The notes beneath the pieces were generated by a model, which saw only the letters and a list, made by a program, of their open reading frames with translations, made no database searches and was not told the origin of the DNA. Both the position numbers and the translations under genes were made by a program. From positions 1 through 41,832 of IMG/VR virus record IMGVR_UViG_3300042452_000139: a stretch of 41,832 bases of DNA; one strand, 5' to 3'. Positions 1 to 41,832 of the stretch are shown here, piece by piece; positions within the stretch are counted from its first letter, which is position 1, and each line of letters starts with the position of its first letter. Source of the DNA: a virus.

Positions 1-25
1 CAAGCGCCTTCTTAGCGTAAGACAT
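1..25 (-). CDS. Start of an unidentified gene, cut by the window edge
   Basis: An ATG at 25-23 on the minus strand opens a frame (MSYAKKAL...) that continues beyond base 1. A GAGGA Shine-Dalgarno lies 6 bases upstream of it. The only upstream promoter-like element is GATAAATA at 172-165, which would give a leader of about 130 bases that can fold into a long hairpin (see 30-111). Eight codons are too few to identify the product; a late gene is inferred from the promoter type. Confidence 0.5.
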
Positions 26-29
26 AAAA

Positions 30-111
30 AGTCCTCTATGACTCAGTGTGTACTAAACGAAACAAACTAAAGTTGTTTAAAAGTAAAGTATTCACCAAGT
101 CACAGAGGACT
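30..111 (-). promoter_or_regulatory. Leader hairpin covering the RBS of the leftmost gene
   Basis: On the minus strand, bases 111-98 (AGTCCTCTGTGACT) pair with 43-30 (AGTCATAGAGGACT) over 14 base pairs with one G-U wobble. The 3' arm contains the GAGGA Shine-Dalgarno of the gene starting at 25. The 54-base loop holds a second small stem (AAACAA with TTGTTT). Five T residues follow the 3' arm. Seen directly; a role in translational control or attenuation is inferred. Confidence 0.6.
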
Positions 112-164
112 CGGGGTATGTAGATTCAGACCATTTAAGATCAAGAATCAGTATTGATTTTAAC

Positions 165-172
165 TATTTATC
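165..172 (-). promoter_or_regulatory. Candidate T4-type late promoter GATAAATA
   Basis: GATAAATA at 172-165 on the minus strand overlaps the lysozyme stop codon and is one base from the T4 late consensus TATAAATA recognised by gp55. It faces the truncated gene at 25. Confidence 0.5.
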
Positions 173-839
173 CTTTTTTCCATGCTTCACCTTCTGCCTT
201 TCTTCTACGTGCTAGTCCTGCTTCTACATTTGAACCAGGATTGCGGTAGAGATAAAGAGCATCGGGAACTAAATCCCACTCCTTATTCTTCAAGCGTTTA
301 GTAATAGTATTAAAGTTATCACCACCGTAGAAACCAGCGCCGAGATTATAAGCAAAGCTGAGAAGAGCGCCTCTTTTTCCATCTGACATTTCATTCCAAT
401 GTGGGATTTTACGTAATGAAGGAAGAAATTGATTCTTACACTGACTAATCAGTAGTTCATCTGCTTCTGCCTGAGTAATGGTATCGCCCATATGGAATGG
501 TGAACCGTCCTTTTTACGAGTTGAACCCCAACCAATTGTAATTGGAAGTCCACCAGTCAGAGGATCTGGATATGCTTTAAGGTGGCATCCTTCAAACTCT
601 TTAATGAGTTTTAGACCCATCATAGGCATATCGTCACCACCAGATACAGAAGCGGCAGCAGATGGTGCTGATGCTGGTGCCGCATTACCCTTTTTTCCGC
701 GATAAATGTCCGCCCAATCTACATCATCCTCAAGAAACTTAACAGGTAGATTATCTTCTAACCACTGAACTGCTTTTACGTGATTAGGATTCTTCTCGTC
801 ATAAAACTTGAAGAAGTTGTGTAGGTCAATTCTTGCCAT
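168..839 (-). CDS. GH24 T4/P22-type lysozyme (endolysin) with extra N-terminal module
   Basis: 223 residues. Residues 1-47 are a module shared with the C39-like protein at 938-1609. Residues 48-70 are an Ala/Ser/Pro-rich linker, and residues 74-223 are a GH24 muramidase domain. The GH24 signature is clear: LIKEFEG with catalytic-type Glu83, Asp92 in AYPDP, and Thr101 in ITIGWGS. The family cleaves the glycan strands of peptidoglycan, here most likely to lyse the host, although a tail-associated role is possible. No signal peptide is seen, so a holin would be needed. CGGAGG sits 5 bases before the ATG, supporting this start. The start overlaps the end of the 45-residue ORF at 826-963, suggesting one lysis operon. 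Confidence 0.9.
   Translation of the reverse strand: MARIDLHNFFKFYDEKNPNHVKAVQWLEDNLPVKFLEDDVDWADIYRGKKGNAAPASAPSAAASVSGGDDMPMMGLKLIKEFEGCHLKAYPDPLTGGLPITIGWGSTRKKDGSPFHMGDTITQAEADELLISQCKNQFLPSLRKIPHWNEMSDGKRGALLSFAYNLGAGFYGGDNFNTITKRLKNKEWDLVPDALYLYRNPGSNVEAGLARRRKAEGEAWKKG
743..829 (-). repeat. Duplicated N-terminal coding block, copy 1
   Basis: 87 bases match 1516-1602 with 12 mismatches and no gap (about 86 percent identity). Both copies encode the first ~30 residues (DLHNFFKFYDE...NHV.AVQWLEDNLP) of two different wall hydrolases. Confidence 0.85.
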
Positions 840-963
840 TTGATCCTCCGAAATACTTTTGATACAATTGATTTGCTTCTACATGCTTACCATGATTTGT
901 AAGATCCTTAATAACTTTAAGCATCTTTCTCTTGAAATTAGTCGAAGATTCTTCCCCACCCAT
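826..963 (-). CDS. Small hypothetical protein (45 aa) in lysis cassette
   Basis: The frame MGGEESSTNFKRK...YFGGSNGKN lies between the two wall-hydrolase genes and overlaps both (26 bases with the upstream gene's end, 14 with the lysozyme start). An AGGAGG Shine-Dalgarno with a 5-base spacer precedes ATG 963, which makes this start far better than the in-frame upstream alternatives. The protein is basic in the middle (KRKMLKVIKDL) and helical in character, with no transmembrane segment, so it is not an obvious holin. I do not recognise a family. Its position suggests a lysis or assembly accessory function (inference). Confidence 0.7.
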   Translation of the reverse strand: MGGEESSTNFKRKMLKVIKDLTNHGKHVEANQLYQKYFGGSNGKN

Positions 964-1609
964 CGTTTCCTCCTGGACACCAACGGTGCTTAAGAACTGC
1001 TTTGGTGTAAATGGTCTTCTTACCATTCGTTACAGGACCAGTATAGTTATCGTTTAGAGAACCATATGGATCATTGATGTAATATCCCTTACCATCCGGT
1101 GTCTTACCGATTACAACACACATGTGCCCACCAGTAGGTGCAGATAGAGAACCGCGATGCAGGATACCAATAACGACAGGCTTCCCAGCATCAAGACTCT
1201 TATCAATATCAGCAAAAGAAAGATTGTAACTGAAGTGTGACTTAATTCCATAACCTGCCAGAACTTTCGTCTGCACCGCATGGTCAGTCGTGTCGCCAAT
1301 CGCAAACACTTTCTTGACATATTCATCGTCGCCTTTGATGCTTCCTGGCTTGAGGAAAGCAAGGCACATAGCGCACGATGAACTGTTGCAAGTTCTATGT
1401 GCATCTCTGTAGTTATCTACTTGATTAAAGTATGGAACTGCAAGAACTTCTGGAGTTGGTGGTTTTGTTCTAAACATTCCAATCCAATCAGTCTCTGCAT
1501 CATCCAAAAATTGAGCAGGTAGGTTATCCTCTAACCATTGAACTGCTGCTACGTGATTTGAATTGTTTTCGTCGTAAAACTTGAAAAAGTTGTGAAGGTC
1601 AAGTGTCAT
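938..1609 (-). CDS. C39-like cysteine peptidase with the same N-terminal module as the lysozyme
   Basis: 223 residues. Residues 1-47 match the N-terminus of the lysozyme at 168-839. Residues 58-223 look like a Peptidase_C39_2 papain-like domain: Cys74 in TCNSSSCAM (the C-x-x-x-S-x-A-M pattern), His162 in TGGHMCVV and Asp180 in YINDPYG form the expected C-H-D triad. Such domains act as bacteriocin-type or peptidoglycan-peptide hydrolases. Two wall-acting domains on one shared targeting module suggests cooperative attack on host peptidoglycan, at lysis or from the virion. AGGAGAGG lies just before the ATG at 1609. The start overlaps the previous small ORF by 11 bases. Confidence 0.85.
   Translation of the reverse strand: MTLDLHNFFKFYDENNSNHVAAVQWLEDNLPAQFLDDAETDWIGMFRTKPPTPEVLAVPYFNQVDNYRDAHRTCNSSSCAMCLAFLKPGSIKGDDEYVKKVFAIGDTTDHAVQTKVLAGYGIKSHFSYNLSFADIDKSLDAGKPVVIGILHRGSLSAPTGGHMCVVIGKTPDGKGYYINDPYGSLNDNYTGPVTNGKKTIYTKAVLKHRWCPGGNDGWGRIFD
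1516..1602 (-). repeat. Duplicated N-terminal coding block, copy 2
   Basis: Partner of 743-829: 75 of 87 positions are identical without gaps. The nucleotide similarity as well as protein similarity argues for a fairly recent domain duplication or gene conversion. Confidence 0.85.
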
Positions 1610-1787
1610 CTTCCTCTCCTATGAACTCTAATGAGAAAATATCATGGTTTAAAATATCTGGATTCAACCATTCACTAAATTCAGATTGAATCGCATGGGC
1701 ATTCTCGAGATTTTCTTCACAGAGAGTATGAATGCGGTCAACTGCCCAATCATGAGTTGTCTGAAGAGTCTTTTCCAAAGTTTCCAT
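1599..1787 (-). CDS. Small acidic hypothetical protein (62 aa)
   Basis: The frame METLEKTLQ...FIGEEDDT sits between the GIY-YIG gene (38-base overlap) and the C39-like gene (11-base overlap). It is acidic, predicted mostly helical, and ends in EEDDT; there is no transmembrane segment. GAAAAGA a few bases upstream is only a weak ribosome-binding site, so expression may depend on translational coupling with the upstream gene. No family recognised. Reality is supported by its fit into the gap and the chain of overlaps rather than by homology. Confidence 0.6.
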   Translation of the reverse strand: METLEKTLQTTHDWAVDRIHTLCEENLENAHAIQSEFSEWLNPDILNHDIFSLEFIGEEDDT

Positions 1788-2199
1788 AATCTTTTCGCAT
1801 ATAGCGTCCTAGAATATTGCTATTGTAGTACGCCGGCGTTCCATCGTCAAGAGACTCGATCAACACATTATTTAGGAAGAGCTGTTTTGTCTCTTCGTAA
1901 TTGCATTGTCCTTTTGTTCTATGGAGACTAAGTATTGTTCTGTTGCAGGATGCTTTGCCCCAAAGTTTAACATCGGCTTTGAGTTCGGGACATGATCCAT
2001 AATAATTTTTCCAATCTGACTCTGATTTAACCTTTCTAGATTTTCCCTTCGGTGTGCGGAAAGACCAGAAATATTTTCTACCAATATAACTACGACCAGT
2101 TTTATTGCAATGAATATGATATACAAAACCAAAATTATCTTGAATATCAGAAGACTCAAAAATTTCCCCATTGAATCTCCAAGGGTTTTCATAACTCAT
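1750..2199 (-). CDS. GIY-YIG-like putative endonuclease
   Basis: 149 residues. The stretch FGFVYHIHC..TGRSYIGRKYF (about residues 23-44) is a degenerate GIY-YIG signature (first motif FVY, second YIG, with Arg41 following). Later conserved-looking elements are ESDWKNYYGS, RTILSLH and TPAYYNSNIL, which I associate with small free-standing phage endonucleases annotated as Seg/GIY-YIG-like. It probably nicks or cuts DNA and may promote its own spread (inference). A late-type promoter GATAAATA lies 23 bases upstream of the ATG. Placed directly upstream of the lysis genes, it has no evident intron around it. Confidence 0.75.
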   Translation of the reverse strand: MSYENPWRFNGEIFESSDIQDNFGFVYHIHCNKTGRSYIGRKYFWSFRTPKGKSRKVKSESDWKNYYGSCPELKADVKLWGKASCNRTILSLHRTKGQCNYEETKQLFLNNVLIESLDDGTPAYYNSNILGRYMRKDYGNFGKDSSDNS

Positions 2200-2222
2200 A
2201 CTATAAGATCTTTATGAGCTAC

Positions 2223-2230
2223 TATTTATC
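2223..2230 (-). promoter_or_regulatory. Candidate late promoter GATAAATA for the GIY-YIG gene and lysis cassette
   Basis: GATAAATA at 2230-2223, 23 bases before the ATG at 2199. It lies back to back with the plus-strand element at 2285-2292, making this a divergent late promoter region. Confidence 0.6.
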
Positions 2231-2278
2231 TTCAACGGGAACAAAGCGATTCTACTTATGTTTTGAGTGTTTGTCAAG
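2226..2278 (+). repeat. 53-bp upstream module, copy B
   Basis: Matches the minus strand of 38858-38910 without gaps at 43 of 53 positions: a perfect 20-mer at 2226-2245, a diverged 25-base middle (15 of 25) and a perfect TTGTCAAG at 2271-2278. Both copies point toward the following gene (here the plus-strand gene at 2316). TTGTCA resembles a sigma-70 -35 box. Confidence 0.85.
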
Positions 2279-2284
2279 GGGGTT

Positions 2285-2292
2285 GATAAATA
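2285..2292 (+). promoter_or_regulatory. Candidate late promoter GATAAATA, plus strand
   Basis: GATAAATA, 23 bases upstream of the ATG at 2316, the same spacing as the other late-type elements of this window. It follows directly after the repeated 53-bp block. Confidence 0.6.
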
Positions 2293-2315
2293 TTCAATAA
2301 AGTCTTATACTAGAA

Positions 2316-2660
2316 ATGTCAGTATATGTAAGAAATCTTGTAATAGATACCAATGACGATTTTAGTGAAATATTTGAACTCGAACAGTCAGGAGGACTAC
2401 CAGTAAATCTTACTGGTTTTGGTGCAAGTTGTTATATGAGAAAAAGCCCTGAAACATCTTCATATGTTGGTTTTGGAGTATCTTTTTTAGATAGAGCGAA
2501 TGGAAAAATACAAATATCAATGGCAAGTACTATTAGTTCAACGGTTAAACCTGGAAGATATGTTTATGATGTTTTGCTGATACGTCCAAATGGGAATAAA
2601 GCAATTGGTGTTGAGGGAAATGTTTTAGTAAGAGCGGGAATATCCACTGGGTGTTTTTAA
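2316..2660 (+). CDS. Probable virion/baseplate beta-sandwich protein, paralogue 1
   Basis: 114 residues, one of only two plus-strand genes here. Pattern: DFSEIFELEQSGG.PVNLTGFGASCYMRK, then GKIQISM.STISSTVKPGRYVYDVLLIRPNG and a VEGNVLV end. This resembles the small beta-sandwich domain found in phage tail or baseplate proteins (BppU-N-like: dLTG...R..., PG.Y.YDl....G...). The next gene has the same pattern at clearly lower than identity level, so the pair is a tandem duplication. No Shine-Dalgarno is visible before the ATG; a late promoter sits 23 bases upstream. Virion role is inferred. Confidence 0.75.
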   Translation: MSVYVRNLVIDTNDDFSEIFELEQSGGLPVNLTGFGASCYMRKSPETSSYVGFGVSFLDRANGKIQISMASTISSTVKPGRYVYDVLLIRPNGNKAIGVEGNVLVRAGISTGCF

Positions 2661-2684
2661 AAATAAATAATTAAAAAGTAAAAA

Positions 2685-3026
2685 ATGACAGTATACACCA
2701 GTAATATTCTTATTCATACTGGAACAGACTTTGAGCAATCTTTCTTATTAGAAGATAGTCAAACTAATAGTGCTCTTAATTTGACTGGGTATCAAGGGTG
2801 TGCCCAACTTAAAAAATACGAATCTTCATCAAAAAGTGCTGATTTTACGATAGAATTTAGTAGCGATAGAACAACTGGTAGGGTTAAACTTCTTCTTAGC
2901 GCCACGTCCAGTGCAGCACTTAAACCAGGAAAATATTTTTACGATTTACTTTTAAGAAAACCAGACGGAACCACAACAAGAGTTATAGAAGGAACTGCGT
3001 TAGTTAAAAAATCAATCACAAGATAA
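2685..3026 (+). CDS. Probable virion/baseplate beta-sandwich protein, paralogue 2
   Basis: 113 residues. It aligns along its whole length with the preceding gene: V-Y-x-x-N-I at the start, DFEQSFLLED, LNLTGYQGCAQL, GRVKLLLSATSSAALKPGKYFYDLLLRKPDG and VIEGTALV. Similar proteins occur in cyanomyoviruses as small structural proteins of unknown role. AATAAATA at 2662-2669 could be a weak late promoter, otherwise it is cotranscribed with its paralogue. A bidirectional terminator follows directly. Confidence 0.75.
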   Translation: MTVYTSNILIHTGTDFEQSFLLEDSQTNSALNLTGYQGCAQLKKYESSSKSADFTIEFSSDRTTGRVKLLLSATSSAALKPGKYFYDLLLRKPDGTTTRVIEGTALVKKSITR

Positions 3027-3027
3027 T

Positions 3028-3055
3028 AAAAAAGAGGGTTTCGACCCTCTTTTTT
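3028..3055. terminator. Bidirectional intrinsic terminator
   Basis: AGAGGGT-TTCG-ACCCTCT hairpin at 3033-3050, flanked by A6 on the left and T6 on the right, so it works on both strands. It separates the convergent plus-strand pair and the minus-strand gene ending at 3066. Confidence 0.9.
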
Positions 3056-3065
3056 GAAAATTGGA

Positions 3066-5339
3066 TCAAACTCCTGGAAGACCAGGTGTAACTACGGGAC
3101 CTTGACCTCTTTTTAATCTTCCGATGGATTTTGAAGTAGCATCTTGCAATTTGTTTATTGCATCAGTATCTCCATGATATCCCTGTCTCTGGTCATCAAC
3201 TACCTTAGCAGCTCTTGCAGCAATTGCACTTTGCTCAACAATGTTTTGAATATGTTCAGCATCCATTTGCATCATTACATAATGTGCCTCTGAGAGAGTG
3301 TCAGCGTGCCCTTCCGAAAGAAGGTAGTCAAGAACAATATCATATGCTTCTTTTTTCACTGGTTCCTCCTTTTTCTTTGGAAGTGGATTTTTAGAAATAG
3401 TTTCGGCAGTCTTATTCATTACAGCATCTTTACTTACCTGAATTTTTGGTTCTGGGGATCTTCCAGCATACTGATTTTGAGATAATGATTGCTGCCCAAG
3501 TCCAAGATCCTTTACTGCTGGTGCCTGAACAGTAGGAGTTACAGGCAGTCTACTTCTCATATCCTTCATCAAAGGATTATCAGTCTGAGCAGTTCCACGA
3601 ATTCTTGCTCTTTCATCTGCGGCAGCAGCAAGTTTTGTATTTGATTTTCTCCAAATATCCATACCCATATCCCTTACCTTCGCCATCTGAGCAGGGTCTC
3701 CGCTCTTTCTAGCATCGGCAGCAGCCTTCATATACGCCGCTACTGGTGATGGTTTGGGTGCCGCAGGAGCGGGCGCAGAGGGTGCTGAGGTTGTGGAAGA
3801 AGGTCTAGCGGGGGTGGTAGCAGGTGCTGCTGGTGCAGTTGCAGCAGGTCTAGGAGGGGTGGCAGCAGGTGCTGCTGGTGTAGGGGCAGGTTTCTGTCCT
3901 ACTTTATTTCCTTGCGGACCAGTTCCTGGTTGTGCAGCATTTGGAGGAAGTCCAGGTACGGGAGGTTTTGCTGCTGGTTGAGTTGGTTTTGGTTGAGATG
4001 GTTTTGCTGGTTGTTGAGATTTTAAACGATTATAGCGATCAATGGCAGTTTGAGTTGGGGTAACTTCTGTTTCTTTTCTTTTTCCATTTTCATAAGTAAC
4101 ATCATACCATTTATCACCTTTCTTAGCTAAAACTTCATCTAACTGATTTTTATTTTCATATTCATAACTATTGTATACTGGTTTACCAGTCGTTGAATCT
4201 ACTGCACCAGTTCTACCAGTTCCACTAGTTCCCTGTAAAGACTTTCTTTTTGTTTCAACTTTTGCTTGTGTCTCTGCACCAGCTTGCTTCATTTGTCTTC
4301 CTAGTTCATACATACCAGGAGCAGTATCTGAACCAAGTTTTCCTGCTACACGAGCACCAGTTTGTAAAAGATTTCCATATGCACCCTGAGCAACTCCACT
4401 AATTTTTTGAATATCCGATGGTCTACCAGTAGCTAAATTATATACATCTACTCCCAAAGCAGGTGTTGCCAAAGAAGTGAAAGTTGGTAATGCACCATAT
4501 TTTAAAACAGCCTTTCCTTTTGGTCCAGGTGTTAAAGCAGTCTTAACCTTTGAAGCGGTATCTGATACTGCCTTTGATGCTTGACTTAATTTATTTCTCA
4601 AACCAATACTTGGCCAACCTTGCTGCCCAGATGGTTTTGGAGTTCCTGATGGTGCTGCTGGTGTTGTTGGTGTTTGTGTTGTCGATCTTTGAGAAAGTCT
4701 CTGTCTAGCAGCTTGCGATCTAGAAGATGCTGATGCTTGTGTTGCAGCAGATGGTTGCTTGCCTAGTTTACCAAACCAATCACTTGCTGCTTTCCAAGTT
4801 TGTGTAACAATACCACCTTGTTGTGGTTGAGCAGTTGGTAATGGTTTAGATGGTTTAACAGGTTTTACACCAGGTCCTAATGCACTCAGTGATGGTTTTG
4901 CTGGTGCTGGCGCAGCAGCTGGTGCTCCAGGTTTTACCAGAGGAGCTTGGATAATACTCGGTTTTGGACTCTTTGTTGCAGTGGTTACTGCTTGTTGAAC
5001 TTTTTTAGCACCAGGTAAAAATCTTGCAAGACCGCTCAACAATCCCAAATTTTCTTGAAAGAAATTATCTACCTCTTCTTCATTTAATACTTCTTCATTT
5101 AGAGAAGTGAAGAAAGAATTAATTTTATCTAACTCTGGATTTAAAACGTTATCTACAAAAGATTCATATATTTCTTCCCAACTATGATCACTAAAATCCC
5201 ATCCTTCATCTACAAGACTATTAATAGTCCCAGTAACTTCTTCTAACAGTTGATTAAGAAAAACTTCTTCCTCTTTAACATAGACTGAATCATAAGCTTC
5301 GTATAGATCACGAACTGTTTTTGATGTAAATGAAGACAT
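3066..5339 (-). CDS. Large low-complexity putative packaged virion protein
   Basis: 757 residues. Order: an N-terminal helical segment TVRDLYEAYDSVY (residues 8-20) with the protease-like site L12-Y-E14/A15; an acidic helical region to about residue 105; long Pro/Ala/Thr/Lys-rich disordered tracts; a conserved-looking block AYMKAAADARKSGDP..MRSRLP; and from residue 664 a module (EAYDIVLDYLLSEGHADT...) shared with the proteins at 33699 and 34087. The T4 gp21 prohead protease cuts after L/I-x-E, so this may be a processed internal head protein. AATAAATA late promoter 28 bases upstream. Function beyond virion association is unknown. Confidence 0.8.
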   Translation of the reverse strand: MSSFTSKTVRDLYEAYDSVYVKEEEVFLNQLLEEVTGTINSLVDEGWDFSDHSWEEIYESFVDNVLNPELDKINSFFTSLNEEVLNEEEVDNFFQENLGLLSGLARFLPGAKKVQQAVTTATKSPKPSIIQAPLVKPGAPAAAPAPAKPSLSALGPGVKPVKPSKPLPTAQPQQGGIVTQTWKAASDWFGKLGKQPSAATQASASSRSQAARQRLSQRSTTQTPTTPAAPSGTPKPSGQQGWPSIGLRNKLSQASKAVSDTASKVKTALTPGPKGKAVLKYGALPTFTSLATPALGVDVYNLATGRPSDIQKISGVAQGAYGNLLQTGARVAGKLGSDTAPGMYELGRQMKQAGAETQAKVETKRKSLQGTSGTGRTGAVDSTTGKPVYNSYEYENKNQLDEVLAKKGDKWYDVTYENGKRKETEVTPTQTAIDRYNRLKSQQPAKPSQPKPTQPAAKPPVPGLPPNAAQPGTGPQGNKVGQKPAPTPAAPAATPPRPAATAPAAPATTPARPSSTTSAPSAPAPAAPKPSPVAAYMKAAADARKSGDPAQMAKVRDMGMDIWRKSNTKLAAAADERARIRGTAQTDNPLMKDMRSRLPVTPTVQAPAVKDLGLGQQSLSQNQYAGRSPEPKIQVSKDAVMNKTAETISKNPLPKKKEEPVKKEAYDIVLDYLLSEGHADTLSEAHYVMMQMDAEHIQNIVEQSAIAARAAKVVDDQRQGYHGDTDAINKLQDATSKSIGRLKRGQGPVVTPGLPGV

Positions 5340-5367
5340 TTTTTATTGTTGTTAAATCCTTATACTT

Positions 5368-5375
5368 TATTTATT
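5368..5375 (-). promoter_or_regulatory. Candidate late promoter AATAAATA
   Basis: AATAAATA at 5375-5368, overlapping the stop codon of the gene at 5374-5775 and 28 bases upstream of ATG 5339. Confidence 0.5.
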
Positions 5376-5775
5376 AAAAAGACCTTCCGAGCATTTGAGT
5401 ATATCCTTGTGGATTTGCTTTATATGCTTTCTCGTGCTCTTTACCAACTGCCCTATCAGATTTTCTTAAAGTTTTACTTGAACCTATGATATTATGACCA
5501 AATCCAGCAGCCTGACTTACTCCTGGTGGGGTAATGGCGGAAGCAGCACCAAGACCTCTTTCAATAGGACCAATATTTGGATCATCGGTTGTTGCTTTTT
5601 CTGCACCAGAAACTCTATTAAGAGCAATATTTAAAGCTCCACCAAGAACACGACTCGTTGTTCTAACTACAGGATTTTGGGTTACCTTTTTTACTAGTGG
5701 GTTATTTAATGGATTTCCAATCTTAAATTCATCCAACTGATATGCTTCTTGATAAAACTGTTTAAATGTTTTCAT
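5374..5775 (-). CDS. Putative capsid-targeted internal protein (133 aa)
   Basis: I start it at ATG 5775, which forms an ATGA overlap with the previous stop; an upstream in-frame extension to 5808 would lie inside that gene. The N-terminus MKTFKQFYQEAYQLDEF is strikingly like the T4 internal protein III capsid-targeting peptide MKTYQEFIAEA: same length up to the E10-A11 cleavage position. The rest is basic with a hydrophobic, Gly/Ala/Pro-containing middle (ERGLGAASAITPPGVSQAAGFG) and a Lys-rich end. Likely incorporated in the prohead and processed; function after injection is unknown (inference). Confidence 0.75.
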   Translation of the reverse strand: MKTFKQFYQEAYQLDEFKIGNPLNNPLVKKVTQNPVVRTTSRVLGGALNIALNRVSGAEKATTDDPNIGPIERGLGAASAITPPGVSQAAGFGHNIIGSSKTLRKSDRAVGKEHEKAYKANPQGYTQMLGRSF

Positions 5776-7451
5776 TTGTTTGCTCCTTGTTGTTGAGATC
5801 TCTGCCAATTGCCATAAGTTTTTCCAGCAGACTTAACAAAATCAGTAAATCCCTTTCTTACATTTTGAGGAACTTGTGATCTGATTTCTTGCGGAACTGC
5901 CTTTCTAATATTAGTAAGAACACCCTGAGTCGTAACTTTTTTCTTAGGATCTCCCGTAATTGCGTCATATGCTCTTGAACCAAGTTGTGCTCCTACGGTT
6001 ATTCCAGCGGTTGCACCAACAGCAGATCCAATTGGTCCAGCAACAGAACCAAGTGTTCCACCAACTACACCACCAAGACCACTTCCAATTGCTCTTGCGG
6101 CACCAGCACCGATTGATCTTTTTTCGCTACTACCCATATCCTTTGCAATATCATAACCTTTCTTCGCTTCAATTCCAGTCTGAACCACACTGAGAACTTT
6201 TCCAGCAGTTCCAAGACCTTTCATCATCTTAGATCTTTGTGCTGCCTTTTCTGATGCAATATCAGATCTAATTTGCTTAGATGCTTTAACTACTGCATCA
6301 GCAAATTTTTGTGTTTGACTAGTTCTTGCAACAGTTGCAGTACTAATCTTTGGTGCTGCTGGTTTTTGTATTTTTACTGCTGCTGGTTTTAAGTTAGTTG
6401 GTGCTTTTATTTCTGGTTTAGGTGGTTTTGGTATTGATAATGGTTTCGTTTTTACAACTCCTTGACCAGTAATCTTTGGAGTTTTAGTAGTAATATCTGC
6501 AACTTTTACAGAATCAACTTTCGCACCAATCATTTGACCAGCTTTTGGTTTTGTAAGAATACCAGTTCTTCCAGGACCTTGCTGTGGTTTAATTGTTTGT
6601 GACTCACCAGGACGAACTGTTGATAGTTTTCCAGCAGGTTCTGTACCTAGTTTTAAACCTGGCAATTTTTTTGCCTTTGGTTCTACAACCTTAGTTCCCT
6701 TTACTTCTGTTGCCTTAACATCTAAAACAGAAGTTCTTGGAGAACTAGGTGATTTTGATCTTGTTGGAGTGGAAAAGGAAACTGCTTTTTTAGTTCCACC
6801 AAGTTCAGTCTTAGGTGGTGATGGAGGTTTCTGAGAAGCTCTATATTCTGCCGCTTTTTTTGACACCTGAGACTGTTTTACAGGTTTTGGTTTTGTAGCA
6901 GTTTCTGATGGTTTCCATGGATCAGTTGCAGATGGTATTGGACTAGCAAATGGTGTGGCAGATTTTCCTTTTAGCATACTTGCAATAATCTCATCAGTAG
7001 AAGTTCCCAACTCTTTTGATGATTGACTAATGAAATCTTTAAGTGCTCTCTCCTGATGTCCTCTTGAAGGTCCTGTTGGTGGAGTAAGGCGTCTCATTCC
7101 ACGGTCAAAAGACTTTTGACCTGCACCAGTTCCTCCTGGCATTTCCCATGGATTTGGTCCAAGTAATTTATTTGCTCTTGCGTTTCTTTTATCAGTTACA
7201 AAAGATGGTACATTTCTTGTTTCCAATCCACCAGATCTAATTCCTTTAAATGCTTTTGCCGCTTCAATCTCACCCTTTACCTGTGTAACAGTCTTTGGTG
7301 ATTTTTGAACTTGTGCTCTACGACCTGGTTCATTTGGTCCAGGTCTTTTTGTGTACATAGGCTCACCTTGAGGATCAAATCCTGTTGGTTTACCATACGC
7401 TTGGCGAGGTTCTTCTACAATATTGTTCGCAAAATTCTGAAACGACTTCAT
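5772..7451 (-). CDS. Low-complexity putative packaged protein with glycine-zipper segment
   Basis: 559 residues. It starts MKSFQNFANNIVEE, a capsid-targeting-like tag with an I-x-E site at residues 11-13. Residues ~150-400 are Lys/Pro/Thr/Ser-rich and disordered. Toward the C-terminus, GAGAARAIGSGLGGVVGG and the following ~35 residues form a long Gly/Ala-spaced hydrophobic stretch of the glycine-zipper type, known from membrane-inserting proteins. The last ~65 residues are basic. A TATAAATA late promoter lies 23 bases upstream, right after a terminator. I infer a virion protein that may be ejected and may touch the membrane; no family is recognised. Confidence 0.75.
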   Translation of the reverse strand: MKSFQNFANNIVEEPRQAYGKPTGFDPQGEPMYTKRPGPNEPGRRAQVQKSPKTVTQVKGEIEAAKAFKGIRSGGLETRNVPSFVTDKRNARANKLLGPNPWEMPGGTGAGQKSFDRGMRRLTPPTGPSRGHQERALKDFISQSSKELGTSTDEIIASMLKGKSATPFASPIPSATDPWKPSETATKPKPVKQSQVSKKAAEYRASQKPPSPPKTELGGTKKAVSFSTPTRSKSPSSPRTSVLDVKATEVKGTKVVEPKAKKLPGLKLGTEPAGKLSTVRPGESQTIKPQQGPGRTGILTKPKAGQMIGAKVDSVKVADITTKTPKITGQGVVKTKPLSIPKPPKPEIKAPTNLKPAAVKIQKPAAPKISTATVARTSQTQKFADAVVKASKQIRSDIASEKAAQRSKMMKGLGTAGKVLSVVQTGIEAKKGYDIAKDMGSSEKRSIGAGAARAIGSGLGGVVGGTLGSVAGPIGSAVGATAGITVGAQLGSRAYDAITGDPKKKVTTQGVLTNIRKAVPQEIRSQVPQNVRKGFTDFVKSAGKTYGNWQRSQQQGANK

Positions 7452-7474
7452 CGCCTATTGACTACCTTTTTAGA

Positions 7475-7482
7475 TATTTATA
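7475..7482 (-). promoter_or_regulatory. Late promoter TATAAATA
   Basis: Perfect T4 late consensus at 7482-7475, 23 bases before ATG 7451 and fused to the T-tract of the terminator at 7482-7504. Confidence 0.8.
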
Positions 7483-7504
7483 AAAAAAGGGGTCCGAAGA
7501 CCCC
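7482..7504 (-). terminator. Intrinsic terminator after nrdB operon
   Basis: Minus-strand GGGGTC-TTCG-GACCCC hairpin (7504-7489) followed by T7. It closes the primase-nrdA-nrdB transcript immediately before the late promoter. Confidence 0.9.
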
Positions 7505-7507
7505 CCC

Positions 7508-7669
7508 TCAATATACGTCATTGGATTTATTATTCATCCAAATATAAGAGTAATCACAATCACCAAACAAGAAATCATCATATTCGGCTGCCCGTCTATA
7601 AGCATCCATTATTTCTTGTTCGCACCATTCATCATAATTGGAATCCTGAGAAAGTATCTTTGGTAACAT
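7508..7669 (-). CDS. Small acidic hypothetical protein after nrdB (53 aa)
   Basis: The frame MLPKILSQDSNYDEWCEQE...MNNKSNDVY overlaps the last 38 bases of nrdB and ends just before the terminator. It is acidic and aromatic-rich (EYDDFLFGDCDYSYIW). The start is uncertain: ATG 7669 lies within nrdB, ATG 7606 would give only 33 residues, and neither has a good Shine-Dalgarno. No similarity to glutaredoxin (no CPYC-type motif), although a small thioredoxin-like protein often follows nrdB in phages. Function unknown. Confidence 0.5.
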   Translation of the reverse strand: MLPKILSQDSNYDEWCEQEIMDAYRRAAEYDDFLFGDCDYSYIWMNNKSNDVY

Positions 7670-8774
7670 CTTGTTTGATTCCCCCGACAATATAAGATTC
7701 GACTTCTGTTTCTTGTGGTGCAACTTGAAGACCCTTAGAACTAATCCAATGCTCAGTCCAAGGAAGTGGATTATTCTTTGCAGAAATATCATAAAGTGGT
7801 TTAAGTCCAATTGCCTTCATTCTACGGTTCGCAATCCATTCAACATACTGTTGTAACAGTTTGTCATTTAGACCGATCATCGAACCGTCCTTGAACAGAT
7901 ATTCTGCCCAGAGTTTTTCTTGATTCACAGCGTTCTCAAAAGTCTTGTAGAACCATTGCTCTTCTTCTTTGGAGATACGTGCCATATCAGGGTCATCACC
8001 TTCTTTCCATTTGTTTAGAATGTTTTGAGTGATGACCAAATGCTGATTCTCATCACGAGCAATCAGTGAGATGATCTTTGCACTTCCTTCCATAAGTTTG
8101 AGTTCGCCAAATGCAAAACTGCAAGCGAAACTGACGTAAAAGCGAATACCTTCAAGAATATTAACGTTTGCAACTGCTCTGAAAAGTTTGCGTTTGAGTT
8201 CATACCTTTCTGCCTGTGCGTAGGGAACTTGTTCTAAAGCATGAATCCATTCATTAGTTGAACCATAATGCTGAGCACTATTGATGAAATCATTATATGC
8301 CTCAGTTACACTGACTGCACGTTCCATAATACGATCTTCTCTAAGAATCGTATCAAAGACCTCAGAAGGATCCGAATAAACATTCTTGATGATATAAGTG
8401 TAAGAACGAGAGTGGATCATCTCCATAAACTCCCAGACTTTCATACATGCTTCCAGTTCAGGAAGGGAGCAGTAAGGCGCGAACGCCATACCAGGACCAC
8501 GACCCTGAACGGAATCCAGCATAACCTGATATTTCAGATTACTGGTAAAGATGTGTTTTTGTTCTGGACGAAGAGACTGATAATCTCCACGATCCTTTTG
8601 AAGGGAGACCTCCTCAGGTCTCCAAAAATAACCCAGTTGCTGTGTTGTTAATTTATCGAAGATTGGGTATTTGTAAGAATCATATCTTTGTATTCCCAGT
8701 GGTTGTCCAAAAAACATTGGTTGCTTTTTGGTATCTACTTCCTGAGGATTAAAAACGGTCATTGATTCGACCAT
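7632..8774 (-). CDS. nrdB: Ribonucleoside-diphosphate reductase beta subunit
   Basis: 380 residues. Class Ia small subunit, which holds the di-iron/tyrosyl radical site needed by NrdA to make deoxynucleotides. Visible ligand helices include EACMKVWEFMEMIHSRSY (E-x6-E-x2-H type) and FGELKLMEGSAKIISLIARDENQH (ExxH: ENQH). I start at ATG 8774, preceded by GGAGG with an 8-base spacer; a longer GTG start at 8816 would overlap nrdA. It lies 22 bases downstream of nrdA and ends at a terminator, so primase, nrdA and nrdB probably share a transcript. Confidence 0.95.
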   Translation of the reverse strand: MVESMTVFNPQEVDTKKQPMFFGQPLGIQRYDSYKYPIFDKLTTQQLGYFWRPEEVSLQKDRGDYQSLRPEQKHIFTSNLKYQVMLDSVQGRGPGMAFAPYCSLPELEACMKVWEFMEMIHSRSYTYIIKNVYSDPSEVFDTILREDRIMERAVSVTEAYNDFINSAQHYGSTNEWIHALEQVPYAQAERYELKRKLFRAVANVNILEGIRFYVSFACSFAFGELKLMEGSAKIISLIARDENQHLVITQNILNKWKEGDDPDMARISKEEEQWFYKTFENAVNQEKLWAEYLFKDGSMIGLNDKLLQQYVEWIANRRMKAIGLKPLYDISAKNNPLPWTEHWISSKGLQVAPQETEVESYIVGGIKQDVTKDTFSGFQL

Positions 8775-8796
8775 TGCTTTTTCCTCCAAACCTGTT

Positions 8797-11094
8797 TTAA
8801 ATCTTACAAGACTCACAATCTTCCTCCTCCGTGTCTAGAATATCGGAAATTAAGTTATCAAGAGACTGTTTGGTTTCTTCAACCTCATCAGTCTTATGGT
8901 CATAGGTATTTTGATAATAACTGGTTTTCCAGCCGTACTTATATGTAGTTAAAAGGTCCTGTGCCATTACTGAAGTAGGAACTTCATTGTCTGGGTAATT
9001 TTCTGGATTATAGGACCAGTTTCCAGAAATCGCTTGATCAAAGAACTTTTGCATAACAGCAACAATATGAATATACCCACGATTGCTAGGCATATCCCAC
9101 AGTAGCGTATAATTGTTCTTAAGTGTTTGATACTGGGGAACAATCTGCTTGAGTGGACCTTTCTTCGACTTCTTAACGGACAAGTATCCGCGAGGTGGTT
9201 CGATTCCATTGGTTGCGTTTGACACAACGGAACTGCTCTCCGATGGCATCTGTGCGGACAGTGTTGAGTTCCGTACACCGTACTGCTTAACCCGTTCTCT
9301 AAGACCTTCCCAATCATACTTCAATTCGTTAGGGACAATTTCATCAACGTCCTTTTTGTATGTATCAATTGGAAGAATGCCATTACCATATTTGGTTCGA
9401 TTGGAGTATTCGCAAGGACCTTTTTCTTTGGCAAGATCAACGGTTGCCTGAATCAGATAATATTGGAATGCCTCAGTCAGATCATGAACTAGTTTCCAGG
9501 CACCAGGATCATCATAGTGCTCGCCATTCTTTGCAAGATAGTGAGCAAGTCCAATAAAACCTACTCCAAGTGAGCGACGTGCCCTTGTGGCGATTTCTGC
9601 TGCTTTGACGGGGTATCCTTGAAAATCAATGAGTTCATCAAGAGAGCGAACGGCAAGATCACAAAGAACTTCAAGATCTTCAAGATCCCTGATCTTACCA
9701 ACATTGATAGCAGAAAGAATGCAAAGAGCAATTTCACCATCAGGATCATCAATATGCTGAATAGGTTTAGTAGGCAGAGTAATTTCCTGGCACAGATTGC
9801 TCATCTCAACTTTATCCATAAAGGATGAGTGAGAATTGCAGTGGTCAATGTTCATAATATAAACACGACCAGTTTCAGCACGTTCTTTCAAGAGGTCCAG
9901 AAAGAGTTCCTGAGCTCCGATAGTCTTTCTTGGAATAGACTCATCTCGTTCATAACGAACATACAACTCGTCAAAAGAATCAGTTCCAAAAGCATCATAC
10001 AGACCAGGAACTGCGTGTGGCGAGAAGAGTGAAACTTCTTCGTTCTTAATGAATCGTTCATAGAACAGTTTAGAGATTTGGATACTGTAGTCTAACTTAC
10101 GAACTCGGTTATCTTCGGTTCCTTTGTTATTTTTTAATACCAGAATATCTTCTATTTCTTGGTGCCAGATTGGAAAGTGGACCGTCGCGCTTCCTCCTCG
10201 TATGCCATTTTGCGTACAGCAACGGACAGTTGCTTCAAACTTTTTGAGAAACGGTACAACGCCAGTGTGCTGGACTTCACCACCTCTAATTTTAGCGTTG
10301 ATGCCACGGATTCGACCTGCGTTGATACCGATGCCCGCCCTTTGTGCAACATATCTGCCGATAGCCATATCAGAACTAAAGATGCTATCGAGGGTGTCAT
10401 CAACATCAACAAGAACACAGCTAGCATATTGTCGAAGTGGAGTTCGCACTCCTGCCATGATAGGTGTGGGAATGTTGATTTTGTGTTTGGAGATTGCATC
10501 GTAGTACTTCCTAACGTAATCTAAACGTGTTTCTTTAGGATACTTGGAAAAGATTGTGGCAGCAATCAAAAGATACATAAACTGTGGCGTTTCATAAAGT
10601 TCGTTAGAACTTCTGTCCTGCACGAGGTACTTATCAACGACTTGACGTAGACCTGCATAAGTGAACAGATAGTCACGACTATGATCAATGAACGACTCAA
10701 GTTTATCAAACTCTTCATCGGTATACAGATCCAAGATTTCTGCGTCATAGACACCTCTACCAACGGCACGAAGGACGTGCTGCTTAACTGTGGGGCAATC
10801 GTGCATACGACCAAACAACTGCTTGCGGAGGGCAAACAAAAGCAGGCGAGCGGCAACGAATTGATAGTTGGGGTGATCCAGATCAATCAGGTCAGAAGCA
10901 GAACGAATCAGAATCTCCTGAATCTCTGCGGTGGTGATGCCATCATAAAATTGGATGCCTGATTGCATCTCTACCTGAGATGCTGATACACCCGCCAGGT
11001 CTTTGCAGGCTTCTTCCACCATAATGTGGAGTTTATTTAAATCAAGGGGTTCAGTTTTACCATTTCTCTTAACGACTTTCGTTCCGTTACTCAT
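8797..11094 (-). CDS. nrdA: Ribonucleoside-diphosphate reductase alpha subunit
   Basis: 765 residues, close to the usual length for class Ia. An N-terminal ATP-cone region (residues ~5-95) is followed by the barrel with catalytic elements: the Cys in QYASCVLVDVDD, NLCQEITLPTKP containing the N-x-C-x-E triad, and a C-terminal DCESCKI with the Cys pair that is re-reduced by thioredoxin or glutaredoxin. It reduces NDPs to dNDPs together with NrdB, feeding phage DNA synthesis. ATG 11094 makes an ATGA overlap with the primase stop. No inserted intron or intein is seen. Confidence 0.96.
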   Translation of the reverse strand: MSNGTKVVKRNGKTEPLDLNKLHIMVEEACKDLAGVSASQVEMQSGIQFYDGITTAEIQEILIRSASDLIDLDHPNYQFVAARLLLFALRKQLFGRMHDCPTVKQHVLRAVGRGVYDAEILDLYTDEEFDKLESFIDHSRDYLFTYAGLRQVVDKYLVQDRSSNELYETPQFMYLLIAATIFSKYPKETRLDYVRKYYDAISKHKINIPTPIMAGVRTPLRQYASCVLVDVDDTLDSIFSSDMAIGRYVAQRAGIGINAGRIRGINAKIRGGEVQHTGVVPFLKKFEATVRCCTQNGIRGGSATVHFPIWHQEIEDILVLKNNKGTEDNRVRKLDYSIQISKLFYERFIKNEEVSLFSPHAVPGLYDAFGTDSFDELYVRYERDESIPRKTIGAQELFLDLLKERAETGRVYIMNIDHCNSHSSFMDKVEMSNLCQEITLPTKPIQHIDDPDGEIALCILSAINVGKIRDLEDLEVLCDLAVRSLDELIDFQGYPVKAAEIATRARRSLGVGFIGLAHYLAKNGEHYDDPGAWKLVHDLTEAFQYYLIQATVDLAKEKGPCEYSNRTKYGNGILPIDTYKKDVDEIVPNELKYDWEGLRERVKQYGVRNSTLSAQMPSESSSVVSNATNGIEPPRGYLSVKKSKKGPLKQIVPQYQTLKNNYTLLWDMPSNRGYIHIVAVMQKFFDQAISGNWSYNPENYPDNEVPTSVMAQDLLTTYKYGWKTSYYQNTYDHKTDEVEETKQSLDNLISDILDTEEEDCESCKI

Positions 11095-12062
11095 ATTTTT
11101 TTCCAGTTGTTAAACTTAATTTTTGCTTCTAGACCCGAGTAGGTATTTGATTTTAACACATCCATAACGTTAAGTCCAGCTAAAACCATATCATTAATAT
11201 CTTTTTGCTGGATTGATGTTGGCCAAATAATTACCTTGTCTCCTCTGTTGATGGTTTTTGATATTCGGTTGACGATTTCTCGATTACGTGGTTCGTTATC
11301 AAAAACGTAAATATAATCGCTCCAATTAAACGACCCAATATCAACGTCGGACCCACACATAGCAACAGCGTTTTGTACAAACGTGGAGTCGAAGGGTCCC
11401 TCAACAATGTAAATGGATTCCGAAGAATCCACTTGGTCCAGTCCATAAAGTTTGGGCGATTCATCAGAAAGCATCACAGTAATATATTTAACAGGGTTAG
11501 GACCCAGTGCTCTTCCCTGAAAACCTATCAAGTTAGAGTCTGTATCATACATTGGTATAATAATGCGACTCTCATCCCTACCGATAGTGTCGAAAGTAAC
11601 TTTTTGAGTGTTCGTCCACTGTTTAAATTTGTCAGCAAAATAAAACTTTTCTGGGTTGAGTTTTCGTTTTTCTAGATACTCTCTGGCAATAGGAACTTCT
11701 GATGCTTTGGGTAAATCCAGTTTCTTTTTAAAGACTGGTTTCACAAACTCAAACTTGGGTTCCTCAACCACGAAATTTCTACCAGTGTGCCCTTCCTTAA
11801 ACTTTTCCAGAGTATATTGCTTATGAAGCGTAGGATCTAACTCCTTGAGAAAATTGTTGAAGGATAAACTTGCTCCGCAGTTATGGCACTTAAAGTTTGT
11901 GTTGTTTTTTACAGGATAGATATATCCTCGTGTTTTATTTTTGTTCTTTTGAGAATCACCACAAAGAGGGCAACGGAAGTTGTAGAGATCTGCCTTGACT
12001 CTCTTGAATTTTTGAAGACGCGAAGATACGAGTCCAATATACTTGGAATCAATCAAATCCAT
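11091..12062 (-). CDS. gp61: DNA primase (T4 gp61-like)
   Basis: 323 residues, like T4 gp61. An N-terminal zinc ribbon has Cys31 and Cys34 (CPLC) and Cys59 and Cys62 (CHNC). A TOPRIM domain follows with SIYIVEGPFDSTF (catalytic Glu) and YIYVFDNEPRN (the acidic D-x-D-like element). It makes RNA primers for lagging-strand synthesis in complex with helicase gp41, encoded here about 8 kb away. It sits just upstream of nrdA with a 4-base overlap, coupling primer and dNTP production. Confidence 0.93.
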   Translation of the reverse strand: MDLIDSKYIGLVSSRLQKFKRVKADLYNFRCPLCGDSQKNKNKTRGYIYPVKNNTNFKCHNCGASLSFNNFLKELDPTLHKQYTLEKFKEGHTGRNFVVEEPKFEFVKPVFKKKLDLPKASEVPIAREYLEKRKLNPEKFYFADKFKQWTNTQKVTFDTIGRDESRIIIPMYDTDSNLIGFQGRALGPNPVKYITVMLSDESPKLYGLDQVDSSESIYIVEGPFDSTFVQNAVAMCGSDVDIGSFNWSDYIYVFDNEPRNREIVNRISKTINRGDKVIIWPTSIQQKDINDMVLAGLNVMDVLKSNTYSGLEAKIKFNNWKKI

Positions 12063-12071
12063 TATGAAAGG

Positions 12072-12494
12072 TTACTTTGCTTGCTCTATTGTAACCTGAG
12101 ATGGTGTGCGTGTCAAGAGAGAAGTTGCGGTTGGAATGACTCCGACTAAGAAAGCAACAATTGCGATTGCTCCAACTGCTTTCCACTTAAACTGGGATAT
12201 TGTTTCTACTTTCTCTTCTAACTTTTCTATTCTTTCTCCAAGTTCTCTACTAATTGCTTCGTGTTGTGCCTTTGAAGATTCTTTAATGTCTTCGATCATT
12301 TTAACAATAATATTATCTGTTCTATTACATTGCTCAATCTTTTCATTATGAACGGCAAGCATTTGACTTATATTTTGACTTGTCTCACCAATCTTTTGAA
12401 TTGCAGTATCAATGCGCTCCATCATCTGCTCATAAACATTAATACGCTCTTCAAGTAGAGCTATTTTTGTTTCGGTGGATGATGGATTAAACAT
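12072..12494 (-). CDS. Coiled-coil protein with C-terminal membrane anchor
   Basis: 140 residues from ATG 12494 (MFNPSSTETKIALLEERI...), which is 8 bases past the previous stop; a TTG at 12533 would add 13 residues and overlap that gene. Residues ~10-100 are heptad-like and charged (ERIEKLEEKVETISQ), then one hydrophobic segment WKAVGAIAIVAFLVGVIP (about 104-121) and a short polar tail. Similar small coiled-coil/TM proteins are common in cyanomyoviruses, without a known function. Topology would fit a spanin-like, holin-like or membrane-scaffold role, but none is shown by the sequence. Confidence 0.8.
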   Translation of the reverse strand: MFNPSSTETKIALLEERINVYEQMMERIDTAIQKIGETSQNISQMLAVHNEKIEQCNRTDNIIVKMIEDIKESSKAQHEAISRELGERIEKLEEKVETISQFKWKAVGAIAIVAFLVGVIPTATSLLTRTPSQVTIEQAK

Positions 12495-12502
12495 GGTCTT
12501 AA

Positions 12503-12694
12503 TTATTGTTGTGGTTTCCTTCTCTGTAACCAATTTTTGCGAAATCCCTTACCATAGATATATCTTTTCTTATTGACTGGGGGATCATCACCCGCCTCTA
12601 CTGTTCCTGCGATTTGACCCGCACCTAAACTTACGGTTGGACCGTTCTCTTCTTTTATAGTGCGGATAATGTCAATAATTTTATTAATATCCAT
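12503..12694 (-). CDS. Small conserved cyanophage-type protein (63 aa)
   Basis: I start at ATG 12694, giving a TAATG overlap with the upstream stop. The sequence MDINKIIDIIRTIKEE...APG-type linker region (VSLGAGQIAGTVEAGDDPPV) and basic end (KKRYIYGKGFRKNWLQRRKP) resembles a short protein I know as recurrent in T4-like cyanophages near head/tail genes. Two parts are visible: a helix and a Gly-rich, then Arg/Lys-rich tail. Function unknown; a minor virion protein is a guess from position. Confidence 0.75.
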   Translation of the reverse strand: MDINKIIDIIRTIKEENGPTVSLGAGQIAGTVEAGDDPPVNKKRYIYGKGFRKNWLQRRKPQQ

Positions 12695-13065
12695 TAGATT
12701 GTCTGCAACTGATTTAAACAATTTTGGTCTAGTTCAATATCATTTATTTTAGTTTTTGGATATTCTGGGATACGATTTAGAAAAACCAAAAAACTTTTAA
12801 TTGCTGGCCAAAGATCTTGTTCTAGATGATAAAAAAGCAGCGGAACTGTCGCATCATCAAATACATTAAACAAAATGATGAGATGGTTCAGTATTAAATG
12901 AACCTTTAACTCACCAGTGTTTTTATATCTTTTCAATAATCTTTTAATGTAACGAATCCGTTTTAAATCAGACTCAAAATCGTCTCTGGTGACTGCCTGA
13001 GGATTATTGTAGAATTTTATAGCAAAGAGCAAATAGTTGCCCTCATTCAACTCGTCAAATCTCAT
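12694..13065 (-). CDS. Conserved cyanophage-type protein (123 aa), function unknown
   Basis: The pattern MRFDELNEGNYLLFAIKFYNNPQ....DLKRIRYIKRLLKRY...GELKVHLILNHLIILFNVF is one I associate with a conserved family in T4-like phages of marine bacteria. It is all-helical in appearance with a Leu-rich core and no transmembrane segment. It is coupled to the 63-residue gene downstream (TAATG) and follows the virion protein at 13075 by 9 bases, so it probably belongs to the same late operon driven from 13667. No enzymatic motif seen. Confidence 0.8.
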   Translation of the reverse strand: MRFDELNEGNYLLFAIKFYNNPQAVTRDDFESDLKRIRYIKRLLKRYKNTGELKVHLILNHLIILFNVFDDATVPLLFYHLEQDLWPAIKSFLVFLNRIPEYPKTKINDIELDQNCLNQLQTI

Positions 13066-13074
13066 ACCATATTA

Positions 13075-13629
13075 TCAGGCGTCTGGATACTTAGCGTCGT
13101 CAGCAGCATCACCAGTGATCATACTTCCAGCAACAAGAGTTTCGGTCTTAACTCTTAGATTACCGTGCATGTCAGTATAAGTAGTAACACCAACCCAACC
13201 AGCATGTTGTGGCGCATACTTACGTGCATTACCAGTGGCGGCATTTGCAACTGATTGCTCAGTAACATCTACACCAAATACACTAGAAGTTCTGTTTGAT
13301 TTTGTCTCAGGTGCCTGATAAACAACGTCTTCAATAGAAGAAATTGGTCTCTGAGTAATATAGTAAGATGCTGCTGTGATGATTCCAGTTGTTGGGTGAG
13401 GAATCAAATATTGAGTTGTTGCAATCGATGCAACCGTATTGCTTGTTACAGAAGAGATAACTGCATGGCCATAGGTTGCACCAGCACCAACTACGATAAC
13501 ATCACCTTCGGATACTACAAATCCAGTTGTATTAAAAGTAGTTCCAGTGCCAGTGATAACTTCTGTTGAAAGGTTGATTTGAACGGTCCCAGCCTGTCCA
13601 ACTAAATCTTTATTGCCCCAAAGAGACAT
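13075..13629 (-). CDS. Putative virion structural protein (184 aa)
   Basis: The protein is rich in Thr, Val, Gly and Ala with alternating beta-type pattern: GTVQINLSTEVITGTGTTF, EGDVIVVGAGATYGHAVISSVTS, then SVFGVDVTEQSVAN and HAGWVGVTTYTDMHGNLRVKTETLVAGS. I recognise this as a recurrent cyanomyovirus structural protein type (MSLWGNKD start). A perfect TATAAATA late promoter is 30 bases upstream, immediately after a terminator, consistent with strong late expression. Exact virion location unknown. Confidence 0.8.
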   Translation of the reverse strand: MSLWGNKDLVGQAGTVQINLSTEVITGTGTTFNTTGFVVSEGDVIVVGAGATYGHAVISSVTSNTVASIATTQYLIPHPTTGIITAASYYITQRPISSIEDVVYQAPETKSNRTSSVFGVDVTEQSVANAATGNARKYAPQHAGWVGVTTYTDMHGNLRVKTETLVAGSMITGDAADDAKYPDA

Positions 13630-13659
13630 GTTTCCTTACCTATGAATTCTTTATATTGG

Positions 13660-13667
13660 TATTTATA
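13660..13667 (-). promoter_or_regulatory. Late promoter TATAAATA
   Basis: Perfect late consensus at 13667-13660, 30 bases upstream of ATG 13629, directly attached to the T-tract of the preceding terminator. Confidence 0.8.
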
Positions 13668-13696
13668 AAAAAAGGAGATCTTTACTTTTGATCCCC
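13667..13696 (-). terminator. Intrinsic terminator
   Basis: Minus-strand GGGGATC (13696-13690), 9-base loop, GATCTCC (13680-13674), then T7. One G-T pair in a 7-bp stem. It overlaps the stop codon of the small ORF at 13682-13846. Confidence 0.8.
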
Positions 13697-13846
13697 TTTA
13701 CGTAAAACTAATCTTAAAAAATTTGTTGTCAAATCAAGTAATCCATTTTCTTCAAATCTTTTTGTTTTTGCCAACCACTCGGAAGCAGTTAACAAAAGAC
13801 CAAGAACAATGGTTACTCCCCAGTTAGTTACAAAGCAAGTAATCAT
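13682..13846 (-). CDS. Tiny membrane protein (54 aa), holin-like candidate
   Basis: The frame MITCFVTNWGVTIVLGLLLT.. has one hydrophobic segment (residues ~5-22) followed by a charged amphipathic part ASEWLAKTKRFEENGLLDL and a basic end RLVLRKGDQK. It begins with an ATGA overlap inside the stop of the 57-residue ORF upstream, strong evidence that both are translated as a coupled pair. Size, single N-terminal membrane segment and basic tail would suit a small holin or membrane chaperone, but no family is recognised. Confidence 0.65.
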   Translation of the reverse strand: MITCFVTNWGVTIVLGLLLTASEWLAKTKRFEENGLLDLTTNFLRLVLRKGDQK

Positions 13847-14016
13847 GCTTGTGGTGTAAAGAGTTTTTCTTTAACCAACTCAAGAACTACATCATCAATA
13901 CTATTATCAGTGGATTTTACATACTTACTTAAAAGTTCAACAACAAGATTTTTAACTGCTGGGTGTGTCGCAATTTGAATCAGAAGTGGTTTTACCACTG
14001 CTACTACTGCGCCCAT
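13843..14016 (-). CDS. Tiny hypothetical protein (57 aa), first of a coupled pair
   Basis: MGAVVAVVKPLLIQIATHP... has a hydrophobic N-terminal third and then acidic/amphipathic helices (NSIDDVVLELVKEKL). GGAGG with a 5-base spacer precedes ATG 14016, and a GATAAATA late promoter lies 30 bases upstream. The stop overlaps the next ORF by ATGA. I do not recognise it; the late promoter and neighbours suggest a virion or membrane function. Confidence 0.7.
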   Translation of the reverse strand: MGAVVAVVKPLLIQIATHPAVKNLVVELLSKYVKSTDNSIDDVVLELVKEKLFTPQA

Positions 14017-14046
14017 AATGGCCTCCGTGTGAAGAGTATCCTGGCT

Positions 14047-14054
14047 TATTTATC
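14047..14054 (-). promoter_or_regulatory. Candidate late promoter GATAAATA
   Basis: GATAAATA at 14054-14047, overlapping the stop of the gene at 14053-15711 and 30 bases before ATG 14016. Confidence 0.6.
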
Positions 14055-15711
14055 AATCTGCTGGTTTAGCTTGTGATCCAGGTCCAGGATTTTCTGGTCT
14101 TGGTTTACGAGATCCTCTATACTTATTATACCCACCACGATATCCTACTGCTTTATTATGAGCACGAACATCAGGTCTCCAATCTTCTTCACCTGGTTCA
14201 TCAAATTCTCTTTCAGAAATAACCTTACCATCTAGTTCATAAGATTGATTTACAACTTGCTGAGTTTTAGCAGCAACTTGCTTTTGAAGAGGAGTTTGTG
14301 GTCTGCGCTTATTTAAAAGGTCTTGTTGTTGTGATCCAGTGTTAGATGATTTTCCAATAGCACCTTTAATTGCAAATCCTACTGGATCAGTAATGTTTTT
14401 TTGAGCGGATTTGGTTGCTTCTGCTTCGGAAGTTCTTTTATTTGAAAAAACTTTACCTAATACTTTTGATGCACCAACACTTAAACCCATTCCTTCTTCA
14501 ACAGTTTCTTCGGAAGCAACCATTACAATAGGATTCTTAGCACCCATTGATCTTAACTTATTTTTAATTAAATTGACTTTTGCATAGTCACCACGAGTAT
14601 CCTTCTTCTCATCATAATCACATTCCTTTTCTTCCTTTACCTTTTCTGGAAGACCTTTATGCTTTGTTTTAGCAAACTTCTTTGCTTCTTTCTTAGTCAT
14701 ACCCTTAGCAGCAGATGCAACTTCTGGTGACATGGGTTTCTCACCATTCTTGGCAGCATAAACCATTCCCATAAAACGCTGCTGTGCTCTACTCTTTGCT
14801 CTTTCAGTAAGAACTTCACCTTCTAACTCAGTATGAGCATAGACAGATTTTGGTCCCTTCATATCAGATTGAGTGCCATCAGTTGGGGAAATCTTCACCA
14901 CACCAGAAGCATAATTATCTACACCTTTACCAGTAATCTTTCCTTTGTTTTGCCCTTCGGTGCTTTCAGTTCCATCAGCAAGGAACTCTTCTGTTCTTGT
15001 TGCGATTGCTTTACCAATAGCAGCACGGCGCTTCATAATGTACTTGTCATTTGGATCATTATGCTTACCATCATTATCTGGATCACTATCTTCCTTACCA
15101 ACTGGATCTAGTTTTGGTTTTTTACCACTACGGCGGCCGCCACCAGTAGCACGTGCAGTTTCTTCTCCTCTCTTTCTTTCTCCTTCTCTTGGTTCACCGT
15201 GTTCGGTCATTTCAACTTTAAGACCTTTTGCTCTAAGTTGAGTGATCTTTTCACGAGTTCCATATCTTACATAAGAGTTTCCAGTCTTAGGATCTGTAAC
15301 TCTGATCTTATATTTCTTGTCGTCTAATCCATGAAGTTCCTCTAAGTAATCTGGAATTACTTCATCAACACCCTCAACAAAGACTTTAAACATTGCTTTT
15401 GCAACATTAATTGCAGCAGCATCTTCCATCATAGAAACAAAATCTTCTGCAACAGCAGCTTTCTTAGAAACCATTTGTCTTGCTCTCGTTTTTACGGCAG
15501 GGATTGCAGTTGATTTGGCGATTCTTCCAAGAACCATTCTTTCCTGAGATGCAGGATCTGCTCTCTTACCCGCCAACATTTTTTTAACTTCATAACGAGA
15601 ATCATAAACAAGTTGCCTTGCTTTCTTTTCAATTCCAGCAGCGGCATCTGCACCAGGTTTTGCTTCACCACCTTTTCTTGATGGGAGTTCCTCAAAAATA
15701 TTATTATTCAT
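14053..15711 (-). CDS. Virion-type protein with DUF3008 domain
   Basis: 552 residues. The N-terminus MNNNIFEELPSRKGG has a possible I-x-E site (I5-F-E7). Residues ~25-85 are basic helices; ~130-180 hold YKIRVTDPKTGNSYVRYGTREKI; an acidic DSDPDNDGKHND loop at ~208-219 resembles a Ca-binding EF-hand/dockerin loop; residues ~303-358 (KSRAQQRFMGMVYAAKNGE...AKTKHKGLPEKV) are a clear DUF3008 domain. The end is Arg/Gly/Pro-rich. DUF3008 modules are common in T4-like phage structural proteins, function unknown. A CATAAATA late promoter lies 34 bases upstream. Confidence 0.8.
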   Translation of the reverse strand: MNNNIFEELPSRKGGEAKPGADAAAGIEKKARQLVYDSRYEVKKMLAGKRADPASQERMVLGRIAKSTAIPAVKTRARQMVSKKAAVAEDFVSMMEDAAAINVAKAMFKVFVEGVDEVIPDYLEELHGLDDKKYKIRVTDPKTGNSYVRYGTREKITQLRAKGLKVEMTEHGEPREGERKRGEETARATGGGRRSGKKPKLDPVGKEDSDPDNDGKHNDPNDKYIMKRRAAIGKAIATRTEEFLADGTESTEGQNKGKITGKGVDNYASGVVKISPTDGTQSDMKGPKSVYAHTELEGEVLTERAKSRAQQRFMGMVYAAKNGEKPMSPEVASAAKGMTKKEAKKFAKTKHKGLPEKVKEEKECDYDEKKDTRGDYAKVNLIKNKLRSMGAKNPIVMVASEETVEEGMGLSVGASKVLGKVFSNKRTSEAEATKSAQKNITDPVGFAIKGAIGKSSNTGSQQQDLLNKRRPQTPLQKQVAAKTQQVVNQSYELDGKVISEREFDEPGEEDWRPDVRAHNKAVGYRGGYNKYRGSRKPRPENPGPGSQAKPAD

Positions 15712-15725
15712 TGGGGAAAGATTGA

Positions 15726-16994
15726 TTACTTACTTTTTCTACAATTATTTATGAAATCAAAAAATGTCTTACCACCAGATTGAAGATTTTCTTTTCCCGA
15801 TTCAGAACCAGAAGTTTGCTTAGCAGCATATCTCAAATATCCCTTTGTTCCTGCAAGCGTATTTGGTTTTCCTGGAGTTCTATACATTCTATCCATTTTA
15901 ACCTCAGTATATTCCATTACATCTTTAATCCAAGACTTGAACATAATGTGATCTTCAGTAACACAAATCAGATAATTAGTTCCTCTACGGATAATTCTTC
16001 CAACCAAACCAGTATTAAGGTTCTCTACCAACTGACCAATCTTAAAGATCGCCTCACTCAAATAATTTTCACGAAGAGTTCTTTGATCAAACTTAGGAGC
16101 AATCTGCCAAACTTCTGCAACTTGATCTTGAATACCCATTGCGGCACGAACAGTATCAAAAACTGCTCTCGCATCTTTTGGTCTCATTTCGGGAGGCATT
16201 CCCAAACGAAAAGTCTTAAAGTCTCCTTCCGCAGCAGCAAGTCGCATTCTTGATGCAGAAAGACCTTCAACACCCTCAGAGTCTGGATCACGGTCGCCAG
16301 CAGAAACTACATCAATATTATCAAAGGCATAAAGATTACCATTATAATTGTTGGCAAGTTTATTAAACTCATTTACCCTATCAGCACCACCAACGATTCT
16401 CACATTCGTATATCCATCATTATGTGCTTTTTTCAGAACATCAAAGATAGTTCTAGTGCTTGCATCATTCATAATCCTCTCACTATGTTGTGGAAACATA
16501 GATCTCATAAGTGACACTTTCGTATCAGGATCAAGTGGATTCTTTTTCTTATCCTGACTGCGAGAAGGAACAATCATATAATCACTACCTTCTTGTTCTG
16601 CTGATGCAGCAGCAGTATCCATCAGTTGAAGATGTCCCAAATGTGGAGGATTGAAACGACCAAATGCAATCGTCAATGTTCCCTTTGTCTTTTCAACAGG
16701 AAGGAAATTAACAGGTGGTGCTTCCTGAGCAACTGGTTGAGGAGCAGGTGCCTGCTGTTGCTGCAATGCAGGATCTACGAAATTTGGATCTGAGATATTC
16801 TTTTCAGTCTCTGTCTGAGCAGGATCTTTACCAATTCCTTGACGCTTATTATAAAATTTTAATCTACCTTTTTCAGTCTTTGCAACAAACTCCCCATCCT
16901 TATACCAACCACCATGACCATCCCCCTGCAACCCAAGTCTTGCTGCTTGTTGGGTAGCAGTTGTTTCGGTTAAAAACTGGAAAAAATTTTTCAT
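15726..16994 (-). CDS. Cytidylyltransferase-like nucleotidyltransferase with capsid-targeting-like N-terminus
   Basis: 422 residues, three parts. (1) MKNFFQFLTETTATQQAARLG: tag like that of T4 internal proteins with L8-T-E10. A WYKDGEFVA segment and Gln/Pro-rich linker follow to ~100. (2) Residues ~105-285: HIGH-superfamily transferase core with GRFNPPHLGH at 112-121, VGGADRVNEF near 201-210 and LSASRMR at 245-251 (ISSTxxR equivalent). These enzymes join NTPs to NMN, phosphopantetheine or similar with PPi release; substrate here unknown. (3) Residues ~315-355: SH3/KOW-like LVENLNTGLVGRIIRRGTNY, seen in other cyanophage virion proteins. I infer a virion-packaged enzyme. Confidence 0.88.
   Translation of the reverse strand: MKNFFQFLTETTATQQAARLGLQGDGHGGWYKDGEFVAKTEKGRLKFYNKRQGIGKDPAQTETEKNISDPNFVDPALQQQQAPAPQPVAQEAPPVNFLPVEKTKGTLTIAFGRFNPPHLGHLQLMDTAAASAEQEGSDYMIVPSRSQDKKKNPLDPDTKVSLMRSMFPQHSERIMNDASTRTIFDVLKKAHNDGYTNVRIVGGADRVNEFNKLANNYNGNLYAFDNIDVVSAGDRDPDSEGVEGLSASRMRLAAAEGDFKTFRLGMPPEMRPKDARAVFDTVRAAMGIQDQVAEVWQIAPKFDQRTLRENYLSEAIFKIGQLVENLNTGLVGRIIRRGTNYLICVTEDHIMFKSWIKDVMEYTEVKMDRMYRTPGKPNTLAGTKGYLRYAAKQTSGSESGKENLQSGGKTFFDFINNCRKSK
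15746..15753 (-). promoter_or_regulatory. Candidate late promoter CATAAATA
   Basis: CATAAATA at 15753-15746 inside the 3' end of the nucleotidyltransferase gene, 34 bases before ATG 15711. Confidence 0.5.
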
Positions 16995-17209
16995 TACTTA
17001 CTTTTCTTATTAAGTTCAACTGATATTGCTCGTTCGTTTGCAATAATGTAGTTTAAGACACTTTGTCTAATCTTTATATATTTATCTTTGTCCTGTTTTT
17101 TCTTCTTTGAATCAATTTCTTTTTGCAATGTAGAGTAAACATATAAAGCAAAGTCTTTAAAATCTTTACCTTTGAAATTTTTAATTAATGGTTTGAGTTG
17201 ATTATTCAT
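16994..17209 (-). CDS. Small basic hypothetical protein (71 aa)
   Basis: MNNQLKPLIKNFKGKDFKDFALYVYSTLQKEIDSKKKKQDKDK... is Lys-rich and helical. It sits in a coupled array: its ATG follows the previous stop with no gap, and its own stop forms a TAATG overlap with the nucleotidyltransferase start. No domain or membrane segment recognised. Being tightly linked to a tagged enzyme, it may belong to the same virion complex, but that is only positional inference. Confidence 0.7.
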   Translation of the reverse strand: MNNQLKPLIKNFKGKDFKDFALYVYSTLQKEIDSKKKKQDKDKYIKIRQSVLNYIIANERAISVELNKKSK

Positions 17210-18436
17210 TTAACTTACCTGGAAACCAATTCTATCTGCTGTTCTTGTTGCATAGTTCGAACTTCTTAAATATAAATTTCTTAATAGTGTTGCTCCACCA
17301 CCAGCAGATGCGCTGAATGTTGGAGTTCCAGATCTTTTATTCAAGTCCAGTTTAACATAGATCACTCTGGATTGGTTCAAATAAATTTCAAATATTTGTT
17401 TCAACACCCCATTTTGTGGTCCATTTTTTGACCACCCTTCTATCAATTGTTCACATTTATATCTGACTTCTCCAACAGTAAGATTTTTTCTAGAAGGAAA
17501 ATACTTATCAGTAAATGGTTTCAATATTTCCTCATTAGGAATCTTAGCACCATGATTTCCACCTCTGTAAACTGAAACTATTGATTGTGCAGCCTGTGTA
17601 GACATTTCATCTGGATGAATTAAACTCCATCCTTTCAATGCGCCAGAAATAACAGTTTCAGATCCCAAAATATTTAAAAGTTGATATTCTTTTGTAGTTG
17701 CCAAAGATCCCAATTTACCACTTGCATTTGCGGCAGCAGTTACAAATTGAGGTTTAACTTGGTTAGATACACCTTTTGCAGATTTGGCAGATATTAAATA
17801 TTCATCATTACCAACAATTAACTTATAGTCATATAGTCTCTCACTATCTGGTGGCATATAAATTGTGGCATTACCTATTCCTGCTGTATTAATAATGTTA
17901 TTCAATATTCCTCTTTTAATGCAGGCAATTGGTCCAATGACTTCTGCATAATAGTTTTGAATTTGACCCCAAGGAAATGTATCCATTTTTATGCCCGTAT
18001 AATCACCAGCACCATTATCAACATAATCTAATAATTCAAAAAGATAATCAAATAATTCTCCACCAATATCACTTCTTGAATTTAATGAAGAAACTAGACT
18101 ATTATAATAAGAAACACTAGAAAAAAATGTTCTGTTTGATAATCCAAAACTTGTTGGACCTAATGGTGGCAATTGAGATTCTCTAGTTTTTGGTTTAACA
18201 AAATAATCAACATTTCCATAATAAACAGTACCATCAGCAGTTCTAAACGCTGCTCGCAAATGATCCTGAGTTAATGAGTCGATGTAAGTAACTTCTGTTC
18301 CTGGTGATAATGCTCCCGCAGATTCAAAATCATCGTTATCATTTTTAATGAAAACGCTAACAGTCTTTTTTACAGTAGTTTGGTGATCACTCCCTTGCCA
18401 GTTTCTCTGGAAGTTTAGAATACCAGAACTTGCCAT
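17210..18436 (-). CDS. Hypothetical phage protein (408 aa)
   Basis: Soluble, mixed alpha/beta character. The N-terminal ~90 residues contain beta-rich text (TVSVFIKNDNDDF, GTVYYGNVDYFVKPK), the middle has YDYKLIVGNDEYLISAKSAKGVSNQVKPQ, which loosely resembles the D...E-x-K core of PD-(D/E)xK nucleases, and the C-terminal third is helical (GEVRYKCEQLIEGWSKNG) with a basic end. I do not recognise a named family. It is the first gene after the tRNAs and is directly abutted to the 71-residue gene. Nuclease assignment would be weak; a structural role is equally possible. Confidence 0.7.
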   Translation of the reverse strand: MASSGILNFQRNWQGSDHQTTVKKTVSVFIKNDNDDFESAGALSPGTEVTYIDSLTQDHLRAAFRTADGTVYYGNVDYFVKPKTRESQLPPLGPTSFGLSNRTFFSSVSYYNSLVSSLNSRSDIGGELFDYLFELLDYVDNGAGDYTGIKMDTFPWGQIQNYYAEVIGPIACIKRGILNNIINTAGIGNATIYMPPDSERLYDYKLIVGNDEYLISAKSAKGVSNQVKPQFVTAAANASGKLGSLATTKEYQLLNILGSETVISGALKGWSLIHPDEMSTQAAQSIVSVYRGGNHGAKIPNEEILKPFTDKYFPSRKNLTVGEVRYKCEQLIEGWSKNGPQNGVLKQIFEIYLNQSRVIYVKLDLNKRSGTPTFSASAGGGATLLRNLYLRSSNYATRTADRIGFQVS

Positions 18437-18452
18437 TTTTTAAAATATTTAG

Positions 18453-18534
18453 TGCCCAAAAGAGGACTTGAACCTCCACAGATAAATCTACAGGAACCTA
18501 AACCCTGCGCGTCTACCAATTCCGCCATTTGGGC
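18453..18534 (-). tRNA. tRNA-Leu (anticodon UAG)
   Basis: 82-base class II tRNA. Acceptor stem GCCCAAA/TTTGGGC, D arm with GGTAGACGC, anticodon stem CAGGG/TCCTG with loop TTTAGGT giving anticodon TAG, a variable arm AGATTTATCT, and a T arm GAGG-TTCAAGT-CCTC. Discriminator A; CCA is not encoded. It would read CUA leucine codons, plausibly supplementing the host pool for the AT-rich phage genes. Confidence 0.95.
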
Positions 18535-18538
18535 AAAG

Positions 18539-18611
18539 TGGAGAATAGCGGACTCGAACCGCTGACATCCTGCTTGCAAAGCAGGCACTCTACCAACTGA
18601 GCTAATTCCCC
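18539..18611 (-). tRNA. tRNA-Ala (anticodon UGC)
   Basis: 73-base cloverleaf. Acceptor GGGGAAT/ATTCTCC (one G-T pair), D arm GCTCAGTTGGTAGAGT, anticodon stem CCTGC/GCAGG with loop TTTGCAA giving TGC, and T arm AGCGG-TTCGAGT-CCGCT. Four bases separate it from tRNA-Leu, so they are probably cotranscribed. CTAAATAC about 20 bases upstream is a weak late-like element. Confidence 0.95.
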
Positions 18612-18634
18612 GAGAACCCCGAAGGGTCAAGTAT

Positions 18635-18808
18635 TTAGTTAATAATATCAATATCCTCAATTTGATCATCAAGAATTTGCAAAACTTCTCTAAGATTTAC
18701 AATCCTGATTGGAGGATATTCTTTACTATATCCTTGTTGAGCTTGATAAACTGCCTCTCGCACAGCATTGGCAGTTCCAAAATCCATTTTGAGAGTAACC
18801 TTTTTCAT
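18635..18808 (-). CDS. Small hypothetical protein downstream of mazG (57 aa)
   Basis: MKKVTLKMDFGTANAVREAVYQAQQG...LDDQIEDIDIIN starts with an ATGA overlap in the mazG stop and ends 24 bases before tRNA-Ala. The composition is helical with an acidic C-terminus; no membrane segment. Tight coupling to mazG supports it as a real gene. Family not recognised; I would expect it in related cyanophages. Confidence 0.7.
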   Translation of the reverse strand: MKKVTLKMDFGTANAVREAVYQAQQGYSKEYPPIRIVNLREVLQILDDQIEDIDIIN

Positions 18809-19221
18809 CGATCATCAACGGCACGGTTTTCGGAGAAATAGACATCAAAAGCACCCTCAGGATAACGCTTCAGAAGTTTTTGAACATTGCGAGCAACTAC
18901 ATCATCAAGTGTAGTATCCAGTGCCATACAAGCCTGAGCAACATACCACATAATATCACCCAGTTCAATAATTAGGTGCTCACGGTTGTCCTCATTATAA
19001 GGTTTGCCTTGAAAGATCATCTTCTTGACGATTTCCATAAACTCACCACCTTCGGCATTAATACCAACAGAGGCGGTCAGAAGACGTTCAATATTAGCAC
19101 CCTTTTCATCCAGAGCAACTAGACGGTCGGAAAGGGCAAGAAAGTCCTTCGATGCATCAGAAGTTACGGCATCGACAAACTCAGCATACTTATCAAAATT
19201 AACGTGTTTAGCGGTTTCCAT
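18805..19221 (-). CDS. mazG: MazG-type nucleotide pyrophosphohydrolase
   Basis: 138 residues, single-domain phage MazG. The metal-binding signature is present: E57-G-G-E60 followed by ELGD at 86-89 (ExxE...ExxD). The family hydrolyses nucleoside triphosphates to monophosphates and PPi; in cyanophages it has been proposed either to alter (p)ppGpp signalling or to recycle GC-rich host nucleotides, the latter being favoured by published biochemistry on cyanophage MazG. It begins with a TAATG overlap at the end of gp41, so it belongs to the replication operon. Confidence 0.92.
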   Translation of the reverse strand: METAKHVNFDKYAEFVDAVTSDASKDFLALSDRLVALDEKGANIERLLTASVGINAEGGEFMEIVKKMIFQGKPYNEDNREHLIIELGDIMWYVAQACMALDTTLDDVVARNVQKLLKRYPEGAFDVYFSENRAVDDR

Positions 19222-20600
19222 TAAAATTTAAATCCTTCAAATGACTTTTTAGGTTTCTTGTCTTCGTAATCATTATACTCGTCTTCGTTTCCAGAGTCAA
19301 GTATATCTTTTTGTGCAGACTGTTCACAATCATACAATCTCATTTTAGCACGGTCAATACCCACAATGAAACGCTTAAAGATTGTGGGATCATTGTATCG
19401 GTTCTTCAACTGCTTCACCATAATCTGTCCCAACCCCTCCAACTCTTCAGTGCTAATAAGGGCAAACATAAGATCAGCAGTAGCAGGGAGACCAAAGGAC
19501 TCACTAGTATCAGTAAGTTCAACATCAGAGTTCCCATAACCACTGCGGGTAGTCTGGGTAGCAGAGACAATGGGAACATTGAATTCCACCGCCAAACCGC
19601 GAAGTTCCTCAGCAATTGACTTGATATATGAATAAGAATTGATAGAACTGTTTGCCTTATGCCTACTGGAAGCACAAATATTAAGGTAATCGATGAAAAT
19701 AATATCAGGTCGGAATGATTTCTTAAGAGCAAGTTCATTGAGAAGTGCCTTGAAATGTCCTGAGTGTGCAGAAGCAGTGGGATACTCTTTAATTACAAGA
19801 GAACCTTGTGTTTTCTTCGCAATACTATTTACTTTGTTCTCGAATGTCGAACGTGGGAGATCAACCAATTGCTGAATCGGTACATTGAGAAGGTTCGCAT
19901 CAATTCTTTCTGCAATTCGCTCTTCCGCCATTTCAAGAGTGATATAGAGAACGTTCCGACCCTGTAACAGCGCGGCGCTAGCCACGTGACACATGAACAA
20001 TGATTTCCCAACACCCGTTCCAGCGAGAGCAATATTGAGAGTCTTGTTAGGTAAACCACCTTTCGTGATTTTGTTGAAATATTCCAGGTCAAACTCGATC
20101 TTATCTTCTTTACGATGGTAAAATTCATAACGCTCTCCATAATTTTGAAGATAATCGTGTCCAATATTATTATCAAATGATACCGCTAGGGCATCTGAAA
20201 GAATACTTGGAATGGCATCACGATTTTTCTTCCCATCATTACCATCAGCAATATGAATAGATTCCATAAGTGCTAAGTAAATGGCACGATCACGACACCA
20301 CTTTTCAGTTGTATCAAGAATCCACTGCTTATCTACTATGGAATCATTCAAAGAAGAATTAATTTCCCGTATCTCTTTGACCTCTGTTTCATTTAGGTCA
20401 GTGCGATTCTCTACCTCAATATTGAGTGCTTCAATGGTGATTGCTGAACCATATTTAACAATGAATTGAACAATCTCCTCAAAAATGACCTTTTCTGCCT
20501 TTTGCTCAAAATAATCTGGTTGAATGAAAGGTATGACCTTACGCGAGTAATCTTCATTAAATACTAAATTTCTGAGAATAGTTGTCTCAATTCGTTCCAT
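19221..20600 (-). CDS. gp41: Replicative DNA helicase (T4 gp41-like, DnaB superfamily)
   Basis: 459 residues from ATG 20600, chosen because MERIETTILRNLVFNEDYSRKVIPF aligns with the start of T4 gp41; upstream TTG/ATG codons (20630, 20627) lie within uvsX and would add only ~10 residues. RecA-like core with Walker A LAGTGVGKS, Walker B-type RPDIIFIDYLNI and an Arg finger region. It is a hexameric 5'-3' helicase that unwinds the fork and binds primase gp61. Its start overlaps the uvsX end by 14 bases, giving a gp43-uvsX-gp41-mazG operon. Confidence 0.95.
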   Translation of the reverse strand: MERIETTILRNLVFNEDYSRKVIPFIQPDYFEQKAEKVIFEEIVQFIVKYGSAITIEALNIEVENRTDLNETEVKEIREINSSLNDSIVDKQWILDTTEKWCRDRAIYLALMESIHIADGNDGKKNRDAIPSILSDALAVSFDNNIGHDYLQNYGERYEFYHRKEDKIEFDLEYFNKITKGGLPNKTLNIALAGTGVGKSLFMCHVASAALLQGRNVLYITLEMAEERIAERIDANLLNVPIQQLVDLPRSTFENKVNSIAKKTQGSLVIKEYPTASAHSGHFKALLNELALKKSFRPDIIFIDYLNICASSRHKANSSINSYSYIKSIAEELRGLAVEFNVPIVSATQTTRSGYGNSDVELTDTSESFGLPATADLMFALISTEELEGLGQIMVKQLKNRYNDPTIFKRFIVGIDRAKMRLYDCEQSAQKDILDSGNEDEYNDYEDKKPKKSFEGFKF

Positions 20601-21594
20601 AAGAGAATTGTTGTTTCGCGGCAGCATCAAGTTGCTGCATTACTTCTTCGGTGAAATATTGATCTGGATTTTTTAAGATTTCTTTTGCATAAAGTTTTTT
20701 ACCATTAATCTCATAACGTCCAGCGACATTCTTCCACATTCCTGCCTGCTCACCAAGTTCTAGAAGACCATAATAGCGATCAAGACCACGTTCATCATAG
20801 TAAAGACGAACTTCAACATCTTGATTCTCTTTACTTAAACGCGACTTAGCAGTCTTTGCCTTGATAATGTTTCCAATGACTTCTGTTCCATCTTTTTCCT
20901 TTTTCTTACTGAGATAAATGATAGTAGAAGCGGCATACTTAAGACCACTACCACCGCCCATCTCCTTAGTAGGAACATAAGCACCGATGACATCGTAAGT
21001 GTGGTTGGTTACAATCATTGGAATGTTTGCCTGCCCCAACTTAAGAGTAAGCATACGGAAAGCACCTTTGACCAGTTGCGATTTGGTCATATCACGAACT
21101 TGTTTGTCGTTTAGTGCATCAGTAATTTCTTTTTCTGTTGAGAGCATACCCAAAGAGTCTAACACAAACATACAAGGTTTGCGTTCTCCTTCAGGTTTTT
21201 TTAAGTAAATATCTACTGCTTTGAGTGCTTTTCCACGAAACTCTTCAATAGTAACGACATTGACAACCACAAGACGAGAAGTATCAATTCCACGAGATTC
21301 TAATAGAGATTTAGTGATAGCAGCCTCAGTGTCAAAGTAGAGACAATAACCATCGGCATGAGTATCAAGAAAGTTCTTAACCACGGCGAGAGAGAAAAAA
21401 GTCTTTCCAGTAGAAGACTCTCCAGCAATAGCAGTAATCTTATTCCCAGATACACCACCAAATACACTACCTGAAACCAGTGCATTAAAAATGTATGAAC
21501 CTGTGTCAACATAAGTCTCAGTCTCATCAATATCGGAGGCAAGTTTAGTATACTCACCACCAACTTCTTTTACAATTTCTTTTAAAAAGTCCAT
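20587..21594 (-). CDS. uvsX: UvsX RecA-like recombinase
   Basis: 335 residues from ATG 21594 (TGATG overlap with the small gene before it; the in-frame GTG at 21600 is less likely). Walker A is GESSTGKT at 58-65, followed by YCLYFDTEAAI and the Walker B-like CMFVLDSLGML. VTNHTYDVIGAYVPTKEMGGGSGLKYAAS matches the RecA/UvsX L2-type region. It coats single-stranded DNA and drives strand exchange for repair and recombination-dependent replication with UvsY (41388) and UvsW (39316). Confidence 0.95.
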   Translation of the reverse strand: MDFLKEIVKEVGGEYTKLASDIDETETYVDTGSYIFNALVSGSVFGGVSGNKITAIAGESSTGKTFFSLAVVKNFLDTHADGYCLYFDTEAAITKSLLESRGIDTSRLVVVNVVTIEEFRGKALKAVDIYLKKPEGERKPCMFVLDSLGMLSTEKEITDALNDKQVRDMTKSQLVKGAFRMLTLKLGQANIPMIVTNHTYDVIGAYVPTKEMGGGSGLKYAASTIIYLSKKKEKDGTEVIGNIIKAKTAKSRLSKENQDVEVRLYYDERGLDRYYGLLELGEQAGMWKNVAGRYEINGKKLYAKEILKNPDQYFTEEVMQQLDAAAKQQFSYGTN

Positions 21595-21758
21595 CAGCAC
21601 ACCATCCCGTATTCTTCACGAAGTATTTTCTTATAAGGTAAACCTTGTTCTCGGAGTTCTTTTACCAATTTCATTTTATGATATAAAGCAGAATCTCCTC
21701 CAAAACCAAGTGCATTTACAATTTTTTTCAGTTCTTCATCATTAATAGGCAAATCCAT
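21594..21758 (-). CDS. Small conserved protein between polymerase and uvsX (54 aa)
   Basis: MDLPINDEELKKIVNALGFGGDSALYHKMKLVKELREQGLPYKKILREEYGMVC. It is bounded by a TAATG overlap with the gp43 stop and a TGATG overlap with the uvsX start, leaving little doubt that it is translated. Helical, amphipathic, no motif of known function. I recall a comparable short gene at this place in cyanomyoviruses. A replication accessory role is inferred only from location. Confidence 0.8.
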   Translation of the reverse strand: MDLPINDEELKKIVNALGFGGDSALYHKMKLVKELREQGLPYKKILREEYGMVC

Positions 21759-24259
21759 TAGGCAAAAAATAGTTCAAGGTTTACAGTTTTTTCCACATTC
21801 CATCCAATAGAATCAAGGATGGATTTCAGTGGTTCTACAAAACTCTTTTCAAATTGTAGTTCATAATCAATGTATTTGTCAAGACCAAGTTCCTTTGGAA
21901 AATCTTGAATGAATGAGATAATATTCTCTTGTATGATATTAGGTTTCTTCAAATACAAAAACTTAATCTTCTCACCATTGGCAATAAGTGAATACTTATT
22001 AGTAAGTTTTTTCTCCTTTATATAATGATTGAAAAGAAGTGCTCCACGAATATGAATTGGAGTTTTTTGGGCATATATTGTGGAAGAAGAATAATACTTA
22101 CGGACATCAGAAGCGGTTCGCGGAAAAGCAATTTGTTCTGGGGGAAGACTTTTAAACTCTTCACGGCACTTATCAATGAAGTTAATTACATCTTCCTCAG
22201 TCCCACTCATCATTAGTTTCAGACCATCTTTAATCATCTTGCGACAAGGTGCAGGAGTAGAAGACTTGACTGCTTCAATACCCATCATTTTGAGTTTGGG
22301 TTCTTCGTAACGAACACCTTCACTATCCCAGACGTTCAGAATATATCGTTTCTTGGCAGTCCAGATTCCACGTTCGGCAATGTTCTCACGCTTCATCTGC
22401 ATCTTTTGGTCATAAGCATTCACATAGGTCGCCAGTTCTTGGTAACAACCTTCAATATACTTCTCAAATTCCACCTGACAGACCTTATCAAGGAACGAAA
22501 CAACGCTTTGAGTAGTTTTCTCTCTTCCCTTGTATACACTTTCAACCAGAGGACCCATATTAAGATAGATAGAGTCAGTATCAGAAGCAATAACATAATC
22601 TACTCCGTCAGTTTTGAGAATTTTATTCAGATAGGCATTCATCTTGTTCTCAATCCAACGGATAGAAACCTGACCAGACAAGGTGATTGCCTCAGCGTTT
22701 GCTAGTTTGTAATAGCGGAAATACTGATTGCCGATAGCACCATAAGCAGAGTTAAGTTGAATCTTCCTTGCCATTTGGATGTTGTTACACCGAGCAATCT
22801 CTTTTTCCAAGTCTTTTGTCTTTTTCTTTTCATACTCCTGTTTGGCAGCAAGCATTTTCTTTTTGTAGATGGTGCGATCCTTATAGATCTTCTCCATCAA
22901 CTCTGGAAGAAATCCACGCACATCTTTGCGGAACATTGCCCCGTTAGCACAAACTGCTTTGTCCTTATACAACTCAAAAGTGACTTCCTGATTAAGAATC
23001 TTATCAACAGTTACATTTGGGTGCCTCTCATCCAGAAGAGTTTCTGGCGAAATGTTGTATTGCATAATGAGGTGAGGGTATAGCGAGTTGAGGTCAAAAG
23101 ACACAACCCAGTCATACTTTCCAGGAATAGGTTCTTTCACATATGCACCAGCATACTTAGAATCTTTATCCGAACGTTCCTTAGGAGGAATCACAATGTT
23201 CCTCTTTTTGAGATAGTTGTAGATAATAGTATCCCACATTCGTACTTGTGAGAATACATCTGTATAGTTTGCTTTGGCGTCATATGCCATCGTCAAAGCA
23301 AGTTCAATCAGTTTCATCTTGTCTTCCATGCGGTCAACAAGTTCCACGTCAATAATGTTGTACTCTACAAACTTCTGCCAACCCTTTGTATAGAAATCTT
23401 TAAAAGTATCAAACTCGGAGTGATCAAGTTTCTTCTGACCAAGTTCAACACTTGCAATGTAATCAAGACGATAAGATTCCTGTGCCTTATAGGTAAACTT
23501 CTTATAAAGATTCAGATAATCAAGTTGACTTACACCACCAACATCATAAGAAATATGCTTACGACCAGCAACATAAATCTCATCTTCGGTTACAAGACCC
23601 CATGGAGACATACGCTTCATCAGTTTTTCGCCAAGAACACGATCCAGACGACGAACCAAATATGGAATATCGTAAAGTTCAATGTTCCAACCAGTCACAA
23701 CCTCTGGAGTATTTTCCTCAACCATCCACCAGTTGATAAAGTCCATCAGAAGATCGCGCTCATTTGTAAATGAACGGTAAATTACATTCTTCTGTTGATT
23801 ATTAAAAGGACCCATACCCCAAGTACGAATCTGTTTGGAAGAATAGTCCTGAATCGTGATCAACAGAACTTCTTCGGCAGCAGACTCCACATCAGGGAAT
23901 CCATTCTCCGATGCAACCTCAATGTCCAGAGTTGTAACTTTAACTTTACTGATGTCAAACTTCAACTCCTCCTCAGGATACATTTCGGAGATATACTGAT
24001 AGATGTATTGACTATTACCGTAGATTTTAAAGTTTTCTACACCATCATACCTTTTAATAAACTCACGACAATCACGAACTGATCCAGGTTGAACTGCTTC
24101 TACATATTCACCGTTCAAAGTTTGATATTTAGTTTTCTTTTGTGAAGGGACAAAAAGAGTCGGGTTAAACTTCTCACGGGTCATAAAATGTTTACCATTT
24201 TCATAACCACGAACCAAGAAGTGGTCCCCGACCATTTGAACGTTTGTATAAAATCTCAT
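21758..24259 (-). CDS. gp43: Family B DNA polymerase (T4 gp43-like)
   Basis: 833 residues in one uninterrupted frame (T4: 898). The 3'-5' exonuclease region has TLDIEVASENGFP (Exo I, D-x-E) near residue 110. Polymerase motif A is SFDLNSLYPHLI, motif B KIQLNSAYGAIGN and motif C IASDTDSIY. The C-terminus (NVEKTVNLELFFA) is the likely clamp-binding tail. It is the replicative polymerase, acting with clamp gp45 and loader gp44/62 encoded upstream. It starts right at the stop of the Sm-like gene (overlap of one base). In T4 gp43 represses its own translation; I do not see an obvious operator hairpin here. Confidence 0.97.
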   Translation of the reverse strand: MRFYTNVQMVGDHFLVRGYENGKHFMTREKFNPTLFVPSQKKTKYQTLNGEYVEAVQPGSVRDCREFIKRYDGVENFKIYGNSQYIYQYISEMYPEEELKFDISKVKVTTLDIEVASENGFPDVESAAEEVLLITIQDYSSKQIRTWGMGPFNNQQKNVIYRSFTNERDLLMDFINWWMVEENTPEVVTGWNIELYDIPYLVRRLDRVLGEKLMKRMSPWGLVTEDEIYVAGRKHISYDVGGVSQLDYLNLYKKFTYKAQESYRLDYIASVELGQKKLDHSEFDTFKDFYTKGWQKFVEYNIIDVELVDRMEDKMKLIELALTMAYDAKANYTDVFSQVRMWDTIIYNYLKKRNIVIPPKERSDKDSKYAGAYVKEPIPGKYDWVVSFDLNSLYPHLIMQYNISPETLLDERHPNVTVDKILNQEVTFELYKDKAVCANGAMFRKDVRGFLPELMEKIYKDRTIYKKKMLAAKQEYEKKKTKDLEKEIARCNNIQMARKIQLNSAYGAIGNQYFRYYKLANAEAITLSGQVSIRWIENKMNAYLNKILKTDGVDYVIASDTDSIYLNMGPLVESVYKGREKTTQSVVSFLDKVCQVEFEKYIEGCYQELATYVNAYDQKMQMKRENIAERGIWTAKKRYILNVWDSEGVRYEEPKLKMMGIEAVKSSTPAPCRKMIKDGLKLMMSGTEEDVINFIDKCREEFKSLPPEQIAFPRTASDVRKYYSSSTIYAQKTPIHIRGALLFNHYIKEKKLTNKYSLIANGEKIKFLYLKKPNIIQENIISFIQDFPKELGLDKYIDYELQFEKSFVEPLKSILDSIGWNVEKTVNLELFFA

Positions 24260-24516
24260 CAGGCAGTTAATTCAAGATACTTTTCAATAACTTCGGGAGT
24301 TGGATCGGCAATAGTCAAAATATCACTCGATCTAATCATATATTCTGTTTGACCAGAAGCTTCTACCCATGGTTTCATAGATTCTAATCCATAAAAACGA
24401 TATGGGTTAATAAGTTTACAATCTGGTTCTCCAATATCAGCAAAAAGTTCTTCCATTTCTGTGATTATAACTGTATCCACACCGATTAAGATACATTTTA
24501 CAACTTTATCACTCAT
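24259..24516 (-). CDS. Sm-like small cyanophage protein (85 aa)
   Basis: Start at ATG 24516, three bases after an AGGAGG Shine-Dalgarno; a start at 24537 would add 7 Lys/Arg residues. The pattern VVKCILIGVDTVIITEMEELFADIGEPDCKLINPYRF ... KPWVEASG..EYMIRSSDILTIADPTPEVIEKY resembles a cyanophage Sm/LSM-like beta-barrel family with a solved metagenomic structure (recalled, not checked). Sm folds usually bind RNA as rings. It overlaps the next Sm-like gene upstream by 8 bases and gp43 downstream by 1. Confidence 0.75.
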   Translation of the reverse strand: MSDKVVKCILIGVDTVIITEMEELFADIGEPDCKLINPYRFYGLESMKPWVEASGQTEYMIRSSDILTIADPTPEVIEKYLELTA

Positions 24517-24850
24517 CTTCTTCCTCCTTTTCTTCAACTTCCAAAGAAATACCAGTTTTATTCAAATACATTTCTTTAACTGTATCAATTGGATCACAAA
24601 TCGTAACTACGTAATCGAGAGCAATTACAAATTGCTTATCCTTAGATAGAATTAACCAAGGAGTAAGAACTACATCAATCTCATAATTTGATTTACCACT
24701 ATCACTCTCAGTAAGAACTATTTTTTCTTTTGCCTCAACATAGTGAGGATTTGCTAAGAGATATCCTCTAACAACTTCATCAGAAACAACTTCCTTTGCA
24801 TCAGTGATTATAGTCTCTCCCGTTTTGAGGAGCATCAGTTTAATGGTCAT
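24509..24850 (-). CDS. Sm-like small cyanophage protein (113 aa)
   Basis: MTIKLMLLKTGETIITDAKEV, then an insert, then VVLTPWLILSKDKQFVIALDYVVTICDPIDTVKEMYLNK and an acidic tail EVEEKEEEDE. The layout (K-x-G-E-x-I start, x-P-W, D-x-V-V-T, M-Y end) is the same as in the protein at 38915 and similar to that at 24259. These fit a small beta-barrel of the Sm/LSM type, suggesting RNA binding or ring formation (inference). First gene after the terminator at 24885-24925; TAAAAT about 30 bases upstream is a possible -10 box. Confidence 0.75.
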   Translation of the reverse strand: MTIKLMLLKTGETIITDAKEVVSDEVVRGYLLANPHYVEAKEKIVLTESDSGKSNYEIDVVLTPWLILSKDKQFVIALDYVVTICDPIDTVKEMYLNKTGISLEVEEKEEEDE

Positions 24851-24884
24851 TTTGGTTTCACTATCCTTTCAGTATTTTAGCAAG

Positions 24885-24925
24885 AAAAAGGGGAGGCGTC
24901 AACTGGATTTTGCCAGTTGCCTCCC
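24885..24925 (-). terminator. Strong intrinsic terminator
   Basis: Minus-strand stem of 13 bp: GGGAGG + CAACTGG with their complements, a 3-base bulge and a 6-base loop, followed by CTTTTTC. It separates the tagged small gene from the Sm-like/gp43 operon. Confidence 0.85.
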
Positions 24926-24956
24926 TTGGCACAGCGCCGACGATATTCACAAATAT

Positions 24957-25127
24957 TTAGTCACCATTTCCCCCACCACCGTCACCAGCACCACTTCCGG
25001 GATTAATTGGAACTGCTCTTCCAGCACCCACATTGGTCACTTTACCCTTATTATAAACTTTATGTTTCCAAGCATCTGGATATGAAATGGTTTTTATTTC
25101 ATTAAGAAACTGGTGGAAGGATTTCAT
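24957..25127 (-). CDS. 56-residue protein with capsid-targeting-like N-terminus
   Basis: MKSFHQFLNEIKTISYPDAW..., ending in a Gly/Asp-rich tail (GSGAGDGGGGNGD). The first 10 residues match the T4 internal-protein pattern M-K-[TS]-[YF]-x-x-F-[IL]-x-E with L8-N-E10 as the protease-like site. It starts 12 bases after the Hsp20 stop (25140) and ends just before the terminator. No Shine-Dalgarno is obvious. Too short for standard gene calling limits, but tag, position and terminator support it. Function unknown. Confidence 0.7.
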   Translation of the reverse strand: MKSFHQFLNEIKTISYPDAWKHKVYNKGKVTNVGAGRAVPINPGSGAGDGGGGNGD

Positions 25128-25139
25128 TTTTATTTTTAT

Positions 25140-25574
25140 TTAGAGATAGTCCTTTCGGGCGTGATGTTCTGGCACTATTTTCCCAAGTACGATCCGTAGA
25201 AGTCCGTCTTCAAATGTGACTTCGCGGACTTCTGTGTCGTCGGATAAAGTCCACGCTCGTTTAAAACTTCTGCTAGCCACTCCCTTGTGGATAAACGTCC
25301 TATCCGATTCTGTATCCGCCTTTTGTCCTTCGACAAAAAGTTTTCCATACTCTGTGAAAACATTGACTTCTCCTTTCTTGAATCCTGCTAATGCTAGTTC
25401 CAGATGGGATTCGACATTATTTATTTGGACCAAATTATAAGGAGGATAATTTGTTGTAGTTTCATGAAGATTGAATAGGCGATCAAAATATTCATCCATC
25501 CCAATACTATTGCGCGTAATTCTTTCCATCAAAGCAGGAAGATCCGCAGCAGTATACCTTGTGAGGTTAGTCAT
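25140..25574 (-). CDS. Hsp20/alpha-crystallin small heat-shock protein
   Basis: 144 residues from ATG 25574, with AGGAG 8 bases upstream; a start at 25625 would lie on the -10/leader region. N-terminal MTNLTRYTAADLPALMERI...YFDRLF, then the alpha-crystallin domain: YNLVQINNVESHLELALAGFKKGEVNVFTEYGKLFVEGQ and the signature-like DGLLRIVLGKIVPEH (G-x-L-x-I-x-L). These ATP-independent chaperones hold unfolded proteins; cyanophages often carry one, presumably to stabilise virion assembly or host proteins during infection. It has its own -10 box (TATAAT) after the regA terminator. Confidence 0.92.
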   Translation of the reverse strand: MTNLTRYTAADLPALMERITRNSIGMDEYFDRLFNLHETTTNYPPYNLVQINNVESHLELALAGFKKGEVNVFTEYGKLFVEGQKADTESDRTFIHKGVASRSFKRAWTLSDDTEVREVTFEDGLLRIVLGKIVPEHHARKDYL

Positions 25575-25634
25575 TATGGTAGCTCCTTTAAAAGCGAGTT
25601 TGTGTTTTGTGGACCCTTTCGGCATCCGTATATA

Positions 25635-25640
25635 ATTATA
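25635..25640 (-). promoter_or_regulatory. Candidate -10 box (TATAAT) for hsp20
   Basis: TATAAT at 25640-25635 shortly after the T-tract of the terminator at 25652-25675. No good -35 box at 16-18 bases, so it would need an activator or be weak. Confidence 0.45.
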
Positions 25641-25651
25641 CTACTTCTTAC

Positions 25652-25675
25652 AAAAAAGGCGGGTGTAAAACCCGC
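25652..25675 (-). terminator. Intrinsic terminator after regA
   Basis: Minus-strand GCGGGT-TTTA-CACCCGC-type hairpin (25675-25659) followed by T6, directly after the regA stop. Confidence 0.85.
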
Positions 25676-25681
25676 TCTTTT

Positions 25682-26122
25682 TTATTCGGCATCCTCTACC
25701 TTTTTCTTCTTAGCACCAATATTATACTTGGTTTCCAGAATCCAATCTCCTTTGTCCTTATAAGCAAGAACTTTGATTTGATTCAAAGGAGCGATATCTT
25801 GAATCTTTTTAAGATCGACAATCTCAATCAGACCCCAATCTGCAAGAAGTTGGGCGATACGATTACGACGCTGAACATCATTCACGGTCAGGTTTGCGTG
25901 TTTACCATCAAGAGCAAACAGTTCCTTAAAGTGAACGAGATAATACCTACCTTGCTTGTGTAGAATATGGCAAGACTGATAGATTTTCTTTTCTTTTCTT
26001 GAAGCAACTCCGATTCGGGTCAAAGTCTCACGAACTTTCAGAAAATCATCTGGTTCGTTGAGAATCACTTCCACCATTTGTTCGGGCGTCCACTTCACTT
26101 CAGGTTCTTGAACGACACTCAT
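25682..26122 (-). CDS. regA: RegA translational repressor
   Basis: 146 residues (T4 RegA: 122). Recognised from the pattern KVRETLTRIGVASRKEKKIYQSCHILHKQGRYYLVHFKELFALDGK..NLTVNDVQRRNRIAQLLADWGLIEI. It binds AU-rich translation starts of early mRNAs and shuts off their translation, including its own in T4. ATG 26122 is preceded by GGAGGAACAAA, overlaps the gp62 stop (ATGA), and sits in the conserved T4 order 45-44-62-regA-43. The C-terminal Lys/Glu-rich tail (GAKKKKVEDAE) is extra. Confidence 0.95.
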   Translation of the reverse strand: MSVVQEPEVKWTPEQMVEVILNEPDDFLKVRETLTRIGVASRKEKKIYQSCHILHKQGRYYLVHFKELFALDGKHANLTVNDVQRRNRIAQLLADWGLIEIVDLKKIQDIAPLNQIKVLAYKDKGDWILETKYNIGAKKKKVEDAE

Positions 26123-26499
26123 TTTGTTCCTCCAGTTTCAAATTTCGATTTAATAAATGTTAGTTGTTCTTTCGTAAGAATCCTCAAAGCTTGTTTTGCC
26201 TTCTCATTACTATATCCATAATAACGCTTGACATAATCAAGATCTTTGATTTTATCTTGTCGGAGCCAGGGAGAAAATCTCTTCTTTTTCCTCAGACTAT
26301 TTATAAAAAAGTCATACTGTATCTTTTTTGGGAGGAAATGATATCGATTCATTTCATTTGCAAACATAATACAATCAATGTGCCCCGAAAGGCAACGATT
26401 GATAATATAAGGTGCATATTCCTTCTCAAGTGAAGGATCTTCATTAATCAAATGCTGTTTTGTCTGATTAATAGAATTCAACCAGTCCTTCAATTCCAT
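26119..26499 (-). CDS. gp62: Clamp-loader small subunit (T4 gp62-like)
   Basis: 126 residues, shorter than T4 gp62 (187) but typical for cyanophages. Diagnostic text: KKRFSPWLRQDKIKDLDYVKRYYGYSNEKAKQAL, and HIDCIMFANEMNRYHFLPKKIQYDFF. One gp62 joins four gp44 subunits to load clamp gp45 onto DNA. In T4 the gene directly follows gp44; here a Dam methylase gene and a 69-residue gene lie between them. It overlaps the dam end by 10 bases and regA by 4. Confidence 0.9.
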   Translation of the reverse strand: MELKDWLNSINQTKQHLINEDPSLEKEYAPYIINRCLSGHIDCIMFANEMNRYHFLPKKIQYDFFINSLRKKKRFSPWLRQDKIKDLDYVKRYYGYSNEKAKQALRILTKEQLTFIKSKFETGGTK

Positions 26500-27332
26500 A
26501 ACAAATTTTTATTATAATTAAACAGTAAAAGTTCTTTTCTTTCTTTTTGCTCTCTCATATATTCACCAACAGAACGCATCGTATAAGTCAGATCAAACTC
26601 ACCTGTCTTCCAGTTCTCGAAACGATCTTTGACTAGTTGATCAGAATTATAACTTATTAATTGGTGCATATAACAAGCACCGCAATCAGCAGCAAACTTA
26701 TCGTGATCAAATCCTTTGTGCATTGATCCTTTACTCCCATAGAGATTATCCTTAATATCATAAGGAGGATCGAGATACACAAAAGCACCCATATTTCCAT
26801 CCAACAAATAGTCGTAGGAATAGTTAGTTATACGCCAGTTTGCAATTAGCGCAGAATACGAAGGCAGTTTTTCGATCCCTCGCAAACTGAAGTTGGAATT
26901 GGATGCTTGTGCAGAAAATGATGAACTCTCCGTGAGACCGCTGAAAGAACACTTATTGACAATATAGAAAGCCACAGCACGACTAATGCTAGGCAAACTT
27001 TGGTCATTGATTTGCTCCTTTGCTTGAAGGAAAAGATCTTTTGCTAGTTCTGGCGTATTGTTTTTAGACTTTAAATCTACCAGTATATCTTTAAGATCAG
27101 TTCCAAACATCTGGAGTTGTTGCCAGAAGTTTACAAGAGGTTCGTATAAATCATTTACCCAAATATTTAATCCAGGATATTTTTTAGTTACATAAATCGC
27201 AACACTTCCACCGCCAAGAAATGGTTCCCGAAACTCAGTATAGTTGCGAAGATCTGGAAAGTATTGATCCATTTTGATGCAAGCACGGGACTTGCCACCA
27301 GGATACCTCAAAGGTGTTTTAAGAGACTTCAT
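26490..27332 (-). CDS. dam: Dam-type DNA N6-adenine methyltransferase
   Basis: 280 residues. Motif X-like LRYPGGKSRA (residues 8-17), SAM-binding EPFLGGGSV (36-44), WVNDLYEP and catalytic motif IV DPPY at 188-191 identify a D12-class MTase; the best-known members methylate adenine in GATC. It may protect phage DNA against host restriction or mark it. Its insertion between clamp-loader genes gp44 and gp62, with overlaps on both sides (14 and 10 bases), means it is made with the replisome. Target sequence is not proven. Confidence 0.92.
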   Translation of the reverse strand: MKSLKTPLRYPGGKSRACIKMDQYFPDLRNYTEFREPFLGGGSVAIYVTKKYPGLNIWVNDLYEPLVNFWQQLQMFGTDLKDILVDLKSKNNTPELAKDLFLQAKEQINDQSLPSISRAVAFYIVNKCSFSGLTESSSFSAQASNSNFSLRGIEKLPSYSALIANWRITNYSYDYLLDGNMGAFVYLDPPYDIKDNLYGSKGSMHKGFDHDKFAADCGACYMHQLISYNSDQLVKDRFENWKTGEFDLTYTMRSVGEYMREQKERKELLLFNYNKNLLWN

Positions 27333-27528
27333 AATCTTTTGGATGATACTTCAAATATTCTCTAAAAGTCAATTTCATTTCTTTCTGTGTCATACCACAG
27401 TGTTTTGCAGCAGCAGGAAGATTCATAGTAGCACGATACAATGCTTCATTTGCCTCCCTTACATTTTCGGGAGTTGTTTTTACTGGAACTTCATATAGTT
27501 CCCATTTATTGATTTTTAGAAGACTCAT
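27319..27528 (-). CDS. Small HTH-like protein between gp44 and dam (69 aa)
   Basis: MSLLKINKWELYEVPVKTTPENVREANEALYRATMNLPAAAKHCGMTQKEMKLTFREYLKYHP. The part ATMNLPAAAKHCGMTQKEMKLTFREYL looks like a helix-turn-helix (helix, AAKHCGMT turn, recognition helix). ATGA overlap with the gp44 stop and 14-base overlap with dam. A small DNA-binding regulator or replication accessory is possible; no family name can be assigned. Confidence 0.75.
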   Translation of the reverse strand: MSLLKINKWELYEVPVKTTPENVREANEALYRATMNLPAAAKHCGMTQKEMKLTFREYLKYHPKDYEVS

Positions 27529-28469
27529 TTGAACTCACACTCCACCATAAGTTCAGTTAGTGCTGCTAGGAGATTAATTTCTTGGTCAGCCACGAACGCA
27601 CATTGGTATTGATACTTAGCAATAACAAGAACGGCAGCGGGGATAGTCGCGGGTGAAAGGCAATCATAGCAGGTGTCATAAACCCTGCGGAGTAGGTGAG
27701 AAGCATCGTTGTCCAAGTTGGCGACCACCCACTTTCGGACTTCAGTAAAGTTCTTATCTTTGAGAGATTTAACCAGTTCATTTACAGAAACATCAGAAAA
27801 ACTTGCGAGAATACCAGAGTCAATTTCTCCACCAACAGAGTATCTTTGGCATTCATTAAGAACCCTACGCCAATCAGGAAAGTGCTTATTAATCAGTTCG
27901 GCAAGGACCTTAGGATCGTATCGTACACCTTCCGCATCCAAGATGTCCTGTAAACGCTTGAAGAAGGATCCTGCCAACTTGGTTTTTTCTTTTCCTTTGA
28001 TCCCAAAGTCGATGACGGCACATCGGGAGTGGAGGGGTTCAATGATTTTGTTCTTGTAGTTGCAGGTGAAGATGAAGCGGCAGTTACCAGCAAACTCCTC
28101 AATAAACGCCCGTAGGAGGAGTTGTACGTCGTTTCCTGTGTTATCTGCCTCATCAATGATGACGACTTTGTGTTTAGCAGTTGACGAAAGCGAAACGGTC
28201 GAAGCGAAGTTTTTCGCATTGTTTCGGACAGTATCGAGGAATCTACCCTCGTCGGATCCATTGATGACATAAACATCTACTCCCAATTCATTGCAGAGTG
28301 CTTTTGCCACTGTGGTCTTACCAATACCAGGAGGACCAGCAAGAAGCATATTTGGAATTTCACCCTTATTTAGAAAATCCTGAAAAGTCTTCTTGGTGCT
28401 TTCGGGGAGAATACAATCTTCAATTGTCTTTGGGCGATATTTCTCTACCCAAATAAAATCACTGTTCAT
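27525..28469 (-). CDS. gp44: Clamp-loader ATPase (T4 gp44-like)
   Basis: 314 residues, AAA+ ATPase like T4 gp44 (319). WVEKYRPKTIEDCILP at the start, Walker A GPPGIGKT at 45-52, Walker B IIDEAD around 104-109, and the SRC-type arginine-finger motif HSRCAVIDF. Four copies with one gp62 open and load the gp45 clamp. It follows the gene at 28473-28985 by 3 bases in the gp45-to-gp62 run. No Shine-Dalgarno is obvious before ATG 28469. Confidence 0.96.
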   Translation of the reverse strand: MNSDFIWVEKYRPKTIEDCILPESTKKTFQDFLNKGEIPNMLLAGPPGIGKTTVAKALCNELGVDVYVINGSDEGRFLDTVRNNAKNFASTVSLSSTAKHKVVIIDEADNTGNDVQLLLRAFIEEFAGNCRFIFTCNYKNKIIEPLHSRCAVIDFGIKGKEKTKLAGSFFKRLQDILDAEGVRYDPKVLAELINKHFPDWRRVLNECQRYSVGGEIDSGILASFSDVSVNELVKSLKDKNFTEVRKWVVANLDNDASHLLRRVYDTCYDCLSPATIPAAVLVIAKYQYQCAFVADQEINLLAALTELMVECEFK

Positions 28470-28472
28470 AAT

Positions 28473-28985
28473 TTAGACCCATTCTGGTTTACGTTCGGGC
28501 ATACGGAGATAATTATCCGCAACCCAAGGTTTGGAAGCAATGTACATTTTATAAGCAGTAAATGTATCAATGCTTTCATCAAGTTTATATTCGTCAGGCA
28601 TTGCCCGAGCAAATGGTGTTACATCAGTAATCTTTCCCTTTGGAAAAAGATAATACGCTTGTAGAAGAGTATTATAGCACGAATGGGTTTTACCGTAGCG
28701 AACAGAATACTCATCACATAGATTCATACCGTGCTTGATCAACCAATAGGCATTGTGGATACTATCCATTGCCCATTTGGTACAGGGATGATTACGAAAC
28801 GCACCCTTTTCAGTTCGGTAGGGAGTGCCATCAGTCTTATACAAAGGACCATAGTTGTGACCCCATTTTTCAGATGCCACAATGGAAAGCATTTGACAAC
28901 ATTCCAGAGGCATCTTGACGATATGTTTATCGGGAAGACAGATAGCACTCTCGGCAGGCCAGGGAGAAGTTACGAAAATGTTCAT
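28473..28985 (-). CDS. Conserved phage protein between gp45 and gp44 (170 aa)
   Basis: Recognisable pattern: MNIFVTSPWPAESAICLPDKHIVKMPLECCQMLSIV, later FRNHPCTKWAMDSIHNAYWLIKHGMNLCDEYSVRYGKTHSC. The DKH-x-VKM-x-LE-x-x-Q-x-L and HPCT-x-W blocks occur in a widespread phage family, some members of which carry annotations such as pyrimidine-dimer glycosylase-like; I cannot confirm an activity and it does not resemble T4 DenV. Conserved His, Asp and Cys residues would allow metal binding. ATGA overlap with gp45. Confidence 0.8.
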   Translation of the reverse strand: MNIFVTSPWPAESAICLPDKHIVKMPLECCQMLSIVASEKWGHNYGPLYKTDGTPYRTEKGAFRNHPCTKWAMDSIHNAYWLIKHGMNLCDEYSVRYGKTHSCYNTLLQAYYLFPKGKITDVTPFARAMPDEYKLDESIDTFTAYKMYIASKPWVADNYLRMPERKPEWV

Positions 28986-29668
28986 CCAAAGGTAGAATCA
29001 GGTTCCAGAGCAATATAATAGCAGAGGTTGTACTTTGGATTCGTGAACTGTGACAGAAGTTTAGAAGACACCACCACGTCATAGGCACCAGGAATGATCT
29101 TGATATTTTCTACCTTGAAGTTGAAAGTGAACTCTTTATCAGTCTCACCAACCACAATCGCATATTCGTTAGAAGTATCATTCTTCTTATCACGAACCAC
29201 CAGTTTGATCACACCATTCTCACCAACAGCAGAAAGATCAGGAAGTTGATACACTGCTGCTGCCTTGACTAGTTTTTCCAGAGAAGTGCTATCCAGTTGA
29301 AAGCAAACATCCGATGAAGGAAGTTGAATGTCCTTATCAGGAGGAGAGATGATCACATTAGGATCGGCAAAGAAATACTTCACACGACGCTTACCTTCTT
29401 TGATGCTCAGGTGTGATTCCTCAGTAAAATCAAGGTCAGGATCCTGATGGAGACTCAGACCATTCAGAAACTGGTTCAGGTCATAAATCGCAAAGTCACG
29501 AGGGAAGTCTTCTGTAATCTCTGCTTCGGCAAGAATATTCTTTGCCACAGAAATCGTGCGAAGACGATTACCAGTCTTCACAAGAATTGAATTGTTGATG
29601 CCAGCAAAGTTTTTAAGCAGAGCAAGGGTATTGTCAGAGAGTTTCATAGTTTGAGGTTTTAGTTTCAT
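28982..29668 (-). CDS. gp45: Sliding clamp (T4 gp45-like)
   Basis: 228 residues from ATG 29668, three bases past the previous stop; an inner ATG at 29647 (MKLSDNTLALLKNFA) aligns exactly with the T4 gp45 start and is the alternative. FAIYDLNQFLNGLSL and YYIALEPDST at the end are typical of T4-type clamps. The trimeric ring tethers gp43 to DNA and, in T4, also activates late transcription through gp55/gp33. It heads the replisome gene run 45-x-44-x-dam-62-regA. No Shine-Dalgarno seen at either start. Confidence 0.95.
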   Translation of the reverse strand: MKLKPQTMKLSDNTLALLKNFAGINNSILVKTGNRLRTISVAKNILAEAEITEDFPRDFAIYDLNQFLNGLSLHQDPDLDFTEESHLSIKEGKRRVKYFFADPNVIISPPDKDIQLPSSDVCFQLDSTSLEKLVKAAAVYQLPDLSAVGENGVIKLVVRDKKNDTSNEYAIVVGETDKEFTFNFKVENIKIIPGAYDVVVSSKLLSQFTNPKYNLCYYIALEPDSTFG

Positions 29669-29670
29669 AA

Positions 29671-30216
29671 TCAACGGAATTCGGAAAGACCATTATCTTT
29701 GCGGGAATAATGATTATCAAAGTGAAGCAGAAGCATAGCATAATGAATCACTTTGAGAAGATCTCGCTTATTGCGACCATCTTTATCACCATAACGACTG
29801 CCATATTTCAGAATATTTGCCTGACAGAAACCAGCAGCAAGTTTTTTAGCTGCCATCAGATCAATTGTTTGAATGTCATCATACCCTTGCTCATCTCCAC
29901 AGTAGTGTCCATGATAAGTGCTTGTCACATAGTCTTTCACATCTTTGAGGATTTTATCCTCATTGTATTTCCACAGATGATTTTTAGATTCGCTCATATT
30001 AAGATTAAAAGTGTAAGGTGAATTCAAAGTCAGGTGATCATTTCCCATGCCACCAGGAAGTCTAGATCCAAGAACAAGCATGTCTGGTGAAGCATTGGGA
30101 TTTCCAGTCAGACTAATCCCATCTTCTTCCCAAAAGTCTTGATTTGATAAGTTGGGCATTAAATTCCAATCGTTGTTTGAATAAGGATACTCGTCCATAA
30201 TAAAGGGGGAAGTCAT
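29671..30216 (-). CDS. DUF3310-like protein (181 aa)
   Basis: The C-terminal part AAKKLAAGFCQANILKYGSRYGDKDGRNKRDLLKVIHYAMLLLHF (about residues 121-165) resembles the DUF3310 phage domain (x-x-N-x-x-KY-x-x-RxGxKdg...dL.Ka.hYa.lL). The N-terminal 110 residues are polar, Asn/Asp-rich and probably disordered. GGAGG with a 7-base spacer supports ATG 30216. Function of DUF3310 proteins is unknown; some are fused to nucleotide-metabolism domains. It lies between cobS and gp45 without a terminator, so cotranscription is likely. Confidence 0.8.
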   Translation of the reverse strand: MTSPFIMDEYPYSNNDWNLMPNLSNQDFWEEDGISLTGNPNASPDMLVLGSRLPGGMGNDHLTLNSPYTFNLNMSESKNHLWKYNEDKILKDVKDYVTSTYHGHYCGDEQGYDDIQTIDLMAAKKLAAGFCQANILKYGSRYGDKDGRNKRDLLKVIHYAMLLLHFDNHYSRKDNGLSEFR

Positions 30217-30237
30217 AATTAACCTCCCCCAATTATA

Positions 30238-31371
30238 TCAGAACGAAGCGGGTTGGTCAATGTATTCTACGGTCAGTTCAGGACCAGTAGAAGGCATCTG
30301 AAAATCTGCATCCACTTTATCATACAGTTCCAGGAAGGACTGTTTGGTCTCATCATCAAAGCGGTTCACACACACTTGGATTGCCTTTGCTTTATCTTGG
30401 AAGATGCTGTAAGCGCGGATAATATGAACCAAACGGCGAGTGCTGATGATTTCTTCAATGCCACCATCGTAGAAGGTCTTGCGGATGATGTCTGCCCAGT
30501 CCACCAGGCGCTTGCAGAAGTCACGGTCTTCCACACCAAGATCCAGAGCGATGCCTTCAAGGATTTTCTGTTCGGTCGCAGGAGCAGGATACGCTTGCTC
30601 AAAGGTTACGGGGAAACGCTCGAGGAATGCTTCATTGAGAACGTTGGTGCCGATAAAACGACCGTCATCAGAACCCTTACCTTTGGTGTTTGCAGTAGCA
30701 ATCACATTAAAACCAGCAGCAGGTTTAACATAACGTCCAATCTTTTTCAAAAAGACACCTTTACCTTCCAGAACAGATTGCAGGCACAGAATCTTATTAG
30801 AAGCAAGGTCAATCTCATCCAGAAGGAGAATTGCACCACGTTCCAGTGCTTCAATCACGGGACCATTGTGCCAAGCAGTTTCGCCATTCACAAGACGGAA
30901 ACCGCCGATCAAATCATCCTCATCAGTTTCGATGGTGATGTTGACACGAATCAGTTCACGCTTCAGTTGAGCACACGCTTGCTCAATACTGAACGTTTTA
31001 CCGTTACCCGACAGACCCGTAACGAACGTCGGATAAAAAATACGGGACTGAATAATCTTTTTAATATCGTTAAAGTTACCAAACTTGACGAAGGTATCAT
31101 CTTTATCGGGAATAAGGTTTTGTTCCACAGCAGAAAGAACGGCAGGAGCACTAAAAGAACGCTCAATTTCCTCAACACGTTCCTGAGTCACTTCCAGATT
31201 CCAACGACCACGACCAGTCTTATAGTTTTCCAGGCGACGAGTCACAGTCTGAATGTTCAGACCACGAGAAGCACAAAAACCTTTAAGGTCACCAGAAGTA
31301 ATTTCAGAACCATACAGTTCTTTGATGGACTCAATCAGTTGGGCGTCGTTCACGGCAGACTTGCGAGGCAT
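30238..31371 (-). CDS. cobS: CobS-like MoxR-family AAA+ ATPase
   Basis: 377 residues. An N-terminal ~60-residue basic helical domain precedes the AAA+ core: Walker A VTGLSGNGKTFS, Walker B AILLLDEIDLAS, and FNVIATANTKGKG (sensor 1). This matches the porphyrin cobaltochelatase CobS proteins of cyanomyoviruses. Its neighbour upstream is a metallopeptidase-VWA protein in the place of CobT. The chelatase would also need CobN, which is not in the window. MoxR-VWA pairs more generally remodel protein complexes, so metal insertion is not certain. Its own -10 box TATAAT lies at 31409-31404. Confidence 0.92.
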   Translation of the reverse strand: MPRKSAVNDAQLIESIKELYGSEITSGDLKGFCASRGLNIQTVTRRLENYKTGRGRWNLEVTQERVEEIERSFSAPAVLSAVEQNLIPDKDDTFVKFGNFNDIKKIIQSRIFYPTFVTGLSGNGKTFSIEQACAQLKRELIRVNITIETDEDDLIGGFRLVNGETAWHNGPVIEALERGAILLLDEIDLASNKILCLQSVLEGKGVFLKKIGRYVKPAAGFNVIATANTKGKGSDDGRFIGTNVLNEAFLERFPVTFEQAYPAPATEQKILEGIALDLGVEDRDFCKRLVDWADIIRKTFYDGGIEEIISTRRLVHIIRAYSIFQDKAKAIQVCVNRFDDETKQSFLELYDKVDADFQMPSTGPELTVEYIDQPASF

Positions 31372-31403
31372 GATGTAGTTAGGTGGTTTGTTTCAACAAA
31401 GTA

Positions 31404-31409
31404 ATTATA
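31404..31409 (-). promoter_or_regulatory. Candidate -10 box (TATAAT) for cobS
   Basis: TATAAT at 31409-31404, 4 bases after the terminator T-tract; TTGGTT 16 bases upstream, within the hairpin, is a poor -35 box. Confidence 0.5.
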
Positions 31410-31413
31410 CAAG

Positions 31414-31439
31414 AAAAAAGGGGGCAACCAAGTGCCCCC
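31414..31439 (-). terminator. Intrinsic terminator after the zincin-VWA gene
   Basis: Minus-strand GGGGGC-ACTTGGTT-GCCCCC hairpin (31439-31420) followed by T6. Confidence 0.88.
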
Positions 31440-31460
31440 TGTGACAGTTTAGAAAGTGGA

Positions 31461-33620
31461 TCAGGCAACGAGTTCCATAAACTCACCAAGAATACGCTTG
31501 TTCATTTTCTTGCACTTAAGACTCTTTACAAAAGCAGATTTGATTTGAGATTTAGTGGCGCATTCAGCAACATCAAACTCCGTGTCCTGAGAAAGTGCAG
31601 TAGCAGAAAGACCAAAGTAAGAATGGTATCCAGATTTTTTTAGAGTAAATGCTTTTTCTTTTTTCCAAGAATTCATAACCTTATCATACTCTGGTCCATA
31701 ATACCCACAATAACGACGGATAAAGTTACCAGCATCACGGGACTCAAGAACACGAATACCAATAAAGTTAATATCTACAAACTTGTCCCTCAGATTGCTG
31801 AGAAAAACATCAGTGATCTGATGCCATTCACAGTCCAAAGAATAAGTATTCCCTGTTTTACGATCACGCAAAAATGATCCGAATCCGATAGCAGCAGTTC
31901 CCAGAAAAGGTCCTTCTTCCCAATGACGTTTTACTTCACGGTGATATTTAATGCCACACGCTTCACCATCAGTCAGAATCACACATTGAACTTTTTGAAG
32001 TTTATTGTCTTTCTGGAACTTTGGCAGAATCTGATGAAGAGAAATCAGTGCCTCATTCAAAGGAGTGCCTGAAAGAGAAAGTCCCAAAGGAACAGGAAAC
32101 GATGTATAGCAATTACGTCCAAAAGAATACGCAAGACGGAAGATGTTCTTCATCTGCTCTTCCAGAGTCTTACCATTCACTTTGCTGGTCATCAGATTCA
32201 TCATAGAGAACCATTCACCAACTTGAACCAAACCATCCTTTTTCTCATAGGCAAGTTCCCGAAGATTTGCCTTACCATTCCCATCATAAGAAACAAGAGG
32301 ATAGTCAGTTGTGAAAGCATAAACCTCAAACGGAATCGCAACTTTCTTACAGAACCAAACAAGGTTGAATAGTTGCTTGACGGTATCCAGCATCACATCA
32401 CACATCGAACCAGACCAGTCCAGAACGAACACCAGACCGTGATTCTTGCCGTTTGCGAGTGTCGTAACCTTCCTGAACAGGTCTTCGTTGTATTTGTAGG
32501 TATGAAGTTTAGAACAGTCCAGAACACCAGTGCGGGCAGTCGTAGCACGGGCATAGGAGTCTGCTGCCTTACGACACTCAAACTCTTTGACCAGATAATT
32601 AACTTCTTTCTGCGCTGAACGCTTGAACTCTACAAACTGTTTATCAACTTCACCAAAAAGATATTCATAAGTGTATTCACGATCTTTAATAAAATTATCC
32701 CAAGATTCTTTACAACCAGAATGGATCTGAGTGTTGGGGACAATCACTTTTTTCAGGTCAAGTTTAGGCAGTTCTAGATAAACATTTTCAGGACCACTGT
32801 TATTGACAAGTTCTTTCAGTGCCTCTTCCAGAGACTCCATTGTCTTTACTTCGGGTTCTTCATTCTTCTCACCACCCATTTGTTGAGTGGTATCACCCAT
32901 TTGTGGGGTGGTTTCGCTAGTTTCGCTAGAAGCAGAACCTTCGGAAGCATCAGACTCAGGTTGATCGTTCTCTCCTTCCTGTTGATCAGAAAAATCAGAA
33001 GCGGGTTGATTATCAGCACCACCCTGCTGCGACTCAAGATTGTCCAGAGAAGTCTTGGTTTCTTCCTGTTGCTTCTGCTTGCAATACTTATAGAGTGCCT
33101 CTGCGGCAATCAGAACATCGGCAAAGGTTTCGGTCTCTGCAATCTGATTGATAATATCAGTTTCTTCGCCACGCTCAATCGGCACATCAACATAGTTACC
33201 AATCTTGAACCACAGGTTTGCACGGTCGGCAAGGTTATAGGTTTCTACCTTATCATCTTTGATTTGAAAGAAGTCATCATCAGCAAGTTCCTTGTAACCG
33301 TTATAGAAGGTCTTAGCGAGACCAGCATAACGACGCTTCATCAGTTTCTCAATACGAGCATCCTCCACCACATTCACAAACTGTGGCGGAATCTTGTGCT
33401 CCTTCAACCAATCCTCATCAGGCGTATAGAGAGCGTGACCCACCTCGTGACCCACCAGAAGGTCATAGACGGTGTTGCTTGCCTTCTCCCACATCGGCAG
33501 AGTCAGCACACGAGTGTGGACATTGAAGCAAGCAGTCTCCACTTTCTTATGCTCAACCACAAGGTCTTCGGTAGCAAGAAGTTTGGCGAGTTGAGACTTG
33601 ATTTCGTGGCGGACGGTCAT
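31461..33620 (-). CDS. Zinc-metallopeptidase-like protein with C-terminal VWA domain (CobT-like partner)
   Basis: 719 residues from ATG 33620; an upstream TTG at 33650 overlaps the promoter. Residues 54-66 read LLVGHEVGHALYT, an HExxH zinc site (H58, E59, H62), with VVEDARIEKLM as possible third ligand. An acidic Gln/Ser-rich linker (~185-270) follows. Then a VWA domain with the MIDAS start FVLDWSGSMCD (D-x-S-x-S) and VQCVILTDGEACG. It resembles CobT/DUF2201-type MoxR partners and sits directly before cobS, separated by a terminator and new promoter. Probably a complex with CobS; target unknown. Confidence 0.88.
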   Translation of the reverse strand: MTVRHEIKSQLAKLLATEDLVVEHKKVETACFNVHTRVLTLPMWEKASNTVYDLLVGHEVGHALYTPDEDWLKEHKIPPQFVNVVEDARIEKLMKRRYAGLAKTFYNGYKELADDDFFQIKDDKVETYNLADRANLWFKIGNYVDVPIERGEETDIINQIAETETFADVLIAAEALYKYCKQKQQEETKTSLDNLESQQGGADNQPASDFSDQQEGENDQPESDASEGSASSETSETTPQMGDTTQQMGGEKNEEPEVKTMESLEEALKELVNNSGPENVYLELPKLDLKKVIVPNTQIHSGCKESWDNFIKDREYTYEYLFGEVDKQFVEFKRSAQKEVNYLVKEFECRKAADSYARATTARTGVLDCSKLHTYKYNEDLFRKVTTLANGKNHGLVFVLDWSGSMCDVMLDTVKQLFNLVWFCKKVAIPFEVYAFTTDYPLVSYDGNGKANLRELAYEKKDGLVQVGEWFSMMNLMTSKVNGKTLEEQMKNIFRLAYSFGRNCYTSFPVPLGLSLSGTPLNEALISLHQILPKFQKDNKLQKVQCVILTDGEACGIKYHREVKRHWEEGPFLGTAAIGFGSFLRDRKTGNTYSLDCEWHQITDVFLSNLRDKFVDINFIGIRVLESRDAGNFIRRYCGYYGPEYDKVMNSWKKEKAFTLKKSGYHSYFGLSATALSQDTEFDVAECATKSQIKSAFVKSLKCKKMNKRILGEFMELVA

Positions 33621-33641
33621 AGGTTTGATTCGTATGAACTC

Positions 33642-33647
33642 ATCATA
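33642..33647 (-). promoter_or_regulatory. Candidate -10 box (TATGAT) for the zincin-VWA gene
   Basis: TATGAT at 33647-33642, next to the T-tract of the terminator at 33649-33673 and 21 bases before ATG 33620. No clear -35 box. Confidence 0.4.
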
Positions 33648-33648
33648 C

Positions 33649-33673
33649 AAAAAAAGAGGGTGGTTAAACCCTC
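33649..33673 (-). terminator. Intrinsic terminator
   Basis: Minus-strand GAGGGT-TTAACC-ACCCTC hairpin (33673-33656) with T7. It ends the late transcript of the tagged proteins. Confidence 0.9.
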
Positions 33674-33698
33674 TGATGTGCCAGTTTGGAAAGTGGTC

Positions 33699-34052
33699 TC
33701 AACCTTCAATAATAGACTTTTTCCATCCCTCACTCATATTTGCCATAATAGCAAGTGCCGCTTGGTTAGTATCAGCATAACCTTTGGAAACTAGGTGCTC
33801 AAGAATGTAATCAAAGAGATCGGCACTCTCTTTCATTTCCTTCTCAATTTCTTTACCTTCCTTTTCGGTTACCTTTTCACCTTTCTCTTCTTTACCCTTA
33901 GGATGCTTACCTTCTTTATGCTTTCCACCCTCATCTTTTCCAGATTCGTCCTTTTCAGACTCACCTTTTTCACCAGATTCCTTTTCTGCTTCTTTCTTTT
34001 CGTAGATGAAAGAATATGCTTCCATCAGATCTCTAACTTGTTTTGCTTCCAT
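33699..34052 (-). CDS. Highly charged putative packaged protein (117 aa)
   Basis: Three parts: an N-terminal helix MEAKQVRDLMEAYSFIYEKKE with an L9-M-E11/A12 protease-like site; a ~50-residue tract almost entirely of Lys, Glu, Gly, Ser and Asp; and a C-terminal module DLFDYILEHLVSKGYADTNQAALAIMANM (from ~78) shared with the proteins at 3066 and 34087. AATAAATA/CATAAATA late promoter elements are 20-24 bases upstream. Charge-patterned, disordered middle fits a DNA-associated internal head protein, which is inference. Confidence 0.8.
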   Translation of the reverse strand: MEAKQVRDLMEAYSFIYEKKEAEKESGEKGESEKDESGKDEGGKHKEGKHPKGKEEKGEKVTEKEGKEIEKEMKESADLFDYILEHLVSKGYADTNQAALAIMANMSEGWKKSIIEG

Positions 34053-34072
34053 TGTTACAAATACTTTTTAGT

Positions 34073-34080
34073 TATTTATT
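34073..34080 (-). promoter_or_regulatory. Candidate late promoter AATAAATA
   Basis: AATAAATA at 34080-34073, 20 bases upstream of ATG 34052, overlapped by a CATAAATA at 34084-34077. Confidence 0.55.
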
Positions 34081-34086
34081 TATGAT

Positions 34087-35088
34087 TTACTTTTGGCGCT
34101 CTTTAGATCTTTCAATCGCACCACGAATATCTTTTACAGTGTCTGAAAGACTTGGTTTTTTCTCAACAGGAGGTGGTGGAGTTAAAGTTGGCCACTGTGG
34201 TCCCTTTACCTCTGGTTTAGAAGCAGGTTTTGGTGCTGCTACTGATTTTGGTTTTGGTTTTGGTGCTGCTTGAACAGGTGGTTTCTGTGTAACTGGTTTT
34301 ACAACTGGTTTTGGTTTTTCTGGTGCAGGAAGTTTTGGTGCTGGTGGAGCAACATCTCCACGTTTCATTGCAGCAGTTAAAGTTCCATCAGCAGTTGGTC
34401 TTGGTGCCATTACAGCAGCAGCAACTCCATATGGAGTAACATTTCTTAAAGCAGCAAGAGCACCTGCAGTCTTAACAACAGGTTCTGCAATTCTTCTACC
34501 TTGATCAGCAAATCTTTGAAGTTCTGGGAATTTATCAAGATTTGGACCAGTTGCTCTAATTGTAGCACCAGGTCTATATGGATTTGGTTTTGCTGTGGTT
34601 GAAGTTGGTTTTGCTGCTGGTGAAGCAACTTTTGTAAGTTTTGGTGCTGGTGGTTTCGGTGCCTTTACTTCTTGTGGTTTATTGGGATAAAGCATTTTTC
34701 TCAATCCCTGAGCAAAAACCTGAGTTGGATGAGGTTTATCAAATCCAAGAATATTTGCAATTCCCCTACCAATTACTTCTTGTGGATGCATTCCTTGCTC
34801 CACAATATAACTCATAATATAGTTTGACTCTTCTGAAGTACACCCCTCAGTAATAAGATAATTTAAAACTTGATCATAAACATCTTCACCGATAATATCA
34901 CCTTCTGGTTCATAATGTGCTTTTTGTAAAGAAGACTTAAATATATGAACTTTTTCCCCCTTAGGAATCATCTTTTCAAGTTGTTCTTTTGCAGCACGAT
35001 CTGTTGGTTCCTTTAAGGGAACTCCGATTTGCTGTTCATAAACTTTTTGATAAGCTTCAGATAATTCCTTATATTTTTTAGAACTCAT
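34087..35088 (-). CDS. Putative packaged virion protein, Pro/Lys-rich (333 aa)
   Basis: Starts MSSKKYKELSEAYQKVYEQQ with L9-S-E11/A12, close to the N-termini at 33699 and 3066. Residues ~69-105 (EDVYDQVLNYLITEGCTSEESNYIM) are the shared helical module, here near the N-terminus rather than at the end. The rest is Pro/Ala/Lys-rich and disordered, apart from a short Ala-rich hydrophobic piece (AGALAALRNVTPYGVAAAVM). GATAAATA late promoter 24 bases upstream behind a strong terminator. Expected to be a minor virion or internal head protein; no known function. Confidence 0.8.
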   Translation of the reverse strand: MSSKKYKELSEAYQKVYEQQIGVPLKEPTDRAAKEQLEKMIPKGEKVHIFKSSLQKAHYEPEGDIIGEDVYDQVLNYLITEGCTSEESNYIMSYIVEQGMHPQEVIGRGIANILGFDKPHPTQVFAQGLRKMLYPNKPQEVKAPKPPAPKLTKVASPAAKPTSTTAKPNPYRPGATIRATGPNLDKFPELQRFADQGRRIAEPVVKTAGALAALRNVTPYGVAAAVMAPRPTADGTLTAAMKRGDVAPPAPKLPAPEKPKPVVKPVTQKPPVQAAPKPKPKSVAAPKPASKPEVKGPQWPTLTPPPPVEKKPSLSDTVKDIRGAIERSKERQK

Positions 35089-35107
35089 TTTTATATTTAA
35101 ACACTTT

Positions 35108-35254
35108 TTAGATATTTATCAAAAAAGAAGCGTCCCCTTGTTGGAGACGCTTCTTGAGTGCTTGGCGACGTGCCTTTGCTTGTCGGAGTGCTTGCGGTTT
35201 CAGTTTCCGCTTCTGCTCTTTCTTAGAATGGTGATAGCGGTTGGGGACTTGCAT
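35108..35254 (-). CDS. Small very basic protein after gp46 (48 aa)
   Basis: MQVPNRYHHSKKEQKRKLKP... is full of Lys, Arg and Gln. Its ATG forms a TGATG overlap with the gp46 stop, good evidence for translation. Unusually, its last ~14 codons run through the terminator hairpin, T-tract and the GATAAATA late promoter at 35113-35120. The full-length product would therefore need readthrough transcripts, or the terminated mRNA would be a nonstop message. Nucleic-acid binding is plausible from charge only. Confidence 0.6.
   Translation of the reverse strand: MQVPNRYHHSKKEQKRKLKPQALRQAKARRQALKKRLQQGDASFLINI
35113..35120 (-). promoter_or_regulatory. Candidate late promoter GATAAATA
   Basis: GATAAATA at 35120-35113, 24 bases before ATG 35088, attached to the terminator T-tract. 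Confidence 0.65.
35121..35155 (-). terminator. Very strong intrinsic terminator
   Basis: Minus-strand AAGAAGCGTC.CC and its complement form a stem of about 12 bp around a short loop (35155-35125), followed by T6. It ends the gp55-gp47-gp46 early transcript. Confidence 0.92.
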
Positions 35255-36981
35255 CAGTCTTGTGCTTGTGAGGACATCATACGGGAAAAACCCTTGACCT
35301 TTTCAAACCTTATGACACTTTCGAATTTGTCATGCAGGTCTGCCTTATGAGAAATCACAAAGATATTAGCATCCTTAATGACATAACGAATAATTTTTAG
35401 AAACTCATCAGTTCCAAATCCATCAAGTGAAGAATCAAACACTTCATCCATAATCAGCAGATTAGTATTGACTGAGTTTTTGACTCGGGCAACTTCCCTC
35501 CAAGTGAAGAGTAGGGCAAGGTCGATTCTCATTTTTTCACCCTCACTGAATGAACTATAAGAAAAGTCTTCGTGAATGGGTGACTTTACCGTTTCGTTGA
35601 ACTCTTCATCAAGATGGAAGTTAATATAAAAATCCATCATTTGAAGATAACGATTTACCTGCTGATTTATGAACGGAAGATACTTCTTAATTATCTTCGT
35701 TTTAACGCCATCATCCTTGAGTAAGGAGTAGGCAAAATCGTAATAAACGATTTCTTCTTTTTTCTTTGAAAGGTCTTCGAATGTTTTTTGGAGATTGTCT
35801 TGAAATTCTTCTAACTTCTCATGCTCAGTATTTCTGTTTGCAAGGTTTTGGGTAATAGTTTGAATTTCAGATTCAAGGTCTCGGATTTGCCTCTGGTTGA
35901 GTGAAATGCGAGTATTGTTTTGAGAAATCTCATGGTTGAGTTTCGTAATCTCCTTAGATAGAACTGTGAATTGACGCTCTCTCTCCTGTTCTAACTTTAT
36001 AGTCTCCTCAAGTTCTTGAAAACCTTTCTGGAGTTCCTTTGCTTTATTTTGAGCGTCTGTAATTCTATTTAACCGAAACTCTTCTTCTATTGTTTGAGTA
36101 CAGGTAGGGCAGACCGTATTTTCTGTAAAGAACTTATGCTCTTTCGTAATAGAAGATACTTTCTGAGATAGTTTGCCTTTAAGATTATTAAGCTTTACTA
36201 ACTTATCACCCGCACCAAGAACCTCTTCCTGCTCCTTTGCATATGCAAAGACTCGTTCTTCCGTTTTAGCATTTTCATTCATATAAATGCTAACTTCGGC
36301 ATCTAAATTGGTAATCTTTTCTTTATTGGTATTGATATTGGCATTTCCACGACTTTCAAGTTCCTCAATGAAACTTTCCTGCATCTTGATCTTATCCTTA
36401 ATATTTTCCTTTTTAAGATCAAGAGACTTTACTTGCTCTCTCCTTTCCCGAATTTTATCTTTCACAATATTATTCATTGCAGAAAAGATACGAATATCCA
36501 AAAGATCTTCAATGACTTCTCTACGATTTGCAGTAGTCAGTTGCATAAAAGGAACAAAATTACTACTACCCAAAATTACAATTTGAGTAAAAGACTTGTA
36601 ATTAAGTTTGAGAATGTTTTCTTCTAGAATACGCTGCATTGCACGATCATCCGCTTCCCTATGAAGAGGAGATCCATTCACTACAATATCAAAAACATTT
36701 GGTTTAATTCCACGCCGAACCAAATATTCACGATTATTGATCGTAAATTCAATTTCAACAAGACAGTCTTTTTCATTGACTGTATTGACTAATTGAGGTT
36801 TATTAATCTTACGAAATGGTTTATTAAACAGGACAAACGTAAGTGCATCTAGAATTGTAGATTTACCAGCACCATTTGTTCCAATGATAAGATTAGTATG
36901 GTGTTCTTGGAAATTAACTTCTGTGAAGGTATTCCCAGTGCTGAGAAAATTTTTCCATTTAATCTTTTGAAAGGTTATCAT
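35254..36981 (-). CDS. gp46: Recombination endonuclease subunit (T4 gp46-like, SbcC/Rad50)
   Basis: 575 residues (T4: 560). Walker A IIGTNGAGKS at 33-42, long coiled coils on both sides of a CPTC zinc hook (near residue 290), ABC signature SFSEGEKMRIDLALLF and Walker B LLIMDEVFDSSLDG. With nuclease gp47 it resects DNA ends to produce 3' single strands for UvsX. It overlaps the DUF3110-like gene by 23 bases. The gp47-DUF3110-gp46 arrangement, with an inserted gene, differs from T4. Confidence 0.96.
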   Translation of the reverse strand: MITFQKIKWKNFLSTGNTFTEVNFQEHHTNLIIGTNGAGKSTILDALTFVLFNKPFRKINKPQLVNTVNEKDCLVEIEFTINNREYLVRRGIKPNVFDIVVNGSPLHREADDRAMQRILEENILKLNYKSFTQIVILGSSNFVPFMQLTTANRREVIEDLLDIRIFSAMNNIVKDKIRERREQVKSLDLKKENIKDKIKMQESFIEELESRGNANINTNKEKITNLDAEVSIYMNENAKTEERVFAYAKEQEEVLGAGDKLVKLNNLKGKLSQKVSSITKEHKFFTENTVCPTCTQTIEEEFRLNRITDAQNKAKELQKGFQELEETIKLEQERERQFTVLSKEITKLNHEISQNNTRISLNQRQIRDLESEIQTITQNLANRNTEHEKLEEFQDNLQKTFEDLSKKKEEIVYYDFAYSLLKDDGVKTKIIKKYLPFINQQVNRYLQMMDFYINFHLDEEFNETVKSPIHEDFSYSSFSEGEKMRIDLALLFTWREVARVKNSVNTNLLIMDEVFDSSLDGFGTDEFLKIIRYVIKDANIFVISHKADLHDKFESVIRFEKVKGFSRMMSSQAQD

Positions 36982-37237
36982 TCAATTTCGGAGGAATAAC
37001 AATATCGTTTGGTGTGACGACGGCATACTTGTAATTATACCTCTTACAAGTCATTATGGCAAGTGCATCATCCACTTCTACCACATCCATTTCAGTATCT
37101 TCTTGATCTTCAAGCATCAAGGCATATCGAATTGCATCATCTTCCTCTTCAAATAAAAAAAGAACTTTTTCACCATATCTGTTTTGAACAGCATATGCCC
37201 CATCGTCTTTTTGGTCTTTGAGAGTCAGAAGAAACAT
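36959..37237 (-). CDS. DUF3110-like protein (92 aa)
   Basis: MFLLTLKDQKDDGAYAVQNRYGEKVLFLFEEEDDAIRYALMLEDQED... matches the DUF3110 pattern (F-E-x-E-D-D-A-x-R-Y-A-x-x-L-E). DUF3110 is mainly a cyanobacterial and plastid family, so this supports a cyanobacterial host. It is coupled to gp47 by a TAATG overlap and overlaps gp46 by 23 bases, so it may modulate the gp46/47 nuclease (inference). Confidence 0.88.
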   Translation of the reverse strand: MFLLTLKDQKDDGAYAVQNRYGEKVLFLFEEEDDAIRYALMLEDQEDTEMDVVEVDDALAIMTCKRYNYKYAVVTPNDIVIPPKLNDNLSKD

Positions 37238-38277
37238 TACTCAACCTCGCAAGCTTCTGAGTATATTTTTTGAAGTATTCCTTTGATTATGGATTTATCT
37301 CCTTCAAATTCCGCTTCATCAATATATCTATTCAAAATAGAAATAGTGTTTTCAGTTTCTTCAATCTCAAAATCTTCACCTTCTTGAATTTCAAAGTTTT
37401 CTACAATTTTGAGTTCTTGTATTCCAGAGGAATGTAACTTATCTATAAACTTCTCAAAATTCTTAGGTTCGGTTTTCTTCTTTACAATAACCTTTACAAT
37501 TTTACCTTGATATTCACGAGTATCAAATAACTTATAGTTTGTATCCTCATAATAAACATTATAAAAGAGTTTATAAGGATTGTTGATGGGAACAAACTCT
37601 AATGTATCAGTATCAAAAGTATGAAATCCACGAGTATCATTTACATCATTCCAGAACATCTCATAAGGATTTCCCAAATAGAAGATCTTTCCATTATTGG
37701 AACGAGTATGATAATGTCCTGAAAAAACAAGTTGAAACTTATCAAACAGATCAATATTCATTCCATCTTCCATCACGTGCCCACGATGTGCCCTGAATCC
37801 ATTCAGTTCAAGGTGACCCATTGCACATTTACAAGACGTATTCTGGACGACTTTAAAAGTGTTATCCTCATTCTCCTGATTAATCCAGGGAATAAAAAGA
37901 ACTTTGAGTTTATCTAGTTTTACTTCCGTAACCTCAGAATAAACTTTTACATTTTCATATTGCCTTAACAGTAAATCTACACTATTGACCGAGTTAGTAT
38001 TTTTATAGTAAGCAGTATGATTTCCAACAATTGTATGAACCGTCACTCCCATTTGTTGGAGACGATCGTAATAGTTTTCCTTTGCCCATTCCAATGCCCA
38101 CAGATCGATTGACCTACGGTTGTCGAAAGTATCTCCCATATCAATGACAGTTTTAATGCCATTCTCCTCCAAGTAAGGAAAGAACACTTCATCATAAAAC
38201 TTTTTAAAGTAATCGTGAAGAAACTTGGAGGACTTACGAGCTCCGAAATGCTGATCTGTAATAATGGCAACCTTCAT
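37237..38277 (-). CDS. gp47: Recombination endonuclease subunit (T4 gp47-like, SbcD/Mre11)
   Basis: 346 residues (T4: 339). Calcineurin-like phosphoesterase motifs in order: ITDQHFGARK (D7, H9), IDMGDTFDNR, TIVGNHTAYY, and FSGHYHTRS. This Mn-dependent nuclease works with gp46 on DNA ends for recombination-dependent replication and, in T4, host DNA breakdown. It begins with an ATGA overlap on the gp55 stop. Confidence 0.96.
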   Translation of the reverse strand: MKVAIITDQHFGARKSSKFLHDYFKKFYDEVFFPYLEENGIKTVIDMGDTFDNRRSIDLWALEWAKENYYDRLQQMGVTVHTIVGNHTAYYKNTNSVNSVDLLLRQYENVKVYSEVTEVKLDKLKVLFIPWINQENEDNTFKVVQNTSCKCAMGHLELNGFRAHRGHVMEDGMNIDLFDKFQLVFSGHYHTRSNNGKIFYLGNPYEMFWNDVNDTRGFHTFDTDTLEFVPINNPYKLFYNVYYEDTNYKLFDTREYQGKIVKVIVKKKTEPKNFEKFIDKLHSSGIQELKIVENFEIQEGEDFEIEETENTISILNRYIDEAEFEGDKSIIKGILQKIYSEACEVE

Positions 38278-38801
38278 CGGTTAGTCTTGTAAGCAACGTT
38301 GTCTTTGATGGTATTATAGTCGGAACTACTGCCAGAAAGCAAGCTGTCGTCAATCATCATAACCTCATCAAAACCAGTTCGTTCAATGATCTTGGTTTTG
38401 ATTTCCAGTTGCTTCTTCTCTTTCTGAATACGACGGAGAAAAGCGTAGTGAATGATTTGTGTAAAATATGCAAATGGATTCTTTGACTTTTCTGGATCAA
38501 AGTTGTGAATATACTGAACGCAGTTTTCAATGCCATCAGAGATCATATCGTCCCTGAACATATAGTTCACAAAGTTTGGTTTGTATGAAAGGTGTGTAGC
38601 GATTTTCAGAAAGCACTCTCCAAGATAATTAGAAATGGGTGGTTTACCTTCCCAATGCTTTGCTCTCTCTTCTTTGGGTTGCTTAGTTAAGTCTTTATCG
38701 TATTTCTTTTGATATGCAGTTTCAACTTTAGTTCTATAAACAATTAATGCCTCAAGTAACTCTTTGTTGTTTACATAATGTTCTGATTTCTTTTTGGACA
38801 T
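38274..38801 (-). CDS. gp55: Late-transcription sigma factor (T4 gp55-like)
   Basis: 175 residues (T4: 185). Recognised by HYVNNKELLEALI at the start, MISDGIENCVQYIHNFDPEKSKNPFAYFTQIIHYAFLRRIQKEKKQ, the reduced sigma region 2 with core binding and melting segments. It directs host RNA polymerase to TATAAATA promoters, which occur throughout this window. It has its own near-consensus sigma-70 promoter at 38838-38865 and lies first in the gp55-gp47-DUF3110-gp46 operon. Confidence 0.95.
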   Translation of the reverse strand: MSKKKSEHYVNNKELLEALIVYRTKVETAYQKKYDKDLTKQPKEERAKHWEGKPPISNYLGECFLKIATHLSYKPNFVNYMFRDDMISDGIENCVQYIHNFDPEKSKNPFAYFTQIIHYAFLRRIQKEKKQLEIKTKIIERTGFDEVMMIDDSLLSGSSSDYNTIKDNVAYKTNR

Positions 38802-38837
38802 AACATCGGTCTTTGTGTATAAATTTTTGTTATGTTT

Positions 38838-38865
38838 ATTATAGCATACTTTTGGGGCTTGACAA
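38838..38865 (-). promoter_or_regulatory. Host sigma-70 type promoter for gp55 operon
   Basis: Minus strand: -35 TTGTCA (38865-38860), 16-base spacer, extended -10 TGC-TATAAT (38843-38838), 36 bases before the ATG at 38801. The best early promoter in the window; its -35 box is the end of the repeated 53-bp module. Confidence 0.8.
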
Positions 38866-38910
38866 CATCGAAAAAGATGATTAGAATAGGTTTGTTCCCG
38901 TTGAAGATAA
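38858..38910 (-). repeat. 53-bp upstream module, copy A
   Basis: Matches 2226-2278 (opposite strand) without gaps at 43 of 53 positions; the first 20 bases and the last 8 (TTGTCAAG) are identical. Here the module ends in the -35 box of the gp55 promoter. Confidence 0.85.
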
Positions 38911-38914
38911 TAAT

Positions 38915-39316
38915 CTAGCCTTCATTAGTACTCTTAAAGATTCTTTCAAGGCTCTTGCGAGCATCTTCTACGGTTGATATAAAACCCATCTTATCAGATA
39001 TTTTTACTTTACCGTCTAATTCAATATCTACGTCTTCATCATTAAGATATCTTTCGTAGAAGTGAATCATCTGACTTTCTTTAACTTCTGTCATTGTTAC
39101 GATCTTATCGTATTTGATGATAAAGAAATCATCAGAAGGTATTTCCATCCATGGCTTTACCTTTACATATTGACCAATATGATTTGAAACGACTTTCATG
39201 ATGACAGGATTTTGAAGAATAATGATAGGATCTCCATCATTTTCATCAATGCAAACTAATGCAAAGATCTCCTCACCTGTAACTAATTTGATTGCTGCGT
39301 GGAACTCTTCTCCCAT
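38915..39316 (-). CDS. Sm-like small cyanophage protein (133 aa)
   Basis: FHAAIKLVTGEEIFALVCIDEND, PIIILQNPVIMK, VKVKPWMEIPSDDFFIIKYDKIVTMTEVKESQMIHFYERY: a strongly beta-patterned N-terminal 90 residues with the same ordered features as the proteins at 24509 and 24259 (K-x-x-G-E, NP, PW, D-x-I-V-T), followed by a helical extension. An Sm/LSM-like barrel is likely. It is coupled to UvsW by a TAATG-type overlap and ends just before the gp55 upstream module. Confidence 0.75.
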   Translation of the reverse strand: MGEEFHAAIKLVTGEEIFALVCIDENDGDPIIILQNPVIMKVVSNHIGQYVKVKPWMEIPSDDFFIIKYDKIVTMTEVKESQMIHFYERYLNDEDVDIELDGKVKISDKMGFISTVEDARKSLERIFKSTNEG

Positions 39317-40779
39317 TAGTTTTTAAGCGGTATGTTTACAATATCATAATTAAAGTTTTCTTCGTTATAAACTTTGATTCTTTCGATTAAGTGATTGAGT
39401 GTATAATTTTTTCTTGACTTATAACTGATATCATCGGCAATGTCATATAGAGTTGCTTTTGTTTTATTGTCGCTTTTTCTTAGGACTCTTCCGATTGATT
39501 GGAGGTTTCTGATTCTTGATTTACTAGGGGAAGCAAAGATGACATTATGTAGATTTCTAATGTTAATACCAGTAGAAAAAGTCCCGTAAGAAGCAACGAT
39601 GATTGCATTATTTTCTTTCTCAGTGATTTCTCTGACTTTTTCTCGGTCCTCAGTATCTACACCACCGTGAACAAAGAACACGTGGCGATCTTCTGCGATA
39701 CTCTTATTTATGAGATCGTATAAAGGTTGTCCATGACCTTCGACTCTGGAAAATAGAATTAAAGTATTACCTTTAAGATCAATGGCAAGGTTCTTGATGA
39801 ACTTATTGCGTTTCTCGTGATTGATAATATACTGCACCTCATCTTCAAAAGTCTCAAACTTATTCGGTGGGTGTTTCAATAGAAGAATATTAATGTCCAG
39901 TTTGGCAACGTGACCTTTCTGCATCAGTTCTTCTGTGCGAATGATCTTATAAGAAGGTCCAAATAAACCTTCTAGAACCCACTTATGTGTCTGAGTGCCA
40001 TCAAGAGTTCCTGTAAATCCAAAACGATATTTTGCATCAGAAAGTTTTGTCATTATAGATACTAATGACTTTGATTTAAACTGGTGTGCTTCATCTCCAA
40101 CGACCACATTAAATCGTGAGAAATATTGTCGGGGAAGTTTGTAGATGGACTGCCAGGTCGTAATGATTACCTGCGAGTCCGTTTCTCTTTCTTTTCCAGC
40201 ATAGATCTTGTGGCAAAATGAACCCACATCCCACCCATAATCTGCAAAGTCTTTATACATCTGTTCTACAAGGGATGTCGTCGGAACGACTATCAGAGTA
40301 TTTTGTCCTTTCTCAACGTAATATCGGACAATCGAATATATCATCAACGACTTTCCAGAGGCAGTTGGAGATATCAACAACTTTCGATTATGTTTTAAAG
40401 CGTCGTATACTCCCTCAACTTGGTACTCACGGGGAGCATACTTGCAAATAGAAGTCATATAATCTTTTACACCTTCCTTTGAAATCATTTCATTGACTTC
40501 AAATGGAAGACCATAAAACTTGTTGTTTACAAACTCATAAGTATAGTCATGATTTTCACAGAACCGAGTGAGTTTATCTAGAAGACCAATATAAATCTCA
40601 CCAGTCTGAGTATTGAATAATCGTATTTTTCCATCCCAGTGTCTACTTCTATACTGGGGCATAAAACGACTATTGGGGACTTCAAAAGTAAATTGGTCCG
40701 CCAATTCATAGTAAACGTGAGGTTCCGCCTTTACTTCAAGATAAACCTCATTTTTTTTAGATATCACCAAATGAGACAT
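39316..40779 (-). CDS. uvsW: UvsW RNA-DNA and DNA helicase
   Basis: 487 residues (T4: 503). N-terminal ~100-residue DNA-binding domain (RHWDGKIRLFNTQTGEIY), then SF2 motifs: Walker A SPTASGKS, VVGDEAHQF (DEAH), GFTGT (motif III), and C-terminal SIGRVLRKS (motif VI). It unwinds R-loops and branched DNA, switching origin use to recombination-dependent initiation late in infection. AATAAATA 22 bases upstream fits the late expression of uvsW known in T4. Confidence 0.95.
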   Translation of the reverse strand: MSHLVISKKNEVYLEVKAEPHVYYELADQFTFEVPNSRFMPQYRSRHWDGKIRLFNTQTGEIYIGLLDKLTRFCENHDYTYEFVNNKFYGLPFEVNEMISKEGVKDYMTSICKYAPREYQVEGVYDALKHNRKLLISPTASGKSLMIYSIVRYYVEKGQNTLIVVPTTSLVEQMYKDFADYGWDVGSFCHKIYAGKERETDSQVIITTWQSIYKLPRQYFSRFNVVVGDEAHQFKSKSLVSIMTKLSDAKYRFGFTGTLDGTQTHKWVLEGLFGPSYKIIRTEELMQKGHVAKLDINILLLKHPPNKFETFEDEVQYIINHEKRNKFIKNLAIDLKGNTLILFSRVEGHGQPLYDLINKSIAEDRHVFFVHGGVDTEDREKVREITEKENNAIIVASYGTFSTGINIRNLHNVIFASPSKSRIRNLQSIGRVLRKSDNKTKATLYDIADDISYKSRKNYTLNHLIERIKVYNEENFNYDIVNIPLKN

Positions 40780-40801
40780 ACATATAGTTCACTTCTATAC
40801 A

Positions 40802-40809
40802 TATTTATT
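40802..40809 (-). promoter_or_regulatory. Candidate late promoter AATAAATA for uvsW
   Basis: AATAAATA at 40809-40802, 22 bases upstream of ATG 40779, beside the stop codon of the homing endonuclease gene. Confidence 0.6.
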
Positions 40810-41336
40810 CATCTCTTATAACCTTGCGATCTCCTCTCAGCGTAATATTTTTTAAGAGACTCACTTTTCTTTCTTTTTTCTTCTTCACTTTGTTTTTGAC
40901 CTGTTCTACTTTTATTGCCTTTCCCTATTTCAGATAATTTTTGACGGGTATCTTCGTTGTGAGATTGAACACCTTTTAAACCTTTGTTCCAAGCAGTCTT
41001 ACCTTTATGTGATTCTGACATTTTTTTCTTGCTTTCTTCCGTATGTTTTTTACCTTTCATACAGGCAAAACCTTTTTCTCCACCCTCCGTAACATTTACT
41101 AATATTCCGCCATCTATTTTTCTACCATATTTCATAATAAGTTCTTTTTCCTTTTCAAGAGCGCATTCTTCGGAAAGGTTATCCAATAAAATAACTATTT
41201 TTTCTTTATCTGGAATATTTACATATTTGTGAGTTTTCTTATTTTTTTGATATGCTCGTCTTCCAGTGCCCTTACCAATATAATAAGGAGTATCATCTTC
41301 TCTTAAATAAGCATAAACATAAAAATTATTTCTCAT
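40809..41336 (-). CDS. GIY-YIG homing endonuclease with NUMOD3 motifs
   Basis: 175 residues. Catalytic domain at the N-terminus: FYVYAYLREDDTPYYIGKGTGRRAY has Y-V-Y and Y-I-G with Arg following, and ALEKEKELIMKYG carries the conserved Glu. The C-terminal half holds NUMOD3-type DNA-binding repeats (GKKHTEESKKKMSESHKGK, and further QSHNEDTRQKLSEIGKGNKS, GQKQSEEEKRKKSESLKKYY). Free-standing element between uvsY and uvsW, genes that are adjacent in T4. It has its own TATAAATA promoter 21 bases upstream, after the uvsY terminator. Confidence 0.92.
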   Translation of the reverse strand: MRNNFYVYAYLREDDTPYYIGKGTGRRAYQKNKKTHKYVNIPDKEKIVILLDNLSEECALEKEKELIMKYGRKIDGGILVNVTEGGEKGFACMKGKKHTEESKKKMSESHKGKTAWNKGLKGVQSHNEDTRQKLSEIGKGNKSRTGQKQSEEEKRKKSESLKKYYAERRSQGYKR

Positions 41337-41357
41337 TTGAGGTTTCAGTCGCTAATA

Positions 41358-41365
41358 TATTTATA
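41358..41365 (-). promoter_or_regulatory. Late promoter TATAAATA for the homing endonuclease
   Basis: Perfect late consensus at 41365-41358, 21 bases before ATG 41336 and just past the terminator T-tract. Confidence 0.75.
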
Positions 41366-41367
41366 AT

Positions 41368-41389
41368 AAAAAAGAGGCATTTCTGCCTC
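41368..41389 (-). terminator. Intrinsic terminator after uvsY
   Basis: Minus-strand GAGGCA-GAAA-TGCCTC hairpin (41389-41374) followed by T6, overlapping the uvsY stop codon. Confidence 0.9.
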
Positions 41390-41819
41390 AATTGAACCCA
41401 GATTGAAAACGATGCCACTCAATAGCATTTTTGATTTGGAATGTTCGATTAGAAATAGTCTTAATAACTTCTTCTAAGAACTTCAGCATAATATCATAAT
41501 ATCTTATTTTGAGTTCTACTTTACTTAACTTCTCATCGCCATCCATATGCCTCTGTAATGCCTCTTTATCCCGAACTTTATATGGGAACGGTTCTTCTTC
41601 GTAAACCTCTATGGGTGCCTTTCCAGTGTAGTAGTTATACCTTTCAAGTTTAACTCTATTGTATGTTTCTCTTGCTTTCTCACGCAACAAAGTAATTGTA
41701 TTGTAAATGGTATAATACTTGGAGTGAAGTTGGGGAATTTTTAAAGACTCATCGTGTAAATTATCAGGATCAATGACAGAATCTCTCTGCCACATCTCCT
41801 GAATTTCATCAAGATTCAT
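41388..41819 (-). CDS. uvsY: UvsY recombination mediator
   Basis: 143 residues (T4: 137). MNLDEIQEMWQRDSVIDPDNLHDESLKIPQLHSKYYTIYNTITLLREKARE at the start is the T4 UvsY pattern (I-x-x-M-W-x-x-D, KIP-x-LHxKY). It helps UvsX replace single-strand-binding protein gp32 on DNA. Continues the UvsW/UvsX recombination set; its promoter is outside or at the right window edge. Complete within the window. Confidence 0.94.
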   Translation of the reverse strand: MNLDEIQEMWQRDSVIDPDNLHDESLKIPQLHSKYYTIYNTITLLREKARETYNRVKLERYNYYTGKAPIEVYEEEPFPYKVRDKEALQRHMDGDEKLSKVELKIRYYDIMLKFLEEVIKTISNRTFQIKNAIEWHRFQSGFN

Positions 41820-41832
41820 TTAATCGAACTAG

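Follow-up and report, generated by a model that had tools for sequence, protein, structure and literature searches.

Genes and the repeat at the two loci

The window, i.e., the whole stretch of 41,832 nt analysed here, contains a sequence that is repeated at two sites between genes. Copy A (2226-2278, plus strand) lies between the gene of a SegE-like GIY-YIG endonuclease (1750-2199, minus strand; PF19835, E = 2.8e-51; phrog_447) and a diverging pair of tail-fibre-assembly genes (2316-2660 and 2685-3026, plus strand; phrog_3304/phrog_1084), which has a GATAAATA late element at 2285-2292 (plus strand). Copy B (38910-38858, minus strand) lies between the gene of the late sigma factor gp55 (38274-38801, minus strand; phrog_234, E = 7.9e-65) and an Sm-like/phrog_471 gene located upstream of it (38915-39316, minus strand; PF16243, phrog_471).

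A first-pass annotation had described the copies as a 53-bp repeat that contains a perfect 20-mer and, equally spaced in both copies, TTGTCAAG; it had also noted a sigma-70 promoter of gp55, TTGTCA-N16-TATAAT, and the late element before the gene at 2316. All of these features are present in the sequence. Aligned without gaps, the copies are identical at 43 of 53 positions, and a simple binomial calculation puts the expected count of such a match, for a window of this length, at ~6e-7. The search of the window for the 20-mer, TTATCTTCAACGGGAACAAA, which had been proposed together with that description, returned exactly two occurrences (expected 0.01), even when up to three mismatches were allowed.

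A promoter on the opposite strand

On the opposite strand, both copies read as a strong sigma-70 promoter that is close to the consensus. The boxes, TTGACA-N17-TAGAAT, precede NNN-TTTGTTCCCGTTGAAGATAA, a conserved sequence that is the predicted transcript start. The two boxes agree with the consensus at 11 of 12 positions in copy A as well as in copy B. The promoter of copy A (2249-2277, minus strand), which is conserved upstream of segE, consists of a -35 box TTGACA at 2277-2272, a 17-nt spacer, and a -10 box TAGAAT at 2254-2249, and the conserved start region CGC TTTGT TCCCG TTGAAGAT AAATA follows at 2223-2248. In copy B the promoter occupies 38859-38887 on the plus strand (TTGACA at 38859-38864, a 17-nt spacer, TAGAAT at 38882-38887) and is followed by AGG TTTGT TCCCG TTGAAGATAA at 38888-38910. 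A position weight matrix and alignments place the predicted +1 at the G at 2242 (minus strand) and at the G at 38894 (plus strand), respectively, so that the predicted transcript would begin with GU-N4-G-UUGAAGAU.

The element thus has the features that define a sigma-70 early promoter, namely TTGACA and a TATAAT-like box that are conserved in position and separated by 16-18 nt. The conserved TTTGT...GTTGAAGAT exceeds what a plain sigma-70 promoter needs, which counts against reading the element as a simple promoter. No tRNA or tmRNA was found at the sites, and no Rfam covariance model matched there. Cyanophages are without alt/mod, motA and asiA; their early genes are believed to be transcribed with the unmodified host sigma-70, and their late genes from NATAAATA, the cyanophage late promoter (PMC2984593).

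Recurrence in T4-like cyanophages

An exact scan for the 20-mer over 2.9 million viral contigs gave 42 stretches. The 20-mer almost always runs on there into NNNATTCTA and is followed ~17 nt further by TTGTCAAG, while four matches (L007, L024, L026, L033) are unrelated and lie inside other sequence. A wider pattern scan gave at least 118 stretches. Among the matches listed, the reverse-strand pattern TTGACA-N17/18-TAGAaT-NNN-TTTGT-N4/5-TTGAAG was found in 69 distinct cyanophage instances, and in 172 in a wider set, both sets being selected by pattern. The spacer is 17 nt long in 60 of the 69 and 18 nt long in the other nine; again among the matches listed, the -10 box is TAGAAT or TAGACT and is followed by TTTGT and GTTGAAGAT. 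Three stretches (L051, L058, L087) carry the searched pattern only, the downstream part being absent.

When reference genes were placed around the sites, the following contexts were recognized: (i) in the interval that separates gp55 from the Sm-like/phrog_471 gene, toward whose 3' end it is directed; (ii) ahead of segE and co-directional with it, segE being inverted in some contigs and in S-SRM01; (iii) in the leader of a helicase gene; (iv) back-to-back with glutaredoxin; and (v), in a few contigs, facing the anti-restriction gene phrog_36653. Complete or near-complete genomes contain about one to four full copies (three in S-SKS1, four in S-SRM01, three in each of two IMG/VR genomes and one in S-SM2). 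Diverged copies occupy the gp55 position in Syn9 and S-PM2; in the latter, two copies were found, at gp55 and at S-PM2p213/p214.

Further samples were chosen by protein and not by motif; all consist of the query's closest relatives, which are phylogenetically non-independent. At 76 of 78 gp55 loci the promoter was present, its boxes deviating at no more than one of 12 positions. It was also present in 50 of 55 distinct segE leaders, and the element in 44 of 57 helicase leaders. The presence of the promoter, its direction, its recurrence in a few contexts, and the overlap of its -35 box with that of gp55 (see below) are evident from sequence and conservation. We consider it very probable that each T4-like cyanophage genome carries a small set of near-identical early-type promoters for host sigma-70 with a conserved start, located on the strand opposite to that read earlier.

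Copy B and the gp55 promoter

The gp55 promoter (38838-38865, minus strand) stands back-to-back with copy B, and the two -35 boxes overlap by 5 bp. The same 5-bp overlap is found in 68 of the 78 loci of the gp55 sample. TTGACA is exact in all 76 loci that have the antisense promoter, and TTTGT comes next in 61. At six loci (L246, L248, L250, L264, L266, L269) the best gp55 -35 box lies elsewhere and the antisense promoter is intact; therefore, the latter does not simply result from palindromy of the gp55 -35 box.

Copy B and its relatives lie opposite to the Sm-like gene and read into its 3' end, where an antisense RNA would be produced. No clear terminator was found close downstream of copy B; there is a weak one at 39488. 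Because the -35 boxes overlap, RNA polymerase bound at one of them is expected to exclude another polymerase from the other, and the pair could then serve as a switch for early gp55 transcription in which the two promoters exclude each other. We infer both this exclusion and the antisense action from the arrangement of the sites. The widely conserved pair of promoters next to gp55, whose -35 boxes overlap, together with the small set of look-alike RNA starts elsewhere, offers a concrete and directly testable control point. Note that a NUMOD3/homing-endonuclease-like ORF (40809-41336) is inserted between uvsY and uvsW in the same part of the window.

Copy A and the segE leader

Copy A is predicted to give an early segE transcript. 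Its leader contains a second GATAAATA late element (2230-2223, minus strand) and, further downstream (2193-2220, minus strand), a predicted hairpin formed by AGCTCATA (2220-2213) and TATGAGTT (2200-2193) that covers the segE start codon (2199-2197). The hairpin has a folding energy of -8.4 kcal/mol and a modest z of -1.7, and its arms are conserved in relatives. A late promoter between the early start and the start codon, ATAAATA, is present in 46 of the 50 distinct promoter-bearing segE leaders. In folding predictions for 50 leaders, with the late start assumed, the probability of an unpaired segE AUG was 0.13 for the early RNA, 0.60 for an RNA starting below GATAAATA, and 0.45 for shuffled sequences. 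The hairpin may make the start codon inaccessible until a shorter mRNA arises from the internal late element, as in T4 I-TevI.

In many relatives the -35 box of the segE promoter lies in the loop of a terminator-like hairpin of the preceding gene, and the T-run serves as the spacer; loci such as L310, L330 and L336, with TTGACA in the hairpin loop, have the form of a fused terminator-promoter. In S-SRM01 (segE at 179360-179827) and in several contigs (L009, L035, L037) segE has the reverse orientation, so that transcription from the promoter would enter its 3' end in antisense. Because of these inversions, a "segE promoter" is not the sole form of the element.

The helicase leader

Most of the helicase leaders that carry the element have an intrinsic-terminator-like hairpin with a T-run near +80, less clear in some, and then a second TATAAT. 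The prediction from this arrangement is a free-standing RNA about 70-120 nt long, the start in the helicase leader probably giving a small terminated RNA of ~80 nt. GUUGAAGAUGAG and AAGACACUUUAAGAACCGUCCAC are conserved in the predicted RNA, and the one example that was folded had no unusual folding energy (z -0.1). The element is not universal in this context, since it is lacking in the leaders L432, L443-445, L450, L455-460, L462 and L466.

Copies in host genomes

When 251 genomes of the host family (picocyanobacteria) were searched under relaxed conditions, 12 had matches, as against four control matches. About eight of the 251 genomes were accepted by eye as having a genuine copy, with one site each (L389-L394, L398, L399). 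Genes found near several of these copies encode a resolvase, an integrase-like protein, a transposase, DruA, and a ParB/methyltransferase-like protein. The sites may be satellites, defence islands or remnants. No clear ORF is seen at the host copies for a few hundred bases. The best copy comes from a single-cell genome of Synechococcus; gp55 was not found in that genome. An origin of the element as an ordinary Synechococcus promoter was considered and rejected: a genome-wide scan gave 13 matches, of which one is in Synechococcus and the rest are probably due to chance.

A broader, tentative proposal, which we regard as possible but rather less probable than its negation, is that the copies at gp55, segE, helicase and glutaredoxin form a dispersed family of early small or antisense RNAs that share their 5' end and have a co-changing dyad around +1, and that the same element in picocyanobacterial mobile islands perhaps answers or interferes with the phage.

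Alternative readings

The dyad is made up of positions near -5/-4 and +5/+6, which co-change around the predicted +1 and tend to remain complementary (haplotype shuffle, p ~0.0002; left and right in nearest-neighbour pairs, Fisher p 1e-4). Such co-change could arise by exchange of blocks between copies, or it could mark a protein-binding or structural site. The start region might accordingly be also an operator, bound at the dyad by a phage regulator (SegE or other) that shuts the set down, and there is a precedent in I-TevI, which binds its own promoter and exerts autorepression (PMC2988022). However, the half-sites differ between copies of one genome (G001), which is unlike a single sequence-specific operator, and that form of the proposal was rejected; in addition, the excess of complementarity is small within the gp55 sample alone, and block replacement between copies would produce co-change too. 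On balance, we judge an operator or structural role of the start region to be unlikely.

At an R-loop origin, such as T4 ori(uvsY) or ori(34), replication is primed by a noncoding transcript that starts at a promoter. Many copies of the element are antisense or noncoding, copy B adjoins uvsW and is near uvsY, and the host copies are near mobile-element genes, all of which would suit such origins. Nevertheless, an AT-rich unwinding stretch downstream is not consistently present, the GC content of +15 to +115 ranging from the 1st to the 94th percentile, and on this point the candidate was rejected. Moreover, no turn of the cumulative GC skew is seen at the sites, and one of the contexts is that of an ordinary mRNA. 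This makes replication origins a very improbable explanation.

Also very improbable, and already largely contradicted, is the reading of the first-pass annotation, in which an activator of gp55 and of the virion gene at 2316 binds the 20-mer, the site having been transplanted between the two genes, and each copy faces its gene. It is true that both genes lie downstream in that orientation and that gp55 has a TTGTCA-TATAAT promoter, but the conserved bases make up a complete promoter in the opposite direction, pointing away from gp55 and from the gene at 2316; an activator site in the earlier orientation was rejected on this conservation. Copies in helicase leaders, and segE copies with a co-directional upstream gene, have no such gene in that orientation. 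Nor does the module link gp55 with the virion pair: segE of many relatives has the module with no virion pair found adjacent, and there are more copies at helicase and glutaredoxin. What stands of the "transplanted promoter/activator-binding region" is a repeated promoter module, its direction and the genes that it serves having been wrongly assigned. A mere trace of recent duplication, transplantation or rearrangement in this phage is hardly credible, since the element occupies the same few positions across diverse and diverged Kyanoviridae, even though both window copies share the TCCCG block, which is usually variable elsewhere. On the sequence evidence, the element is an old early promoter and RNA start, not an activator site joining gp55 to virion genes.

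Relation to known systems

The element resembles the sigma-70-type early promoters of the T4-like cyanophages S-PM2 and Syn9 (PMC2984593, PMC3037559) in its -35/-10 consensus, in the use of an unmodified host RNA polymerase, and in the combination with NATAAATA. It differs from the others in that each genome has only a few such promoters, which form a subset with an additional conserved start; several members are antisense or noncoding. No prior description of the element as a family was found in the literature surveyed, although single Syn9 start sites may have been described previously. How early, middle and late timing is achieved in T4-like cyanophages without MotA/AsiA and Alt/Mod is described as unclear in a review (PMC2984593).

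CfrI of S-PM2 is an experimentally shown antisense RNA at psbA and a homing endonuclease (PMC2984593, PMC12197685). Like the predicted antisense RNAs of the element, it is an endonuclease-associated antisense transcript at gene 3' ends in a T4-like cyanophage; unlike CfrI at psbA, the copies of the element in S-PM2 sit at gp55 and S-PM2p213/p214. In T4, the early RNAs of I-TevI, segB and gene e (lysozyme) form a hairpin at the start region and have an internal late promoter (PMC2988022, PMC3014915). The long early RNA of copy A is likewise predicted to form a start hairpin, with a late promoter within the leader. In contrast to these systems, the hairpin of copy A covers the AUG itself, and its early promoter is dedicated to its gene, whereas the T4 systems depend on upstream read-through.

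Other promoters with conserved starts were seen in the same genomes. In complete genomes, many other early-type promoters have in common, downstream of the -10 box, a start region that resembles AGGTAANCAA. A second family of promoters whose start is conserved, TTGACATAAT...ATTATGTCT TATAAT ... GTGTGAAGGAAGTG, occurs at 184654 in S-SRM01, 34229 in G001, 218423 in G002 and 53118 in S-SKS1; its member in S-SRM01 precedes a porin gene.
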